Of a DNA stretch of 64,000 nt, positions 1-64,000 are shown in pieces. The stretch spans positions 1 to 64,000 of the forward strand of contig NZ_JACJPX010000040.1 of assembly GCF_014696315.1 (NCBI RefSeq), read 5' to 3'. Source of the stretch: Calothrix membranacea FACHB-236. Lineage in GTDB: Bacteria; Cyanobacteriota; Cyanobacteriia; Cyanobacteriales; Nostocaceae. How positions within the stretch are numbered: position 1 is the first letter of the stretch; every line of letters starts with the position of its first letter. The translations under genes and the position numbers were made by a program. The notes below the pieces were generated by a model. That model saw only the letters and a program-made list of their open reading frames with translations. It was not told the origin of the DNA and ran no database searches.

Positions 1-57
1 TTGGGGATTGGGGATTGGGGATTGGGGATTGGGGGACAAGGGGACAAGGGGACAAGG
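1..57. repeat. Heptameric STRR tracts (GGGGATT, GGACAAG)
   Basis: Direct tandem repeats with a 7-base period: about four GGGGATT units followed by about three GGACAAG units. This matches the short tandemly repeated repetitive sequences known from Nostocales. No coding potential. Confidence 0.9.
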
Positions 58-64
58 GGAAATA

Positions 65-140
65 ATTATGCCAATTACCAATTACTCATTACTCATTACT
101 CATTACCCATTACCCATTACCCATTACCCATTACCCTTGA
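65..140. repeat. Heptameric STRR tract (CATTACC/CATTACT)
   Basis: About nine tandem CATTACC or CATTACT units. The tract runs into the 3' end of leuB: the leuB stop codon and last Gly codon (131-136, minus strand) are made of repeat sequence. Confidence 0.9.
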
Positions 141-1216
141 ATAACTTTAATTAGTGCATCGCCCATTGCACGACAACCTAAAAGCTTGGTTCCGGGTGAG
201 AGAATATCACCAGTGCGATCGCCTTGTTCTAAGACTTGGAAAACGGCATTTTCAATGGCATCTGCTGCGGCTGGTTGGTCTAAAGCATAACGTAACATCA
301 TGGCTGCACTCAATACCTGAGCTAGCGGGTTGGCTTTATCCTGTCCAGCAATATCTGGGGCTGAACCATGTACTGGTTCAAACACACCAGGGCCAGAAGC
401 ACCTAAACTCGCTGAGGGTAACATCCCAATACTACCTGTGAGCATGGCAGCAGCATCTGAGAGAATATCGCCAAATAAATTACCTGTAACAATAGTATCG
501 AACTGCTTAGGCGCGCGGACTAGCTGCATTGCCGCATTATCCACATAGAGGTGAGATAGTTCGATATCGGGGTATTCTTGGGCAAGTTTGGTAATGCGAT
601 CGCGCCACAGTTGCGATACTTCTAAAACGTTGGCTTTATCCACTGAACAAAGTTTCTTGCCACGTTTGCGTGCGGCTTCAAAGGCTACTTTGCCAATGCG
701 ATCAATTTCCGATTCAGTGTAAACCATTGTATTTACACCGCGCTTTTCTCCAGTCTCAGTTTCAAAAATTCCTTTGGGTTTACCGAAGTAAATTCCCCCT
801 GTGAGTTCGCGCACCACCATAATATCAACGCCTTCTACAACTTCCTTTTTCAAAGTTGAGGCATCTATTAATTGGGGCAAAATTTTCGCTGGGCGTAAAT
901 TCGCAAATAATCCCAAACCAGCGCGCAAACCCAACAAACCTGCTTCTGGGCGAAGATTAGATGGTAAGGTATCCCACTTATAACCACCGATAGCCGCAAG
1001 TAATACAGCATCGCTATTGCGGCAAGTATCTAAAGTAGCCGCCGGGAGAGGTTCTCCTGTAGCGTCAATTGCTGCACCACCAATGAGGGCTTCTTGAAAA
1101 TCAAACTTCAGATCAAATTTCTGCCCTACGATTTTTAGCACATCTACCGCTACAGCCATAATTTCGGGGCCGATGCCATCGCCGGGAAGTAGGGTAATGC
1201 GGTAGTTCTGGGTCAT
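131..1216 (-). CDS. leuB: 3-isopropylmalate dehydrogenase
   Basis: Catalyses the NAD-dependent oxidative decarboxylation of 3-isopropylmalate, the third step of leucine synthesis, in the cytosol. The 361-aa protein has the usual length of bacterial LeuB. It starts [18 protein letters not shown], carrying the typical N-terminal GDGIGPE motif. Further family signatures are [10 protein letters not shown] near residue 137, the VDKANVLE stretch near 193, the [13 protein letters not shown] metal and substrate loop, and [12 protein letters not shown] near the C-terminus. It stands alone, and leuC and leuD are not nearby. The final Gly codon and the TAA stop lie inside a heptameric repeat, so the natural C-terminus may have been trimmed or extended slightly by repeat spread. 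Confidence 0.96.
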
Positions 1217-1751
1217 AGCTGCTGTTTACTAAGTAGATGTTTAGTTGTGCAATAATTCTCACAGATTAAATATCATACCGAGCAATATGCACCAATGGAG
1301 CTTTCAATTTATTACAAGGGGCATTGGGCATTGGGCATTGGGCATTGAGTAATAATTCTTCTCCCCTCCACCCCCTGCCCCTTGTCCTCTTCGTTGACCG
1401 TTACAGGTTTACCTCGAAACAGTAACCAGAAATTTAGGTGGCATTATTTGATACTTTATACTTCAATTGCAAAGTATAAAAGAGTAATCCTATGCTGTTA
1501 AATACTTTTCTATTAACAGGATTTGCGAATCTGAATTATTCAATCATCTTGAATTTGCAAGTAATATTGGGGGATTAAATATTACAATCACAACACTTTT
1601 ATATTCAGTAAATATGACATTTTTTGCAAAATGATTTGCTATTTAGGTATACAATCAAGCAAGAAAATTAAAAAAAAAGTATTTATAGACATTTTCCAGA
1701 TAAAAACCTGTATGTTTGTTGTGTTTAAGAACGCACAAACAAAAAGAATTT
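1217..1751. other. Intergenic region between leuB and the MscS gene
   Basis: About 535 bases with no convincing gene. It holds a GGGCATT heptameric tract at 1319-1349 and AT-rich sequence upstream of the channel gene. The leuB promoter (minus strand) should lie at 1217-1300 and that of the channel gene near 1650-1740. I see no clear operator. Confidence 0.6.
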
Positions 1752-2603
1752 ATGAATTTAAATCAAATTGGTCAGGTTGCTATTGCGCTTTTAACGCAGT
1801 TTGGGTTGAAGCTTATAGGCGCTATTCTGCTGTGGGTTGTTGCTCAACGGTTGATAGACTTTGGAATGAAGCTATTACGCCGCGCTTTCAAAGTTCAACA
1901 CATTGATCCGACACTCATTCACTATCTTATCAATATCATTTCCGTCACACTGAGAATTGTTCTAGTTGTGGCAATTCTCGGATTCTTTGGTATTGAAACC
2001 ACCTCCTTTGCTGCATTACTAGCAGCAGCTGGTATTGCAATTGGTGCCGCATGGGGTGGACTGTTGGCGAACTTTGCCGCAGGTGCTTTTTTAGTTGTTT
2101 TTCGCCCATTTAAAATTGGTGATTTCATCACCGCAGCAGGTGTTACAGGAACTGTTACAGAAATTGGGCTGTTTACAACTAATATCACTACACCTGATAA
2201 TGTGCTGACAATTGTTGCCAATAACAAAATCTTTTCTGACAATATTCAGAATTTCTCTGCTAATCCCTACCGTCGGGTTGACCTACTAGCCCAGCTACAT
2301 CATTCTGTAGATCATCACGATGCGATCACACGTTTGAAAGCTAAAATCAGCCAAATCCCCAACGTTATCCAAAATCCTGCACCTGATGTAGAAATTATTG
2401 ATTTCAATTTGGCAGGCCCCGTACTAGCAGTACGTCCTTATTGCAATAATGACCATTACTGGCAAGTTTACTTCGACACAAATAAAATTATACGTGAAAC
2501 CTTTGGCGAAGCTGGGTATCCGGTTCCTGAACATCGTTACTCAATCAGTGGTTCATCACCCAATGGGATTGATCCTGTAGTCCCTGCATCAATAATGAGC
2601 TAA
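1752..2603 (+). CDS. Small mechanosensitive channel, MscS family
   Basis: Predicted inner-membrane channel that opens under membrane tension, as during hypo-osmotic shock. The 283-aa protein (close to E. coli MscS) has three predicted transmembrane segments at about residues 10-30, 50-80 and 88-120. The pore-lining third helix is Gly/Ala rich (AAAGIAIGAAWGGLLANFAAG) and is followed by the MscS signature RPFKIGDFI and a soluble beta/alpha C-terminal domain. I place the start at ATG 1752 (MNLNQIG) because the 12 upstream residues from 1716 (Lys/Arg/His-rich) do not resemble the family. It is monocistronic, with a good rho-independent terminator 28 bases after the stop. Confidence 0.9.
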   Translation: MNLNQIGQVAIALLTQFGLKLIGAILLWVVAQRLIDFGMKLLRRAFKVQHIDPTLIHYLINIISVTLRIVLVVAILGFFGIETTSFAALLAAAGIAIGAAWGGLLANFAAGAFLVVFRPFKIGDFITAAGVTGTVTEIGLFTTNITTPDNVLTIVANNKIFSDNIQNFSANPYRRVDLLAQLHHSVDHHDAITRLKAKISQIPNVIQNPAPDVEIIDFNLAGPVLAVRPYCNNDHYWQVYFDTNKIIRETFGEAGYPVPEHRYSISGSSPNGIDPVVPASIMS

Positions 2604-2630
2604 TACTGATACAAAGCTAAATCATACATA

Positions 2631-2664
2631 AAATAGGTAGGGTAAATGCCTTACCTATTTTTTT
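2631..2664 (+). terminator. Rho-independent terminator after the MscS gene
   Basis: Perfect 9-bp inverted repeat AAATAGGTA (2631-2639) and TACCTATTT (2652-2660) with a 12-base loop, continuing into a T run. Confidence 0.8.
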
Positions 2665-2981
2665 AATTTGCGTAGTTTAGGTTAATAGAAGAAACCCAAA
2701 AATGCCACTTTGATTTTGGGTTCGCTATCGCTCTAACCAACCTACAATTATTCTTTAATTGGTGAAGAATAAATACATCTGGATTATAGATGATGCCTAA
2801 ATTTAGTATTTGGTAGTAATTTTACGGTATGTTAAATAACTAGTATTATTATTAAGCAAAGTAGAATCACGCAATTCAATAAAGTTTGTGTAAACCTGGT
2901 TTCCATTTCTGAAACGGACATGGCAAATGCTGTAGAGACAGGTTAGGTTAACTTATAATCACAAGCCGCACCAAAGCAGGT
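2665..2981. other. Intergenic, upstream of ABC operon
   Basis: About 317 AT-rich bases without an ORF of interest. It presumably carries the promoter of the ABC operon that starts at 2982. Nothing else is visible. Confidence 0.5.
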
Positions 2982-3932
2982 ATGGTAAAAGAATTAGCAA
3001 TTCGTACCGCTGGACTGACGAAGCAATTTGATCGCCATGTTGCTGTCAATGATGTTGATTTAGAGATCCAAGCAGGTGAAGTCTACGGACTGATTGGGCC
3101 GAATGGCGCAGGTAAAACAACTCTCATCCGGATGTTAGCAGCCGCAGAGGAGCCAACAACGGGTGAGATTTATATTAATGGCGATCGCTTGTTGCGTGAC
3201 AAAAGCAATCCCACTCTCAAGCGTCGTCTAGGCTATTTACCTGATGACTACCCACTGTATGAGGATTTAACAGTTTGGGATTACCTAGATTATTTTGCGC
3301 GGCTATATCGTTTGCGGGAACCACGTCGCACTCAACGCCTACATGAAGTATTAGAACTAATACAACTCGGTAATAAGCGTAATAGCTTAATTTCCACGCT
3401 GTCGCGGGGGATGAAGCAGCGCTTAAGTTTAGCGCGCACGATTATTCATGAACCGATTTTACTGCTGTTAGATGAGCCTGTTTCTGGTCTTGACCCCATT
3501 GCTAGGATGCAGTTTCGGGAAATCATTAAGGCTTTGCAAGAAGCGGGAATGACAATTTTGATTTCTTCCCATGTTCTGAGTGATTTAGCCGAACTCTGTA
3601 CTTCTGTGGGAATTATGGAACTTGGCTTTTTAGTAGAAAGCACTTCCCTCCAACATCTTTACCAGCGGCTATCCCGTCAGCAAATTGTGTTGTCCACCTT
3701 GGGGAATCTAGAAACACTGTTACGAGAAGTAAAAAATCATCCTTTGGTGGAAGAGTGGGAAGTAATCTCAGGTAAAAACAGCGTCAGAGTCAACTTTTCC
3801 GGTAAGCAGGAAGATAGTGCTGAGTTGTTGCGATCGCTAATTCAAGTTGGCATTCCGATTACTGATTTTCACTGCACCCAAGAAGATTTAGAAACCATCT
3901 TCTTAAAGTTAGGGCATAAGCAAGCATCTTAA
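2982..3932 (+). CDS. ABC transporter ATP-binding protein (ABC-2 type exporter)
   Basis: ATPase subunit that should power the two permeases encoded directly downstream. The 316-aa protein shows Walker A GPNGAGKTT (residues 39-47), a Q-loop region around GYLPDDYPLYEDLTV, the signature LSRGMKQR (about 139-146), Walker B with LLLLDEPVSGLDP (about 158-170) and the switch His in ISSHVLSDL. The roughly 90-residue C-terminal extension after the ATPase core is typical of the CcmA/NatA/drug-exporter type. It starts at ATG 2982 and is followed after 42 bases by the first permease, so the three genes look like one operon. The substrate cannot be told from sequence. Related exporters move drugs, polysaccharide, Na+ or lipids. 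Confidence 0.92.
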   Translation: MVKELAIRTAGLTKQFDRHVAVNDVDLEIQAGEVYGLIGPNGAGKTTLIRMLAAAEEPTTGEIYINGDRLLRDKSNPTLKRRLGYLPDDYPLYEDLTVWDYLDYFARLYRLREPRRTQRLHEVLELIQLGNKRNSLISTLSRGMKQRLSLARTIIHEPILLLLDEPVSGLDPIARMQFREIIKALQEAGMTILISSHVLSDLAELCTSVGIMELGFLVESTSLQHLYQRLSRQQIVLSTLGNLETLLREVKNHPLVEEWEVISGKNSVRVNFSGKQEDSAELLRSLIQVGIPITDFHCTQEDLETIFLKLGHKQAS

Positions 3933-3974
3933 TTACTCAATAATTCTTAATTCCTCTCTTTGGAGATTTTATCT

Positions 3975-5876
3975 ATGATGCTCACTTGGTTAGACAAAAT
4001 CGGTGATTGGAATCCGCAATTGTTGCGTGAACTGAAAGGCCGCCTAAAAGTCGCTAATTTGTTAATTGTCTTGGCGATATCGCTATTAACTCAACTGGGA
4101 ACTTATGTATATCAAATTAGCCAGTTGCCAGGCAAAACATATCCCATGTCTGGCCTGTACTGCAATCTCAGTTCAGGTTACCAACAACAACTAACAAATT
4201 TCAATAACAGCCTCGCTCAAGTTAACTCCAAAATTAATACTTATAGTGGGAGTAAAAACTCAGAGTTATTAGCAAAAATTCCCGATTTAAAGTTAGAACA
4301 GAAATCCCTAAAACAGCAAATCTCCAGTCTTGATAAACTTTTATATCAAACTCCTTGCCCATCCGAGCAAATAAATATGCAACAGTGGTGGCAAGACCAT
4401 TGGAAATATATATTTATGACGCTAAGTGTGATGTTTGTATTCACACTTTTAGTAGCTGGTACTTATTTGCTCATCAATAATTTAGGTCAAGAAGAGCGTC
4501 GCGGTACCTTAAATTTTTTACGTCTTAGCCCGCAGGCGGAAACTAGTATTTTAACTGGCAAAATGTTAGGCGTGCCGATTCTCGTCTATCTGACAGTATT
4601 CGCTGCATTACCTTTACATTTGTTGTCAGGTATTGCCGCTCAAATTCCCTTCACTTCGATTCTAGCTTTCTATATAGTGCTGGCTTCTAGTTGTGTTTTC
4701 TTCTACAGTAATGCATTGCTATTTGGCTTAATTAGTCGTTGGTTTAGTGGTTTTCAACCTTGGCTAGGAAGTGGTTTAGTTCTCCTTTTCCTATTCGTAA
4801 CTTTGCAGACGTTATTTTATAGTGCAGATTTTCACAATATACTCGCTTGGTTAAGTTTATTAAACCCTGTGAGTATGCTGGGATATCTCACACCACGATA
4901 TCAGGAACCGCCTATACAAGAAATACAGTTTTTTTACTTACCACTTGGTAAAAGTCTTGTTGGTTTAGTTGCCTTACATTTATTTAATTATGGTGTAGGC
5001 ATTTACTGGGCTTGGGAAGGAATGAAACGCCGCTTTCGTAATCCCGATGGCGCGATTATTAATAAGGTTCAGAGTTACTTTTTAGTAGCGAGTTATCAAG
5101 TAATTTTTTGGGGATTTACTCTGCAATACTCTGATAATTACTGCCCAGATTACAGAGGTAGCCAATCTATTCCTTGTTATCATGACTTGAACTATCAAAT
5201 AGTTCAAAATTGGGGATCTATAGCATTTTTAAATATCATGCTATTACTTTCCTTACTGGTAATTTTGTCGCCTCACAGACAAACTATCCAAGATTGGGCA
5301 AGATATAGACATGAAAAAGTTGCCAATTTTAAGGGTTTTTGGCGAAAATTTGCGCTCAAAGATTGGCTAGTAGACGAAAAAAGTCCAGCGCTATTGGCAA
5401 TGTTGATTAATTTAGCGATCGCAACTACGCCATTATTAGTTTGGATTGTACTTGCACCGACGTTGAATACTCGTCATAACAGTGCCATAGAGTGGGTAAA
5501 TGATATTGGCCGATTGAGAGCAATTTTAGGCGTGGCTTTATTTATTAGCCTGATGATGATTTACGCTACTTTAGCTCAACTAATGCTGTTAATGAAAAAT
5601 CCTAAGCGTTCATTTTGGGCTATTGGCGCTATCAGTGCAGCGATATTCTTGCCACCAATGTTTTTGGGAATGCTAGGAATTACACCTAAGGAAAATCCTG
5701 TAGCGTGGCTATTTTCTACTTTTCCTTGGGCGAGTTTAGAATATGCCGCCACAATTACAGTTTTTAAGGCACTTATAGCTGAAGTAAGCGTCATAATCTT
5801 GTTAAACATCAAATTAGCAAAGCAGATGAAATTAGCAGGAGAATCTGCTACTAAAGCCTTGTTAGCAGGACGTTAG
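3975..5876 (+). CDS. ABC-2 type permease, first paralogue
   Basis: Membrane component partnered with the ATPase upstream. The protein is about 633 aa and starts MMLTWLDKIGDWNPQLLRELKGRLK. I prefer ATG 3975 over TTG 3960 because TGGAGA at 3961 then serves as ribosome-binding site. Two halves of hydrophobic segments are visible. After the first membrane segment, a polar, Gln/Ser-rich periplasmic-type loop (about residues 50-145) precedes a segment with EERRGTLNFLRLSPQ, a motif shared with the second permease. The C-terminus ends GESATKALLAGR, nearly the same as the next protein. The function beyond ABC-2 export is unknown. Confidence 0.85.
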   Translation: MMLTWLDKIGDWNPQLLRELKGRLKVANLLIVLAISLLTQLGTYVYQISQLPGKTYPMSGLYCNLSSGYQQQLTNFNNSLAQVNSKINTYSGSKNSELLAKIPDLKLEQKSLKQQISSLDKLLYQTPCPSEQINMQQWWQDHWKYIFMTLSVMFVFTLLVAGTYLLINNLGQEERRGTLNFLRLSPQAETSILTGKMLGVPILVYLTVFAALPLHLLSGIAAQIPFTSILAFYIVLASSCVFFYSNALLFGLISRWFSGFQPWLGSGLVLLFLFVTLQTLFYSADFHNILAWLSLLNPVSMLGYLTPRYQEPPIQEIQFFYLPLGKSLVGLVALHLFNYGVGIYWAWEGMKRRFRNPDGAIINKVQSYFLVASYQVIFWGFTLQYSDNYCPDYRGSQSIPCYHDLNYQIVQNWGSIAFLNIMLLLSLLVILSPHRQTIQDWARYRHEKVANFKGFWRKFALKDWLVDEKSPALLAMLINLAIATTPLLVWIVLAPTLNTRHNSAIEWVNDIGRLRAILGVALFISLMMIYATLAQLMLLMKNPKRSFWAIGAISAAIFLPPMFLGMLGITPKENPVAWLFSTFPWASLEYAATITVFKALIAEVSVIILLNIKLAKQMKLAGESATKALLAGR

Positions 5877-5998
5877 GGGAAAGTAGAGGAGGCAGAGGGA
5901 GCAATGCCACAAGGAAGCTAATTATTAATTAGGGAATTTCCTATTCTCTGTTTCCTCTGACAAACAGCCAAAAGCAAACACCAAAGAGAGCTTTTAGT

Positions 5999-7702
5999 AT
6001 GAATCTAAATTGGATGAATCAAGTAGGAGACTGGAATCCTCAACTGTTGCGCGAACTTAAAGGAAGGCTGAAACCGCGCAACTTAATACTTTCTGGTGGT
6101 ATCTCATTGCTGGGTCAATTTATCATATTTATGTATTTTCAAACCCAGCTACCTACAAAACTCGAAGTTGTATACAATTCCTTTGACCGATATTGCACAG
6201 GTAAACTCGAATATAATTCGCGGCAATGCCTTTTAGATGGATTTGATAATGTAATTATCAACTGGCAATTGTGGTATTTAGATGTATTTACCTGGCTAGG
6301 TATTATTGGCTCTATTACGCTTTTAGTTGCCGGCACTTACCTAATTATTAATGATTTAGCTGCTGAAGAACGGCGTGAAACCCTCAATTTTATTCGCCTC
6401 AGTCCTCAAACGCCTCAAAGTATTTTATTAGGAAAAATGTTAGGGGTACCGATTTTACTTTATCTTGGGGTACTGTTAGCGGTTCCTTTACATATATGCT
6501 TGGGTATAGCTGGGCAAATTTCCTTAAATGAGATTTTCAGCTTTTACGCAGTAGCGATTGCTGCGGGGATTTTATACTATAGCAGCGCCTTACTATTTGG
6601 CTTAGTTGGTTCCTGGTTGGGAGGCTTTCAAGCTTGGTTAGGTGGTGGTGTCACTTTAGGTTTTCTCCTAGTGACTACGCCAATAGCAGTTACCGCAATA
6701 CCAGATGAATATCCATTAGTTTTTGCTAGGCTGATTAATCCTACTTCCTTAATTCCTGCTACTGCAATTACTTCTGTTTTTCGATATTCAAATACAAGGC
6801 TGAACAATTTTCATTGGTTTGCTTTACCTTTGGGAGAGAACCTAGTAACAACACTTGGCTTTGCTTTATTGATTTACGGTTTGGGAAGCTATTTTATTTG
6901 GCAATCCTTACAACGTTGCTTCCGCGATCCCAATACAACTATGTTGAGCAAGCGGCAGAGTTATTTATTGACTGCTGGTTTTGCATTGATGACTTTGGGA
7001 TGTGCAAATTGGCAAAGATTAGTTTTAGTCCAGAATCCTAGCACATATCTCCTATCGGAAAATCTTATGTGCTTATTATTCTTAGATTTTTGGCTGTGTC
7101 TCTATTTAATTGCTGCGCTTAATCCCCATCGCCAAGCACTCCAAGATTGGGCACGTTATCGCCGCACTTCCAATTCCCAAGGAGTAATAGATAGCAAGCT
7201 AGTAAAGGATTTGATGTGGGGTGAAAAAAGTCCAGGACTGTTAGCGATCGCCATTAATGCCATGATTGCTATTATTGCTATCTGTGGATTACTCTTCCTT
7301 GCCCAAGTTCCATTCGATCAAAAAATCAAAGGTCTTTTCGGTCTAGCGTTATGTGGTAGTTTAGCTATGCTTTATGCATCTATAGCTCAACTATTTTTAT
7401 TCACCAAAAATCAGCATCGAATCTTTTGGGCTGCGGCTACTGTTGGTGCTGTCATTGTATTACCAGTAATAGTTTTAGCCATATTCTCCTCCTACATCAG
7501 AGACAATAATTATTTCTACTTGCTTTCAGTTATTGGGCCGATTTTTGCGATCGCGCCTGGAGTAAACTCAATATCACCCATCACAGCATTGCTGTCAATT
7601 CTTGGTTATTGGAGTGCTGTGGGATTATTGATGTTCCAATTCAAGCGGAAGCTAGTCAAAGCTGGTGAGTCTGCTACAAAGGCATTAATGTCTAGCAATT
7701 AA
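5999..7702 (+). CDS. ABC-2 type permease, second paralogue
   Basis: A 567-aa multi-pass membrane protein that is a clear paralogue of the preceding one. Both begin with a short helix followed by GDWNPQLLRELKGRLK, both carry EERR-TLNF-RLSPQ and GKMLGVPIL, both have SPHRQ/NPHRQ-LQDWARYR in the middle, and both end with GESATKAL. It is shorter mainly because the polar loop after the first membrane segment is reduced. The gap to the first permease is 122 bases, so co-transcription is likely. The pair probably forms a heterodimeric membrane domain for the single ATPase at 2982. The substrate is unknown. Confidence 0.85.
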   Translation: MNLNWMNQVGDWNPQLLRELKGRLKPRNLILSGGISLLGQFIIFMYFQTQLPTKLEVVYNSFDRYCTGKLEYNSRQCLLDGFDNVIINWQLWYLDVFTWLGIIGSITLLVAGTYLIINDLAAEERRETLNFIRLSPQTPQSILLGKMLGVPILLYLGVLLAVPLHICLGIAGQISLNEIFSFYAVAIAAGILYYSSALLFGLVGSWLGGFQAWLGGGVTLGFLLVTTPIAVTAIPDEYPLVFARLINPTSLIPATAITSVFRYSNTRLNNFHWFALPLGENLVTTLGFALLIYGLGSYFIWQSLQRCFRDPNTTMLSKRQSYLLTAGFALMTLGCANWQRLVLVQNPSTYLLSENLMCLLFLDFWLCLYLIAALNPHRQALQDWARYRRTSNSQGVIDSKLVKDLMWGEKSPGLLAIAINAMIAIIAICGLLFLAQVPFDQKIKGLFGLALCGSLAMLYASIAQLFLFTKNQHRIFWAAATVGAVIVLPVIVLAIFSSYIRDNNYFYLLSVIGPIFAIAPGVNSISPITALLSILGYWSAVGLLMFQFKRKLVKAGESATKALMSSN

Positions 7703-7781
7703 GGAACTTACCGCTTGTTGATGGTAGAATCTACCGATGATTAATTGCGATACCTGCGGCAAAGCTTTCTAATAAAACACT

Positions 7782-7836
7782 CTAAAACAAAAACCCAGTG
7801 AAAACCACTGGGTTTTTGTTAGGGTTAATCCCTAAA
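7782..7836 (-). ncRNA. Candidate small RNA, array copy 1
   Basis: Predicted RNA of about 55 nt read on the minus strand. A possible -10 box TATACA lies at 7848-7843. The RNA would have a 5' hairpin (AGGG/CCCT, 7821-7833) and a terminator hairpin (CCCAGTG 7794-7800 with CACTGGG 7806-7812) followed by TTTTTGTTTT. Strand and ends are inferred, and no -35 box is clear. Confidence 0.55.
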
Positions 7837-7979
7837 CTTTACTGTATAAAACTTCTATATACTTGCTGGACTAATAATGATTGAAACAATGCCTAATGTG
7901 CTTCCGCATAACTACTGAACTTATTCATGCCCTCAATTTTTTGTGCTTAAATCTACTGATTATCAGTTGCCAGGATACT

Positions 7980-8034
7980 ATAAAACAAAAACCCAGTGAA
8001 GACCACTGGGTTTTTGTTAGGGTTAATCCCTAAA
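7980..8034 (-). ncRNA. Candidate small RNA, array copy 2
   Basis: Almost identical to copy 1. The -10-like TATACA is at 8046-8041, the 5' hairpin is AGGG/CCCT, and the terminator hairpin is CCCAGTG (7992-7998) with CACTGGG (8004-8010), followed on the minus strand by TTTTTGTTTT. Confidence 0.55.
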
Positions 8035-8295
8035 CTTTACTGTATAAAACTTCTATATACTTGCTGGACTAATAATGATTGAAACAATGCCTGATGCGCT
8101 TCCGCATAACTACTGAACTTATTCAGTCCATCAATTTTTTGTAATTAAATCTACTGATACTCATTATTTATAAATTGTATATCTGTAAAAAAATCTAAAT
8201 ACTCTTTCTCTCCCTACCTCTTGCAGTCTTAATGATACGTTTTTCACAAGACATGATATTACTATGCTTTCGGTAAACCCTTGTGATAATGCAGC

Positions 8296-8348
8296 CTAAA
8301 ACAAAAACCCAGTGGTTTTCACTGGGTTCCTGTTGGGGTTATCCCCAA
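8296..8348 (-). ncRNA. Candidate small RNA, array copy 3
   Basis: Diverged copy. The 5' hairpin is GGGG/CCCC (8335-8338 with 8343-8346), a compensated change from AGGG/CCCT. The terminator stem is 8308-8314 with 8320-8326. The T tract is intact on the minus strand but broken (TTCCTGTT) on the plus strand, which favours minus-strand transcription. The -10-like box is TATACG. Confidence 0.55.
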
Positions 8349-8511
8349 ACTTTCCGTATAAAACTTTTCTATATCTTGGTTTAATAATGCTGGAAACAGT
8401 GCCTATAGCGCTTCCGCATAACTACTGAACTTATTAACAGCAGAAATTTTTTATGCTTGAATCCACGGATCATAAATGGCGATGCTTGCGGAAAACTCTT
8501 GCACTCAGGTA

Positions 8512-8566
8512 CCAAAAAACAAAAACCCAGTTGTAATCACTGGGTTTTTGTTAGGGTTATCCCTAA
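8512..8566 (-). ncRNA. Candidate small RNA, array copy 4
   Basis: The -10-like TATACA is at 8578-8573. The 5' hairpin is AGGG/CCCT with a four-base loop. The terminator stem CCCAGT (8526-8531) pairs with ACTGGG (8539-8544), and the minus-strand T tract is intact. Confidence 0.55.
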
Positions 8567-8730
8567 ACTTTCTGTATAAGAGTTCTCTATATCTTGGTTT
8601 AATAATGCTGGAAACAATGCCTATAGCGCTTCCGCATAACTACTGAACTTATTAACAGCAGAAATTTTTTGTGCTTAAATCTACTGATAATAAATTGCGG
8701 TGCTTTTGGGTAACCCTTGCAGTAAGGTAC

Positions 8731-8786
8731 TGAAAAACAAAAACCCAGTTGTAATTACTGGGTTTTTGTTGGGGTATGTCCCCGAA
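8731..8786 (-). ncRNA. Candidate small RNA, array copy 5
   Basis: Most diverged copy. The -10-like TATACA is at 8798-8793, the 5' hairpin is GGGG/CCCC (again compensated), and the terminator stem CCCAGT (8744-8749) pairs with ACTGGG. The upstream block differs most and contains TCCGGA near 8854. Confidence 0.5.
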
Positions 8787-8913
8787 CTTTTCTGTATAGA
8801 ACTTCGTTATATTTGCTTGTCTGATAATGATTACAACGGTATGTTTGACGATTCCGGAAAACTACTCAAATTGCTGATACTCATAGGATGATGGGGAAAA
8901 TACCAACTAAACT

Positions 8914-9672
8914 ATGCCAGAAAATCACCAAATCGCTGTTGAATTCCGCGATGTCACCTTTAGCCGCAACCATCGCCCTTTGGTATCTCATCTCAATTTC
9001 TCCATCCGCCAGGGAGAAGCGCTAGTCTTGCTGGGGCGCAGTGGGAGTGGTAAAACCACGACGATGAAATTAATTAATCGCCTGTTCACCCCTACCACTG
9101 GCGAAGTGTTATTTGATGGTGTCCCCACAACGCAATGGGACGAAATTAAACTGCGGCGCAAGATTGGTTATGTAATTCAAGAGACTGGTTTATTTCCCCA
9201 TTTCACAGTGGAACGCAATGTAGGTTTAGTTCCCACTTTAGAAGGTTGGAAGCCAAAACAAATTAAAACACGGGTGTATGAGTTGTTGCAATTGGTAGGT
9301 TTAGAACCAGAACAATTTGCTGGGCGTTATCCCCACGAACTTTCGGGGGGACAAAGGCAAAGGGTAGGTGTAGCTAGGGCACTTGCAGCCGATCCGCCTG
9401 TATTATTAATGGATGAACCATTTGGCGCACTCGATCCGATTACCAGACTGGAAATTCAACAGGAGTTTCGACGCTTACAACGAGAATTAGGCAAAACCGT
9501 TGTGTTTGTCACCCACGACATTCAAGAAGCATTTGTGTTGGCATCGAGAATTGGTTTAATGTATGAGGGAGAATTGATAGTATTAGGGACAAAGGATGAA
9601 TTTATGTTATCCTCACATCCCGAAAGCCTAGCTTTCCTCCAATGTCTGCATTCTCTGCAAGACAATTTATGA
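8914..9672 (+). CDS. Osmoprotectant (glycine betaine/choline-type) ABC transporter ATP-binding protein
   Basis: ATPase subunit of an OpuC/ProV-type importer for compatible solutes such as glycine betaine. The 252-aa protein has Walker A GRSGSGKTT (about 40-48), a Q-loop in GYVIQETGLFPH, the signature LSGGQRQR and Walker B VLLMDEPFGALDP with the switch His in FVTHDIQEA. Unlike OpuCA or ProV (about 380-400 aa) it has no C-terminal CBS pair, so ionic-strength sensing through CBS domains is not expected. It is the first gene of a three-gene operon. Its stop overlaps the ATG of the permease in an ATGA arrangement. Confidence 0.9.
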   Translation: MPENHQIAVEFRDVTFSRNHRPLVSHLNFSIRQGEALVLLGRSGSGKTTTMKLINRLFTPTTGEVLFDGVPTTQWDEIKLRRKIGYVIQETGLFPHFTVERNVGLVPTLEGWKPKQIKTRVYELLQLVGLEPEQFAGRYPHELSGGQRQRVGVARALAADPPVLLMDEPFGALDPITRLEIQQEFRRLQRELGKTVVFVTHDIQEAFVLASRIGLMYEGELIVLGTKDEFMLSSHPESLAFLQCLHSLQDNL

Positions 9673-10301
9673 AAGATTTCTTTTTGATTAAGTACGCCCC
9701 CGAAATTTTGCAGCATACGCTGGAACATTTATTTATGGTGGGCATTGCGATTGGAATTGCCATATTAATCGGCATTCCTTTAGGTATTTTAATTACCCGT
9801 CAAACTCAACTCCGCCAACCAATTTTAGGTATTGCCAATATTTTACAAACTATTCCTAGTTTGGCTTTATTTGGGTTATTAATTCCTGTGCCTGTAATTG
9901 GTGGGATTGGCGTAGTACCAGCGATAGTGGCTTTAACTTTATATTCTTTATTACCCATAATTCGCAATACTTACACTGGCATTATTGGTGTTGATCCAGC
10001 AATTAGAGAAGCTGGGCGAGGTATGGGAATGACAGATAAAGAATTGTTATTACAAGTAGAAATTCCTTTAGCAATGGGAGTAATTTTAGCTGGGGTAAGA
10101 GTCGCCACTGTCATTGCTATTGGGATTGCAACCATTGCTGCTGCTATTGGTGCTGGTGGGTTAGGTGTATTTATTTTTCGCGGGATTGCAGTAGTAAATA
10201 ATCAGTTAATCTTAGCGGGCGCAGTTCCAGCGGCATTAATTGCCTTAATTGCTGATTTAGTAATTGGTTGGATTGAAGGAAAATTGAAAGTTAAAGGTTA
10301 A
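9669..10301 (+). CDS. Osmoprotectant ABC transporter permease
   Basis: Integral membrane subunit of the importer, 210 aa, with five to six hydrophobic segments and the EAA-type loop REAGRGMGMTDKELLLQVEIPLAMGVI that docks to the ATPase. I place the start at ATG 9669 (MKDFFLIKYAP), which overlaps the upstream TGA by four bases and gives the usual OpuCB/OpuCD length. The longer reading from 9642 would add nine residues. Only one permease gene is present, so a homodimeric membrane domain is likely, in contrast to OpuCB plus OpuCD in Bacillus. Confidence 0.9.
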   Translation: MKDFFLIKYAPEILQHTLEHLFMVGIAIGIAILIGIPLGILITRQTQLRQPILGIANILQTIPSLALFGLLIPVPVIGGIGVVPAIVALTLYSLLPIIRNTYTGIIGVDPAIREAGRGMGMTDKELLLQVEIPLAMGVILAGVRVATVIAIGIATIAAAIGAGGLGVFIFRGIAVVNNQLILAGAVPAALIALIADLVIGWIEGKLKVKG

Positions 10302-10334
10302 CAAAATTTGCAGAGTCAAAAGTAATCTTTTAAG

Positions 10335-11234
10335 ATGAAAAAATTTGTGGCTTTATGCCTATTAACGATTGCTTTAGTAGTGGCGATCGCTAGTTGTAGC
10401 CCTAATACAAATACAAGTAGTGGTGGCGATATTATTGTCGCTTCTAAAGATTTTACAGAACAAGATATTTTAGGTGAAATTTTAGCCCAACAAATCGAAG
10501 CAACAACTAATTTAAAAGTGTCCCGTCGTCCCCGATTGGGTGGTTCTTTTGTTTGCCATAGTGCAATTACGGCGGGGAAAATCGATGCGTATATTGAGTA
10601 TACTGGTACAGCTTTTACAGGTATTTTAAAACAGCAAGTAATTAACGACCCCAAAATAGTTTACGCAAAACTAAAACAAGCCTACGCCGAACAATTTAAT
10701 TTAGATGTAATGCCAAGTTTGGGTTTTGAAAACACTTTTGCCATTATTATTCGTGGGGAAGATGCCAAGCGCTACAATTTGCAAAATCTCTCAGAAGCTA
10801 CTCAATATACACCCCAGTGGCGTGGCGGGTTTGGCTATGAATTTTTGGAACGGGAAGATGGCTTTCCGGGTTTAGCGAAAACCTACAATTTACGGTTTGC
10901 GAAATCACCGCAAATTATGGATTTAGGTTTAATTTATCGGGCTTTAATTCAAAAACAGGTAGATATGGTAGCGGGTAATTCTACAGATGGGCAAATTTCC
11001 CGCTTGGGTTTAGTGGTATTGCAGGATGATAAGCAGTATTTTCCACCTTATGAAGCTACGCCAATTGTCCGCAAAGCCACCTTAGAAAAATATCCGCAGT
11101 TAAAAAATGCGATCGCTCAACTGGCTGGTAAAATTTCCGCAGACGAAATGCGGCAATTAAATTACCTAGTTGAGGGTGAATTACAGGATATTAAAGATGT
11201 TGTGCGGGAATTCCGAAAATCCAAAGGATTATAG
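10335..11234 (+). CDS. Osmoprotectant ABC transporter substrate-binding lipoprotein
   Basis: Extracytoplasmic solute receptor of the OpuAC/OpuCC (QAT) family, 299 aa. It has a lipoprotein signal peptide: MKKF, a hydrophobic stretch, then the lipobox IASC with the lipid-modified Cys at about residue 21. The mature domain carries VASKDFTEQDILGEILAQ and DAYIEYTGTAFTG, characteristic of quaternary-ammonium binding proteins. It follows the permease by 33 bases and ends three bases before a strong terminator. Whether it prefers glycine betaine, choline or another osmolyte cannot be read from the sequence. Confidence 0.9.
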   Translation: MKKFVALCLLTIALVVAIASCSPNTNTSSGGDIIVASKDFTEQDILGEILAQQIEATTNLKVSRRPRLGGSFVCHSAITAGKIDAYIEYTGTAFTGILKQQVINDPKIVYAKLKQAYAEQFNLDVMPSLGFENTFAIIIRGEDAKRYNLQNLSEATQYTPQWRGGFGYEFLEREDGFPGLAKTYNLRFAKSPQIMDLGLIYRALIQKQVDMVAGNSTDGQISRLGLVVLQDDKQYFPPYEATPIVRKATLEKYPQLKNAIAQLAGKISADEMRQLNYLVEGELQDIKDVVREFRKSKGL

Positions 11235-11235
11235 T

Positions 11236-11268
11236 AAAACTTCCATACCCTCAAGGGGATGGAAGTTT
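11236..11268 (+). terminator. Terminator of the osmoprotectant operon
   Basis: Long inverted repeat: AAAACTTCCAT (11236-11246) pairs with ATGGAAGTTTT (11259-11269), extended by CCC/GGG around a short loop. It lies immediately after the lipoprotein stop. Confidence 0.75.
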
Positions 11269-11393
11269 TGGGCATAGGGCATGGGGCATGAATATTTATC
11301 CACACCCCAAAACATCCAAAATCCAAAATATTGACCAACATCCCTTTGTGGTCAAGGTCAATCTAAAATCCAAAATCTAAAATCTAAAATTGG
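11267..11393. repeat. STRR tract between convergent genes
   Basis: GGGCAT(A/G) heptads followed by AAAATCC/AAAATCT heptads fill the gap between the lipoprotein gene and the convergent ald gene, stopping next to the ald stop codon. Confidence 0.8.
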
Positions 11394-11394
11394 C

Positions 11395-12486
11395 TTAACT
11401 TACCAAATCAGGAAATACTTCCTGTACAGCAGGATGTACCAAGCGATGATTTTGAACATTTACGCCTTTAGCTAATGCAGGGTTAACATCCAATGCTTTC
11501 AGACCGAGATTTGCTAACTGCACAACATAAGGTAAGGTACTGTTATTAAGCGCTTGAGTAGCTGTCCAAGGTACTGCACCAGGCATATTAGGAACGCCAT
11601 AATGCACCACGCCCTCTTCAATGTAAATGGGATTAGTGTGAGAAGTTGTCCGTAAAGTTTCCACACAACCGCCTTGATCAACAGCCACATCCACAATTAC
11701 AGAACCGGGATGCATTTTTTGTACCAATTCGCGAGATACTAATATTGGTGCTCTACGTCCAGGCACCAAAACCGCACCGATTAACAAGTCAGCTTCTTTA
11801 ACTGCGGCTTCGATATGGGCAGAGTTGCTATAAAGCAATTCAACTCTAGAGCCAAATAGAGTTTCTAGGTAGGATAAGCGCTCGACATTCACATCCAAAA
11901 TTTGCACGATCGCGCCCATGCCTACAGCCATTCTAGCTGCTTCTGTCCCAACTACGCCGCCGCCTAAAATCACGACTTTGCCAGCTTTTACACCTGGTAC
12001 GCCACCCAAAAGCACACCTCGCCCACCTTGCTGACGTTCCAAATACCTTGCGCCGAATTGTACGGATAGCCGACCGGCAATAATGCTCATAGGAGAGAGC
12101 AAAGGTAATTTGTTAGCACCAGGTTGTTCTACAGTTTCATAGGCGATCGCACAAGTGCCACAATCAATTAAACTCTCAGTTAATTTGCGATCGGCTGCGA
12201 GATGCAGATAAGTAAATAATATCTGCCCTTTCTGCAAAAATTTATACTCAGCTTCTAGAGGTTCTTTGACTTTAACAACTAGTTCCCGATTCCAAACCGC
12301 CTCTGGTGTGGGTACAATCTCCGCCCCAGCACTACTGTACTCATCATCGGTAAAACCAGCACCAGTACCAGCTTGGGTTTGGACGAAAATCTGATGACCA
12401 TTTTCGCGCAACACCCGCACACTCGAAGGACTCAACCCTACACGAAACTCTTGATCCTTAGTTTCTTTAGGAACGCCGATTTCCAT
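11395..12486 (-). CDS. ald: Alanine dehydrogenase
   Basis: Catalyses reversible NAD-dependent deamination of L-alanine to pyruvate and ammonium. In heterocyst-forming cyanobacteria this links alanine turnover to diazotrophic nitrogen supply. The 363-aa protein begins MEIGVPKETKDQEFRVGLSP, the conserved N-terminal domain start with the substrate Arg/Lys region. The Rossmann motif GGGVVGTEAARMA is near residue 174 and the motif VDVAVDQGGCVETL near 266. Length and motifs match bacterial Ald rather than PntA. It is monocistronic and convergent with the osmoprotectant operon. Confidence 0.95.
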   Translation of the reverse strand: MEIGVPKETKDQEFRVGLSPSSVRVLRENGHQIFVQTQAGTGAGFTDDEYSSAGAEIVPTPEAVWNRELVVKVKEPLEAEYKFLQKGQILFTYLHLAADRKLTESLIDCGTCAIAYETVEQPGANKLPLLSPMSIIAGRLSVQFGARYLERQQGGRGVLLGGVPGVKAGKVVILGGGVVGTEAARMAVGMGAIVQILDVNVERLSYLETLFGSRVELLYSNSAHIEAAVKEADLLIGAVLVPGRRAPILVSRELVQKMHPGSVIVDVAVDQGGCVETLRTTSHTNPIYIEEGVVHYGVPNMPGAVPWTATQALNNSTLPYVVQLANLGLKALDVNPALAKGVNVQNHRLVHPAVQEVFPDLVS

Positions 12487-12863
12487 TTACAGCCTCTAAT
12501 TAATTTTTGTTTAACTTTAGCCTGCCAGTCTCAGAGTGGCTACTTCCGTATTAGGGATAGCTAATAATTGCTCTGAGTGTCTTACCTTCTGTGACAGTGT
12601 TGCCAACCTGTACCCTTGACTATTGCCCTTGTCTTCTTAAAATATATAAAGAATAATAAATAATTGTAACCAACTGTTTACAAAGGTTCTGTTCAAGAAG
12701 CTACTGTTTGGACTTTTGACGTTGTATTGCTTGGGATTCAAGCATAGCAACTCTGTTCAACACATACAGAAGTGCTGATGTCTCATCCCTGCCTCAAGGT
12801 GCAGTGTTTATAGACATCTGACAATTAAATTTCGTTTGACGACAAATAAGAGAGGAATTGTTG
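12487..12863. other. Divergent intergenic region, ald / Hlip gene
   Basis: About 377 bases between two divergent genes, so it should hold both promoters. I see no gene and cannot assign operators with confidence. The Hlip gene has a good ribosome-binding site, AGAGGAA, at 12851-12857. Confidence 0.5.
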
Positions 12864-13037
12864 ATGATGACACAACCAAAGCCCACCATTACCCCCAAAC
12901 TCGAAGAACCAAAGTTAGGCTTTAACGAATATGCCGAACGATTGAACGGTCGAGCCGCCATGATTGGCTTTATTTTGATGGTATTAATTGAATACCTCAC
13001 CAATCAGGGTGTGTTATCATGGCTCGGTCTGAAATAG
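12864..13037 (+). CDS. High-light-inducible protein (Hlip, one-helix LHC-like)
   Basis: A 57-aa single-helix thylakoid protein. It carries the chlorophyll-binding LHC signature as AERLNGRAAMIGF at residues 25-37, with Glu, Asn-Gly-Arg and Ala-Met-Ile-Gly-Phe in the expected spacing. A hydrophobic helix follows and the protein ends LSWLGLK. Family members bind chlorophyll and carotenoid, associate with PSII assembly intermediates and protect against excess light. The start is ATG 12864 (a second ATG follows at 12867), preceded by AGAGGAA. A perfect-stem terminator lies 56 bases downstream, so it is a single-gene transcript, as usual for stress-inducible hli genes. Confidence 0.93.
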   Translation: MMTQPKPTITPKLEEPKLGFNEYAERLNGRAAMIGFILMVLIEYLTNQGVLSWLGLK

Positions 13038-13092
13038 TACTGCTGTAAAAGCACAGATTTTTAAGTTGTAAGCTAGTAATTAGAGAGTTTTG

Positions 13093-13118
13093 ACCAGCTG
13101 GTTGTTCCAGCTGGTTTT
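13093..13118 (+). terminator. Terminator after the Hlip gene
   Basis: Perfect 9-bp inverted repeat ACCAGCTGG (13093-13101) and CCAGCTGGT (13107-13115) with a 5-base loop, followed by TTT. Confidence 0.8.
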
Positions 13119-13256
13119 AACTTAAGCAATTAATAGCGAAACTACCTCCCAAGATTTAACGTCTATAGCTATTAGGTAGATTCGATGAAAGGGACTAGGG
13201 ATTGGGGACTAGGGACTGAGGATTGGGAATTTTCTTTTTACTCAGCACTCTTGTAC

Positions 13257-13276
13257 AGACGCGATTAATCGCGTCT
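13257..13276. repeat. Dispersed 20-bp palindrome, copy 1
   Basis: Perfect palindrome AGACGCGATTAATCGCGTCT, flanked by GTAC on the left and CTC on the right. Further copies lie at 32306-32325 and 53531-53550. The rest of the gap 13038-13468 holds STRR-like GGGACTA units (13190-13230) and AT-rich sequence, with no gene. Confidence 0.85.
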
Positions 13277-13468
13277 CTCCAACTCAGCACTTTCAACTTA
13301 GACTGGCAATTACTATATGCAAGAGGGTAAATTACTACATTTCTTCTCCTACTTAATAAAATTATAATACTTTAGATGCCTTGACATCAGGGGCCAATCA
13401 AAGCCCAATAGTAAGTTAGGGATTTTCGATATATTTACATATAAAGCTAAACTGGATTAAACCAAGCT

Positions 13469-13768
13469 GTGATGAACGTTCTTTTACCTCGTTTTTTGAA
13501 GTCATCCTACCGCAAAGAACCGCTAATAAGTGTCTTGATTACGATGGGCGTAGTTGATGCGCTAATTGGTGGATTAGATGATAGCTGGTCATTATTTACT
13601 TTTGGCTTAGGGATAGCTGGAGTTAGCCTTGGCTGGAAACTTTGGCGTATATACCAAAGCCGCCCTCCTATGCCTGAAGAGCCTGTAGTACAACATTATT
13701 TACCCTCACGCTCATCTAGCCCAACTTTACCCATGTTGACGGTGACGAAGAAAAAACCACCACAATAA
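13469..13768 (+). CDS. Small membrane protein of unknown function
   Basis: I do not recognise a family. The 98-99-aa protein may start at GTG 13469 or ATG 13472. A basic N-terminus (PRFLKSSYRKEP) is followed by two hydrophobic stretches, about residues 19-36 (ISVLITMGVVDALIGGL) and 41-60 (LFTFGLGIAGVSLGW). A Pro/Ser-rich, basic, probably disordered tail ends in KKKPPQ. It has no obvious operon partner. A TGCTGAG heptad tract begins at its stop codon. Confidence 0.6.
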   Translation: MMNVLLPRFLKSSYRKEPLISVLITMGVVDALIGGLDDSWSLFTFGLGIAGVSLGWKLWRIYQSRPPMPEEPVVQHYLPSRSSSPTLPMLTVTKKKPPQ

Positions 13769-13798
13769 ACAGTGCTGAGTGCTGAGTGCTGAGTGCTT
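13768..13798. repeat. STRR tract (GTGCTGA)
   Basis: About four tandem units of GTGCTGA directly after the stop of the small membrane protein gene. Confidence 0.85.
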
Positions 13799-13928
13799 AC
13801 CCTAAAATTTTTGGGGTGGGTAATATCTGATGTTCCTGAATAACTTCTCAACTCTCACAGAATAACTAGTAGACCCTCGGAGGGCACCTTGCTCAAGATT
13901 AGAGTAGGGTAGCAACAAGCGTTAGAAA

Positions 13929-15011
13929 GTGAGAAAAACTGTGAGCAGTGAGGGAAAAGTTAGGGGCTATTTTGTGCTGCGCCCATATATATTCCTGGCG
14001 TTTATGGCTTCTATAATCCTTCCAGTCGCAATCTGGAAAGGAGTCTTCATTAATCCTGTTCATGCTGCTACAGAAACAGCAACAAACTCACAACCTAAAA
14101 CTAACTTTGCCAATCCCCTGTTAATTTACACCCTGCAAGGGCATGGGGGAACTGTTAAATCCTTAGCTTTCAGTCCAGATAGCAAAACTCTTGCCAGTGG
14201 CGGTGCCGAAAATGAAGGTGTAATTCGCTTGTGGAATCTGACAACAGGCGCACGGATGGGGACTATCCGCAAAGCACACAAAACAGCCGTCGAATCTTTG
14301 GTGATTTCACCCGATGGACAAACCCTGGCCAGTTGTAGCAGTGACTACACGATTAATCTTTGGAATCTCAAAAATCAGCAATTTAAACGCTCTTTTGTTG
14401 GGCACAGCACAAATGTACTATCCCTAGCGGTATCCCCTGATAGTAAAGTTCTCGTCAGTGGCGGTATAGATGGAATTCGCCTGTGGGATTTACCTCAGCA
14501 ACGTCCCTTAGGTACTCTAGTCAACTTTGATAACTTAATTTACGCCTTAGCAATTAGCCCTGATGGTACAACATTAGTTAGTGGAGACTATAAAGGTGTA
14601 GTCAAGCTGTGGAACTTAAGTACAGGAAAATTAATTCGTGCATTTGTCGGACATTACGATTTAGTTAGTACTGTAGCTTTTACACCCGATAGCGGAACCC
14701 TAGTTACAGCTAGCCACGATCGCACAATTAAAATTTGGCATATTCAGACTGGCAAACTCATCCAAACATTAACCGGACACAACAACTGGGTAAATGCCAT
14801 TGCTGTGAACCCCGATGGCAAAACCCTCGCCAGTGCGGGGAAAGATGGCATCAAATTGTGGGATTTAACTACAGGTGAGTTAATCAATACACTCAGTAGC
14901 CATAGTGATTGGGTAAGTGCGATCGCTTTTAGTCCTAATGGGCAAATGCTTGCCAGTGGTGGTTTTGATAAACAAGTTAAAGTTTGGGGAACTGCGCCAA
15001 AACGCAAGTAG
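13929..15011 (+). CDS. Exported or membrane-anchored WD40-repeat protein
   Basis: A 360-aa protein with an N-terminal hydrophobic segment (about residues 16-36, FVLRPYIFLAFMASIILPVAIW) that acts as signal peptide or anchor. A short Thr/Asn-rich linker and seven WD40 repeats of about 42 residues follow, enough for one closed beta-propeller. Repeats carry GH near the start and end LWNL, IWHI or LWDL, and several contain SPDGKTLASG-type blades. WD40 propellers are interaction platforms, and no catalytic domain is present. The start is GTG 13929, with no strong ribosome-binding site, and GTG 13941 is an alternative. The blades resemble those of the kinase-WD40 protein at 36300-38348. Confidence 0.85.
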   Translation: MRKTVSSEGKVRGYFVLRPYIFLAFMASIILPVAIWKGVFINPVHAATETATNSQPKTNFANPLLIYTLQGHGGTVKSLAFSPDSKTLASGGAENEGVIRLWNLTTGARMGTIRKAHKTAVESLVISPDGQTLASCSSDYTINLWNLKNQQFKRSFVGHSTNVLSLAVSPDSKVLVSGGIDGIRLWDLPQQRPLGTLVNFDNLIYALAISPDGTTLVSGDYKGVVKLWNLSTGKLIRAFVGHYDLVSTVAFTPDSGTLVTASHDRTIKIWHIQTGKLIQTLTGHNNWVNAIAVNPDGKTLASAGKDGIKLWDLTTGELINTLSSHSDWVSAIAFSPNGQMLASGGFDKQVKVWGTAPKRK

Positions 15012-15321
15012 CTAATAATACTTACTGTTGCTGTTTAGGCAGAGACAAGAGGGAAAAGAAAAATATTATCTCCACTTCACGCATTACAGCGGATTTAAAT
15101 GAGTGATATCATGTCCATCTGATCGATGGGCGTACATCTGTGCTGCAAGCTGAAAATGCTCTCCTGTGCTGTCTTCACGAGCAGAGGTAGACACCTAGTA
15201 GGCAAGATATCGGCACCACAAGATTTATATGATTAATTTTTATGTCTTATCTACTTGCAATCTGCTATAAATCTTGCTGAACTGAGCAACCTAAATAATT
15301 GCCGTAAAAAGCCAACCAAGG
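15012..15321. other. Intergenic region
   Basis: About 310 bases with no gene. It presumably carries the promoter of the response regulator that follows. Nothing else stands out. Confidence 0.5.
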
Positions 15322-15330
15322 ATGCATCTG

Positions 15331-17160
15331 ATGAAAATTTTGCTGATAGAGGATGATTTGTTACTCAGTCAGATATTAGTAGAGTTTCTGAGTACAAATC
15401 ATTACACTATCGATTTGGCAAATAATGGGCAAACTGGTCTAGAGCTAGCGATGACAGATGAATATGACTTAATTGTACTAGACTGGCATATTCCCCAAGT
15501 GGATGGGATTAGTTTGTGTCGCCAGTTGCGATCGCTTGGCTATAGTAAACCAATTTTGTTACTCACAGCGAATAATTCTAATGCAGATATTGTGGCAGGG
15601 TTTGATGCTGGCGCTGATGATTATGTGATCAAGCCTTGTGAACCAGAAGCATTACTGGCAAGAATTCGGTCTTTATTGCGACGTAGTGGGGCATTTCCAG
15701 CTTCCAAGTTAACTTGGGGTAATCTGTGCTTAGACCAAATCTCTGGTAAAGTCACTTACAACGCTCAGGTAATTTCCCTGACGGTAACAGAGCACAATCT
15801 GCTGGAATTGTTTTTACAAAACCCTAATCGTATTTTTAGCCGGAGGGTAATTTTAGATAGGCTTTGGGGATTTGATGATGCGCCGATTGAGAACGCCGTG
15901 ACGACGCATATTAAGGATTTGCGTAAAAAACTCAAAGCCGCAGGGATGACTGAAGATATTTTAGAAACAGTATATGGTATTGGCTATCGCTTACAACCTG
16001 CGCCCACTCCTGCGTCTATTGCAGAACATAAAAATGGTGAAAAACAACCCCATACTCAAGATTTAACAGCCATTAATCGAGTATTAGAACGATTAACTAA
16101 TTCCTTGAATCATCGAGTAGTGGTGCTGGAAGAAGCGAAAACTGCACTCTTAGAGGGAAATTTACACCAAGATTTACAGCAACAAGCGAAGCATGAAGCT
16201 CACAAGTTAGCTGGCTCGATGGGGTCTGTTGGCTATTTCCAAGGTTCTCAACTGGCGCGGACATTAGAAAATTTACTCAGCAGCGATCGCACTTTCACAG
16301 ATGATGAAATTACACAATTTTGCCAATTAGTTAAGGCATTGCAACAAGAGTTAACGAAGCCGCCAATTCCGGCGATCGCGCACCCAAGTGCGCCGCGTCA
16401 AACTCATGTTGTGTTAGTGATTGATGATGATACTTTGCTGACTGAGCGTTTATTGATAGAAGCAGAGGCTTGGGGAATGCAAATTAAAATCGCGGCTAAT
16501 TTAACCACAGCTCGCGCCAACCTCACCTTAACAACTCCTGACGCTGTTTTACTAGACTTGAGCTTTCCCGATACAGAAGAAGACGGCTTAAGCCTACTGC
16601 GGGAACTGACAGAAAAATCGCCGGATTTACCAATTGTGGTTTTTACAGCGCGAGATAGCCTCGCTGATCGATTAGCGGTTTCACGCTTAGGCGCACGGCA
16701 ATTTTTACACAAACCCGCCACTACTGAGCAGATTTTTCAAGCGATCGCCCGTGTTTTAACTCAGCCAAAAATCACAGAAGCTAAGGTCTTAATTGTAGAC
16801 GATGACCCTTTGATGCTGGCTGCATTAGCCGCCTTACTGACTCCTTGGGGACTGGCGGTGACAACATTGAACGAACCACAGCAATTTTGGCAAGTTTTAA
16901 TTACAACATCACCAGATATTGTGGTGCTAGATGTAGAAATGCCTGAAATTAGTGGTTTAGAATTGTGTCAAATTGTGCGACAGGATGCTCAATGGGGCGA
17001 TTTGCCGCTTTTGGTAGTCACATTCCATACCGAAGCGGAATTCCTTCAACAAGCATTTGCCGCCGGAGCCGATGATTTTATTACCAAGCCAGTTTTAGGC
17101 CCAGAATTGGTCACAAGAGTACTGAGTCGCATTGAGCGAGTGCGTTCTTTAAGGGGATGA
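15331..17160 (+). CDS. Multi-domain response regulator (REC-wHTH-Hpt-REC-REC)
   Basis: A 609-aa signalling hub. Residues 1-115 form an OmpR-type receiver with phospho-acceptor Asp51 in IVLDWHIP. About 125-225 is a winged-helix DNA-binding domain (ending VYGIGYRL). About 245-345 is an Hpt domain with HKLAGSMGSVGYF providing the phosphorylatable His. Two more receivers follow at about 365-475 (LLDLSFPD) and 485-605 (VVLDVEMPE, with TKP Lys). A phosphorelay within one DNA-binding protein is therefore possible. The start is ATG 15331 (MKILLIEDD), and an earlier in-frame ATG at 15322 adds three residues. It is followed after 55 bases by the large sensor kinase, so the two probably form a pathway. 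Confidence 0.9.
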   Translation: MKILLIEDDLLLSQILVEFLSTNHYTIDLANNGQTGLELAMTDEYDLIVLDWHIPQVDGISLCRQLRSLGYSKPILLLTANNSNADIVAGFDAGADDYVIKPCEPEALLARIRSLLRRSGAFPASKLTWGNLCLDQISGKVTYNAQVISLTVTEHNLLELFLQNPNRIFSRRVILDRLWGFDDAPIENAVTTHIKDLRKKLKAAGMTEDILETVYGIGYRLQPAPTPASIAEHKNGEKQPHTQDLTAINRVLERLTNSLNHRVVVLEEAKTALLEGNLHQDLQQQAKHEAHKLAGSMGSVGYFQGSQLARTLENLLSSDRTFTDDEITQFCQLVKALQQELTKPPIPAIAHPSAPRQTHVVLVIDDDTLLTERLLIEAEAWGMQIKIAANLTTARANLTLTTPDAVLLDLSFPDTEEDGLSLLRELTEKSPDLPIVVFTARDSLADRLAVSRLGARQFLHKPATTEQIFQAIARVLTQPKITEAKVLIVDDDPLMLAALAALLTPWGLAVTTLNEPQQFWQVLITTSPDIVVLDVEMPEISGLELCQIVRQDAQWGDLPLLVVTFHTEAEFLQQAFAAGADDFITKPVLGPELVTRVLSRIERVRSLRG

Positions 17161-17171
17161 GGGAGACTGAG

Positions 17172-17206
17172 TAAGGCAGGGGGGCAGGGAGCAGGGAGCA
17201 GGGGAG
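17172..17206. repeat. STRR tract (GCAGGGA)
   Basis: Heptads related to GCAGGGA fill the gap between the response regulator and the sensor kinase. Confidence 0.8.
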
Positions 17207-17215
17207 AAATAATTA

Positions 17216-20200
17216 ATGATAGACCCCATTACTCATTCCCCACACCCCATAAGCTATCAGAAAAAAATTATGAAAATCTATTCTAAATTATTATCTTATG
17301 GGGTGGCGATTGGTTCAACGGCGATCGCGCTTTTGGTGTCCATCGCGTTAGAATCGCTGCTGTCTCAGCCCATTACTGCATTTTTCTATATAGCTGTCAT
17401 TGTCAGTACTTGGTATGGTGGCTTTCAAGCAGGAATTGTGACAGTTGTCCTTTCGACGCTAGCAATTGATTATTTCTTAATTCCTCCTCGATACCTATTT
17501 GGAATTAATCCACTATGGCCAGATATATTACGGTTATTACTTTTCATATTGGTGGCTTTAATTATTAATCTGCTGACTAGCAATTTTCTCAAAAGTACCC
17601 AGAAGATTCAAAAACTTAGCCAACAATTAGCTCAGGAAAATGCCCAACAACTGCGGATAGCTCTATCTGCGGCGCAGATGGGGATGTGGGATTGGAATCT
17701 GCTAACAGGAGAAATTATTTGGTCGCCAGAACACGAACAGTTATTTGGCTTGGCTGTTGGGAGTTTTGATGGTAAATATGAAACTTTTGATGCCTACTTG
17801 CATCCTGACGATCGCCCAAGACTTAACCAAGTACTACAACAGGCACTCCAAAGTCACAGTACTTACGAGCATGAGTATCGGATTATTTGGCCAGATGGTA
17901 GCATCCACTGGGTTGAGGCACGGGGACACGCATTTTATGACGCAGCAAATCAACCTGTGCGGATCACGGGAACTGTGATGGCGATAGACGAGCGTAAACA
18001 AGCCCAAATTTCCCTACAACAGCAATTTGAGCAACAGCGCCTAGTGATGGAAATGACTCAGCGCATACGGCAATCGTTAGATTTACAAGATATTTTGCAA
18101 ACAACCGTTGATGAAGTACGGCAATTTTTGCAGTGCGATCGCGTCGTCATCTTCCAATTTGCTCCTGATGGCAGTGGTACTGTGGTTGTCGAGTCTGTTG
18201 AAGCAAACTGGACAGCTATTTTGTCTAGCAATATCTACGATCCTTGCTTTGCTGAAGGATACGTTAAACCTTTTCAACAAGGTTTAGTTACAGCCAAATC
18301 TGATATTTATACTGCCGAAATCGACCTTTGTCATATTCAACTCTTAGCAAATTTCCAAGTCAGGGCTAATTTAGCCGTTCCCATTTTGCACAGAGAGGAA
18401 TTATGGGGGTTGCTGATTGCCCATCATTGTGAAGAGCCTCGTGATTGGCAAGCTTCAGAAATTGAACTGCTGCGCCAGTTAGCAGCACAAGTCAGCATTG
18501 CCATCCAGCAAGCTGATTTGTGGGCACAAGTACAAGCTGAATTGGTAGAACGCAAACAAGCCCAGGACGCATTACAGCACAGTGAACAGCGATATCGTGC
18601 ATTAGTTCATGCTTCAGCACAGATTGTCTGGCGCACTGATGCTGAGGGGAGTAGAATAGCAGTCCCAGATAATTGGCAAGAACTCACCGGACAATCTCCA
18701 GCCGAATACTTGGGATGGGGTTGGTTGGAGGTGATTCATCCAGAGGATCGCGATCGCACTGCTCAAATCTGGCACGAATCTTCCATTAATCGCACCTTAT
18801 ATAAAAATGAATATCGCATCCGCATGAAAAATGGCAACTACCGAGATTTCGCTGTTCGGGGTGTGCCAATTGTCGATGCTAATGGCAACCTGCGGGAGTG
18901 GATTGGCACTTGTACAGATATTACAGAGCGTAAACAAGCAGAAATCGCCCTCCGGGAAAATCAAATTCAACTGCAGCGCCAATTGGCTGAAATCGAAACC
19001 ATCTACCAATCAGCGCCAATTGGCTTGAGCGTCTTAGATACTGAACTCCGCTTTGTCCGGATTAACCAGCGACTCGCAGAAATAAATGGGTTTTCGGTGG
19101 AGGAGCATATTGGACGTACTATCCGAGAGTTGCTACCTGAATTAGCAGACGCAGCTGAACAATTGTTACTCCCCATTTTGTCCACAGGCACACCTGTTCT
19201 CAATGTAGAACTAACTGGTACAACCCCAGCTCAACCAGGCGTACAGCGAACTTGGTTAGAAAGCTTTTGGCCATTAAAAGATGGCGAACGCATTATTGGT
19301 ATCAGTACTTTGTGTGAAGAAATTACCCAGCGCAAACAAACAGAAATAGCATTGCGAGAAAGTGAAGCAACCTTACGCTTCTTTTTTCAGTATGTTCCGG
19401 CTGGGATTGCCATGTTTGATCGCGATATGCGCTACATCATAGCCAGCCAAAGATGGGTAGATGACTTTCATTTCGATTCTATTGAATCGCTCATGGGGCG
19501 ATCGCATTACGAAATTTTCCCTGAAATTCCAGAGTACTGGCGAGAAGTTCATCAACGGTGTTTGGCTGGGGCGATTGAAAGATGTGATGAAGAATTGTTT
19601 GTGCGCCAAGATGGAAGCCAACAGTGGATACGCTGGGAAATTCGCCCTTGGCATAATGCTACTGGTGAAATTGGTGGCATTATCATTTTTAGTGAGGAAA
19701 TTACAGGACGCAAACAGGCGCAAATTGCCCTGGAACAACTGAATGCCGAACTTGAGCAACGAGTAGCAGAGCGAACCGCGCAACTTACCAAAACAAATGA
19801 GTGTCTGCTAGACACGGTAATACAGCAGCAACAAACCCAACTTGCTCTTGTACAACAGGCACAACTACTGGAGTTTCAGGCCGTCATTACCCGCAATATG
19901 GCCGAAGGAGTATGCTTGGTACGCGCTACTGATGCCATGATTGTCTACGCTAACCCTAAATTTGAGCAGATGTTTGGCTATAACTCTGGCGAACTTAACG
20001 GTCAGCATGTTTCCATTCTCAACTATGCCACCGAATTGGTCACTGCTGAAGATGTCAATCAAGCCATTCGTGCGGCTGTCTTATCAAAGGGTGAAGCCAC
20101 CTATGAAGTCCATAATGTGAAAAAAGATGGTACTCCATTTTGGTGTAGTGCAACTTGTTGTGTATTTACCCATCCCCAATATGGCGATGTTTTAGTTGCG

Positions 20201-21349
20201 GTTCATCAAGATATCACCGATCGCAAGCGCATGGAAGAAGCTTTGCGCCAAAGTGAAGAAAAGTTTCGCCAACTTGCAGACAACATTCAAGCAGTGTTTT
20301 GGATCTCAGATCTGAAAGTTGGGCAAGTTCTCTACGTGAGCAAAGGCTATGAAAGGATTTGGCAAAGAAACTGCCAAAGTTTATATGACAATCCCTTAAC
20401 TTGGTTAGATCCTATTCACCCAGACGATCGCCCGCTTGTAGAAATTGCCTTTGGGGAACAAAGAATCTCAGGAAAATACGACATAGAATATCGGATTATT
20501 CGGCCGGATGGTTCTATCCGCTGGATTCACGATCGCGCTTTCCCTATCAGAAATGAACTCGGGGAAATAATTCGCATGACGGGAATTGCGGAAGATATTA
20601 CCGAACAGCACAAAATTGAACAGATAAAAAGTGAGTTTATTAGTATTGTCAGTCACGAACTCCGCACGCCTTTAACTGCAATTCGCGCTGCTTTAGGCTT
20701 GTTAAATAGTGGAGTCTACGACAACAAACCAGAAAAATTCAAACGCATGATCGAGATTGCGGCCATCGACAGCGATCGCTTAGTGCGCCTGGTTAACGAT
20801 ATTCTTGATTTAGAACGCTTAGAATCAGGTCGTGCTGTTTTAGATCAAAGAACTTATAATGCGGCTGATTTAGTTCAACAAGCAGTAGAAGGAGTACAGG
20901 CGATCGCCAAACAGCAAAATATTACCCTAGAAGTACACCCAACTGATGCTAAAGTTTGGGCAGCAGCAGATGCAATTATTCAAACACTCACAAATTTGTT
21001 GAGTAATGCTATTAAATTCTCACCTGCGGATTCTACTATTACTCTGAGTGTAGAACAGCAAACAGATTGGGTACTATTCCAAGTAAGCGATCAAGGCCGT
21101 GGTATTCCCCAAGATAAATTAGAAATCATTTTTAGCAGATTTCAGCAAGTAGATGCCTCGGACTCTCGTGATAAAGGCGGCACAGGCTTAGGCCTAGCAA
21201 TCTGCCGTAGTATCATTGATCAGCATGGTGGTAACATCTGGGCTGAGAGTACTGTGAGTATTGGCAGCACCTTTTTCTTTACTCTACCTTTGGCTAGGGA
21301 GTGGGAAAAAGCAGGGGAGCAGGGAGCAGGGAGCAACAGGGAAAAATAA
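17216..21349 (+). CDS. Large sensor histidine kinase (DUF4118, GAF, multiple PAS)
   Basis: A 1377-aa membrane-bound kinase. Residues about 20-120 form a four-helix DUF4118 (KdpD-like) membrane domain. Then come PAS (about 145-265, PAC end ERKQAQ), GAF (about 285-440, CDRVVIFQF), PAS about 455-580, 595-715 and 725-845, a coiled coil (AELEQRVAERTAQL), and PAS about 900-1010 and 1015-1135. The HisKA domain has SHELRTPLTAIRAALG with the phospho-His near residue 1147. The HATPase_c domain has N-box NLLSNAIKF and GTGLGLAI. It is flanked by a phosphorelay regulator upstream and a single receiver downstream. The last dozen residues (AGEQGAGSN) are encoded by heptameric repeat DNA, so the C-terminus is a repeat-derived extension. 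Confidence 0.92.
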   Translation: MIDPITHSPHPISYQKKIMKIYSKLLSYGVAIGSTAIALLVSIALESLLSQPITAFFYIAVIVSTWYGGFQAGIVTVVLSTLAIDYFLIPPRYLFGINPLWPDILRLLLFILVALIINLLTSNFLKSTQKIQKLSQQLAQENAQQLRIALSAAQMGMWDWNLLTGEIIWSPEHEQLFGLAVGSFDGKYETFDAYLHPDDRPRLNQVLQQALQSHSTYEHEYRIIWPDGSIHWVEARGHAFYDAANQPVRITGTVMAIDERKQAQISLQQQFEQQRLVMEMTQRIRQSLDLQDILQTTVDEVRQFLQCDRVVIFQFAPDGSGTVVVESVEANWTAILSSNIYDPCFAEGYVKPFQQGLVTAKSDIYTAEIDLCHIQLLANFQVRANLAVPILHREELWGLLIAHHCEEPRDWQASEIELLRQLAAQVSIAIQQADLWAQVQAELVERKQAQDALQHSEQRYRALVHASAQIVWRTDAEGSRIAVPDNWQELTGQSPAEYLGWGWLEVIHPEDRDRTAQIWHESSINRTLYKNEYRIRMKNGNYRDFAVRGVPIVDANGNLREWIGTCTDITERKQAEIALRENQIQLQRQLAEIETIYQSAPIGLSVLDTELRFVRINQRLAEINGFSVEEHIGRTIRELLPELADAAEQLLLPILSTGTPVLNVELTGTTPAQPGVQRTWLESFWPLKDGERIIGISTLCEEITQRKQTEIALRESEATLRFFFQYVPAGIAMFDRDMRYIIASQRWVDDFHFDSIESLMGRSHYEIFPEIPEYWREVHQRCLAGAIERCDEELFVRQDGSQQWIRWEIRPWHNATGEIGGIIIFSEEITGRKQAQIALEQLNAELEQRVAERTAQLTKTNECLLDTVIQQQQTQLALVQQAQLLEFQAVITRNMAEGVCLVRATDAMIVYANPKFEQMFGYNSGELNGQHVSILNYATELVTAEDVNQAIRAAVLSKGEATYEVHNVKKDGTPFWCSATCCVFTHPQYGDVLVAVHQDITDRKRMEEALRQSEEKFRQLADNIQAVFWISDLKVGQVLYVSKGYERIWQRNCQSLYDNPLTWLDPIHPDDRPLVEIAFGEQRISGKYDIEYRIIRPDGSIRWIHDRAFPIRNELGEIIRMTGIAEDITEQHKIEQIKSEFISIVSHELRTPLTAIRAALGLLNSGVYDNKPEKFKRMIEIAAIDSDRLVRLVNDILDLERLESGRAVLDQRTYNAADLVQQAVEGVQAIAKQQNITLEVHPTDAKVWAAADAIIQTLTNLLSNAIKFSPADSTITLSVEQQTDWVLFQVSDQGRGIPQDKLEIIFSRFQQVDASDSRDKGGTGLGLAICRSIIDQHGGNIWAESTVSIGSTFFFTLPLAREWEKAGEQGAGSNREK

Positions 21350-21352
21350 CAA

Positions 21353-21432
21353 ATGCCAATTACCAATTACCAATTACCAATTACCAAACACCAAATGACA
21401 AATGACAAATGACAAATGACAAATGACAAATG
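21353..21432. repeat. STRR tracts (ATTACCA, ATGACAA) reaching a start codon
   Basis: Four ATTACCA-type units followed by about six ATGACAA units. The last unit supplies the ATG of the receiver gene at 21430. Confidence 0.9.
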
Positions 21433-21804
21433 ACTAAACAAGTATTAATTGTTGATGATGACGATCACCTCCGAGAACTGGTACAAGCTTGTTTAGAAGA
21501 CTTAGGGGGATGGAAAACACTAACAGCTTCATCAGGGAAAGAAGCATTAAAAATCACCCAGACACAACCCGTTGATGCGATTTTGCTGGATGTATCTATG
21601 CCTGATATGGACGGCTTTGTGGTGTTTGAGAAACTTCAAGAAAATACTGTCAGCCAATCGATACCAGTGATTCTATTGACAGCGAGAGTTTTGCCAAGCG
21701 ATCGCGATCGCTTTGCGCGAATGGGAATTGCTGGTGTCATTTCCAAACCATTTGAACCCATTGCTATTTCCCAGCAAGTTGCAGATATTCTCGGCTGGGA
21801 TTGA
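21430..21804 (+). CDS. Single-domain response regulator (CheY-like receiver)
   Basis: A 124-aa stand-alone receiver. The acidic pocket is VDDDDH, the phospho-acceptor Asp lies in ILLDVSMPDMDG (about residue 54), Thr is in LLTAR and Lys in SKPFEP. All key residues are present. Its position 80 bases after the sensor kinase suggests it is that kinase's output or a phosphate sink. The start codon sits in the last unit of an ATGACAA heptad tract, so it has no normal Shine-Dalgarno sequence. Confidence 0.92.
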   Translation: MTKQVLIVDDDDHLRELVQACLEDLGGWKTLTASSGKEALKITQTQPVDAILLDVSMPDMDGFVVFEKLQENTVSQSIPVILLTARVLPSDRDRFARMGIAGVISKPFEPIAISQQVADILGWD

Positions 21805-22364
21805 CTCGCAAGCACCGAACCTCTTTTTCCCTCAGATCCCTGCCCCCTGCAGTCTTCATGATGAGTCTTTAACCGAACACAATATTAGTCCCTTCAGTCT
21901 TACTAACGGTAGATGACGAAAGACAAATAATCGCTACTTATTTGTCACAATATTGATTTCTTTATTAGTTCTTTATTTTTATACCTTATCTTTCTTGTGG
22001 GTGCATCAAAGTTGCTCAACTTGCAGGATAGAACTATGGGTTTTGGTCAGAAACTTGTAAAAAATATTTAAGCGTTTTACCAGTTTGAAAAAAACAATGT
22101 GACAGAGCTACATTCCGCAACCATTTTTCTTTCTGGCTTTCTTTATTTTGATTTTTGAATTGGTATTACGTTTGTTTGCTTTCCAAGTCTTACTACTACC
22201 CAAATATCAGCACCACCACTTCCAGTGCTGATTTATGTATAAAAAAATCATAAAAATTCGCGCGATTATGCCCAGAGGCTATTTTAGTTGCACTACTTTC
22301 TAGCTCGGTGCATTAATAAATGGCTTTCAGATGATGAATTTTAACTTTTTTGGAGCCTAACTCA
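21805..22364. other. Intergenic region
   Basis: About 560 AT-rich bases between two receiver genes on the plus strand. I see no gene, repeat array or clear terminator. A TGGAG ribosome-binding site for the next gene lies at 22350-22354. Confidence 0.5.
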
Positions 22365-22808
22365 ATGGAGACTGTAAACAAAATCGCCATAAATACCAAA
22401 AAAATCCTACTCATTGATCATGAATTAATTGTCCGAGAGGTTTTGGAACTGTGCTTCCACGATTTAGCGAGATGGGATGTACTTACAGCCGATTCGTCAT
22501 TCTCAGGATTGGAAAAAGCAGAGCTTGAGCGCCCTGATGCAATTGTCTTAGATATTGAAATGCGTGGCAGTTTTATGTTTCTGCAACAACTCAGAAGTAA
22601 TCGCAAAACTCAAGCAATTCCTGTTGTCCTACTGAGTGCAAATGCGAAATGGCTAGATCCAAAATTTCTGCAACAGTATAAAATTTCAGGTATCATACTT
22701 AAACCATTCAATCCAGTTACTTTACCTGTGGAAATTGCTCAACTGTTGAATTGGAATTCTAATATACTACTTGATTCAAACAATAATCTAAAATCTACAA
22801 TTCGATGA
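22365..22808 (+). CDS. Divergent single-domain response regulator
   Basis: A 147-aa protein with a receiver fold: ILLIDHE at the N-terminus, the Asp of IVLDIEMRG as likely phosphorylation site, LLSAN, and Lys in LKPFNP. The second acid of the usual DD pair is His (IDHE), and the loop after the active Asp reads MRGSF instead of MPxMDG, so Mg2+ binding and output may be altered. I place the start at ATG 22365 (METVNKIA), with TGGAG 11 bases upstream. The longer reading from TTG 22350 overlaps that site. A Asn-rich tail (NNLKSTIR) follows the domain. Confidence 0.8.
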   Translation: METVNKIAINTKKILLIDHELIVREVLELCFHDLARWDVLTADSSFSGLEKAELERPDAIVLDIEMRGSFMFLQQLRSNRKTQAIPVVLLSANAKWLDPKFLQQYKISGIILKPFNPVTLPVEIAQLLNWNSNILLDSNNNLKSTIR

Positions 22809-22819
22809 GGTATATATTA

Positions 22820-22851
22820 TTGTCAGGGCACACATCCGTACGCCCTGACAA
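22820..22851. other. Hairpin, possible terminator
   Basis: Perfect 10-bp inverted repeat TTGTCAGGGC (22820-22829) and GCCCTGACAA (22842-22851) with a 12-base loop, 11 bases after the receiver stop. There is no T run on the plus strand, so termination is only possible. Confidence 0.5.
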
Positions 22852-23069
22852 CAACCGCGTCTATTTTGAAACCTCTAGTTTTTGAGAATTAAGTTTTATT
22901 CGTAACTCCTACACGCTTCCCTGTTCACTTTTGAAAAACTTTCGTTTTCAACATAGATGAGTTTTATGTGATTAAATTTACCTGAAAAATATAGAGATCA
23001 TATTTGATTTTTGCGAAGCTGTTCCCTTCCTTAATTATTAATTTGCGACTCTTGTTATTTTTTTACGCA

Positions 23070-23465
23070 TCATGATATAATGTAATTCCACTCAGTTGCT
23101 AGTTTAATAGCACTTAGTAGATCTTCGGGAGTATAAGGCTTAGTTAAATAAACATCAGCACCTTGTTTCCTAGCCCATGCATGATGAACTGCCTGATTTT
23201 TATTACTACAGATCACAATTGGCATTTTTTGACTACTTAAATTTATTTTCAGGAAGCGGCACAATTCAAATCCACTCATTCCTGGCATCACCACATTAGT
23301 AACAATCGCATCCGGTCTTTCTTCCAATGCTATTTCCAAAGCCTCTTTAGCGCTAGAAGCTTTAACTATTTTGTAACCCCAATCTCCGAGATAATGACTC
23401 ATCAGTTCCCATTCTCGCAGAGAGTCTTTGACAATGAGAATTTTGCCAGCCCAAGTAATACCCAA
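23070..23465 (-). CDS. PixH/PilH-like receiver lacking the phospho-acceptor Asp
   Basis: A 131-aa receiver-fold protein directly downstream of a PATAN-REC gene, the arrangement seen in Pil/Pix-type chemotaxis operons. The active-site Asp is replaced by Asn (IVTNVVMPGMSG; AAT codon near 23290-23300), and the first acid of the DD pair is Lys (IVKDS). The Lys of TKPY is kept. It is therefore predicted to be a non-phosphorylatable pseudo-receiver. Translation probably begins at TTG 23465, preceded by GGGAGG at a spacing of seven bases. The next internal Met would remove part of the fold. Confidence 0.85.
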   Translation of the reverse strand: MGITWAGKILIVKDSLREWELMSHYLGDWGYKIVKASSAKEALEIALEERPDAIVTNVVMPGMSGFELCRFLKINLSSQKMPIVICSNKNQAVHHAWARKQGADVYLTKPYTPEDLLSAIKLATEWNYIIS

Positions 23466-23523
23466 CCCTCAACCTCCCAAAAAAATAAGTAGGTTTGGTA
23501 TTGTTATACTTCTGATTGCGAAA

Positions 23524-24651
23524 TTACACCATGTGTTGAAAGATAATTTTCAACAAGTCTCCTTGCGTAAAAGGTTTAGTCAAATAGCCAGAAGCCTTGA
23601 CTATCTTGGCTTTAGCTCTATCAATTAACCCTGTTTTAGCTGTAACCATAATTACAGGAGTATTTTTAAATTGGGAATGTCTACGTAATAAAGAGCATAA
23701 TTCATACCCATCGAGATGTGGCATGTTAATGTCTAATAAAATTAAGTCAGGTTTGGTGCGAAGAATTTCCATTAAAGCTTTTAATGAATCTGTGACTCCA
23801 ATCACAGAAAACATCTGCTCATCTAGAAAGCTTTTAATAGCATTTAATACGCTGGGGCTATCATCAATGCAGAAGATGGTATATAGTTTTTGGTCTGTAG
23901 TAGCTGGCTCAAGTTGATGAAATTGATGATCTGTCTGTGGAAGGTTCGCAGTTAAATTATCCGATGTTTCTGCAACTTGATTGCTAGCTTGTCTTGGGAA
24001 TGCTGGTGGATTTGTAATTGGAGATTGTGATGGCACTTGACGTGCAAATTGCGACCCAGGCTTGGGGGAAAATTGGGACTTAAGATGACCTTGAGATGGT
24101 GATGATTTATCTCCAAAAGGAGCTGAGCCTCTATATTTTTGGCACTGTTCAACTAGTAAGCGTAAATTGAGATAACAAAACTTTGGCAAATCATCTAAAA
24201 AGCTTTCGGGAATAAATTCGTAACTACCTTCTTCTAGCTTCAAAAATGAGTCGAGAACTTCTAAGGCTAATTGTTCAATAATAATGCCTGCTTGGGAAGA
24301 ACTAATATATTTCTGATTAACTAACCAACAAATAGCTAGATAATCTGGATTTGGTATTGCCTGATTTTCGATCCCAGTTTCAAATATCGCCCGCAACTGC
24401 TGATCAATTCCTTTAGGAAGAGTGGAAATTTGCTGACTCAATCGTTGCAAGTTTCTGTAAAGTGACTCAAACATTTTCTCTGAGTAGCAGGCATAAATCA
24501 GTTTACCTTCCTCTATATATATTGACCAAGAACCTGATGAGCTGAATACTTGTAAACACCCAGTTACAGATTTATTTGTGATTTTTTTTAAGAGAGATAA
24601 GGGCTGTATCTTTTGAAAAAACCTGTATCTACTAATAGGAAGTGTCTTCAT
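23524..24651 (-). CDS. PatA/PixG-type response regulator (PATAN/DUF4388 + REC)
   Basis: A 375-aa protein. Residues about 1-180 form the PATAN/DUF4388 domain (the VTGCLQVFSSSGSWSIYIEEGKLIYA core is typical). A low-complexity Pro/Ser/Gln linker (about 185-250) joins it to a C-terminal receiver (about 255-375) with IDDS, phospho-Asp in LILLDINMP, TAK and TKPF. Relatives are PatA (heterocyst pattern) and PixG/PilG (phototaxis, hormogonium motility). No CheW, CheA or methyl-accepting protein gene follows, so this is an orphan pair with the small receiver 58 bases downstream. Which pathway it serves cannot be decided from sequence. Confidence 0.88.
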   Translation of the reverse strand: MKTLPISRYRFFQKIQPLSLLKKITNKSVTGCLQVFSSSGSWSIYIEEGKLIYACYSEKMFESLYRNLQRLSQQISTLPKGIDQQLRAIFETGIENQAIPNPDYLAICWLVNQKYISSSQAGIIIEQLALEVLDSFLKLEEGSYEFIPESFLDDLPKFCYLNLRLLVEQCQKYRGSAPFGDKSSPSQGHLKSQFSPKPGSQFARQVPSQSPITNPPAFPRQASNQVAETSDNLTANLPQTDHQFHQLEPATTDQKLYTIFCIDDSPSVLNAIKSFLDEQMFSVIGVTDSLKALMEILRTKPDLILLDINMPHLDGYELCSLLRRHSQFKNTPVIMVTAKTGLIDRAKAKIVKASGYLTKPFTQGDLLKIIFQHMV

Positions 24652-25875
24652 TGGGACGGCTCTAAGATAAAAGCAATATTTTTAATCGAAATTTTTGGAA
24701 ACCCTTTCTGAGTATCACAGGGATCAAGCTAGAAGCGCTTTCAAAAAGACATAGTGCTTCACATCTTTGCGAGTAGAAGCAAATCTCTGCCAACTCCTAA
24801 CTCCCCACTCTCTGTCACGCTAGTGCAGTTCAATGCACTATCGCTTAGTAGAACAGCCATACTATTTCTTGCCAAATAGCAAAATGGCTATACTTACTGC
24901 CAGGAAACAGTATTCCAAAAATCAGCTTTACTTTCTGTATCTTTCGCTAATCTAGCTCATCTCACAGTAACGCAAGCGTTACAAGTAGGGCATTGCTCAT
25001 GCATTAATTGCATGAAATCATTGCTAATGAGCTTTTTGAGCGACATTTGAAATTATGTAAGTAGTTAACCTTGAGGATGTCTCCAATTTGTGAAACTGTA
25101 TTTATTGTAACTAAGTAAATATTTACCCTAATATTTTACCAAATTGGAGATCGTAGTGGTTCTCTCTAGAAACTTGGATAAAATTATCACTTGTTTCACA
25201 ACAATGCTAACTTAGCACCGAGGAAGAATCAGTTAGTATTGGATATGCAGATTGTGTATGGTAAGATGCAACGGCAACCGATTTAGCAGCAGACAAGCTT
25301 TTCATAAGCAATAGCAAAGTATTTTGCTGCTATGAGGGAAAATAGCCAATCTGCACAATTTGAAGGGTCAAGAGGCCCGATGCCAGAACATTTACTCAAC
25401 TAGATTTGAAATTGCTATGTTGTGGGTTCGGCGAAGGATTAGCCTGCGCGCAACGCTTCGCAATTTTTCAGATCAATAGTAAATATTCAGTAACTTCCCT
25501 ACTAAAACTTAGGTTACTGCAAAAATCATAAAAAGAGAAAAGAAATATGTGAATTTTGTGAAAAGTAAATGAAGGAATTATGAAATAGAGCAATATACAT
25601 TAAAGATGTTGTTCAAAAATAAATATTTATTTGGTTTATCCGGTTAACTAAACAATGTACAGCGGATATCATTTTTTAGTTAATTTTTAATACCTGTACA
25701 GGCATCATATATTGAGAAATAATTGAGCCAGTAACGGGCAATTTCACCCCTTGGAGCGAGTTTAACCCCGCACATGGCACTGGCTTACCTACGTAGATTT
25801 TACAAATAGCGCAGGAATTCTCTAGTTGTTCTATGTATACGTAATAATAAGAACAATGCATTTCGAGAGTAGGAA
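24652..25875. other. 1.2-kb region without a gene
   Basis: No ORF with recognisable coding character. It contains a palindrome GTAACGC-AA-GCGTTAC at 24967-24982 and a hairpin followed by T5 at 24995-25037. A 61-codon minus-strand ORF (25676-25861) is too weak to call. This gap separates the signalling block from the CHAT cassette and may hold regulatory sequence or decayed DNA. Confidence 0.5.
24995..25037 (+). terminator. Possible terminator of an unannotated transcript
   Basis: GCTCAT (24995-25000) pairs with ATGAGC (25027-25032), enclosing CATGCA/TGCATG (24999-25004 with 25009-25014 region), and is followed by TTTTT. There is no gene directly upstream on the plus strand. Confidence 0.3.
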
Positions 25876-26679
25876 ATGACTGTAAGCCCTAACCTATCAG
25901 AGTTGCTTCAGCAAGGACATGACCAACTGGATGGGGGAAATTACCACCAAGCTTTAGATACTTTTTACCAAGCGGCTGCACTAGAACCCCAAAATCCCCA
26001 AGTATTATATGGCTTGGGTTTAGCTTGCTATCGACTTGAACAATATCAAGATACCATAGGATATTGCAACCAAGCATTGACAATTGAGCCAAACTACATT
26101 TTGGCATTAGCTAGGCGGGGATTGACTTATAAACAGCTAGAGCAAGCACAGTTAGCACAGACTGACTTTGAGCAAGTTATTGCACTTACCCCTCAAGATG
26201 CAGAAGATTGGCAAGGTAGAGGACTTGCTTTGGATGAATTAGAAAGATATGAAGAAGCGATCGCATTCTACGATCAAGCTATACAAATCAAACCTAACTA
26301 CCATAACGCTTGGTACAGCAGGGGAAATTCGCTGTATGATTTGGGACGATACGAAGAAGCGATCGCATCCTACGACAAAGCTATAGAAATAAAAACTGGC
26401 TATCATCATGCTTGGTATAGTCGGGGGATTACGCTGAGGAATTTAGGACGCTATGAAGAAGCGATCGCATCTTACGACAAAGTTATAGAAATTAAACCTG
26501 ACTTCTATGGTGCTTGGCACAATCGAGGAATTGGGCTGGAGAATTTAGGGCGATATGAAGAAGCAATCATATCCTATGACAAAGTAATAGAAATCAAACC
26601 TGACTATCACTATGTTTGGAATAGTCTGGGAAGTGTGCTGTGGAATTTAGGGCGATATGAAGAAGCACGAGAACACTAA
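25876..26679 (+). CDS. TPR protein, 5' part of a TPR-CHAT gene cut by a stop codon
   Basis: A 267-codon ORF with about seven tetratricopeptide repeats of 34 residues (for example ALDELERYEEAIAFYDQAIQ), several of which contain a GCGATCGC site at the same position. It ends with TAA at 26677-26679 in the middle of a repeat: the codon falls where the consensus Tyr of the second TPR helix is expected. The TPR pattern continues in the same frame after the stop. See the composite entry at 25876-29316. If only this part is made, it would be a soluble TPR scaffold without an enzyme domain. Confidence 0.8.
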   Translation: MTVSPNLSELLQQGHDQLDGGNYHQALDTFYQAAALEPQNPQVLYGLGLACYRLEQYQDTIGYCNQALTIEPNYILALARRGLTYKQLEQAQLAQTDFEQVIALTPQDAEDWQGRGLALDELERYEEAIAFYDQAIQIKPNYHNAWYSRGNSLYDLGRYEEAIASYDKAIEIKTGYHHAWYSRGITLRNLGRYEEAIASYDKVIEIKPDFYGAWHNRGIGLENLGRYEEAIISYDKVIEIKPDYHYVWNSLGSVLWNLGRYEEAREH

Positions 26680-26739
26680 ACTCAAGCAATTAAAATCAAT
26701 CCTCACTATGAGAATGCATGGAATGGTTATGCTAATACT

Positions 26740-29316
26740 TTGTGGAAATTAGGCAGAAATCAAGAAGCACTGGAAAGCTACAACAAAGCAATTGAACTCA
26801 ATCCTAAATATAAGACTGCATGGAATGGTCGTGGTAATGCTTTATGGAACTTGGGCAGAAATCAAGAAGCACTGGAAAGCTACAATAAAGAAATTGAAAT
26901 CAATTCAAACTATGAAAATGCATGGAGTGGTCATGGTGATGCTTTATGGAAATTAGGCAGAGACCAAGAGGCAGTGGAAAGCTACAATAAAGCAATTGAA
27001 ATCAATTCAAACTATGAGAATGCATGGAATGGTCGTGGCAATGCATTGTTGAATTTGCGACAATTTGAAGAAGCACTGAAAAGCTACAATAAAGCAATTG
27101 AAATCAATCCTCACTATGAGACTGCATGGAGTGGTCATGGTGATGCTTTATGGAAATTAGGCAGAAACCAAGAGGCAGTGGAAAGCTACAATAAAGCAGT
27201 TGAAATCAATCCTTACTATGAGAATGCGTGGAATGGTCGTGGTAATGTGCTGTTGAATTTGCGACAATTTGAAGAAGCACTGGAAAGCTACAATAAAGCA
27301 ATTGAAATCAATCCTCACTATGAGACTGCATGGAGTGGTCATGGTGATGCTTTATGGAACTTGGGAAGAAATCAAGAAGCGCTGGAAAGCTACAATAAAG
27401 CAGTTGAAATCAATCCTTACTATGAGAATGCGTGGAATGGTCGTGGTAATGTGCTGTTGAATTTGCGACAATATCAAGAAGCACTTGCATCTTATGATGA
27501 AGCTCTAAGGCTAACAAATAATCAGTATTGGTTAGCTTGGGACAATCGAGGTGTGGCAGTCCTCAAATTTCAAAACTACAAAGCTGCGGTCAAAACATGG
27601 AATGATGGCATTAATGCACTTCAGCCAGAGACACCAGAATATGAGATAGGTTGTGGTAAGTTATATCATCGCAAGGGCGCAATTTTGTATAACTATGGAA
27701 AGCTGCAACCTAATCCTTTTCCAGATTGGTTTGCAGCTAAGGCCAGTTATGAACAAGCGCTCAATTTTCTGAGTTTTGATAAATTCCCCCAAATACATCT
27801 GCAAATATTAGAAGAATTACTGCAAGTATGTTCTGTATTGGGTGACAATCAAACATTCAAAAAAAGACAAGAAGAAGCGACGCAAAAGCTAGAAGAATTA
27901 GTTGTAAATTGCCAAACTAAAGGTCAAGAAATTAGTCTTAGGCGAAAATTTGCAGCTTTTAACCAATTGCGAATAGATTTACGCCTCAAGTCAAAAAATA
28001 AACAGCAACACATAGAAGCTTTAGAGTTGGCGGAAGAACGTAAGAATATTTGCCTTGCTTGGCTACGCGAAGGTTGGGATTATCAACCACGCCAGTTTAC
28101 TTATCAGGATATGCAAAGGCTACTTAATCATAAAACTGCGGCGGTATATTGGCACGTCAGCCCTATTGCAATCACGACTTTTATTGTTAAATATAATCAG
28201 CCGCCTGTAGTACTGCAACCGCAATTACCAGACGAATTCAAAAAGCAAGGCTATCCCCCACATACTTATCAACTCCTACGCTTTCAAAACTGGATACAGG
28301 AATGGAAGCAAGCTTATCAAGATTATTCCCAAGGTAATTACACAGGTACAGCTAAAGAATCAGCCCCTTGGCGAGAAAAGATGCAATATATGTTGCAAAA
28401 TCAACTCCGTAACATTTTAGAAATTAATCGCATCCGAGATGAACTCAAAGGAGTTGAAGAATTAATTTTAATTCCCCATCGAGAGTTACATCTACTGCCC
28501 CTAGATTATCTTTTTCCTGAGCGATTTAACATTACATATTTACCAAGCTTTCAGATAGGTTTAAAGTTGTTAGCGCAGGAGAATCAATTTCAGCTAAATA
28601 CTAGCCAGAACATAGTAAACGTAGCCACCAGCAATTTACCATTTGCGACTATTGAATCAGTTGCCTTATGTGCAATGTATCCACGAGTTAGGCAATTACA
28701 AATTCCACCAGTTAACCCAAATAATTTAATTGCAGAATTACGAAGAAATAGAGGATTGTTTCACTTTACTGGACATAGTGACCACATACCAGAAGAACCT
28801 CGTGAGTCATTTTTGATGTTATCTAACTCTGATAAATTAACTTTGGGTAATATAGTTGATGATGACGAGATAGATTTAAGTCAGTATGCTGTAATTTGCC
28901 TTTCATCTTGCGAAACGGGAATTACTAGTTCAGAAACTTTAACAGATGAATATGTCGGCTTGGTAAGCGGTTTTCTTGCCAAGGGAGCTAACTATGTTGT
29001 TAGTACTCTATGGACAGTAGATGAACGCTCTACAGCCATTTTAATGATTAAATTTTATGAATTATTTAAAACAGCTAAGTCTCCTAGTATTGCGCTGAGA
29101 GAGGCTAAACAATGGCTACGTCAGTTAACTTATCAAGATTTGGCAGTATGGTATAAAGAATTAGCTCAGAATTTGCCTGAGCCTCAAGTGCAAGATTATT
29201 TAATCACTGAAGCGAAAATGATTGAAAATGACTTGGATAAGATGAATGATACTATGCCTGTTTATGCCCATCCTTATTATTGGGCTGGGTTTATTTTAAC
29301 GGGTAAGCCTGTATAA
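26740..29316 (+). CDS. TPR-CHAT domain protein, 3' part
   Basis: An 858-codon ORF in the same frame as the TPR ORF upstream. About eight more TPRs (to about residue 265) are followed by a helical linker and a C-terminal CHAT domain (caspase HetF-associated with TPRs), a clan CD peptidase-like fold. The putative catalytic His lies in FHFTGHSDH and the Cys in CLSSCETG. The domain ends with YYWAGFILTG, the usual C-terminus of the family. The only early start available is a TTG (26740) inside the repeats with no clear ribosome-binding site. Efficient independent translation is therefore doubtful, and readthrough or a dead gene must be considered. Confidence 0.8.
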   Translation: MWKLGRNQEALESYNKAIELNPKYKTAWNGRGNALWNLGRNQEALESYNKEIEINSNYENAWSGHGDALWKLGRDQEAVESYNKAIEINSNYENAWNGRGNALLNLRQFEEALKSYNKAIEINPHYETAWSGHGDALWKLGRNQEAVESYNKAVEINPYYENAWNGRGNVLLNLRQFEEALESYNKAIEINPHYETAWSGHGDALWNLGRNQEALESYNKAVEINPYYENAWNGRGNVLLNLRQYQEALASYDEALRLTNNQYWLAWDNRGVAVLKFQNYKAAVKTWNDGINALQPETPEYEIGCGKLYHRKGAILYNYGKLQPNPFPDWFAAKASYEQALNFLSFDKFPQIHLQILEELLQVCSVLGDNQTFKKRQEEATQKLEELVVNCQTKGQEISLRRKFAAFNQLRIDLRLKSKNKQQHIEALELAEERKNICLAWLREGWDYQPRQFTYQDMQRLLNHKTAAVYWHVSPIAITTFIVKYNQPPVVLQPQLPDEFKKQGYPPHTYQLLRFQNWIQEWKQAYQDYSQGNYTGTAKESAPWREKMQYMLQNQLRNILEINRIRDELKGVEELILIPHRELHLLPLDYLFPERFNITYLPSFQIGLKLLAQENQFQLNTSQNIVNVATSNLPFATIESVALCAMYPRVRQLQIPPVNPNNLIAELRRNRGLFHFTGHSDHIPEEPRESFLMLSNSDKLTLGNIVDDDEIDLSQYAVICLSSCETGITSSETLTDEYVGLVSGFLAKGANYVVSTLWTVDERSTAILMIKFYELFKTAKSPSIALREAKQWLRQLTYQDLAVWYKELAQNLPEPQVQDYLITEAKMIENDLDKMNDTMPVYAHPYYWAGFILTGKPV
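26921..27532 (+). repeat. Three 204-bp tandem units inside the TPR region
   Basis: Units start near 26921, 27125 and 27329, each encoding two 34-residue TPRs (one GHGDALW type, one GRGNVLLNLRQ type). The second and third units are nearly identical at DNA level, showing recent expansion. Confidence 0.85.
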
Positions 29317-29341
29317 TAGCTCGCGACAAATTCAAATGAGG

Positions 29342-29369
29342 GGATGCGTTACGCTGCGCTAACACATCC
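29342..29369. repeat. Dispersed hairpin repeat, copy 1
   Basis: GGATGCGTTA (29342-29351) and TAACACATCC (29360-29369) form a nearly perfect stem. A second copy with the same arms lies at 60247-60276. Both follow the stop codon of a large gene. Confidence 0.7.
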
Positions 29370-29450
29370 TACATATATGTTTAAACATCAATTAATCATC
29401 CTATAGGATGTCAGGATTACAGTAGTTAGTAAATAGCCTAATTTAATTTT

Positions 29451-29882
29451 ATGTTCAACCAATTAGAAACAGTCACACTTGCTGCTTTTTTAGTGGCTTT
29501 GGCAGATTTGGATGCACCTTTACCGCAGGGTTTACAAGAGGAAATTAATAAGGTTGGTAAATTATTACTAGAACAACCCAAGGCTGCGATTGATAGGTTG
29601 GTGGAACTGGCGAAACATCATTGTATTAGTGAACTTTATTGGCAAGCACGGTCTAATATCCAAAAGCAATATGAAACGCAAGAAAAAAATAAATACCGTG
29701 ACCTTGACAAAGAGAGCGAAGCTAACAATAATGACGCTGATATGATTGAAAATTTATCAATTGCTCTACCCTCAAAGTCAATTACAGAGATTGGTCAACC
29801 AATTTTAAAAGCTGCGGATTCTCGCGCCGCAGCTAAACAAAATGAAGTGGAAATTAGGCTAGTTATTAGACGAGCTATTTAA
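29451..29882 (+). CDS. Small soluble protein of the CHAT cassette, unknown function
   Basis: A 143-aa protein that I do not recognise. Residues 1-75 look like a compact all-alpha domain (FLVALADLDAPLPQGLQEEINKV, then QPKAAIDRLVELAKHH). This is followed by a charged Lys/Glu/Asn-rich linker and a second short helical part. It has no signal peptide or membrane segment. It lies 134 bases after the CHAT gene, and its TAA overlaps the ATG of the next gene (TAATG), so the two are almost certainly co-translated. By context it could be an adaptor or effector-associated domain between protease and membrane protein. That role is inference only. Confidence 0.6.
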   Translation: MFNQLETVTLAAFLVALADLDAPLPQGLQEEINKVGKLLLEQPKAAIDRLVELAKHHCISELYWQARSNIQKQYETQEKNKYRDLDKESEANNNDADMIENLSIALPSKSITEIGQPILKAADSRAAAKQNEVEIRLVIRRAI

Positions 29883-31165
29883 TGAACAAAATCAAATATC
29901 CGACTGTTGATTTATTTATCTATAATCTGGCAGATGTATCAGACAAAATCAAATATGAAAAGTATTGGGAGGATTTAGCCGCCGACATTCAAAAACATAA
30001 ATTAGCTCAAATTCAAAAATCTACTTCTAACTATTTAACTTTTGAGATTCCTAGCCGTAAGATAGATGGCTCTTACAGTCGTGTTTCTGTTTATGATACC
30101 TATTGTTTAAATTATAGTGCTTCTTTTGATGAAGAAGTTGAATTATCTCGACTACTATCTCTTTTAAGTGAACTAAAAAATTTAGCTTTACTACCAAAAG
30201 TGGGTAATTTACCACTAGGTCAACTCTCGGAAAATGGCTATCAGGGTCAAACTTTGATGGTATCAGGCTGGACAGTTCCAGATAATAGCCAAATAGCTGA
30301 ATCTGAAGCTATTGAAATATATAAAGCTTTAGTTTCTGAAGGACATCAATATCAAAGCAAGGGTGACTTTTTAGGTGCTACTGTCTATGAAATGTGGCGG
30401 GGTAAAAATGAGTGGGAAGGTATTGAAAAAGATAGTCATGTAATTATCATCTTCTATCCTGATGAGCAAGCCTTTGTAGATGCGGCTAAAAATTATCAAA
30501 TTGCTTGGCGAGATTTATTTCATTGGCGACATAAAATCATTTGGGCTTATCAACAAGGTAAACAACTTAAACCAGAATTAGCTAAACCAATTCAGCATCA
30601 ATCAGATATTACTGTTTTATCAACTAGTTTAGCCAAACAAGGTTTAGGTACACTTAAATCAGAATTAGAAGCAAATAGCGAAAAGCTAGCAAAATATATT
30701 CAAAATATAAATTTACTACAAATTCAACAGCATACAGTAAAAATTAATTTAGAAAATTACAAAAGACACTGTAATAAACATTTTAAAACAGCAGATTGGC
30801 TCAAGGATTTTAGCGAAGTAGCGGAAAAGAAATATAACGTGCAATTAGAAACAGATTTTCTTAGCCTGAATGCAGGATTAGCCATGTTAGAAAACGTGAC
30901 TAATACGATTCGCGGGATGGTGGAGATTGAGCAAACACAGCGCGATCGCAATCTCAGCAATACGGTGGCGATCGCAGGTGTCGGATTAGCCACTAGCCAG
31001 GTAGCATCTTCCATAATTCTTGCCCAAGAACCCCCACCCCCAGATATTCCCTTTTTCCAAACTCCGGCGTTTTGGTGGAGTCTAACCACTGGTGTAGTTG
31101 CTAGCCTCATTCTCTGGAGTATTCTGCGTTTGTATCGCCTGATTATCAACCGCTTTCGTGGTTAA
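29882..31165 (+). CDS. Protein with two C-terminal transmembrane segments, CHAT cassette
   Basis: A 427-aa protein of unrecognised family. Residues about 1-230 form a soluble alpha/beta region with many aromatic residues. About 235-345 is helical with coiled-coil character (LKSELEANSEKLAKYIQNINLL). Two membrane segments follow at about 362-383 (TVAIAGVGLATSQVASSIILA) and 396-420 (AFWWSLTTGVVASLILWSIL), separated by a Pro-rich hairpin (EPPPPDIP), with a basic end RLIINRFRG. The layout, a large cytosolic part and a terminal two-helix hairpin, resembles membrane effectors of bacterial conflict systems. The upstream CHAT protease could be its activator. No homologue is known to me. Confidence 0.65.
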   Translation: MNKIKYPTVDLFIYNLADVSDKIKYEKYWEDLAADIQKHKLAQIQKSTSNYLTFEIPSRKIDGSYSRVSVYDTYCLNYSASFDEEVELSRLLSLLSELKNLALLPKVGNLPLGQLSENGYQGQTLMVSGWTVPDNSQIAESEAIEIYKALVSEGHQYQSKGDFLGATVYEMWRGKNEWEGIEKDSHVIIIFYPDEQAFVDAAKNYQIAWRDLFHWRHKIIWAYQQGKQLKPELAKPIQHQSDITVLSTSLAKQGLGTLKSELEANSEKLAKYIQNINLLQIQQHTVKINLENYKRHCNKHFKTADWLKDFSEVAEKKYNVQLETDFLSLNAGLAMLENVTNTIRGMVEIEQTQRDRNLSNTVAIAGVGLATSQVASSIILAQEPPPPDIPFFQTPAFWWSLTTGVVASLILWSILRLYRLIINRFRG

Positions 31166-31168
31166 ATC

Positions 31169-31300
31169 ATACCCTTAGCAATACTTGTCGGTTAAGGGGA
31201 AAAAGGGGAATGGGTAAAGGGACAGAAAAAACCTTTAACCTTTTCCCCAAAACCAATTTTGAGTTCAAAACGCTTAACCGAGTAGTATTGATACCCTTGG
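31169..31300. mobile_element. MITE-like element with terminal inverted repeats and flanking direct repeats
   Basis: 18-bp terminal inverted repeats (CAATACTTGTCGGTTAAG at 31179-31196; CTTAACCGAGTAGTATTG at 31273-31290) match at 16 of 18 positions. They are flanked directly by 10-bp direct repeats ATACCCTTAG (31169-31178) and ATACCCTTGG (31291-31300). The interior of 76 bases has no ORF and is partly self-complementary (GGGGAAAA with TTTTCCCC). This is the signature of a non-autonomous insertion, and no transposase is in the window. Confidence 0.6.
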
Positions 31301-31363
31301 TGCTTTGGTTCGTTAAAATTAACTAGCAGCACTTCGAGACAGGGGAATTAATTTAGATAAACT

Positions 31364-32317
31364 GTGACCGAATTTAATTTACAAGTTGAAGAAAATAGCG
31401 AACGCCTTGATCGCTACCTTAGCCAAGAGTTACCAGATTTATCCCGTTCCCGCATTCAACAGTTAATCGAACAGGGTAATGTGCAGATGAATGGTAAAGT
31501 TTGCACATCGAAAAAAATCAATGTGAAAACAGGCGATCGCATTACTCTAGAAATACCAGAAGCTCAACCCCTACAACTACAAGCAGAAGATATTGCTTTA
31601 GATATTCTCTACGAAGATGACCAGCTACTTATTCTCAATAAACCCGCAGGTTTAGTTGTCCATCCTGCACCCGGTCATCCCGATGGAACTCTCGTTAATG
31701 CCTTATTAGCACATTGTCCCAATCTTCCAGGAATTGGGGGTGTGCAACGTCCGGGAATTGTCCACCGACTAGATAAGGATACAACAGGTGCGATCGCGAT
31801 CGCCAAAACAGATATCGCCTATCAACACCTACAAGCACAACTCCAAGCCAAAACTGCAAGACGTGAATATTTGGGTGTCGTTTACGGTGCGCCAAAAGCC
31901 GAAAGTGGTGTGATAGATTTTCCGATTGGTCGCCATCGCCAAGACCGTAAAAAAATGGCGGTGGTTCCCATCGAAGAAGGCGGACGCAATGCAATTACCC
32001 ATTGGCAAATCGGAGAACGGCTTGGTAATTACACATTAATTCACTTTCAATTAGAAACAGGACGCACCCATCAAATTCGCGTCCACAGCGCCAAAATTGG
32101 GCATCCTATTGTTGGTGACCCAGTTTACGGTTCTGGTCGTTCCATTGGGGTAAATTTGCCTGGTCAAGCATTACACGCTTGGCGATTGAAGTTACAGCAT
32201 CCGATATCTGGAGATTTAATTGAGGTGACAGCCCCCCCACCCCAAACCTTTGTTACTCTGCTAGAAGTTTTGCGGAGGCGTTCTTTTAGTAGTGCTGAGT
32301 TGCAGAGACGCGATTAA
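31364..32317 (+). CDS. Ribosomal large-subunit pseudouridine synthase, RluA/RluD family
   Basis: Isomerises specific uridines to pseudouridine in 23S rRNA. The 317-aa protein has an N-terminal S4 RNA-binding domain (about residues 10-60, SERLDRYLSQELPDLSRSRIQQLIEQG). The catalytic domain has the family motif GIVHRLDKDTTG, whose Asp is the nucleophile (near residue 137). Downstream motifs include LETGRTHQIRVH and GHPIVGDPVYG. S4 plus this length points to RluD rather than RluA. It starts at GTG 31364. The last residues and the stop codon are encoded by the dispersed 20-bp palindrome at 32306-32325, so the original C-terminus has been replaced. Confidence 0.92.
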   Translation: MTEFNLQVEENSERLDRYLSQELPDLSRSRIQQLIEQGNVQMNGKVCTSKKINVKTGDRITLEIPEAQPLQLQAEDIALDILYEDDQLLILNKPAGLVVHPAPGHPDGTLVNALLAHCPNLPGIGGVQRPGIVHRLDKDTTGAIAIAKTDIAYQHLQAQLQAKTARREYLGVVYGAPKAESGVIDFPIGRHRQDRKKMAVVPIEEGGRNAITHWQIGERLGNYTLIHFQLETGRTHQIRVHSAKIGHPIVGDPVYGSGRSIGVNLPGQALHAWRLKLQHPISGDLIEVTAPPPQTFVTLLEVLRRRSFSSAELQRRD

Positions 32318-32325
32318 TCGCGTCT
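32306..32325. repeat. Dispersed 20-bp palindrome, copy 2
   Basis: Same perfect palindrome as at 13257. It overlaps the 3' end of the pseudouridine synthase gene and provides its Arg-Asp codons and TAA stop. Confidence 0.85.
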
Positions 32326-32647
32326 GTACAAGAGGACGGGGGAGAAAGAGTTTTGTGGGTTGTTGCAAAGATGGGGAATTGATAACTAAACAGTTAAAAA
32401 TAATATGAATTATGAATATGAATTATTAAATATTAAGTTATAAAATAAACCTTAAATTTTATGTTGTGAGGCATTTACCGTAATGCAACATTTTCACAAA
32501 TTTGCTGCATTAAAAGTAGAGTTTAAGCATCTTACATAGGTTTGATATTTTAGGCTGTTGGCTTACTTTAAAATAAAGTGATGTTACACCTTTTCTTGAA
32601 AGTACGCATTACTATTGAAATCAAACAAGAGAAAATCGGTGTGTCAC

Positions 32648-32965
32648 ATGGCTACTAAAAAACAATTCAACAGCTTTGAAGAAATGCTGAGTGAGTCTGA
32701 TGTACCTGTTTTGGTAGATTTTTATGCGGACTGGTGTGGCCCTTGTCAGATGATGGTGCCAATTTTGGAACAAGTGAATGCCCAATTAAAAGACCGTCTA
32801 AGAATTGTCAAGATAGATACAGAGAAATATGCAGAGTTAGCAACCAAATATCAAATTTACGCCCTACCCACCCTGATGTTGTTTAAGCAAGGTCAACCAG
32901 TAGACAAGATTGAAGGTGTCATGCAAGCACCGCAATTAGTGCAACATTTGCAAACTAAGCTTTAG
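32648..32965 (+). CDS. trxA: Thioredoxin
   Basis: A 105-aa thiol-disulfide oxidoreductase that reduces target disulfides in the cytosol. It carries the active site WCGPC in DFYADWCGPCQMM, the cis-Pro loop YALPTLMLF and the usual length. I prefer ATG 32648 (MATKKQFNSFEEM), because the longer reading from TTG 32615 adds an 11-residue basic stretch not seen in thioredoxins. It is monocistronic. The upstream 330 bases are AT-rich with no gene, and heptameric repeats start six bases after the stop. Confidence 0.93.
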   Translation: MATKKQFNSFEEMLSESDVPVLVDFYADWCGPCQMMVPILEQVNAQLKDRLRIVKIDTEKYAELATKYQIYALPTLMLFKQGQPVDKIEGVMQAPQLVQHLQTKL

Positions 32966-32968
32966 TTT

Positions 32969-33090
32969 AGGGCATGGGGCATGGGGCATGGGGCATGGGG
33001 CATTGGTAATAGGTAATGGTAATTGGGGTTTGTTATTTTTCCCCCTGCTCCCTGCTCCCCTGCTTTTTCCCTGTCCCCAATCCCCAATCC
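32969..33090. repeat. STRR tracts (GGGCATG, CCCTGCT, CCCCAAT)
   Basis: About five GGGCATG units followed by CCCTGCT and CCCCAAT heptads fill the gap between trxA and the convergent prmA, running up to the prmA stop region. Confidence 0.9.
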
Positions 33091-34011
33091 CTACGACCGT
33101 CGCACATTCAAGCAACACCATTCTTTCTTCTTCCACAAAGTAGCAATCACCCAGCCGTGTTGTTCTAATGCATCAGCTACGGCTTTGGATTGCTCAAGTA
33201 AAATGCCGCTGAAGATAGCCCAAGTGCTGGGTTTGGTAATCGCGGTGATTTCGGGAACTAATTCGATAATTACATCAGCTAAAATGTTGCAGACGATGCC
33301 ATCTACTGGTGCTTCAATCAGTTTTTTGAGGATGTCTACACTGCCTTCTGCTGGGATCAAGCGTTTTGGGCTGATGTCGTTGAGGGCGCGATTGCTGAAG
33401 GTGGATTGGACTGCTAACGGGTCATTATCCACTGCATAAACTTTTTCTGCCCCTAGTAGGACTGCGCCAATGGACAGGATACCAGAACCACAACCAATAT
33501 CGGCAATGATTATTGGCTCTTTCTCTGTGCCTGAATTTACAAATGATTTAGGTAATTCACTCAGCCGCATTTCCAGAGATTCTAAGCATAACTGAGTTGT
33601 GGCATGGTTGCCTGTACCAAATGCTACACCAGGGTCGAGGCGAATTACTAAGCGGTCTGTGGACTCTGGGAATGGTAGCCAAGCAGGATTAATCAAAAAG
33701 CGATCGCCTATTTCTTCTGGTTGCCAATATTGCTTCCAGCTAGTGGCCCAATCTTCTTCATCAATTAACTGCCAATTTAAGGTCGGCTCTGATAACTCTA
33801 CACACAGAGCATCTTGACGTAGCCACAACGATAGCGCCGCCAAATCTAACAAGTCTACCTGAAATTCTGGTAAATAAGCCCTGACGAGTGAAGACTTGCC
33901 TTTACTTTCAATTGCTGTTCCACGACAGCCAAAATTTTCCAGTCGCCAAAAGATTGTATCTTCTAGGTCTGGTTCACATAATATCTGTAGTTCCCACCAG
34001 GTGTTTGCCAT
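33091..34011 (-). CDS. prmA: Ribosomal protein L11 methyltransferase
   Basis: SAM-dependent methyltransferase that trimethylates residues of ribosomal protein L11. The 306-aa protein has the PrmA N-terminal substrate-recognition domain ([31 protein letters not shown]). The catalytic domain carries [19 protein letters not shown], the SAM motif [15 protein letters not shown], and NILADVI, the post-II motif of the family. It follows serA on the minus strand by 92 bases, an order common in cyanobacteria, so the two are probably co-transcribed. The gap contains GTGCTGA heptads. Confidence 0.95.
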
Positions 34012-34018
34012 CTTTTCA

Positions 34019-34103
34019 GTGCTTAGTTCTGAGTGCTGAGTGATGAGAAAGCCCTGAGCTGATTCTTTTTTGACTCAGAACTCGCTACTCAGCACTCAGC
34101 ACT
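34019..34103. repeat. STRR tract between serA and prmA
   Basis: Units related to GTGCTGA and its complement CTCAGCA on both sides of a short spacer, so the region can fold into a long imperfect hairpin. Confidence 0.75.
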
Positions 34104-35684
34104 TTATAGTGTTACTGTATATGCGTCCCGAATGCCTGGTACTTTGGTAATCTCATCTAAAATGCCCTCTGGTAAGGGATCATCGATGCTGAGAGCCATG
34201 ACTGCATCACCACGGACGATTTTGCGACCTACCTGCATACTGGCAATGTTGACATTAAAACTGCCAAGTAGGGAACCGAGTTTACCAATGATACCCGGCA
34301 TATCGCGGTGCAGAGTAAACAGCATATATTTGCTGGGGGGGACATTAATGGGGAAACCATCAACGTCAGTCAGGTGGATTTCTTTGTCACCTAACAATGC
34401 GCCGGTAACAGAGTGAGTTCCTAAAGTGCCTGTAGCTTCTAAATGCAAGGAACCTGCATAGTCACGTACAGAGGCATCTCTGGTTTCAATCACCCGGATT
34501 CCCCGTTCTTTAGCCTCAATGCTGGCATTAACGTAATTTACTCGTTCCCGCAGTGCTTGGTATAGAAGTCCTTTTAGGGATGCTACCACTAAAGGCTGAC
34601 TTTTGTTAGTTGCTAGTTCGCCTTGCAGTCTGATGTTGAGTAATTCTACTCGTCCACCTGCTAGCTGTCCTACGAGGTTTCCTAGGGTTTCTGCTAGCTG
34701 CATATAGGGTTTGAGTTCTTCCAGGACATCGGGGCCGAGTCCGGGAATGTTCACAGCTGAACGTGCGGGTAATCCTAAGAGGACATCGCGAATTTGTTCA
34801 GCCACATCAATCGCCACATTCACTTGTGCTTCCGCTGTGGATGCGCCCAAGTGGGGGGTGAGGATCATTTCTTTACCGAGCGATCGCAAATCTGATTCGC
34901 CTAACGGTTCAGACTCGAATACATCTAAGGCTGCACCAGCTATTTTACCTTCTTTGATTGCCGCCGCTAAAGCTGCTTCATCAATGATGCCACCACGGGC
35001 ACAGTTAATAATCCGGGCAGTTGGTTTCATCTTTGCCAGGGTTTTGGCATTGATTAAATGGGCTGTTTCTGAGGTTTTGGGGATGTGTAAGGTGATGTAG
35101 TCTGCTTGCTGGATCAGCAAATCTAAATCAACTAATTGACATCCAATTTGTTCGGCGCGATCAGTGGAGATGAAGGGATCGTAACCTAGCAATTTCATTC
35201 CCATTGCCTTAGCTACAGCCGCGACGTGGGAACCAATTTTACCCAACCCAACAATACCGAGAGTTTTTTTGTAAACTTCCGCGCCGACAAAAGTTTTGCG
35301 ATCCCACTCACCTTTTTTCACCGAGACATTCGCATCGGGGATGTGACGAGACAAAGCCAACATCATGGCGATCGCGTGTTCGGCTGCTGCGATCGTGTTA
35401 CCTTCAGGAGAATTGACAACCACAATCCCGTGGCGTGTGGCAGCGGGAACATCCACATTATCCACACCCACACCAGCACGACCGATAATTTTTAACTGCG
35501 TGCCGGCTTCAATAATTTCTTGGGTAACGCGTGTACCCGAACGAATCATCAGCGCGTCGTACTCACCAATAATTTCTATCAGTTCTGCTGGTTTTAAACC
35601 TGTTTTGACATCAACCGTTGCTACTTGCGAGAGAATGTCAATTCCAGCCTGGTCAATAGGATCGGAGACAAGAACCTTGGACAT
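34104..35684 (-). CDS. serA: D-3-phosphoglycerate dehydrogenase
   Basis: Catalyses the first step of phosphorylated serine synthesis, oxidising 3-phosphoglycerate with NAD. The 526-aa protein is the long (type 1) form. The catalytic and NAD-binding core (about 1-315) carries LGIVGLGKIGSHVA, the 2-hydroxyacid dehydrogenase signature NCARGGIIDEAAL and the catalytic His in LTPHLGAST. An ASB intervening domain (about 320-445) and a C-terminal ACT domain (about 450-526, MLFTLHRDMPGIIGKLGSLLG) usually mediate serine feedback. It is first gene of a probable serA-prmA operon. Confidence 0.96.
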   Translation of the reverse strand: MSKVLVSDPIDQAGIDILSQVATVDVKTGLKPAELIEIIGEYDALMIRSGTRVTQEIIEAGTQLKIIGRAGVGVDNVDVPAATRHGIVVVNSPEGNTIAAAEHAIAMMLALSRHIPDANVSVKKGEWDRKTFVGAEVYKKTLGIVGLGKIGSHVAAVAKAMGMKLLGYDPFISTDRAEQIGCQLVDLDLLIQQADYITLHIPKTSETAHLINAKTLAKMKPTARIINCARGGIIDEAALAAAIKEGKIAGAALDVFESEPLGESDLRSLGKEMILTPHLGASTAEAQVNVAIDVAEQIRDVLLGLPARSAVNIPGLGPDVLEELKPYMQLAETLGNLVGQLAGGRVELLNIRLQGELATNKSQPLVVASLKGLLYQALRERVNYVNASIEAKERGIRVIETRDASVRDYAGSLHLEATGTLGTHSVTGALLGDKEIHLTDVDGFPINVPPSKYMLFTLHRDMPGIIGKLGSLLGSFNVNIASMQVGRKIVRGDAVMALSIDDPLPEGILDEITKVPGIRDAYTVTL

Positions 35685-36299
35685 GATTACTTTGTTTAAA
35701 GCTACAAGTTTTGCTGCACAAGACTTTTTAGTTTAGTCTTTATCCGTTGCAATTCAGCAAAAATTCTTTATTGTAATATCAACTTATCCTTACACTGACA
35801 CCTCGCACTGAGGGTATGTATCAGTTACAAGGGAGATATGGCGCTGCTGCCAAATGTGCTAAGTGCTGAGTTGCAAGTCAGAATATAATCTTCTACCTAC
35901 ACCTCTGCTTCTGTTTTCTCACCTTGTCCCTTGTTGATGCTAGGTGCTGAGTTTCAGAATTTGAATTGATTGTTACTGCCTCCTATATTTGAATATCAGT
36001 GACTGTTCGTGTCACCTTTGGGTAAATATAAACCATGAATAGGGGACAGTATAGATATATTTATTAATCGTTAAGAGTTATCTGTATTTCTTTCAGACTA
36101 CGCAGTGGCTAAGGAATATCACTTGCGGTTGAATTCATGCACAGCAACACAGTACTGCTGAGTATCACTTGATTACTGTCAGGGTGGTGCGTAGGCGTAG
36201 CCCTTTCTATGGATAAATTTGACTGAATTTAGCGGGAGTTAATCCCCGACTTTTCAAAAAGTCGGGGATCTACACAGCAACGTTTGTTTAAGTGTGCCA
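35685..36299. other. Intergenic region with a perfect 13-bp-arm hairpin
   Basis: About 615 bases between the serA start and the end of the kinase-WD40 gene. ATCCCCGACTTTT (36242-36254) and AAAAGTCGGGGAT (36257-36269) form a perfect stem with a two-base loop. It may terminate the minus-strand kinase transcript or be one copy of a dispersed Nostoc repeat. The serA promoter should lie near 35690-35780. No gene seen. Confidence 0.6.
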
Positions 36300-38348
36300 C
36301 TATTCCGGAACTCGCCAAATTTTAACTGTCTTATCCTTACTCCCACTCACTAGAGTCTTACCATCTGAGCTAATAGCTACGGTATAAACTAAATCACTAT
36401 GCCCAGTGAGAGTAGTTTTTAAAGCTCCAGTTTGTAAGTTCCAAATTTTAATAGTATTATCCCAACTGCCACTGGCAAGAGTCTGCCCATCCGGGGTAAT
36501 TGCTACAGAACTCACTGCATAGCGGTGTTCAGTAAGGGTATTTTTTAACTCCCCAGTTTGTAGATTCCAAATCTTAATTGTTCTGTCGTAACTTCCACTA
36601 GCTAAGGTCTTCCCATCTGGGCTAATTGCAACAGCAAAGATGACATCTTTATGACCAGTCAGAGTATTTTGTAAATCCCCAGTTTGCAGATTCCAAATTT
36701 TGATAGTGCTGTCTGCACTCCCACTTGCTAGAGTTTGCCCATCTGAACTAATCGCAAGAGCCATCACTGGTTTATTGTGTCCGTTGAGAGTATGTTTTAA
36801 ATCTCCTGTTTGTAAATTCCAAATCTTGATTTTATTATCTCCACCACCACTTACTAAAGTTTGTCCATCTGGACTAATAACAACCGAATTAACCCGGGAT
36901 TCGCTTCTTGGAAGAGTTGCTTTCAATGTCCCTGTAGGCAAATTCCAAATTTTGATATTTCCGTCTTTGCTAGCACTAACTACAGTTTTACCATCTGGGC
37001 TAATAGCAACAGAATTAATTACATCAGAATGCAAGCTAAGAGTTGTTTTTAACGCGCCAGTTTTTAGGTTCCAAATCTTAATGATTTTATCAGCACTGCC
37101 ACTAACTAACGTTTCAGCATCGGCACTAATAGCTATAGAATTAATCCACTCATTATGGGCAGTCAAACTATTAGCTAATGCGATTTTTTCGTAAGCAAAT
37201 GTATGAGCTACTAGAGGTTTACGAATTTGCCAAACTCCATATCCTCCCAAACTTAGTAATAAAATAGCGCCACTTAGCAACAATGGTATTTTGAAATGCT
37301 GTTTTGGTTTAGCTAAATCTACTACTGTTGGAGAAGTTATTTCTCCCTGCCTCTTTATTGATACTGGCGGTTGATAGGCTACCGTTGGCGGAAGTTTCGG
37401 TGGTGTTGAGTCTGTCCGAAGATGAGCCACTGTAGCTGGCATTTCTGAATAAGAGCGTACATCATTAATATCTTGTAATACTGCTGCTGCTGATTGATAT
37501 CTTTCCTCGTAGTTTGGTTGCAGTAACTTATCTAAAATCATTGCTAATTGTGGACTGACTGATTGCTGCGAATGCTGTCGCCAATTAGCAACCCAACCAT
37601 AGCCTTGTTGCTTCCATAATTCCCAAGGCGCAACACCAGTTAAAAGATGAAAGCAAGTAGCACCTAAGCTGTATAAATCACTAGCTGGATATACTTGTCC
37701 ATCTTGCATTTGTTCTAAGGGAGCATAACCAAAAGAACCGATGGTTGTTCCTTGTTGAGTCATGACAGTTTCACTCAACTGTTTAGACGCACCGAAATCT
37801 ATCAGAATGATATTTCCCTTTGTAGCTGATGATTTACGCCGGAGAATATTTTGTGGCTTGATATCTCGGTGAATTACCTTTTGTTGGTGAACTGTTGTCA
37901 GAATATTTAATAACTCAAGCAATAATTCTCGAATTTTTTGCTCATTAAAAGTACCTTGCTGTTGTAATTCATCAAGTAAATTCTCTCCATCAATAAACTG
38001 CTGCACTAAATACAAACGCTGATTCTGTTCAAAATATGCCAATAGCGTTGGGATTTGGGAATGTTCTCCTAATTGTTGCAAACGCCTCGCTTCTTGCTCA
38101 AATAATTCTGTTGCCTTTTGTAATGCGCCGGTTCCCTGTATCTGCGGTGCAAACTGCTTAATCACACAGAGTTCATTAAACTTTTCAATGTCTTCAGCCA
38201 GGTAAGTTTTACCGAATCCTCCGCTACCAATTACACGGATAGGACGATAGTGTCGTAATACAACCAAAGGAACACCACAGTTTGAACAAAACTCTGTACC
38301 ATCAGGGTTTGGAGGATTATAGCAAGAAGAATTGAGGCAACATATCAT
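36300..38348 (-). CDS. Serine/threonine protein kinase with WD40 propeller
   Basis: A 682-aa eukaryotic-type kinase. The N-terminus is a zinc ribbon (CCLNSSC, then CSNCG, residues 3-24). The kinase domain (about 35-300) has IGSGGFGKTYLAED, the Lys of VIKQF, the catalytic loop HRDIKPQNIL and DFGASK, and looks active. A Pro/Thr-rich linker and one transmembrane helix (about 347-366, IPLLLSGAILLLSLGGYGVW) connect to seven WD40 repeats (about 395-682). The kinase would face the cytosol and the propeller the periplasm. Blades are close to each other at DNA level. The gene stands alone. Confidence 0.92.
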   Translation of the reverse strand: MICCLNSSCYNPPNPDGTEFCSNCGVPLVVLRHYRPIRVIGSGGFGKTYLAEDIEKFNELCVIKQFAPQIQGTGALQKATELFEQEARRLQQLGEHSQIPTLLAYFEQNQRLYLVQQFIDGENLLDELQQQGTFNEQKIRELLLELLNILTTVHQQKVIHRDIKPQNILRRKSSATKGNIILIDFGASKQLSETVMTQQGTTIGSFGYAPLEQMQDGQVYPASDLYSLGATCFHLLTGVAPWELWKQQGYGWVANWRQHSQQSVSPQLAMILDKLLQPNYEERYQSAAAVLQDINDVRSYSEMPATVAHLRTDSTPPKLPPTVAYQPPVSIKRQGEITSPTVVDLAKPKQHFKIPLLLSGAILLLSLGGYGVWQIRKPLVAHTFAYEKIALANSLTAHNEWINSIAISADAETLVSGSADKIIKIWNLKTGALKTTLSLHSDVINSVAISPDGKTVVSASKDGNIKIWNLPTGTLKATLPRSESRVNSVVISPDGQTLVSGGGDNKIKIWNLQTGDLKHTLNGHNKPVMALAISSDGQTLASGSADSTIKIWNLQTGDLQNTLTGHKDVIFAVAISPDGKTLASGSYDRTIKIWNLQTGELKNTLTEHRYAVSSVAITPDGQTLASGSWDNTIKIWNLQTGALKTTLTGHSDLVYTVAISSDGKTLVSGSKDKTVKIWRVPE

Positions 38349-38573
38349 ACACGTAAGTTTAAGATCACATGGAGTAATTATCGCTTACGCATTGGGGATT
38401 GGGGGAGTTATTTATTACTCAGTACGTCAAGTTAAAATTTTTCTTGACTCCCTCTGCTCCCTGCCCCCTGCCCCTCCGCCTGTATAACAATTGGTTATTT
38501 TTTTCATTGGAAGTCCCTAGCCCCTCACCCCTACAAATCGCTATAATTCTTGTGAGTTTTGGGAAAATCAGCC

Positions 38574-39269
38574 ATGTTAAACTACAACCTGCCGAGGTAC
38601 TTGCCTTCTGCTGAAGAATTGCCCGACTCTGACGATACACCTGTGGATAATGAACTGCAAGAATTAATACCAGGCTTATTAAAAGCAATACTGCTAATTC
38701 TTTGGTCAGAACGCATGGACTGGTTCTTTGGTGTAGATATGGGTATTTATTATCACCCAGATGAACCGCCCATTGTACCCGATGGCTTTCTGAGTTTAGG
38801 AGTAGAGCGTTTTTATGATGAAGAATTACGTCCCAGTTATGTGTTGTGGGAAGAAAATGTTCTACCTATTTTAGTGCTAGAGGTAGTTTCCCAAACTTAT
38901 CGCAAAGAATACACCGCTAAATTACAGCAATATGCAGAATTAGGCGTACTTTACTACATAATTTATGCTCCTCGCCGTCGTCGCAAAGCACATTTAGAAG
39001 TATATAAGTTAGTTAATGGCAGTTATGAATTGCAAGCAGGAAACCCAATTTGGCTACCAGAAATTGGTTTAGGAATTGGTTGCGAACGGGGAAATTATTC
39101 CGGTGTAACGCGGGAATGGATGTATTGGTACGACGAGCAAGGCAAACGTTATCCTACGCCAAAAGAACAGATTCAACAAGCAGAGCAACGCGCTCAGCAA
39201 GCAGAACAACGCGCGCAACAATTAGCAGAAAGATTAAGAGCGCTGGGTATAGATCCTGATGAGCAATGA
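38574..39269 (+). CDS. Uma2-family (DUF820) PD-(D/E)XK nuclease-like protein
   Basis: A 231-aa member of the Uma2/DUF820 family, which is highly expanded in cyanobacteria and has a restriction-endonuclease-like fold but no proven role. Core elements are YYHPDEPPIVPDGFLSLGV (the PD of the motif), VLEVVSQTYRKEYTAKLQQYAELGV (ExxS) and an alpha-helical C-terminus with repeats of QAEQRAQ (about 200-225) predicted to form a coiled coil. I take ATG 38574 (MLNYNLPRYLP) as start. It lies divergent from the kinase-WD40 gene and has no operon partner. Confidence 0.88.
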   Translation: MLNYNLPRYLPSAEELPDSDDTPVDNELQELIPGLLKAILLILWSERMDWFFGVDMGIYYHPDEPPIVPDGFLSLGVERFYDEELRPSYVLWEENVLPILVLEVVSQTYRKEYTAKLQQYAELGVLYYIIYAPRRRRKAHLEVYKLVNGSYELQAGNPIWLPEIGLGIGCERGNYSGVTREWMYWYDEQGKRYPTPKEQIQQAEQRAQQAEQRAQQLAERLRALGIDPDEQ

Positions 39270-39293
39270 CTATTACCAATTACTAATTACCAA

Positions 39294-40154
39294 TCAAATA
39301 GATATCTTTTTAGGAATAACACTTCTCATACCACTTTTAGCGCCTACAGCATCACCTTTGTAACGCGGGATGATATGGATACTGGCGTGCATCATATTTT
39401 GACCAGCGGCTCGATTGATATTGATTCCCACATTAAAGCCATCAGGATTAAATTCTGCTTTGAGCATTTCTTGGACTTTGTTGACCATAAACCAGCAAGC
39501 AGATTGTTCTTTAAAAGGTAGGTCAAAATAATTGCTTATATGGCGTTTAGGAATAACTAAGATATGTCCTTTGCTGAGAGGATAGCCATCAAAAATTGCA
39601 TAAGCGGTTGCAGATTCTGTTAATAGTTTTAAATGTGTATAGGGATTGCAGAATAAGCAATTATTCGATGAATTGCGCTGGTGATTGTAATGCCGATATT
39701 CATAAAACTCCCGACTGTCATCTAAATAAATAGAATGAAACGGTAGTTTGACAATACATTGATATGTAGGTTTTTTATGAACGTAATGTTCTCTAAAACC
39801 TTCTTTTTTGATATCTCTTCTTACTGCATAATAAGCTTTACCTCCTGGCTTCAATAAATGTGCTACTTCCATGAGTACGCTAGCTTGTTCTTCAGAAAAC
39901 AACACATTTAATACGTAAAAGCAAATTATGGTGTCAAATTTCTCTTGAGGATATTGGGGAAAATAATAAGGGTCGTAACCTGTAATATCACAGCCTTTTT
40001 CCCGCAATATTTTCACGTCATTACCAAAGCCACAGCCAAAATCTAATATTTTGCCTTGAAGTAGATTTTGATTTAATAAATATTGTGCTGGAAATGACAG
40101 GTTTGTTCTTTCTATAGCGGTGAGATGGCTGAATATATTTTTTTGCTGTTTCAT
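39294..40154 (-). CDS. Methyltransferase-HIT domain fusion with altered HIT motif
   Basis: A 286-aa fusion from ATG 40154 (MKQQKNIFSHLTAIERTN). An upstream in-frame start at 40241 gives 315 aa but adds a non-conserved basic stretch. Residues about 20-150 are a class I SAM-dependent methyltransferase (ILDFGCGFGNDVKIL, then DTIICFYVLNVL). Residues about 165-286 are an HIT domain with CxxC zinc ligands in NCLFCNP and HILVIPKRH. The HIT triad reads H-A-S-I-H at residues 256-260, so the central His, which forms the nucleotidyl intermediate in hydrolases and transferases, is Ser258. The product may bind rather than hydrolyse a nucleotide. Confidence 0.85.
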   Translation of the reverse strand: MKQQKNIFSHLTAIERTNLSFPAQYLLNQNLLQGKILDFGCGFGNDVKILREKGCDITGYDPYYFPQYPQEKFDTIICFYVLNVLFSEEQASVLMEVAHLLKPGGKAYYAVRRDIKKEGFREHYVHKKPTYQCIVKLPFHSIYLDDSREFYEYRHYNHQRNSSNNCLFCNPYTHLKLLTESATAYAIFDGYPLSKGHILVIPKRHISNYFDLPFKEQSACWFMVNKVQEMLKAEFNPDGFNVGININRAAGQNMMHASIHIIPRYKGDAVGAKSGMRSVIPKKISI

Positions 40155-40409
40155 GGAATTTCGCTGTTCCTGTCTTCTGCTGCTTCTCGTTGTTATCCGC
40201 AAGCCAGAAGTACGGAGGTAGAATGCATAAAAAGAAGACAATTATTATACTCTCACCTTCAGTTTGTCGCCAGCACAACGCTTTACGCTAAGGAAAATCA
40301 CTGAGGTAATACGTCATAAACCTTAACATCATTTGCGTATATTGCTGAACCGAAATGTACCTTCATTAAGGCAAGCTAGCCGTAGAATACTATATCAGCG
40401 GTGACATTT

Positions 40410-40805
40410 ATGCCTCGCGAAAGACAAAAATCACGTATTTTAGAAAAGGCTCAATTAAGAACTTACGGACTCCATGCGATTGATCCGAACATTGATTTTG
40501 GAGAGAATCGCAACTTGGAAGGCATGAAACAGCTAATAGAGAAATTACGCAGTAAAATGCTGGCTTATAATACTGCTTTAATCACGCTAAATGTTTGTAA
40601 AAGCGAGATTAAAGATCTAGAAAAAACCTTGGGCGACCTCTGCGAGAGAATGTTACTGGGAGTCGCCTTTAAATACGGTAAAGACAGCCACGAATATGAA
40701 TTAGCAGGTGGTGTCCGTACAAGTAAACGTATCCGTAAAAGCACGGTTACCCGTTCTAAGGTGGTCAAAGAAGAAACATCAATTGGGAAGACGAAGAAGG
40801 CGTAG
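40410..40805 (+). CDS. Conserved-looking hypothetical protein
   Basis: A 131-aa soluble, very basic protein of unknown family, starting at ATG 40410 (MPRERQKSRILEKAQ). GTG 40401 is also in frame. The middle part is helical (GMKQLIEKLRSKMLAYNTALITLNVCKSEIKDLEKTLGDL) and may form a coiled coil. The C-terminal 30 residues are rich in Lys, Arg, Ser and Thr and could bind nucleic acid. It is convergent with rca. A link to Rubisco activation has no support in the sequence. Confidence 0.6.
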   Translation: MPRERQKSRILEKAQLRTYGLHAIDPNIDFGENRNLEGMKQLIEKLRSKMLAYNTALITLNVCKSEIKDLEKTLGDLCERMLLGVAFKYGKDSHEYELAGGVRTSKRIRKSTVTRSKVVKEETSIGKTKKA

Positions 40806-40877
40806 GAGTGGGGAATAGGGAATGGGAAGTTAGCATTTGTGCGTTCTTCCTCATCTCCCTCATCCCCGCCTCAGCCT

Positions 40878-42152
40878 CTAATTCCTCCCGTTCGGCCTTT
40901 GAATAATCGTTTCCGTCACTCGGCGCTTGGCTTTGGGATCTATGGCTACTAAACGTAGGTACTCGCCTTCATATTCAGTTAGACATGATTCTAAAGCTGA
41001 GATGGCATCTGAGTGAGCATCGATGTGGGTATTGAGACAACTTTGCCAGGAACCTGTGCGGAAGCGTCTTTCATCGACGTGTTCAATGTTAATTGTGTGA
41101 CCCTGCGCTAAGATTTGCCGGATTTGTTCTTGTGTTTCTAGGGTTAAATGGGGACTTAATGTTTCTTCTTTTTGGAAGTTGTTATTGGTTGCGCCGGAAT
41201 TTGTACCATTGCTGGATGGCTGAGTTATTGGTGTCGCTGCAGCAGGTGGTGCAGCTTGGTAACTTTTGCCGCGATTGAGGCGATTGTATTCGTCAACTAG
41301 CTGGGAATTTTCTACTCGTTTTTGTTCGCCAACCATCAATTTACCAGATTCAAGTAAATGAGATAGCCTAAAATTCGGCTTTTTAAATTCTGGTGGCCCT
41401 TCAGCGCTATTCACTATACGTAGGGAAACACGCTCAAATCCTATTTGATGGATGAAGTGGCGAATTTGTTCGTCATAAATGCGCGATCGCAATGCGCTAA
41501 AAAAGTCTATCGATTGATTGGGGAAGGTATCAACTAGCTGTTCAATTTCCCGCTGAGAGAGTCCATCTGGTTCAAATATCCCGCTAACTATTCCGACTTT
41601 GTCATCGCGATCGGGTTCCCAGTAAAATTTCTCCATGCGACCATCCCGAATTAATGGTGCATAAAGGGTAGAAAAATCATTTCCTGTAACGATAATCGGT
41701 ACTCGACGTAACGGTGTGGAATCATAACTTCCAGGTAATTGCACGTCTGTGGGATTATCGGCAATATTCATTAGCGTGGCGTTTACCAACTGAGTATTGA
41801 CTGTATATTGCGTTCCTTCATCAAATCTACCTGCACCTGCATCCAAATCATTAATCATCAGCACGCACATTTTACCGCGCACTTTGATTAATTCTGCGGT
41901 TTCCCGATAGCGCAGACGTATTAAACGTGCTGGATCTCCCGCATCTGGACTTTCTAATTCACCACCAGATATGTGAGTTACCTCTACACCCATTTTCTCG
42001 AAGACTAACTCACATTGAAAAGATTTTCCCTCTCCCTTACGTCCGTGAACCCCTAAAATTAAGGGAACTCGCACGCCAGGGAGATCTAGAAAGTTTTTGG
42101 TAATATGGACAGCTAATTTGTCCAAAAACCGAGGAGCGATATAGTAACTCAT
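40878..42152 (-). CDS. rca: Rubisco activase with C-terminal RbcS-like (SSUL) domain
   Basis: AAA+ ATPase that remodels inhibited Rubisco. In cyanobacteria the SSUL domain also recruits the enzyme into carboxysomes by binding Rubisco. The 424-aa protein has Walker A GVHGRKGEGKS (residues 34-44), Walker B MINDLDAG (about 99-106), a sensor region around VPIIVTGNDFSTLYAPLIRDGRMEKF, and the activase C-terminal helical part to about residue 295. A Pro/Asn/Ser-rich linker (about 298-330) joins the SSUL domain (about 335-424, RFRTGSWQSC through LVAIDPKAKRRV), similar to the small subunit and to CcmM repeats. The two Cys of SSUL that can form a disulfide are present. No rbc genes are nearby. Confidence 0.94.
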   Translation of the reverse strand: MSYYIAPRFLDKLAVHITKNFLDLPGVRVPLILGVHGRKGEGKSFQCELVFEKMGVEVTHISGGELESPDAGDPARLIRLRYRETAELIKVRGKMCVLMINDLDAGAGRFDEGTQYTVNTQLVNATLMNIADNPTDVQLPGSYDSTPLRRVPIIVTGNDFSTLYAPLIRDGRMEKFYWEPDRDDKVGIVSGIFEPDGLSQREIEQLVDTFPNQSIDFFSALRSRIYDEQIRHFIHQIGFERVSLRIVNSAEGPPEFKKPNFRLSHLLESGKLMVGEQKRVENSQLVDEYNRLNRGKSYQAAPPAAATPITQPSSNGTNSGATNNNFQKEETLSPHLTLETQEQIRQILAQGHTINIEHVDERRFRTGSWQSCLNTHIDAHSDAISALESCLTEYEGEYLRLVAIDPKAKRRVTETIIQRPNGRN

Positions 42153-42228
42153 GCAATCATTTTTGGTTAGTGCTTCTTAGGATCATGGTAGTTTTTTTTA
42201 GCTACGGATGTTTATGTATCTTTGGGTA

Positions 42229-42290
42229 GATCAGGGATTGGGGAGTGGTGATTGGGTATTAGGGACTGGGGAAAGGGGAAGGGGAAAAAG
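42229..42290. repeat. STRR-like GGGGATT/GGGGAAG tract
   Basis: Irregular heptads in the 265-base gap between the GH13 gene and rca (both minus strand). Confidence 0.6.
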
Positions 42291-42417
42291 TAAGTTTAGG
42301 GTGGGTATGGGCAATAACTTAAAAAAATAAGGGCTTGAGCGATAAAAGTGCCCACCCTAAGATAAGTGTTATGACAGTTTTTTTATGCCTCGAAACATGG
42401 GGGATGCTGCATCTTAA

Positions 42418-43881
42418 TTAACTGACACTGAGGATGCAACCGGCACGTGCGGGAAGAGAGAGAGAAAGCTGCTGGGTTTCTCCTTGTTTATCCCAGGTAA
42501 TTTCAGCATTGCCATATACAAGCTTGTTGGGTTGAGTACGCAAATTATTAATGTCAATATTGGCGTTTGTTGATGCTGTACCAGTGTTGACGGCAATAAT
42601 TAATTCTTCTGTGCCTAAGGTTCTGGCAAATACATACAGTGCGCCTTGGGCATAAATTACTTGGTAATCGCCTGTCCGCAAAGCTGGGTAAGTATGGCGT
42701 AGGGCAATTAATTGGCGGTGAGTCTGGAGGATTTCACGATCCCAGCTAGCTTCTAAAGGAAAGCCACGGCGAGAATCGGGATCTATGGCACCAGGTAAAC
42801 CAACTTCATCACCATAGTAAATACTAGGGGCACCAGGAAATGTCAGTAATAGGAGGGTTGCTAGTTCTATACTGGCTTTATCACCACCAGAAATTGTGAG
42901 TAATCTGGCTGTATCGTGACTCGCTAGCAAGTTTAATTGCGTCAGCTGAATTTCCCAAGGGTAAAGTTGCAATAGTTCCTGAATTTGGGCGGCGTACTCA
43001 GCTGCAAATAAAGGTGGGTATGGTTTATAGTCACGGCTTTGCACCTGATCTAAGACTACGCGATCGCCTGCGGCAAAGGCGATGGTTGGCCCGGCAAATA
43101 GATAATTCATTACGCCGTCAAATTGAGTACCATCTAGCCACTCGCGGGAATCTCCCCACACTTCACCCACAATATAAGCTTCGGGATTAATTGCTTTGAC
43201 GCGATCGCGAAATTCTTGCCAAAATCCTGGTGTTTTAATTTCAAATGGCACATCTAACCGCCAGCCGTCAATGCCGAATTTAATCCAATATTCGGCAATT
43301 TCCATAATATATTCTTTGACTTCGGGGTTATCGTGGTTAAATACTGGTAAAGCCCGATTTCCCGCCCAGCCTTCATAGTTGGCAGGAAATTCACCGTTGT
43401 AAGGTGAAACTGGCCAGCCGTCAATTTTAAACCAATTTACCCAAGGGGAATGAGGGCCATTTTCTAAAACGTCGTGAAAAAAGAAAAAGCCGCGACTGGA
43501 GTGGTTAAATACTCCATCTAACACGACTTTGATATGGCGCTGATGGGCTGCGTCTAGTAATTCCTTAAAAGCTTCATTCCCCCCTAAGAGTGGATCGACC
43601 TGATAATAATCGTGGGTATGGTAGCGGTGATTACTCGCAGATTGAAAGATGGGTGTGAAGTAGATGGCGTTAATTCCTAGATCCTGGATGTAATCTAGAC
43701 CTTCGATAATGCCCCATAAATCGCCCCCTTTATAACCTTGCAATGTTGGCATCGCTTCCCAATCTTCCCACCGGGCCTCATGCAATAAGCGTTTGCGAGG
43801 CTGTTTACTTCTAGCAAAGCGATCGGGAAAAATTTGGTAGAAAACTGCGTGCTTAACCCAGTCTGGTGTTTGAATTTGCAT
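42418..43881 (-). CDS. GH13 alpha-glucan hydrolase (neopullulanase/cyclomaltodextrinase-like)
   Basis: A 487-aa cytosolic TIM-barrel glycosidase acting on alpha-1,4 (and possibly alpha-1,6) glucans, plausibly in glycogen or maltodextrin turnover. Conserved regions are LDGVFNHSSRG (region I), GIDGWRLDVP with nucleophile Asp210 (region II), IVGEVWGD with acid/base Glu240 (region III) and LLASHDTARLL with Asp323 (region IV). The N-terminus (WVKHAVFYQIFPDRF) starts directly in the barrel, so the N-terminal domain of classical neopullulanases is missing. A C-terminal beta domain is present. There is no signal peptide. Confidence 0.9.
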   Translation of the reverse strand: MQIQTPDWVKHAVFYQIFPDRFARSKQPRKRLLHEARWEDWEAMPTLQGYKGGDLWGIIEGLDYIQDLGINAIYFTPIFQSASNHRYHTHDYYQVDPLLGGNEAFKELLDAAHQRHIKVVLDGVFNHSSRGFFFFHDVLENGPHSPWVNWFKIDGWPVSPYNGEFPANYEGWAGNRALPVFNHDNPEVKEYIMEIAEYWIKFGIDGWRLDVPFEIKTPGFWQEFRDRVKAINPEAYIVGEVWGDSREWLDGTQFDGVMNYLFAGPTIAFAAGDRVVLDQVQSRDYKPYPPLFAAEYAAQIQELLQLYPWEIQLTQLNLLASHDTARLLTISGGDKASIELATLLLLTFPGAPSIYYGDEVGLPGAIDPDSRRGFPLEASWDREILQTHRQLIALRHTYPALRTGDYQVIYAQGALYVFARTLGTEELIIAVNTGTASTNANIDINNLRTQPNKLVYGNAEITWDKQGETQQLSLSLPARAGCILSVS

Positions 43882-44161
43882 GAAGTCCTCTCTATACTAT
43901 AGGAGCGATCGTTGCAAATAATAGCTTCTTTACGGGTCTTACTTGTGGTAGAAATTCTAATATTAATTGTTGACGGTTGACGGTTGACTGCTGACTGGGA
44001 AGAAGAATTTTTCGGTAAATTTTACGGCGAAAGGCCGAGAAGCTAGTTTTGTGTTCGGCTTCCAGGCTTGAAGCATGGGTAAGATGGGGAAAAATAATTT
44101 GCTAAGCTATTCTGCTTTTAAGTTGCACAATCCCTCATGAGGGCTGTTAACGGTTGACACT

Positions 44162-45250
44162 ATGAATATGGAACGCCCAATTTTATACATAGCCGTTACT
44201 AACCACGGTTTTGGTCATGCTAGTCGCATGGCATCAGTCGCTGCAACTATTCAAAAGTTATGTCCAGAAGTTTTGTTAATTATGGTGACGACTGCGCCGC
44301 GGTGGTTACTAGAGTGCTATATCGAAGGCGATTTTATCCATCGTCCTAGGGCTTTTGATTTGGGTGTAATCCAAGCAGATAGCTTGACTATGGATAAAGC
44401 TGCGACTTTGGACAAGTTAAGGGAAATTAAGCAGAAGCAGAATTCCCTGGTGGCATCGGAAGTCAATTTTATTCGCCAAAATCGCGTTCATCTGATCTTG
44501 GCGGATATCCCCTTTCTCGCCTCTGTAATTGCTAAGGCTGCAAATATCCCCTGCTGGTCGATGAGTAACTTTGGCTGGGATTTTATCTATCGTGATTGGG
44601 GTGGGGAATTTTTGGAAATTGCTGACTGGATTAGTGAGTGTTATTCAAAATGCGATCGCCTGTATCGTCTCCCCTTTCATGAACCGATGTCAGCTTTTCC
44701 CAATATTATTGATGTGGGTTTAACAGGCGGTTCACCCCGTTATGCTGCTGATGATTTGCGTTCCAGTTGGGGGATTACTGCACCTGTGGAAAAAACTATT
44801 CTGCTGACTTTCGGCGGCTTAGGTTTGCAGCAACTTCCCTACAATAACTTGCGCCTATTCCCCGATTGGCAATTTATTGTTTTTGATCAATCTGCACCAG
44901 ATTTACCTAATGTAGTGAAAATTACTGACCGTAAATACCGCCCTGTAGATTTTATGCCTATTTGTGGGCGAGTTGTATCTAAACCTGGTTATGGTACTTT
45001 TGCTGAAGCTATCAAATTAGAAGTACCTATTGCTACTGTTACCCGTGAGGGTTTTGCGGAAGCAGCTTTTTTGATAGAAGGGTTAACCAATTATCATCAG
45101 CATCAAATTCTCACTCCAACGGAGTTTTTCCAAGGAACTTGGGATTTTCTCCATCAACCTCTTATGCAACCAAAGCTATCTCAAGCAATTGCTAAAGATG
45201 GCAATGAAGCGATCGCAAATGCTGTGATGCAATATTTTTCTATGAGTTAG
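44162..45250 (+). CDS. GT-B fold glycosyltransferase-like protein
   Basis: A 362-aa protein starting MNMERPILYIAVTNHGFGHASR. The GHxxR-type N-terminus is shared with MGT/MurG-like transferases and with the N-terminal domain of plant L-arabinokinase. The C-terminal half has ILLTFGGLGLQQ and a donor-binding loop VVSKPGYGTFAEAI, in which Gly-Thr-Glu contact the sugar nucleotide in this fold. There is no signal peptide. Donor and acceptor are unknown. ATG 44168 is an alternative start. GACGGTT heptads lie upstream at 43973-44000. Confidence 0.78.
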   Translation: MNMERPILYIAVTNHGFGHASRMASVAATIQKLCPEVLLIMVTTAPRWLLECYIEGDFIHRPRAFDLGVIQADSLTMDKAATLDKLREIKQKQNSLVASEVNFIRQNRVHLILADIPFLASVIAKAANIPCWSMSNFGWDFIYRDWGGEFLEIADWISECYSKCDRLYRLPFHEPMSAFPNIIDVGLTGGSPRYAADDLRSSWGITAPVEKTILLTFGGLGLQQLPYNNLRLFPDWQFIVFDQSAPDLPNVVKITDRKYRPVDFMPICGRVVSKPGYGTFAEAIKLEVPIATVTREGFAEAAFLIEGLTNYHQHQILTPTEFFQGTWDFLHQPLMQPKLSQAIAKDGNEAIANAVMQYFSMS

Positions 45251-45272
45251 GAGCGATCGCATTACGTAAATC

Positions 45273-46269
45273 CTAATCGGCAGGATTTGCTTCTAACCAG
45301 CTAAGTAAATCCTCTAGTCCTGTAAAATCTAGCAAAGCCTCGCCAAGTGCTTCTAATTGCGCTAGAGAAAGGGATTTAATGCGTTCTTGAACTTCTGAGG
45401 GTACATCCCCCACCCGTCTTGTGAGTAACCTTAGGATGAGATTTTGCTCACCTTCTTGTCTTCCTCGTTCGTAGCCAATACGTTCACCAGTTGTTACATA
45501 GCTCATAGTTCGCTCCTGCTCAAACTGCTTAAATTCTTCCCAAAACTCTGCTTCCAATGCTTTTGGTAAAATCATAACCCAATCAATAAATCGGTAGAGG
45601 TTACGAATATCTTTTTCTTGCAGCCCTTGTTCGTATAATCGACGGATTAAGCTAAATTTCCAAGTTTTGCGATCGCCTGGTTTTTTACTTGTCTGCTGTG
45701 TTTTTAAATGTGCCATGACAACCGTTGCAAATGGGTTATCGCTCTTCTCTAACTCTGCCCAACGGTTTTGATAATCAAGAAGTTTGACGGTGCCAAATTC
45801 AAAATTTAGCCTGGTATTAGGATAATTGTAATTATATTGATTTGGTCGCCAATTGGGGTCAGCATCGCACAGAATCGCCAAGCTAATTGCTGGTTTGCCA
45901 AATTTGTCAAATATTCGCAGATTATAAGAAAACATCTTTGCCAAATTTGTCAAATATTCGCAGATTATAAGAAAACATCCTTTCTGCAAAGTTATCTTCC
46001 GCTTTGGCTTGAATTTCTACATGAATTAATAGCCAAATTTCTTCTCCTTGAATTTGCCAAACTTTAACTAATTTATCTGCGTATCTTCTGCCTTGTTCGG
46101 CATCACGGGCGATTTGCTGAAATTCTTTATCTAAAAATTCATGGGGACGTTCCCAGTCAATTAGTATGGCGGTTTCTGGGAAGAAAAAATGCATGGCTTG
46201 GGGAAAGTATGCTTCTAATATTTCTTTCCAGGGTGAATCATTATCGGCTCTTTCTAATTCCTCAGTCAT
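45273..46269 (-). pseudogene. Rpn-family nuclease/transposase-like gene broken by a 43-bp tandem duplication
   Basis: The 5' part (46269-45922) reads MTEELERADNDSPWKEILEAYF through FAERMFSYNLRIFDKFGK and then hits a frameshift. The 3' part (to 45273) reads FSYNLRIFDKFGKPAISLAILCD to a C-terminus with RGRQEGEQNLILRLLTRRVGDV and a DUF4351-like end. A perfect 43-bp tandem duplication (45894-45936 and 45937-45979) covers the junction. Removing one copy restores a single ORF of about 317 residues typical of the Rpn/PD-(D/E)XK family (ILIDWERPHEFLDKEFQQI, HVEIQAKAE). Confidence 0.85.
45894..45979. repeat. Perfect 43-bp tandem duplication
   Basis: Two identical adjacent copies (45894-45936 and 45937-45979), each beginning TTTGCCAAATTTGTC. 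The period is not a multiple of three and so shifts the frame of the nuclease gene. Confidence 0.92.
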
Positions 46270-46378
46270 CTGGATTTTTAATTTTGCATCTTTTCAACGG
46301 ATATAGTAAAGAATACTCTAGTGCCGATTATTGCCATACTGTAGATGATTTACTTACACAAATGCTTGGCGATCGCAC

Positions 46379-46999
46379 TCAAACACAATGATCATCTCGG
46401 AAGGTGCCATCAAGCATAAGCGTATTGCAGAGAATAGCTACACTCAGATCAACCCCAGCCAAATTGGCGTAACTCAAGTTAGCGTCTCGCAATTTGGTAT
46501 TTCTCAAATCAGATCCGACCAAATTAGCTCCAGTCAAATTAGCCCTAGCCAAATTGGCGCTTTCCAAGTTGGCATTTCTCAAGTCCGCATCTACCAAGCT
46601 AGCCCTAGCCAAATCGGCGCTTTCCAAGTTAGCACTTCTCAAGTCGGCATCTACCAAGTTAGCACCTCCCAGAGAGGTGCGAATCATCTGAGATCTTCTC
46701 AAATCAGCACCAATCAAAATAGCTCCCTCGAAGTTGGATTCAGTCAAAATAGCCTCACTGAGATTGGCTCCACTCAAATTAGCTTCCATAAACCCACAGT
46801 CCGCAATTCCAGCACTCTGAAAATTGGCGTTGCTCAAATTGGAACGCTCACAATAGACAAGCAAGTAAGCATCACTAAGGTTGATTCCTTGGAGGTCAAG
46901 TCCAATAAGCTCTCCACTGACATTGGCTCCACTAAAATCTCTTTCCCCAGCAGCATAAAGTCTGAGCAAGTCTTCAGCAGTAATCCTCTCCTTTTCCAT
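46379..46999 (-). CDS. Pentapeptide-repeat protein
   Basis: A 206-aa soluble protein. A short N-terminal helix (MEKERITAEDLLRLYAAGERDF) is common in cyanobacterial pentapeptide proteins. About 30 tandem A(D/N)LxX units follow (for example LVDADLRSANLESADLARASL), which fold as a right-handed quadrilateral beta-helix. No enzyme domain is present. Such proteins are scaffolds or interaction modules of mostly unknown role. The repeat DNA also creates a long opposite-strand ORF rich in SQI/SQV, which is a shadow. Confidence 0.9.
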   Translation of the reverse strand: MEKERITAEDLLRLYAAGERDFSGANVSGELIGLDLQGINLSDAYLLVYCERSNLSNANFQSAGIADCGFMEANLSGANLSEAILTESNFEGAILIGADLRRSQMIRTSLGGANLVDADLRSANLESADLARASLVDADLRNANLESANLARANLTGANLVGSDLRNTKLRDANLSYANLAGVDLSVAILCNTLMLDGTFRDDHCV

Positions 47000-47156
47000 A
47001 CCTCAACTCCAACATCAAGCAACACATAATTAAGATAGAAGCCACTCAATCTCTGGTAACACAGCTACCGGACAGACCACCTCTTCCCAAGTTGTATGAT
47101 ATATTCTCAATCAGCAAGCGTATTCTGACGCTCAGTGGACTTTTAATTCATTGCAG

Positions 47157-47570
47157 ATGACTCATTACCAAAAGCTACTCAGAGTTTCCACTACTGGCAA
47201 GTCTTTTCAAAATATCACCTCAAAAATTGAAGCGATTGTTGCCGAGTCGGGGGTGGAAACTGGTCTTTGTACCCTATTTTTACGCCACACTTCCGCTAGT
47301 TTAGTGATTCAAGAAAATGCTGACCCTGATGTGCTGGTGGATTTGGCTAATTTTATGGCGAAACTTGTACCAGAATCAGGCAAGTACATTCATGATGCAG
47401 AAGGCCCTGATGATATGCCGGCGCATATCCGTTCAGCGTTGACTCACACTTCAGAACATATCCCCATTAATCGCGGTCATTTGGTTTTGGGGACTTGGCA
47501 AGGTATTTATGTTTGGGAACATCGTCAGCGCAGTCATGTGAGAGAATTAGTGGTTCACATCTCTGGATAG
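47157..47570 (+). CDS. YjbQ/UPF0047 family protein
   Basis: A 137-aa member of the YjbQ family, annotated in databases as secondary thiamine-phosphate synthase because E. coli YjbQ has weak activity of this kind. Its true role is unsettled. Family features are TGLCTLFLRHTSASLVIQENADPDVLVDL, the HDAEGPDDMPAHIRSALTHTS metal-site region with several His and Asp, and the end GTWQGIYVWEHRQRSHVRELVVHI. The start is ATG 47157. The next gene lies 106 bases downstream on the same strand. Confidence 0.92.
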   Translation: MTHYQKLLRVSTTGKSFQNITSKIEAIVAESGVETGLCTLFLRHTSASLVIQENADPDVLVDLANFMAKLVPESGKYIHDAEGPDDMPAHIRSALTHTSEHIPINRGHLVLGTWQGIYVWEHRQRSHVRELVVHISG

Positions 47571-47676
47571 AAGTTTTCCAGGGTTGGCTAATCATTAAAT
47601 ATTATTTAAGCCACAGTTTTATGTAGGCTTAATTGGGCATAAAATAATTAGCTCACTTTGTGGCTACTGAAATTTA

Positions 47677-48465
47677 ATGAGAATTGCTGACTTAATTACA
47701 TGGTTTGAAGAATGGGCAAATCCTGCTTGGTGTGAAAGTTGGGATAATTGTGGTTGGCAGGTTGAACCTGGGATTTTACAAGAACCCGCTAGGGTTTTGG
47801 TATGTTTAACGCCAACTTTGGCGGTGATGCAAGAAGCGATCGCCACTAATGCTAATCTGATTTTTGCCCATCATCCCCTAATTTTTAGCCCGCCTAAATC
47901 TTTTCGCATTGGAGAAGCGATCGCGGATATGGTGCGGTTAGCTTTTCTTCACAATATTGGCATTTACAGCGCCCATACCAATTTTGATCAAGTACAGGAT
48001 GGGACGGCTGATGTTTTGGCTCAAATTCTCGAACTCCAAGATTCAACCCCTATCGTTCCCACACAAAATGGTTTAGGGTATGGTCGGGTGGGAAATCTTC
48101 AGCCTGTAATGACGTTAGAAAAATTACTGACATTAATTCACAAGCAACTTGCTCCCAAAAGCTTGATTGTTTCACCAACTGCTGATTTACACCAAGAAAT
48201 TACCCGTGTGGCGGTTTTGGGGGGTTCGGGTGCTAGCTATATTTCGGCTGTGGTGAAAACTAATGCCCAAGCTTATCTCACTTCCGATTGTAAATTTCAT
48301 CAATTTCAAGAAAGTCGCGATCGCGGTCTCATTTTAATTGATGCGGGACATTACGCCACGGAATGTCCAGCTTGCGATCGCTTGACCCAGAAATTACGGT
48401 CTTTGAATCTCGATTGGGTAGAGTTAAGCCAACAAGATGAGGATTTCCGTGTGTTTTTCCCTTAA
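47677..48465 (+). CDS. Nif3-like dinuclear metal-centre protein
   Basis: A 262-aa member of the NIF3/YbgI family (database name GTP cyclohydrolase I type 2 homologue). It forms toroidal hexamers with a two-metal site, and its physiological substrate is unknown. Metal ligands are visible in NLIFAHHPLIF, IGIYSAHTNFDQVQDG and, at the C-terminus, LILIDAGHYATE. It lacks the central PII-like insert of longer homologues. It follows YjbQ on the same strand. Confidence 0.92.
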   Translation: MRIADLITWFEEWANPAWCESWDNCGWQVEPGILQEPARVLVCLTPTLAVMQEAIATNANLIFAHHPLIFSPPKSFRIGEAIADMVRLAFLHNIGIYSAHTNFDQVQDGTADVLAQILELQDSTPIVPTQNGLGYGRVGNLQPVMTLEKLLTLIHKQLAPKSLIVSPTADLHQEITRVAVLGGSGASYISAVVKTNAQAYLTSDCKFHQFQESRDRGLILIDAGHYATECPACDRLTQKLRSLNLDWVELSQQDEDFRVFFP

Positions 48466-48780
48466 TCATATGTATATTATGATTCGTTCATATCATTAAG
48501 CTTGTTAGCCATCATGCGGCAAATACTGAAAAATAATGTATATTTAACTATCATAACTTTTTGTCCATTCGCCAGTTGAGTACTAGGAGAGTATGTATTA
48601 TAATCCGTACTTTTATTAGTAAAATCGGCTTTCACAGAATCGGACAAGATGCGGATTCTCGATGACAGAGATCACATGATTGTGTAATTATAATCACAAC
48701 AGCTTGCTGTCAGATATCAATTAGTAAAATAAGGAAATATCTCATACTGGAGGTAACAAATTGCATAATATGACCTAATC
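48466..48780. other. Intergenic region
   Basis: About 315 AT-rich bases with no gene. AGGAAAT and GGAGG-like sequences near 48732-48756 precede the small gene at 48781. Confidence 0.4.
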
Positions 48781-48999
48781 ATGATGATTCGCACACTTGT
48801 TGAATCTGCTTTTCAAACTGGATACCTTAGTGTTGAATCTGAAGGTCTACTCCATCAAGTGCTAGCGACAAAGTCTTATCAGTCAGATGATTTGGTAGCC
48901 CTTGCCGCTTTATATGATGCAGTTCGTGGAGGTAGAGTTAAACGAGAAGCATCCTCGAAATTACTCATGGAAATTCCCATAGGGAATAAATCTTGCTGA
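48781..48999 (+). CDS. Small hypothetical protein
   Basis: A 72-aa, probably all-alpha protein starting MMIRTLVESAFQTGYLSVESEGLLHQVLATKSY. The regular acidic and hydrophobic spacing and the segment DLVALAALYDAVRGGRVKRE look like real coding sequence, and similar small proteins are common in Nostocales genomes. I do not know a function. An upstream TGGAGG lies 27-32 bases away, so the initiation signal is not ideal. Confidence 0.6.
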   Translation: MMIRTLVESAFQTGYLSVESEGLLHQVLATKSYQSDDLVALAALYDAVRGGRVKREASSKLLMEIPIGNKSC

Positions 49000-49540
49000 T
49001 ACTCCTGCAACAGTTGACTTTGGCGTTGCATAGTTGCTCCTAGGCGGGACACGTCACCTCAGTCAAAAAGCCCTAAACTCAAAAACTCTTGGGCTGTTGT
49101 TGTCTAAAACCATTCAGGTCAGCAAGAGAATGAGTTAAGATCAAATACATAGGGGTAAAAGTACAGCCGAGTTCCCGGACTTCCCAGCAATGCCAATGAC
49201 TACAAGTAGGCAACTCAAACAACCGCAATCGATGTTTGTTTCGGAGTATCTATTATTACATAATGGTAGAAAGAACTCATCAGCAAGGATTAACCTAGTG
49301 AGGATAAATCCCGAATTGTATGACTTCTATGAAGAATACATTTGCTGAATCCCCCTGATGGAGTTTTAGTTTCACCAAGGCAGTAACTACTAGTTGATTA
49401 CCCAAAATTCCCTTTGCTTGGGCTTAACAAAGGTAGGGATGCTGAAACCGTAAAACTGACTCTTTAGGGTATTATGCACTGGGGGCAAACCCAGATTTTG
49501 AAAGGTTTAACTACGTTGTTTAAAAAGGCAGAAGCAGTAC
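49000..49540. other. 541-base region with a terminator-like hairpin
   Basis: AGCCC (near 49067) pairs with GGGCT (near 49090) and is followed by GTTGTTGT, which could terminate the small upstream gene. A second stem, CTGGG/CCCAG, lies at about 49479-49495. No ORF or known RNA family recognised. Confidence 0.45.
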
Positions 49541-49852
49541 ATGCTACACCGCAAGATTTATCAGTTGTGTTGCGATGGGCGGGAGGTATGTGTATTCTTG
49601 CGGGATCAGCAACGCTGGATCGAGCGTGCCCGCATCATTGATATAGAGGGAGATTTAGTGACCCTACGCTATGAAACAGATGAAGAGGATGAAGTTTGTT
49701 CTTGGGAAGAGATGGTTCGACTCGAAAGTATTGGTGCTGTAACCCAAAAGTTAGCCTCAGTACCACGCGGCAATGTAGAACCTCTGCTGACCGAAGACTG
49801 TCCTGAAGCTGAGCGTATTCGTAACCATTACCCAGATTCAAATGCTGAATAA
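49541..49852 (+). CDS. Conserved cyanobacterial hypothetical protein
   Basis: A 103-aa soluble, acidic protein: MLHRKIYQLCCDGREVCVFLRDQQRW, then a beta-rich middle with RIIDIEGDLVTLRYETDEEDEVCSWEEMVRLESIGAV. It resembles an SH3-like or small beta-barrel core followed by a disordered tail. I recall this type as a cyanobacteria-specific family (possibly DUF6679), but that name is uncertain. Function unknown, with no operon partner. Confidence 0.65.
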   Translation: MLHRKIYQLCCDGREVCVFLRDQQRWIERARIIDIEGDLVTLRYETDEEDEVCSWEEMVRLESIGAVTQKLASVPRGNVEPLLTEDCPEAERIRNHYPDSNAE

Positions 49853-49917
49853 ATCAAAATAGTCGAGAGTTAAAAGTCCAGAGCCAATGTTTCCGCTCTG
49901 GACTTTTGGCTTATTTG

Positions 49918-49981
49918 GGCATGGGGCATAGGGCATAGGGCATGGGGTTTAGTGTTTGTACCCATTACCCATTACCCAATC
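49918..49981. repeat. STRR tract (GGGCATA, CCATTAC)
   Basis: GGGCATA/G heptads then CCATTAC heptads between the hypothetical gene and the convergent MBL gene, ending one base before the latter's stop. Confidence 0.85.
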
Positions 49982-49982
49982 C

Positions 49983-51647
49983 CTACTCATCCTCATTCAA
50001 CGCTTCATAGGCGGGACAGTAACCTTCTAGAGTTACCTTGAAGTTATACAAGGGGGAATTGGGATTCCAGCAGCGCTGACCCCTTTGATACCGGCAGGTT
50101 CCGCAGCATTCTATGTCTGTCCAGGTAAAGCGATCGCTATTTTGATTGAGTAGTTCTCTTTGGGGTAAACCTCTCAATACGATTTCTTCCCCTTGCCAAC
50201 GGGCTTCGATTAAGCCTGTGTCGGCAAATTGTCGCCAACGGGGGTCTGTTGTAATCGTTTCTGGTAGGGTGATGGTGATGCCAGTTCCTAATTCTGTCAG
50301 TTCACCTTCATAATTGGTTTCTGGTGCAGCTGGTTGTAAAAATGTGTCGCCTATGGGCAGTTCTACTAAAACACCCGCGGCTGGAGAATGCAGGTGGTAG
50401 CGGTTTTGTAACTCTTCTAAACCTGTTAAATCTGCTAGGTAGGCGGGGGAACCGTGAACAAAAATTACGTGTTGCGGTCTTAAATTATGAATTAGCTGGG
50501 TAGTACCTGGCCCATCACTATGCTGAGCGAGGAGATAGCTTTCAATAGTGGTAGGCGCAGGATATTGTTTTTTAGTTTTGATATCAATTTTTTCTGGCAG
50601 CAAAATTAACCAGGGGCCTGTGTCGGCTTGGCAATATTGGCTGAAATCCGCTGTGGAATCGGTAAGGACAATACAGGGAGATTTGCCAATATTAGGGCGA
50701 TGTTCTGCTTGCAAACGCCGCACGCGGGGGCGTACTCTTTCATCCCAAAATAAAGGTTGATGACGGGCGAAGTTTTGGACTGAGGCGGGGAGGTGGGGTA
50801 AAAGTTCAAGATAAGCATCGCAACCTGTGGCGACAGCACCATCAACCCAAATATCTAAATCTCTACCTGTAAAGTGGTGATGGCTGCGTAATAACATCAA
50901 CAGTTCTTGCCCCAAACCTAATGCTGGTGTGGGAAGCAACACAGAACAGCGTTCTGCGATCGCGCGATGAATGCGTTCTGCTAGTTGATTTTCTTGGTTG
51001 CGGCGGTGGGGATGGCGGGAAGTGCCATAGGTACCTTCAATAATGAGAGCATCTAAGTCTAATCCCCGTAATTCTTCTAAACGCAATCCTTCCACCAACC
51101 GCGAGTTAGAAAGGAAAAAGTCGCCTGTGTAAAGTAGCCTGTAGCTACGCCGTTGGCTTGTATAGGTAAGTAAAATTGCTACCGCCCCAGGTAAATGTCC
51201 GGCGGGAAATAGTTCTGCGACGAGTCCCTCTTTAAATTCCACAGGCGATCGCAACGGTAACGCCTGACAAAACTGGGGAATTGACTTTAAATCTTGGTCT
51301 AACCAGTTTAATGATAGTAACTTGCTGGTTACTTCGCTGGCGTATATGGGTAAATGTGGAAAAGCTTTATGCAGTTCCAGTAAGCCTCTAGCATGATCGG
51401 GGTGGGCGTGACTAATTAAAACTAAATCTGCTGGTAGGGGTAAATGGCGTTGACGCGCTGAATTTTTCAACCCCTTCACCAGCGATGAAATATCTCCCAA
51501 GCCACAATCCAGCAAGATGCGGTACGGGCCCATCCGTACCAGTAAACATACGCCCTCATCATTATGCTGGACGCTATAAGGCAAACATTCTAATTCGGTA
51601 GTTTCCTCCCCAGCACCAATCCGAGAGGACGAAAGATTATCCCTCAT
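49983..51647 (-). CDS. MBL-fold / beta-CASP-type metallo-hydrolase
   Basis: A 554-aa protein of the metallo-beta-lactamase superfamily with RNase J/CPSF-like layout. Metal motif 2 is ISHAHPDHARG, further ligands lie in FPAGHLPGAVA and YTGDFF, and a beta-CASP-like insert and the motif HVIFVHGSPAYL follow. A C-terminal Cys cluster (CCGTCRYQRGQRC, then GYCPAY) suggests a metal or Fe-S site. It may act on RNA, but the substrate is unknown. I choose ATG 51647 (MRDNLSSSRIGAGEETTELECLPY) because GGGGAGGAG lies just upstream. The ORF is open to 51791, but those 48 residues are not family-like. Confidence 0.85.
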   Translation of the reverse strand: MRDNLSSSRIGAGEETTELECLPYSVQHNDEGVCLLVRMGPYRILLDCGLGDISSLVKGLKNSARQRHLPLPADLVLISHAHPDHARGLLELHKAFPHLPIYASEVTSKLLSLNWLDQDLKSIPQFCQALPLRSPVEFKEGLVAELFPAGHLPGAVAILLTYTSQRRSYRLLYTGDFFLSNSRLVEGLRLEELRGLDLDALIIEGTYGTSRHPHRRNQENQLAERIHRAIAERCSVLLPTPALGLGQELLMLLRSHHHFTGRDLDIWVDGAVATGCDAYLELLPHLPASVQNFARHQPLFWDERVRPRVRRLQAEHRPNIGKSPCIVLTDSTADFSQYCQADTGPWLILLPEKIDIKTKKQYPAPTTIESYLLAQHSDGPGTTQLIHNLRPQHVIFVHGSPAYLADLTGLEELQNRYHLHSPAAGVLVELPIGDTFLQPAAPETNYEGELTELGTGITITLPETITTDPRWRQFADTGLIEARWQGEEIVLRGLPQRELLNQNSDRFTWTDIECCGTCRYQRGQRCWNPNSPLYNFKVTLEGYCPAYEALNEDE

Positions 51648-51782
51648 AATTCTCCTCCCCTCAAACCTCATTGTCATGGACATATCCCAAAAGCCAAAAA
51701 TTACGGGGTTTTTTGGTTTTTTGACTTCGGGGCAAGTCTCATTTTTCGCCCTTTCACCCTGAAAATGCGGATTTTTGATGGG

Positions 51783-51853
51783 GGAGGACACCTCCGCCGA
51801 ACCCGCGCTGGTTCGGAAAAGTTGGGTAACGAGAAGCCCTAAAACTATGGGCT
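51783..51853 (-). other. Cluster of three hairpins, possible leader or terminator region
   Basis: Stems GGAGG/CCTCC (51783-51787 with 51791-51795), CCGAACC/GGTTCGG (51797-51803 with 51810-51816) and AGCCC/GGGCT (51835-51839 with 51849-51853). They lie between the small NdhP-like gene and the MBL start, both minus strand, so they could be a terminator of the former or a leader of the latter. Confidence 0.45.
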
Positions 51854-51903
51854 AAGGGAGTTTTCCTCTTGTCTGTTTTCCTTTCCGACTCTCTCAAGCT
51901 CTT

Positions 51904-52026
51904 TCAATGTGCTGAGCCATTACCGTGATAGTTATCGGAATCATAAAAGCCGTTTTTTGTGCCAAAAAACAAGCACGAAACCGTAAATATGACTGTTAAT
52001 CCCACCAAAATTAGCTTTACGTCCAT
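51904..52026 (-). CDS. Small single-helix membrane protein, probable NdhP of NDH-1
   Basis: A 40-aa protein from ATG 52026: a short start MDVK, a hydrophobic helix (LILVGLTVIFTVSCLFFG) and a polar tail KNGFYDSDNYHGNGSAH. The layout fits NdhP, a small single-helix subunit of the cyanobacterial photosynthetic NDH-1 complex needed for cyclic electron flow. I recall the conserved GFYDSDNYHGNGSAH-type tail but could not align it, so the name is provisional. It could instead be another small thylakoid protein. The 23 extra residues upstream in the same frame are unlikely to be translated. Confidence 0.55.
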   Translation of the reverse strand: MDVKLILVGLTVIFTVSCLFFGTKNGFYDSDNYHGNGSAH

Positions 52027-52669
52027 TGGTTTGCTACTCTTTACTAAAGACTTCCATAATATTAATAGGGTGCTTCTGCATCGATGCTGAAACACTAGAA
52101 AATCTTTACTATGCTTAGGTTGATTAGCTAATAGGTAAATTTACCGCAACAAGTCAGATTGTAGACTCTTTCGCCTCACCTGTCTATCTATCTGTATACC
52201 ATTCTTAGCATTACTGTGTACATCAACCTAAATTGGTAAATGTTTGCTATTTAACCATAAAGTAGTCAACCATAAAGTAGTCCGTCATAAATATTTATTG
52301 TCAGGTTAAGGCTGGAGGAAAGAGAGTTTTAGCCTAATTAACCTTTCTTAACATCGTTTTGACTTACTACTGTATTACTAATCATTTATTTGCAATATCT
52401 ATGTATATATGTTTTTTGTATTTAATTTACCTATATCACTCTGAGAGGTTTAACAATTAAATAGAAGTCCTATAGGTCTTTAATTCAACATCTCGGTCAT
52501 GAAGCTTGAAGTATATATGCCACAAAGCATCATGCTTCTCTATAACTATATACTTAATTGTTTTTATACGTTTTGCTCTATATTTTACTTAAATTATTTT
52601 ATATTTTAAATATAAGCTTACTTATATTTAGTACATTTATATTTTTTATATAAAACATACAAGTGTTTG
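52027..52669. other. AT-rich intergenic region
   Basis: About 640 bases, strongly AT-rich, without a gene. It contains a 15-bp direct repeat AACCATAAAGTAGTC (52253-52267 and 52268-52282). The base composition differs from its flanks and fits an integrated plasmid-like segment. Confidence 0.5.
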
Positions 52670-52730
52670 AATGTTTAAACATTTAGTTTGCATCTAAACA
52701 TCTAGATGCAAACTAAATGTCCAGATGTTT
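52670..52730. promoter_or_regulatory. Palindrome cluster, candidate parS or operator of the ParA gene
   Basis: A perfect 18-bp inverted repeat, ACATTTAGTTTGCATCTA (52679-52696) and its complement (52703-52720), with a six-base spacer. It is overlapped by the palindrome AATGTTTAAACATT (52670-52683), and AAACATCT (52696-52703) faces AGATGTTT (52723-52730). The cluster ends 46 bases before the ParA-like start. Such nested sites are typical of partition centromeres or autoregulatory operators. Confidence 0.6.
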
Positions 52731-52775
52731 AAATATGCAGTAGAATTCTGGGAACTATTTGCTGATTAAACCAAA

Positions 52776-53420
52776 ATGATTATTACGGTAGCGGCGTTTA
52801 AGGGGGGTGTTGGCAAATCAACTACAGCACTCCACCTAGCTACATATTTTCAGAATATGGCTGATACACTGCTTGTAGATGGTGACCTCAACCGCAGTGC
52901 TTTGGATTGGTCTAACCGAGGTTGTTTACCATTCAAAGTTGCTGATGAACACCAGGGGATACAGTTGGCTAAACTCTATGAACATATTGTGATTGATACT
53001 CCAGCCAGACCAAACCCAGATGAACTCAAAACTATTGCTCAGGGATGCGATTTGCTAGTTATCCCTACAACTCCTGATGCGATCGCTTTAGCTGCAACAA
53101 TGCAAATGGTGGAGGCTCTCAAGCAATACAAGACCAATTTTCGCATTTTGTTGACGCTGATTCCTCCAAATCCCAATAAGGCGGGAGAAGAAGCGCGAAC
53201 AGCGTTGTTAAACGCTGGGTTACCTGTATTCAAATCTGGTATTCGCCGCCTAGCTGTATTCCAACGTGCGGCTTTAGAAGGAGTACCAGTGAATGCAGTG
53301 AAAGATTCCTATGCTCAAATTGCCTGGCGGTGTTACGCTGAGGCTGGAAAAGAAATATTGGAAAATTCAATAACAGTCAAGGGTCAAGGGTCAAGAGTCA
53401 AAGGTCAAAATAATTTGTAG
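52776..53420 (+). CDS. ParA-family partition ATPase
   Basis: A 214-aa P-loop ATPase of the short ParA/Soj type. It carries the deviant Walker A KGGVGKST (residues 9-16), VDGDLNRSALDWSNR (A' region) and IVIDTPARP (Walker B). It lacks an N-terminal DNA-binding domain, as in type Ib plasmid partition systems, where the partner is a small ribbon-helix-helix-type protein. A small gene of that kind lies 180 bases downstream. The last 15 residues (TVKGQGSRVKGQNNL) are encoded by GTCAAGG heptads and are a repeat-derived tail. Confidence 0.9.
   Translation: MIITVAAFKGGVGKSTTALHLATYFQNMADTLLVDGDLNRSALDWSNRGCLPFKVADEHQGIQLAKLYEHIVIDTPARPNPDELKTIAQGCDLLVIPTTPDAIALAATMQMVEALKQYKTNFRILLTLIPPNPNKAGEEARTALLNAGLPVFKSGIRRLAVFQRAALEGVPVNAVKDSYAQIAWRCYAEAGKEILENSITVKGQGSRVKGQNNL
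53376..53412. repeat. STRR tract (GTCAAGG) in the 3' end of the ParA gene
   Basis: About five GTCAAGG-type heptads, translated as part of the ParA-like C-terminus. Confidence 0.85.
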
Positions 53421-53530
53421 TTATAGTATTTTTTCGTAATTATCTAATTCTCACTCTGCTTTAACGATTTTCCTTCACACCTTTAAAGAAAGTTGGATTC
53501 ATCAGATTCAAACTTTTGACTTTTGAGTAC

Positions 53531-53550
53531 AGACGCGATTAATCGTGTCT
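53531..53550. repeat. Dispersed 20-bp palindrome, copy 3
   Basis: Same element as at 13257 with one mismatch (GTGTCT for GCGTCT), flanked by GTAC and CTC like copy 1. Confidence 0.8.
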
Positions 53551-53599
53551 CTGCAACTTTTGACTTTTTGACTATTAACTAAATACGGAGAAATTAATC

Positions 53600-53875
53600 T
53601 TGAATAAAAAGAAAAATAGCCGTTTTGATGAACTAATTGATGCTGCGCGTAGCCGTCAACAACGAGACAACCCACAGCTAATAGAAGATAAGCCGACTTC
53701 TTTAAGCAAAAGTACCGACCCTGATTATATTCGCACAACTATCTATCTGCCTAAGCAGCTGCATCGAAAATTGAAAGCCGCAGCCGCTTTTCAGGAACGA
53801 CAGATGAGTGACATTATGACAGAGTTGGTTGAACAATGGCTTTTATCAAATGGGGGATTGGGGACTGGGGATTAG
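53600..53875 (+). CDS. Small DNA-binding-type protein, probable partner of the ParA-like ATPase
   Basis: A 91-aa protein. A basic, disordered N-terminus (NKKKNSRFDELIDAARSRQQRDN) is followed by a ribbon-helix-helix-like segment (DYIRTTIYLPKQLHRKLKAAAAFQERQMSDIMTELVEQWL), similar to CopG/ParG-type centromere-binding proteins. It starts at TTG 53600 with GGAG 11 bases upstream. Its position after a ParA gene supports a partition role, binding the palindromes at 52670-52730. The last residues (GGLGTGD) and the stop come from GGGGATT heptads. Confidence 0.75.
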   Translation: MNKKKNSRFDELIDAARSRQQRDNPQLIEDKPTSLSKSTDPDYIRTTIYLPKQLHRKLKAAAAFQERQMSDIMTELVEQWLLSNGGLGTGD

Positions 53876-53912
53876 GGAATGGGTAATTGGTAATTGGTAC
53901 AAATACCAATTA
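53852..53912. repeat. STRR tract (GGGGATT, GGTAATT)
   Basis: GGGGATT/GGGGACT heptads overlapping the 3' end of the small DNA-binding-type gene, then GGTAATT heptads up to the convergent GerMN gene. Confidence 0.85.
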
Positions 53913-53913
53913 A

Positions 53914-54570
53914 CTAAAGCACAATTTCCTCGCCTCGTTCGGTGAAGCGTACTTCTTTAATCTTCCATTGAGGGTTACTAGTGAGGGTTTTGCGAAGGCT
54001 ACCAAACATGGCAAACTGTTCACAACTAGAAAGTGAAGCTATTTGCCGTTTGGAGTTGGGCGATACTCGCAAATCAACGGTAGCAACGCCATTTTTGAGG
54101 TTAACGCGATAACTAGATAAGTTAAAGTCTCCTGAATCTCTTTGCTCTAAAATCTTACTCACCGCACCTTCTACAGGCTCATCTGCTGGTACTGCTACTT
54201 TTTGGGGAATTAGTTGTTGGCATTGCGTGTCACTTGTGTATAGGGTGACATTGGTAGTTTTACCAGTAGCAGCTTGCTCTGTAGGAGATTCTTTGGCTGT
54301 GGGTGTTTCTATCGTAGTTGCAGCAGGTGTGCTTTCAGTGGTTGCTTGAGGCGAAGGTATGCCAATATTATCAGATTTAGCCCTCAGTTGAGCCATGCTG
54401 GGCGTTTGGCTGGGAGAGGGGAATGATGTGACATTTGCTGTTGGAGTGGGCGCTGGTACCTCGCTGGCGGTATCCTGGGTAGCGCTAGGATTAGAACTAC
54501 AACTGCTGATGCTGGTTGCGATCGCCACAGCAATTAATGGTAAAAAATATCTTTTAGTTAGGCTCATCAT
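53914..54570 (-). CDS. GerMN-domain lipoprotein
   Basis: A 218-aa exported lipoprotein. The signal peptide MMSLTKRYFLPLIAVAIATS has a lipobox ending SISSC. A long Pro/Thr/Ser-rich linker (about 25-105) precedes a C-terminal GerMN (sporulation/germination) domain (about 108-218) with VTLYTSDTQCQQLIPQKV, GVATVDLRVSP and a conserved end. In non-sporulating bacteria GerMN proteins are linked to the cell envelope, with unknown function. The start at ATG 54570 has GGGG eight bases upstream. GTG 54579 is also in frame. It is convergent with the partition genes. Confidence 0.85.
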   Translation of the reverse strand: MMSLTKRYFLPLIAVAIATSISSCSSNPSATQDTASEVPAPTPTANVTSFPSPSQTPSMAQLRAKSDNIGIPSPQATTESTPAATTIETPTAKESPTEQAATGKTTNVTLYTSDTQCQQLIPQKVAVPADEPVEGAVSKILEQRDSGDFNLSSYRVNLKNGVATVDLRVSPNSKRQIASLSSCEQFAMFGSLRKTLTSNPQWKIKEVRFTERGEEIVL

Positions 54571-54764
54571 GTTATACACCCCTTTGAAGTTAGTTGCTTT
54601 GAAGTTGTTAGGTTGTTGTTATTAACTTCAGTGTTATTGTTCTCAGTTCCGTATAAATTAGCGAGATTTGAATTGGGTTTATCCAAGCTTAATTTTGTTA
54701 GTAAAATTGCTGATATTTAAAACCGCTACCCCAATTTAGCCTGAAATTCTCAGTACTTTCCTCG

Positions 54765-56255
54765 ATGCCAGAAAAGCTTATGTCTAACAATGAAGCCAGT
54801 ACATACGATATCCGTAATGCTGAGTACGATGGGATTGCAATTGATACTTGGGAACCAGCCAAGTGGAAGCAATGGAAAGCTAAACATTCACCATCTGACG
54901 AAGGCGTGAAGATGGAGCGTGAATATCTTCGGATAAAACACGCGGTTCAGCAAGCTAACTTGGCATTAAGTTTGGATAGGGTGAAGGTTAAACTTAAGCT
55001 TACTAGTGCTAAAACTATCGGTTTACAAGGGACTTTTCCCTGTAGACCTGGGGATGTGGGAAAAAATGGTAGTCCAAGTAAGCAGTATACCATTTCATTT
55101 GGTTTTGCTGCTAATGATATTGGTGTAAAAACGGCAGTAGTAAAAGCACGAGAATTAGATTTATCACTAATTACAAAACAATTCCAGTGGACACCAGAAT
55201 TACTAGGGAAGCAAGCACAAAAAATTGCGTTACCTGCACCGGAAGATTCTGGCAAACTCATCAGTGAATGGATTCAAGATTATGAACGGGAATTTTGGAA
55301 AACCCATGAAAAAAATCGCCAAGGAATCCGCACTTGGGAAACTCATTATATTAGACATCTGAAAAAGCTGCCGCCAGATGAGCCGATGTCTTTATCAGCG
55401 TTAGAAAAAGCATTGGACAAAACCAAACCTAATACATCTGGGCGGTTTTTCCTAACATGGCAATTGAAGAAGTTTTGCGAATTTTGCGGTATTAATGGCT
55501 TAAAAACAATTGATGCTTATGCTACGCCCAAGCCTTATCCTAGTATTCGCAAAGTACCTGCAGATGAGGAAATTATTCAAGGATTTAATAAAATTGGGAT
55601 GCCATTATCAGCATTCGCTACTAAGGAGAATATTACAAAACCGGAACAATGGCAATGGGCTTATGGGATGTTAGCAACTTACGGCTTAAGACCCCATGAA
55701 TTATACGCCATTGATATAGAAGCATTTCTTCATCCTCACAATACTTTTCATTTAGTAACATTAAATCCGCGATTGACAGAGGGAACAAAAACTGGTGAGC
55801 GCAGTTGTGGTATTCCGCCTTTATATCCCCATTGGGTAGAATTATTTGATTTAAAAAATATCAAGTTTCCTTACAATGAAGGTAACCTCAGCAATAAAAC
55901 AGCAAAGCTTCACATTAGATTTAGAGTTACTAATATTGGGTTTAGACCATACGAATTACGCCACGCTTATGCCATTCGTGGACATCGCTTGCAAGTTCCC
56001 ATTAAAACGATGTCTGATTACATGGGGCATACAGTACAAGAGCATACCAAAACATATCAAAGATGGATGAATGAGGATGCTAATTTAGAAATTTATCGGG
56101 AAGTTGTCATTCATCGGCAAGGTACAACTAAGGAAGCATTGAAGGCGAGAATTGCTGAATTGGAAGCAGAGAATCAAGCGATTAAAGCTGAGAATGCGAC
56201 GCTTAAAGGATTGCTAATTCAGCATCAGTTGGGTGAGGTGATGGGTAATGGGTAA
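54765..56255 (+). CDS. Tyrosine site-specific recombinase (integrase)
   Basis: A 496-aa phage-type integrase. The N-terminal DNA-binding region (about 1-270) includes a SAM-like core-binding part (ISEWIQDYEREFWKTHEKNRQGIRTW). The catalytic domain has Arg in YGLRPHELYAID (near 308), the H-x-x-R box ELRHAYAIR (near 398), His in MGHTVQEH and the nucleophile Tyr in TKTYQRW (near 431), so it looks active. A coiled-coil tail (ARIAELEAENQAIKAENATL) follows. It may have inserted the ParA module. The last residues and the stop come from GGGTAAT heptads. ATG 54780 is an alternative start. Confidence 0.9.
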   Translation: MPEKLMSNNEASTYDIRNAEYDGIAIDTWEPAKWKQWKAKHSPSDEGVKMEREYLRIKHAVQQANLALSLDRVKVKLKLTSAKTIGLQGTFPCRPGDVGKNGSPSKQYTISFGFAANDIGVKTAVVKARELDLSLITKQFQWTPELLGKQAQKIALPAPEDSGKLISEWIQDYEREFWKTHEKNRQGIRTWETHYIRHLKKLPPDEPMSLSALEKALDKTKPNTSGRFFLTWQLKKFCEFCGINGLKTIDAYATPKPYPSIRKVPADEEIIQGFNKIGMPLSAFATKENITKPEQWQWAYGMLATYGLRPHELYAIDIEAFLHPHNTFHLVTLNPRLTEGTKTGERSCGIPPLYPHWVELFDLKNIKFPYNEGNLSNKTAKLHIRFRVTNIGFRPYELRHAYAIRGHRLQVPIKTMSDYMGHTVQEHTKTYQRWMNEDANLEIYREVVIHRQGTTKEALKARIAELEAENQAIKAENATLKGLLIQHQLGEVMGNG

Positions 56256-56380
56256 TGGGTAATGGGTAATGAGTAATGAGTAATGAGTAATGGGTAATGA
56301 GTAATTGGGTGTTTGCTATTTCTCCCTCATCTCCCATTATCTATGCCCAATGCCCAATGCCCAATGCCCAATGCCCATTT
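56243..56380. repeat. Long STRR tracts (GGGTAAT/GAGTAAT, CCCAATG)
   Basis: About nine GGGTAAT or GAGTAAT units beginning within the recombinase gene, then about five CCCAATG units at 56343-56378. Confidence 0.92.
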
Positions 56381-56468
56381 ATCCCCGAGAATGTTGTTTA
56401 CTGGCTGGAAGTGGGAAGACTAAGTATTAAAGTTAACTTCATCTGCCTAGCTAGCAAGTGACAAATCG

Positions 56469-59400
56469 ATGACTAGCAATCTGATTACTGTAGATAAAAA
56501 TACTTATGAATCTCTACAACAGGAACTGACAGAACTACGTCAGATAGTGGGGTCTAATCACTGCTTTAGTACGCTAAAATCTCGCCAGCAGCAAATGCAG
56601 TTATTTATAGAATACACTCCAGCTGCGATCGCGGTTTTTGACTGTGAGATGCGCTATCTGTTAGTTAGTCGGCGTTGGCGAGAGGATTATAGCTTAGGCG
56701 ATGAAAAGATTATTGGGCGTTCTCATTATGAAGTTTTTCCGGAAATTTCCCAGAATTGGCGTGAAATTCACCAGCGCTGTCTAGCCGGTGCTATTGAAAA
56801 ATCTGAAGAAGATATCTTCATTCGTGCCAATGGTACTACTGAATGGGTGAAGTGGGAGATACATCCTTGGCATGAAGAATCTGGTGCGGTGGGTGGCATT
56901 ATTATGTTTACCGAAGTGATTACCACTCGGAAACAGACAGAAATCGCCCTAGCTAATAGCGAAAAGTTTTTACGGGATATTGCTGCTAATGTACCTGGGG
57001 CAATTTTTCAGTTCACCAACCATAATGGCGTTTGGAGAGTGGACTATGTAAGCGATTTTATTTGGGATTTAGCAGGAATCTCAGCCGCAGCAGTTATGCA
57101 GAATTTTGATTGCTTTGTTGCTTGCATACATCCTGAAGATATTGAGAATTTTACGGCTTCAGTATTAGAAGCTATCGAAAATTCTATCCCTTGGCACTAC
57201 GAAGGACGATTAATTAAGCCTACTGGGGAAGTTGTCTGGTGGCAAGGAGATTCAACGCCGATACGAAATAATCAAGAAGAGGTTATCTTCTGTGGCGTAC
57301 TCTTAGATATTACTCAACGCAAACAGGCTGAAGCAGAACTGAAACGACTTAATGAAGAATTAGAAGCCAGAGTTGAGGAACGTACAGCAGAGTTGCGTCA
57401 TAGTGAAGCTAGGTTGCAAAGGTTGGCAGATAATTTCCCAGGTATGCTTTATGAATTTTCTCTGCAACCTGATGGTACAGTTTCTTTTCCCTATGCATCT
57501 TCACGATGTCGAGATATTCTCGGACTAGCACCAGAAGAAATTAAAGAAGATGCGTCTTTCGCATTTAGCCTAATTCATCCTGATGATCTTGGAGGAGTGC
57601 AACAAGCAATTGCTAACTCCGCCCAAACTCTGCAAAACTTTGACAGCGAGTGGCGGATGATGACGCTGGCTGGTAAAAAGAAATGGGTTAAAGCTTTCTC
57701 TTTTCCTGAACGTCAAATAGATGGTGAGATTATTTGGTATGGTTGCTTATTCGATATTAGCGATAACCAAAAAACCCAGCAACAACTCCAAGCACAGGCA
57801 CAATTTTTACAAAGCATCTGGGAAGGGGTAGACTATGGCATCTTTGTCTTAGATGTTTTAGATGATGGTGCAGAGTTCCGTTACGTAAAATTCAATCCTG
57901 CCATCCTCCAACTCAGCCCCATGCCGTTAGAATCTTTTGTGGGGCGAACAATGGCAGCTGCACTACCTGCTGATATGGCATATTACTATCGTCGCCGTTA
58001 TCAAGAATGCATTAAGTTACGCAAGAGTATCTTTTTTGAGGAATCTTTCTGGAACAATAATCAAGAAAACTGGTGGCTGTTGAATATCACGCCGCTGTTT
58101 GATAGCAACTCACAAATTACTCAACTAGTTGTCACGACAACAGATATTACAGAACGTAAACAAGCTGAACAAGATAGGCAAATTTTTGTCTCGTTGATTG
58201 AAAATAGTAGTGACTTTATTGGTTTTGCGTCTTTGGAAGGAAAAGCATTATTTTTGAATGAAGCCGGACGCAGTATTGTAGGAGTTGAAAGTCTAGAAGT
58301 TGTCAAAAAATCTAACATTATTGATTATATCTTTCCCGAAGATAGACAATTCTTACTCCAGGAGATTTTACCGATAGTTATACAACAAGGAATGTGGCAA
58401 GGGGAATTGCATTTTCGACATTTCCAAACAGAAAAGGCTATTCCTGTTGATTACAATATGTTTGCGATTAAAAACCCTCATACTGGCGAACCTATGTGTT
58501 TTGCCACTATTACTCGTGATGCTAGCGAACGCAAAGATGCAGAAAATAAATTACAAGAACAAGAGCAATTCTTACGGAGTATTTATGATGGCGTTCCTCA
58601 ACTCATATTTGTAATTAATGTTTTGGAAAATGGTGAATTTCGTTTTGCTGGTTGCAACTCATCAGCAGAAAAAAGCATGGGAATAAATCATGCCACAATG
58701 ATTGGCAAAACTCCCGAAGAATTGCTGGGAACGATTGAAGGTGCAGCAGTGCGTCAGAGATATCAAAGCTGTCTAGATACTGGTAAAGAAATAACTTATG
58801 AAGAATGCTTAACTTTCAATCAACAAGAAACATGGTGGTTTACCACACTCAATCCCCTCACAAATAACGAAGGGATAATTTATCAAATTGTCGGCACAAC
58901 CTGGAATATTACTGAGCGTAAACAAGCTGAAGAAGCGCTGCAAGCTAGTCAACACTTTATTCAACGCATAGCAGATTCTTTGCCTAATATTCTCTACATT
59001 TTCGATTTAGAAGAACAACGCAATATTTATGCCAATCAAGAACTTGAGATGCTTCTTGGTTACTCTAATACAGAAATTCAACAAATGGGAGATAATCTGC
59101 TTCCGGTGATTATGCATCCAGGCGATCGCGAAAGAGTCAGCCTTCACCATCAGCAATTTCTTGCCACCAAAGATGGTGATATTGTTGAGATTGAATTTCG
59201 CGTTAGACGCGCAAATGGTGAATGGTGCTGGCTCTACTGTCGAGAAACACCATTTAACCGCACTGAAGAGGGAAATATCAAGCAAATTCTGGGTGTGTCA
59301 ACCGATATTACCGAACGCAAACAAACCGAAATTCAATTACAAGAACAAGCACAGAATTTAGAAAACACTCTGCGCGAACTCCAACGCACCCAAGCGCAAC

Positions 59401-60230
59401 TTATCCACAGCGAGAAAATGTCATCTGTGGGGAATATGGTTGCTGGTGTCGCCCATGAAATTAATAATCCGGTAAATTTCATTCATGGTAATCTCATTCC
59501 TGCTAGTGAATACGTTCAAGATTTATTACATCTGCTGGAATTATATGAACAATATTACCCTGAGCCAGCCGCAGAAATTCAAGCAGAAATTGATGAGATG
59601 GAGCTTGATTTTCTCAAAGAAGATTTAATTAAACTGCTCCAATCTATGCGTTTAGGAACGCAACGCATCCGGGAAATTGTCTTATCTTTACGCAATTTTT
59701 TACGGTTAGATGAAGCAGAATTTAAGCTGGTGGATATCCATGAAGGCTTAGATAGTACTCTCATGATTCTACACCATCGCCTGAAAGCGAAAGCAGATAA
59801 TTCCGAAATTGCAGTTATTAAAGAATATGGAAAATTGCCTCTAGTTGATTGCTATCCAGGTCAACTGAATCAGGTATTTATGAATATTCTGAGTAATGCA
59901 ATTGATGCTTTGGAAGATTCATTGCTTGGTAATGGAGAAGAAATACCCAATCCCCAAATTCGCATTCGTACAGAAGTTGTTAATAGTAATCTTGTATCTA
60001 TCCACATTGCAGATAATGGTAAAGGAATTTCCCAAGGAATAGTTTCTAAATTATTTGACCCTTTCTTTACAACTAAAGATGTGGGGAAGGGAACCGGATT
60101 AGGATTATCAATTAGTTACCAAATTGTAGTAGATAGACATGGTGGGAAATTATATTGTAATTCTGCACCAGGAAAGGGCGCAGAATTTGTGATTGAAATT
60201 CCGATTACGCAACCAGAAATGCCAACGTAA
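56469..60230 (+). CDS. Soluble multi-PAS sensor histidine kinase
   Basis: A 1253-aa kinase without membrane segments. About seven PAS domains follow one another (about 40-160, 175-285, 310-420, 430-560, 570-690, 700-815, 830-945), most ending in a TERKQAE-type PAC motif, with a coiled coil (ELEARVEERTAEL) between the second and third. The HisKA region has VAGVAHEINNPVNFIHGNL with the phospho-His near residue 995. The HATPase has N-box NQVFMNILSNAIDAL, DNGKGIS and GTGLGLSI. No receiver gene adjoins it, so it is an orphan kinase. Its first PAS is closely similar to the fourth PAS of the kinase at 17216. The sensed signal is unknown. Confidence 0.92.
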   Translation: MTSNLITVDKNTYESLQQELTELRQIVGSNHCFSTLKSRQQQMQLFIEYTPAAIAVFDCEMRYLLVSRRWREDYSLGDEKIIGRSHYEVFPEISQNWREIHQRCLAGAIEKSEEDIFIRANGTTEWVKWEIHPWHEESGAVGGIIMFTEVITTRKQTEIALANSEKFLRDIAANVPGAIFQFTNHNGVWRVDYVSDFIWDLAGISAAAVMQNFDCFVACIHPEDIENFTASVLEAIENSIPWHYEGRLIKPTGEVVWWQGDSTPIRNNQEEVIFCGVLLDITQRKQAEAELKRLNEELEARVEERTAELRHSEARLQRLADNFPGMLYEFSLQPDGTVSFPYASSRCRDILGLAPEEIKEDASFAFSLIHPDDLGGVQQAIANSAQTLQNFDSEWRMMTLAGKKKWVKAFSFPERQIDGEIIWYGCLFDISDNQKTQQQLQAQAQFLQSIWEGVDYGIFVLDVLDDGAEFRYVKFNPAILQLSPMPLESFVGRTMAAALPADMAYYYRRRYQECIKLRKSIFFEESFWNNNQENWWLLNITPLFDSNSQITQLVVTTTDITERKQAEQDRQIFVSLIENSSDFIGFASLEGKALFLNEAGRSIVGVESLEVVKKSNIIDYIFPEDRQFLLQEILPIVIQQGMWQGELHFRHFQTEKAIPVDYNMFAIKNPHTGEPMCFATITRDASERKDAENKLQEQEQFLRSIYDGVPQLIFVINVLENGEFRFAGCNSSAEKSMGINHATMIGKTPEELLGTIEGAAVRQRYQSCLDTGKEITYEECLTFNQQETWWFTTLNPLTNNEGIIYQIVGTTWNITERKQAEEALQASQHFIQRIADSLPNILYIFDLEEQRNIYANQELEMLLGYSNTEIQQMGDNLLPVIMHPGDRERVSLHHQQFLATKDGDIVEIEFRVRRANGEWCWLYCRETPFNRTEEGNIKQILGVSTDITERKQTEIQLQEQAQNLENTLRELQRTQAQLIHSEKMSSVGNMVAGVAHEINNPVNFIHGNLIPASEYVQDLLHLLELYEQYYPEPAAEIQAEIDEMELDFLKEDLIKLLQSMRLGTQRIREIVLSLRNFLRLDEAEFKLVDIHEGLDSTLMILHHRLKAKADNSEIAVIKEYGKLPLVDCYPGQLNQVFMNILSNAIDALEDSLLGNGEEIPNPQIRIRTEVVNSNLVSIHIADNGKGISQGIVSKLFDPFFTTKDVGKGTGLGLSISYQIVVDRHGGKLYCNSAPGKGAEFVIEIPITQPEMPT

Positions 60231-60246
60231 TTAAGTATAAAATTAC

Positions 60247-60276
60247 GGATGCGTTAGACTACGGCATAACACATCC
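60247..60276. repeat. Dispersed hairpin repeat, copy 2
   Basis: GGATGCGTTA (60247-60256) and TAACACATCC (60267-60276), the same arms as at 29342-29369 with a different loop. Confidence 0.7.
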
Positions 60277-60346
60277 TACTTTTGGTTGAAAATAAAATAT
60301 GATGGAGTTGGTACTGATTAGGTAAACCTGATAAACGAGGGTAATT

Positions 60347-60985
60347 ATGTTACTTCAGCTCAACCAGCTAGTTGTACCTGTCGGTCATCAGTTGTTGATT
60401 AAAAATATATCTTGGTCAGCTTATAAAAATATTTTGGCGGAATTGGGTGAGAATCGCAATTCTCGTATATCATACAGTCAAGGAATGTTAGAAATCATGG
60501 CTCCATTACCAGAGCATGAGGTAGCGAAAGTTATTATTGGGGATTTAGTAAAGGCTCTACTCGAAGAACTCGATATAGAATTTTGGAGTTTGGGTTCTAC
60601 CACTTTTGATCAAGAAAAAATGGATGCTGGGGTGGAACCTGATGATTGTTTCTACATTCAAAATGAAGCGGCTGTACGCGGTAAAGATAGAATTGATTTA
60701 ACAGTTGATCCACCACCAGATTTGGCTATTGAAATTGATATTACCTCCCGCACTCGGTTTAATAATTATGAGGTATTGGGTGTACCGGAATTATGGCGAT
60801 GGAAGGGTAATAGATTAGAAATTAATGTAATGATTAATGGCAAATATGTAGCCTCTACTGCTAGTGCTGTTTTTCCCAATTTACCGATTGCTCAAGTTAT
60901 TCCCGAATACTTAATGCGGAGTAAAAGTGAAGGTAGAAACGCTACTATGAAGGCGTTTCGAGCTTGGGTGAGGGAGCAGATGTAA
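60347..60985 (+). CDS. Uma2-family (DUF820) PD-(D/E)XK nuclease-like protein
   Basis: A 212-aa Uma2 protein of the second cyanobacterial subtype. Conserved features are ISYSQGMLEIMAPLPEHE, GSTTFDQEKMDAGVEPDDCFYI (the PD motif), DLTVDPPPDLAIEIDITSRT (E-x-D/ExS) and VLGVPELWRW. All putative catalytic acidic residues are present. Role unknown, and the family multiplies in filamentous cyanobacteria. It lies 51 bases upstream of a toxin-antitoxin-like pair on the same strand. Confidence 0.9.
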   Translation: MLLQLNQLVVPVGHQLLIKNISWSAYKNILAELGENRNSRISYSQGMLEIMAPLPEHEVAKVIIGDLVKALLEELDIEFWSLGSTTFDQEKMDAGVEPDDCFYIQNEAAVRGKDRIDLTVDPPPDLAIEIDITSRTRFNNYEVLGVPELWRWKGNRLEINVMINGKYVASTASAVFPNLPIAQVIPEYLMRSKSEGRNATMKAFRAWVREQM

Positions 60986-61035
60986 TTGCGGCTTGAGAAG
61001 TATAATATGATAAAAATCTTGATAGAGGTTGAACA

Positions 61036-61233
61036 ATGGAAACTGCAACTAAAAGACAATCGCTGATTGAATTAATTAATGAGTATTTATATAATGCACC
61101 AGAAAGTACTTTAGAAAAAGTTTTAGAACTGTTAGAAGATGAAGAAGATATTAGAGATGCTCGTGTTGAGTTGTTAGATGCAAAAATGAATGGGACTGTC
61201 TCTTGGGAAGAGTATAAGAGAGAAACAGCGTGA
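61036..61233 (+). CDS. Probable antitoxin of a RelE/ParE-type pair
   Basis: A 65-aa, acidic, helical protein: METATKRQSLIELINEYLYNAPESTLEKVLELLEDEEDIRDARVELL, ending SWEEYKRE. Size, charge and the GTGA overlap with the following RelE-like gene (start 61230, this stop 61231-61233) identify it as the antitoxin. The C-terminal WEEYKRE part resembles the toxin-binding tail of RelB-type antitoxins in cyanobacteria. It would neutralise the toxin and probably repress the operon. Confidence 0.8.
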   Translation: METATKRQSLIELINEYLYNAPESTLEKVLELLEDEEDIRDARVELLDAKMNGTVSWEEYKRETA

Positions 61234-61496
61234 GTTATCAAATTGAATTGACTAAAGGTGCAGTCAAGCAACTCAAGAAACTCCCCAAAGATGTTAAAGA
61301 AAGAATCGACCTAAAAATTCAAGAGTTAGCAATGGAACCTCGTCCCAACGGAGTAAAAAAGTTAGAGGATGAAGATTCTTTGTATCGTATTCGAGTAGGT
61401 GATTATCGAGTGATTTATCAAATATATGATGATATTTTATTAGTGAGTATTGTTAAGGTGAAACACCGCCGAGAAGTTTACAGAGATGAAAGTTAA
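61230..61496 (+). CDS. RelE/ParE-superfamily toxin
   Basis: An 88-aa protein with the RelE fold pattern: YQIELTKGAVKQLKKLPKDVKERI, a helical pair, then YRIRVGDYRVIYQIYDDILLVSIVKVKHRREVY. The Arg residues of the GDYRVIY segment and the C-terminal HRREVY motif match RelE-type mRNA interferases acting on ribosome-bound mRNA. It starts at GTG 61230, overlapping the antitoxin stop by four bases. The pair appears intact. Confidence 0.88.
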   Translation: MSYQIELTKGAVKQLKKLPKDVKERIDLKIQELAMEPRPNGVKKLEDEDSLYRIRVGDYRVIYQIYDDILLVSIVKVKHRREVYRDES

Positions 61497-61830
61497 CAGT
61501 ATAAATTGAAGATTCCAAAAACCTGTAAATCTGAAATTTGTCTTGATGTTGTATTGTAACGTTAAGACATTTAGCAGTCTGCCAAAGTCTTTTTTATATG
61601 CACCCAAGAAAGGAATTTCAAATAACTGTCGCCAGATTCGCAGTCAGTTAGTGCGGTTGGGACGAGTCTATTTTCCGCCAATATTAGGGGATTTATCGGA
61701 GAAAAAGTATCTTCGCTCAAACCCTGCTTCATTAATGAGGAAGCCTTGCATCAACTGTGCATATTTTAGCAGTTGCAGTAAATCATATCCGTTTATGCCG
61801 AGTAGGCATCGCCAAATTCTTCGCCATTGA
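61497..61830. other. Intergenic region
   Basis: About 334 bases between the toxin gene and the convergent M48-like gene. A 95-codon plus-strand ORF (61543-61830) shows no family resemblance and I do not call it. Nothing else seen. Confidence 0.45.
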
Positions 61831-62727
61831 CTACCAGTTCCCTAAGAAATCCCAATCCTTGACATTTTCTGGCTGTTCAGTTGCTTGTGGTTGTTGAGAA
61901 GGATCGGATTGCAACCATTGACTGTACTCCCCAGTTTCTACCCATTTCAACAATTCTGATGCTCGCATGACGTGCCAGGGAATGCGATATTCCATAAAAC
62001 TAAAAATTTTGGTAACTTGGTCTAATCCATCAAGTTCCTGGAACTGAAACTCGCGAGCTTGCTGCATAAAATCCTGGGTAATGTCTGGAGTTAAGTATTC
62101 ACCTGGTAACCCACCCAATTTGATCAAAGATGCGATCGCCACATCGATATCTTGACAAGCTAACAATCCAGCGCGATCGGCTGTCAATTTCGCCATCACG
62201 ATCCAGTTGTACAATGCAACTTCCAGTCCATTGGCGGCTAGTCCGCCAAATCCTAGTGTCGTGGTGCTGATCGCATTTTTCAAAAATGGCATCACTACAG
62301 CTAGTTGTTGATATGTCAAATATTTTCCTTTGATTCTGGCAATTTCATGTCCCAAAACAAACAACAATTCTTCCTCTTCTAACCATTCCAGGGTTTCTAA
62401 GTTGACTCCGATTAATGGTTTTTCCACGCCGACAGCATAAGTATTAATGTGTCCTGTACCTCGATAGAGATATAAATCTGGGAGAGGTTCATCGAGAATC
62501 TGGCAAGTTTCGACTAAAGCATTGTGCAATTTGGGAAAGTTACGCGGGTTGACTCGAAACTCATTACCAAGTGTCTGTAGCCGGAGGAGGCGATCAATAC
62601 CATACTCATTAATCTTTTTGAGCAGAAGTGGTAAACCCGGCATTTTTTGCAGTGCAACCAAGGCTTTACGATCAAAGGGATGTTGGTAGCTTGCTGAATG
62701 CAAACCGTGGAGTATTTTACGCGTCAT
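61831..62727 (-). CDS. M48-like peptidase homologue with degenerate zinc site
   Basis: A 298-aa protein similar to cyanobacterial M48 peptidases along its length: QMP/LPLLLKKINEYGIDRLLRLQ, DEPLPDLYLYRGTGHINTYAVG, and LLFVLGHEIARIKGKYLTYQQLA. The HExxH motif reads H127-E-I-A-R131, so the second zinc His is Arg. The Glu expected four residues before the conserved Asp of the ADRAG segment is Lys180. Two of three metal ligands are thus missing and peptidase activity is unlikely. A membrane-associated hydrophobic stretch lies at about 143-175. It is co-oriented with the 57-aa gene 47 bases upstream. Confidence 0.8.
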   Translation of the reverse strand: MTRKILHGLHSASYQHPFDRKALVALQKMPGLPLLLKKINEYGIDRLLRLQTLGNEFRVNPRNFPKLHNALVETCQILDEPLPDLYLYRGTGHINTYAVGVEKPLIGVNLETLEWLEEEELLFVLGHEIARIKGKYLTYQQLAVVMPFLKNAISTTTLGFGGLAANGLEVALYNWIVMAKLTADRAGLLACQDIDVAIASLIKLGGLPGEYLTPDITQDFMQQAREFQFQELDGLDQVTKIFSFMEYRIPWHVMRASELLKWVETGEYSQWLQSDPSQQPQATEQPENVKDWDFLGNW

Positions 62728-62774
62728 CAGTCTTACACATTTCCTGAAGATTTCTGAACAATGCGATCGCTATC

Positions 62775-62948
62775 TCATTTTGCGGCTTGGCGTTTGAAAT
62801 CTCCAGGTGCTTTTATACCTGTGGTTTCTCTGGCTTCGTCTCCCCAGTCACCGCCTCTAAAAGTCACGCCTTTAGTACCGTCAGGAATCGATATTTGCGG
62901 GGTGTCTTCGGTGACAATCCAAATGCTATCTGAAGGTGCTTCTGGCAT
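62775..62948 (-). CDS. Small hypothetical protein (57 aa)
   Basis: Begins at ATG 62948: MPEAPSDSIWIVTEDTPQIS, then IPDGTKGVTFRGGDWGDEA, and ends FKRQAAK with TGA at 62775. It is soluble and rich in Gly and Asp, with regular codon use and no internal low complexity. It precedes the M48-like gene by 47 bases on the same strand and may share its transcript. Family not recognised. Confidence 0.6.
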   Translation of the reverse strand: MPEAPSDSIWIVTEDTPQISIPDGTKGVTFRGGDWGDEARETTGIKAPGDFKRQAAK

Positions 62949-63451
62949 AGTCTTTTCAGAGTTTATCTAAGTCTCAAAATACTATACAACGATATCAATG
63001 GTGATTTCAGAAATAGGTCTCTCGTTTTGTTGCGGGAATAAGTTTTTCTCACGCAGAGGCGCAAAGAAAAATTTCTGAGGTTCAGTTTGTTGAAGTTAAA
63101 TTTTAAAATGCTCTGTTTGCTTCAGCATTTAGAAATATAATTAGCTTTCATCTTAATTTTCTTTTATCGACATCTTCAGAGAAAATGGTTAAAGCCAGAT
63201 TTTCTGAAGTTTGATATTGCTGCCTTTAGCTACCATGTTTGAGTTCAATTACAACCTGTATGCGTTGATTTCCTCTTTAGGCGAGATGAAATGCAATTTC
63301 TCTTATACAGCATTTGCTATACCACATTTGTAGACAAAAGCCAATAGCTAATGAGGCAAAATGGGTCAAAAATGGGTAGTAAAAAGTAAGAAAAAAGTAA
63401 GAAACGGATTTTTTGGTAAACGCTAGAAAGTAGATATAGAGAGGAAAAGAG
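62949..63451. other. Intergenic region upstream of rsmA
   Basis: About 500 bases between two divergent genes. It is AT-rich and without a convincing ORF. The rsmA ribosome-binding site GAGGAAAAGAG is at 63441-63451. No clear operator seen. Confidence 0.5.
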
Positions 63452-64000
63452 ATGGTACGACCGCGCAAGGTCTTTGCTCAGCATTGGCTCAAAAGTGAGA
63501 AGGCTCTGGACGCAATTGTCAAGGCGGCGGAGTGCAAGGAGGGCGATCGCGTCCTGGAGATTGGCCCTGGTACCGGCATCCTAACTCGGCGTTTATTACC
63601 TTTGGTGCAATCTTTGGTGGCTGTAGAAATTGATAGAGATTTGTGCGATTTATTAGCAAAGCAACTGGGTCAAAGAGAAAATTTTCTGCTGCTGCAAGGT
63701 GATTTTTTGACTTTAGATGTACAAGGAAATTTAGCAGCATTTCCTAAGTTTCAAAATCAAAATAAAGTTGTTGCGAATATCCCCTATAACATTACAGGGC
63801 CAATAATTGAAAAACTGCTGGGGACGATTGCAAATCCTAACCCTAACCCCTTTGATTCAATAGTGTTATTAGTGCAGAAAGAAGTAGCAGAAAGGTTATA
63901 TGCAAAAGCAGGTTCCAAAACCTTTGGAGCATTGAGTATAAGGGTGCAATATTTGGCAGAATGTGAGTTAATTTGTACAGTGCCAGCAAGTGCATTTCAT
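63452..64000 (+). CDS. rsmA: 16S rRNA (adenine1518/1519-N6)-dimethyltransferase, partial
   Basis: Dimethylates two adjacent adenines in the 3' hairpin of 16S rRNA late in small-subunit assembly. The first 183 codons are in the window and the gene runs off the right edge. It starts MVRPRKVFAQHWLKSEKALDAIV (RKxFGQ-type N-terminus), followed by the SAM motif VLEIGPGTGILTRRLL, acidic loop VAVEIDRDL, QGDFLTLD, and the catalytic motif IV NIPYNITGPI. Ribosome-binding site GAGGAAAAGAG is directly upstream. Confidence 0.95.
   Translation, partial: MVRPRKVFAQHWLKSEKALDAIVKAAECKEGDRVLEIGPGTGILTRRLLPLVQSLVAVEIDRDLCDLLAKQLGQRENFLLLQGDFLTLDVQGNLAAFPKFQNQNKVVANIPYNITGPIIEKLLGTIANPNPNPFDSIVLLVQKEVAERLYAKAGSKTFGALSIRVQYLAECELICTVPASAFH

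Follow-up and report, generated by a model that had tools for sequence, protein, structure and literature searches.

A tandem array of five predicted small RNA genes in Calothrix membranacea FACHB-236 and its dispersed family, distinct from NsiR1

Introduction

Between two groups of ABC-type genes, the 64,000-nt stretch of Calothrix membranacea FACHB-236 DNA analyzed here (the window) contains five similar short repeats, each with two potential hairpins. The question is whether these repeats are small RNA (sRNA) genes related to NsiR1, sRNA genes of another family, or DNA elements such as operators or insulating terminators. The original prediction, made from the sequence, was a minus-strand array of five RNAs of about 55 nt, either a new array or a relocated relative of NsiR1.

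Organization of the Array

The array consists of five tandem direct copies on the minus strand (7784–7878, 7982–8076, 8298–8388, 8516–8606 and 8734–8828) with uneven copy-to-copy spacing (198, 316, 218 and 218 nt). A BLAST search of the strain's own genome (G000, 8.81 Mb) using copy 1 returned the other four copies with E-values of 3.5e-78, 1.4e-49, 4.9e-36 and 7.7e-20. This likeness is far beyond chance, and the predicted five-copy array is real. The conserved unit starts at a box resembling TTTTCCGGAAT; in window coordinates, it reaches 7914 in copy 1 and 8864 in copy 5. The predicted sRNAs and their neighbors are as follows (covariance models R1 and R2 are described below).

5999–7702, plus strand: upstream neighbor, a 567-aa protein of the same similarity cluster as the preceding 638-aa ABC-2-like ORF; no Pfam match
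7784–7872, minus strand: copy 1 predicted sRNA (R1 and R2 matches; favored start near 7872, placed by offset 30 past the box; T tract ends near 7784)
7982–8070, minus strand: copy 2 predicted sRNA (R1 and R2 matches, box offset; nearest to copy 1 in the tree)
8298–8382, minus strand: copy 3 predicted sRNA (R1 and R2 matches, box offset; plus-strand T run broken)
8516–8600, minus strand: copy 4 predicted sRNA (R1 and R2 matches, box offset)
8734–8822, minus strand: copy 5 predicted sRNA, probable founder type (R1 and R2 matches, box offset; outside the clade of copies 1–4)
8914–11234, plus strand: downstream neighbor, a ProV-like ATPase, a BPD permease and an OpuAC/OsmF-like binding protein (Pfam PF00005, PF00528, PF04069)

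The 638-aa ORF had a match to ABC2_membrane_2 below the cut-off. The downstream operon appears to be of the betaine/choline type, with NCBIfam proV and OsmF matches that are below their cut-offs.

All five copies contain the CCCAGT/ACTGGG stem with TTTTTGTTTT behind it on the minus strand, and the plus-strand T run is interrupted (TTCCTGTT) in copy 3 only. For the 5' hairpin, copies 1, 2 and 4 have the stem AGGG/CCCT, whereas copies 3 and 5 have GGGG/CCCC; TATAC(A/G)G is found in register in every copy. In these details, the original prediction was correct. The long upstream conservation that it also described holds for copies 1–4 and fails for copy 5, which differs there and whose upstream region resembles the form seen in relatives. 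Judging from the sequence, a minus-strand tandem array of terminator-ended predicted sRNA genes is supported, and its transcription from this strand is very probable.

Relation to NsiR1 and Other Rfam Families

The suggested kinship with NsiR1, or relocation from its locus, was not borne out. A covariance search with the NsiR1 model (RF02399) gave no match in region 7700–8920 at E-values up to 10, and the same genome contains 12 Rfam NsiR1 matches upstream of hetF. The hetF locus was located among seven further regions selected from 58 CHAT-domain matches of the genome. It lies on contig C68 and contains a tandem array with a period of ~130 nt beside an 830-aa ORF that was identified as HetF (NCBIfam NF045509; 1500.7 bits, cut-off 1200). 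One of the 58 CHAT-domain matches is situated inside the window, at 28402–29304.

The array studied here is not located upstream of hetF; its neighbors are ABC-type genes. The covariance model R1 was built from eight units, namely the five array copies and three units of a second locus of the same genome, and it found no match at the HetF locus at E-values up to 0.05. The array family is distinct from NsiR1.

No Rfam match reached the gathering score in the whole 64-kb window. Other Rfam families gave only matches below the gathering score in 7700–8920, and these were read as chance. Scans of seven loci with family members (L009, L076, L101, L186, L266, L185 and L131) returned only a tRNA. As far as tested, the array family is absent from Rfam 15.

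Distribution of the Family and History of the Locus

R1 found its eight source units in the strain's own genome with E-values below 1e-15, which is so by construction, and otherwise gave weak matches (best E-value 0.002). A longer model, R2, adds the conserved upstream block. Both models draw on units from some of the searched genomes, and with more than 40 genomes in a search stricter filters applied, by which weak members may be missed; under these settings, R1 (E-value 0.01) matched 23 of 58 genomes, namely 23/34 in the window's family f1 and 0/24 in other families, while R2 (E-value 0.001) matched 102 of 145 f1 genomes, leaving 43 without a match, and all 13 genomes of one genus. In an order-wide sample of 195 genomes, five matched R2 (E-value 0.01), all of them in f1, and at least seven f1 genomes did not. 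Judging by its named members, f1 is presumably Nostocaceae.

Another five-copy tandem array, with a period of 152–153 nt, was found in genome G142. High match counts were obtained for G028 (18) and for G115 (21, in an assembly with 38% contamination). Since some genomes hold many matches, a mobile-element reading was considered; it was set aside because the family positions are kept in the window genus. A scan with a NAD(P)-binding protein (PF13460) encoded beside a family member gave 173 loci; among the 80 of these listed (L186–L265), 12 contain a family member up to 3 kb upstream of the gene for this protein (e.g., L186, L187 and L263), and 10 of these 12 members are within ~300 nt of it, so the link of the family to this gene is not universal. 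At L184 (G161:C1:2833000–2842000), a family member lies ~1.2 kb upstream of an ORF that we take to resemble NifB.

All eight congeneric genomes examined (G000–G007) carry the family at the locus flanked by the 567-aa protein and the ProV-like ATPase. One copy is present in G001, G004 and G006, four in G002 and G007, and five in G000, G003 and G005. In a tree of 51 units, copies 1–4 group with their counterparts (18 rows) in a clade supported at 100/100, and copy 5 and its counterparts fall outside this clade; many inner forks of the tree are weak (20/47 open), and units of the second locus also nest near the copy 5 type. Copy 5 looks like the founder. The tree and the single-copy species are best read as growth of the array in place from one copy beside the ABC operon. 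Copy 2 of the window is separated by a path of 0.024 from copy 1 versus 0.064 from the second copies of G003 and G005, which suggests local homogenization.

The second locus is situated near a cytochrome c-like gene and contains three units in G000 and G005, four in G003, five in G002 and six in G007. The three units of the strain's own genome are on a contig other than that of the array, at C1:154535–154959 (L009:7500–7961, corresponding to G000:C1:154499–154960), and were also returned by the BLAST search with copy 1. Several second-locus units group by species in the tree, as if homogenized. A lone 3' end of a second-locus unit, including the terminator, was found beside short tandem repeats at L056 (G000:C1:121829–121934) and is a detached fragment of the array family.

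Promoter Region and Length of the Predicted RNAs

Two forms of the upstream box were found in the window.

8853–8858, minus strand: copy 5, exact TCCGGA with G at offset 18; NsiR1 (DIF1)-like distance to the conserved G and to the putative start
7903–7908 (copy 1), 8101–8106, 8413–8418 and 8631–8636 (copies 2–4), minus strand: TGCGGA, one mismatch to TCCGGA; T at offset 18 replaces the conserved G

For comparison of the relatives, nhmmer matches spanning most of the profile were used (490 rows, 144 distinct cores). Three cores (L150, L176 and L177), in which the rule found no terminator, were left out. The resulting 141 members, with close paralogs among them, are not an independent set. They have TCCGGA without mismatch in 44 cases, with one mismatch in 92 and with two in 5. 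Counting from the TCCGGA-like box, G stands at offset 18 in 117/141 members and A at offset 30 in 93%. For the distance from the box end to GTA, the patterns used found no box in 8 of the 141 members; the distance was measured in 113 and is 17 nt in 100 of them. The NsiR1 copies of the same genome have G at offset 18 (9/12) or 17 (3/12), and the Rfam NsiR1 model starts 29 nt (9/12) or 28 nt (3/12) from TCCGGA. This motif is described as centered near -35 and required for heterocyst-specific expression (PMC7377430, PMC6133370).

Because the TCCGGA-like box of copy 5 and of most relatives stands at a rigid distance from the conserved G and A, near the NsiR1 (DIF1) layout, RNAs of ~85–90 nt are favored over RNAs of 55 nt. 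By this layout, the start would be at the AGACAAGC/AGTCCAG block, giving RNAs of 85–89 nt, including the T tract, in the window. The length from the putative start to the stem end across the family has a median of 84 nt (59–108). The originally predicted size of 55 nt is doubtful, as the conserved upstream block fits a start ~30–35 nt earlier.

A start just past the TATAC(A/G)G box would give RNAs of ~50–55 nt with two hairpins, the upstream blocks then being activator sites. The TATA-like box is in register not only in the five copies but also in most relatives shown, and a 51-nt sRNA of Nostoc PCC 7120, 4547237r, compared by description, has homologs only in heterocystous strains (PMC4734099). 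However, two TATA-like boxes are usually present, 13 nt apart in 74 of the 119 members in which this spacing was measured, and three are seen by eye in L077, so they look more like transcribed or repeated sequence than like one -10 element. The rigid spacing is found instead between the TCCGGA-like box and GTA. We retain the short form as a rival and consider it rather unlikely.

The -10 region of the array family (GTAGT/GTAAT) differs from that of NsiR1 in the same genome (AGAAC/AGAAG), and a simple scan of 7600–8980 found no sigma-70-like site (shuffle mean 4.8). The region upstream of hetR in this genome (~1.3 kb) contains neither exact TCCGGA nor GGGN5CCC; without exact TCCGGA, hetR is unusable as a DIF1 control. 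DIF1-type control of the founder-type copies is reasonably probable from the box and its spacing. In copies 1–4, which have TGCGGA and a T where the conserved G would stand, the promoter may have changed.

Copy 5 and the ABC operon are separated by the palindromic TTCCGGAA box of this copy (window 8850–8914), which is ~55 nt from the start of the ATPase ORF. The three single-copy species carry TTTCGGAAA at its place. As a speculation, this box could serve the sRNA and the ABC operon in both directions.

RNA Structure and Terminator

Each copy contains two hairpin-forming segments.

7786–7820 (copy 1), 7984–8018, 8300–8334, 8518–8552 and 8736–8770, minus strand: terminator-like stem (inverted repeats; covariation in relatives)
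7819–7835 (copy 1), 8017–8033, 8333–8348, 8551–8566 and 8769–8785, minus strand: 5' hairpin (folded in 5/5 copies; covariation in relatives)

The inverted repeats of the terminator stem are 100% complementary in copies 1, 2, 4 and 5 and 87% complementary in copy 3. Folding of the five predicted RNAs (81–85 nt) gave z-scores of -4.47 to -5.13, and none of 200 shuffles of each RNA folded as well. In alignment A7, comprising 98 distinct sequences from 74 chosen sources (a subset of loci), 97.0% of cells were paired and double changes were found in 9/14 pairs, with the alignment fitted to R2 so that the pair counts lean towards this model. None of 500 shuffles was as high on any of five measures, and slid controls were lower on all. 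Double changes were found across relatives in all four counted pairs of the 5' hairpin. Thus, signs of the selection on RNA structure that had been proposed from the differences between the copies were found, both hairpins covarying across the 98 sequences, and the hairpins are kept at the orthologous loci.

A rule-based search of the 141 members picked the G-rich hairpin in 118 and a different hairpin in 23. The G-rich stem occurs, for example, as GGGG/CCCC, TAGGG/CCCTA, GGAG/CTCC, GAGGA/TCCTC and GCGG/CCGC, and the loop, over all 141 picked hairpins, is 5 nt long in 98 and 3–8 nt long in the remainder.

The array copies have a GC stem followed by a T tract, with conserved structure, as in an intrinsic terminator. 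The T bias favors the minus-strand direction in 78 of the 141 members, is equal in 44 and is opposite in 19, and is moderate. A simple scan of 7600–8980 found five terminator-like sites (shuffle mean 1.1), of which only that of copy 4 is on the minus strand; the other four are 5' hairpins read on the plus strand.

These plus-strand sites would also be expected if the repeats were bidirectional terminators insulating two neighboring operons, with no functional RNA. With A runs before and T runs after their stems, copies 1, 2, 4 and 5 could terminate plus-strand transcription from the operon whose end is at 7702. However, many other loci show joint conservation of the stem, the second hairpin, the box and the spacing, single-copy species retain a copy near the downstream operon, and insulation does not need the conserved upstream block. 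This makes the insulator reading improbable.

A HetR operator in DNA, with the repeats as HetR-binding clusters, is likewise improbable. The sequence required by HetR, GGGnnnnnCCC (PMC4192349), is seen by eye in four of the window copies, copy 4 being the exception with a gap of 4 nt, and in 71/141 members. However, the other half of the family lacks it, the gap is variable whereas a dimer site needs fixed spacing, and stem variants arise by double substitution and via G-U forms. As the sole reading, it is disfavored with 71/141 members fitting, and the RNA reading is favored because gaps vary and G-U forms occur; an operator and an RNA hairpin could both be true at once.

Proposed Function

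The best explanation, to which we assign a probability of about 60% including the proposed regulation and action, is that the array comprises five paralogous minus-strand sRNA genes of a dispersed, multi-copy Nostocaceae family distinct from NsiR1. The sequences show the family, its conserved structure, the common locus and the duplication; transcription, start site, regulation and mode of action are inferred from them. Most likely, the RNAs serve in nitrogen stress or in heterocysts and act by base pairing. Each unit would consist of a promoter region of its own, a 5' part of ~35–40 nt with weak structure, a short conserved hairpin and an intrinsic terminator. From the putative TCCGGA-type (DIF1-like) promoter of the founder-type copy 5 and of most relatives, HetR/HetZ-dependent induction would be expected in cells that differentiate into heterocysts. 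Copies 1–4 are diverged duplicates in which the box is altered and the conserved upstream block is another one, so that their expression may differ.

The RNAs would act in trans on their targets through base pairing of the 5' part, for which we see roughly even chances. The array would supply dose and slightly different siblings. The sibling idea is modeled on NsiR1, whose siblings in Nostoc PCC 7120 have different targets (PMC9045159).

A broader view is tentative: in addition to NsiR1, heterocyst-forming cyanobacteria may possess another sRNA family that is dispersed and under DIF1 control. Its repeated expansion into tandem arrays, with promoter and sequence divergence among the copies, would supply sets of sibling regulators in differentiation, and the founder copy of the window would share its palindromic promoter box with a divergent osmolyte transporter operon. 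If this is true, species with one copy and species with four to six would form a natural series for dosage effects of tandem sRNAs.

Comparison with Known Systems

The open-access literature searched contained no description of the array family in the text available, and the text of a Nodularia paper had nothing on the matching position. The NsiR1-like layout noted in the original prediction, with tandem units that each apparently have their own promoter region, is a fair analogy. Like NsiR1 (RF02399), the family has tandem units, apparent own promoters, a terminator-like end and diverged sibling copies, and the TCCGGA box is at a similar distance from the putative start. Unlike NsiR1, it has an extra conserved 5' hairpin and no Rfam NsiR1 match, and it is dispersed at different loci, with NsiR1 kept separately at hetF in the same genome.

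The size range is similar to that of NsiR9 and the predicted Nostoc PCC 7120 sRNAs 4451847f, 2375634r and 4547237r, a comparison made by description, and the array family may coincide with one of them. In Table 1 of PMC4734099, the homologs of these sRNAs are reported only in heterocystous genomes, and NsiR9 induction depends on hetR. The motif TCCGGA and its distance to the putative start are also shared with the DIF1 promoters of hetR, patS and patX. In contrast to these, the motif shows one mismatch in many members of the array family, and the -10 region differs from that of NsiR1.

The array family has no Rfam 15 match where tested. The tandem habit of heterocyst sRNAs is known from NsiR1, the only such tandem sRNA met in the accessible text of the literature searched. 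A second family with this habit, if true, would widen the range of RNA regulators worth testing in the differentiation of bacterial cells.
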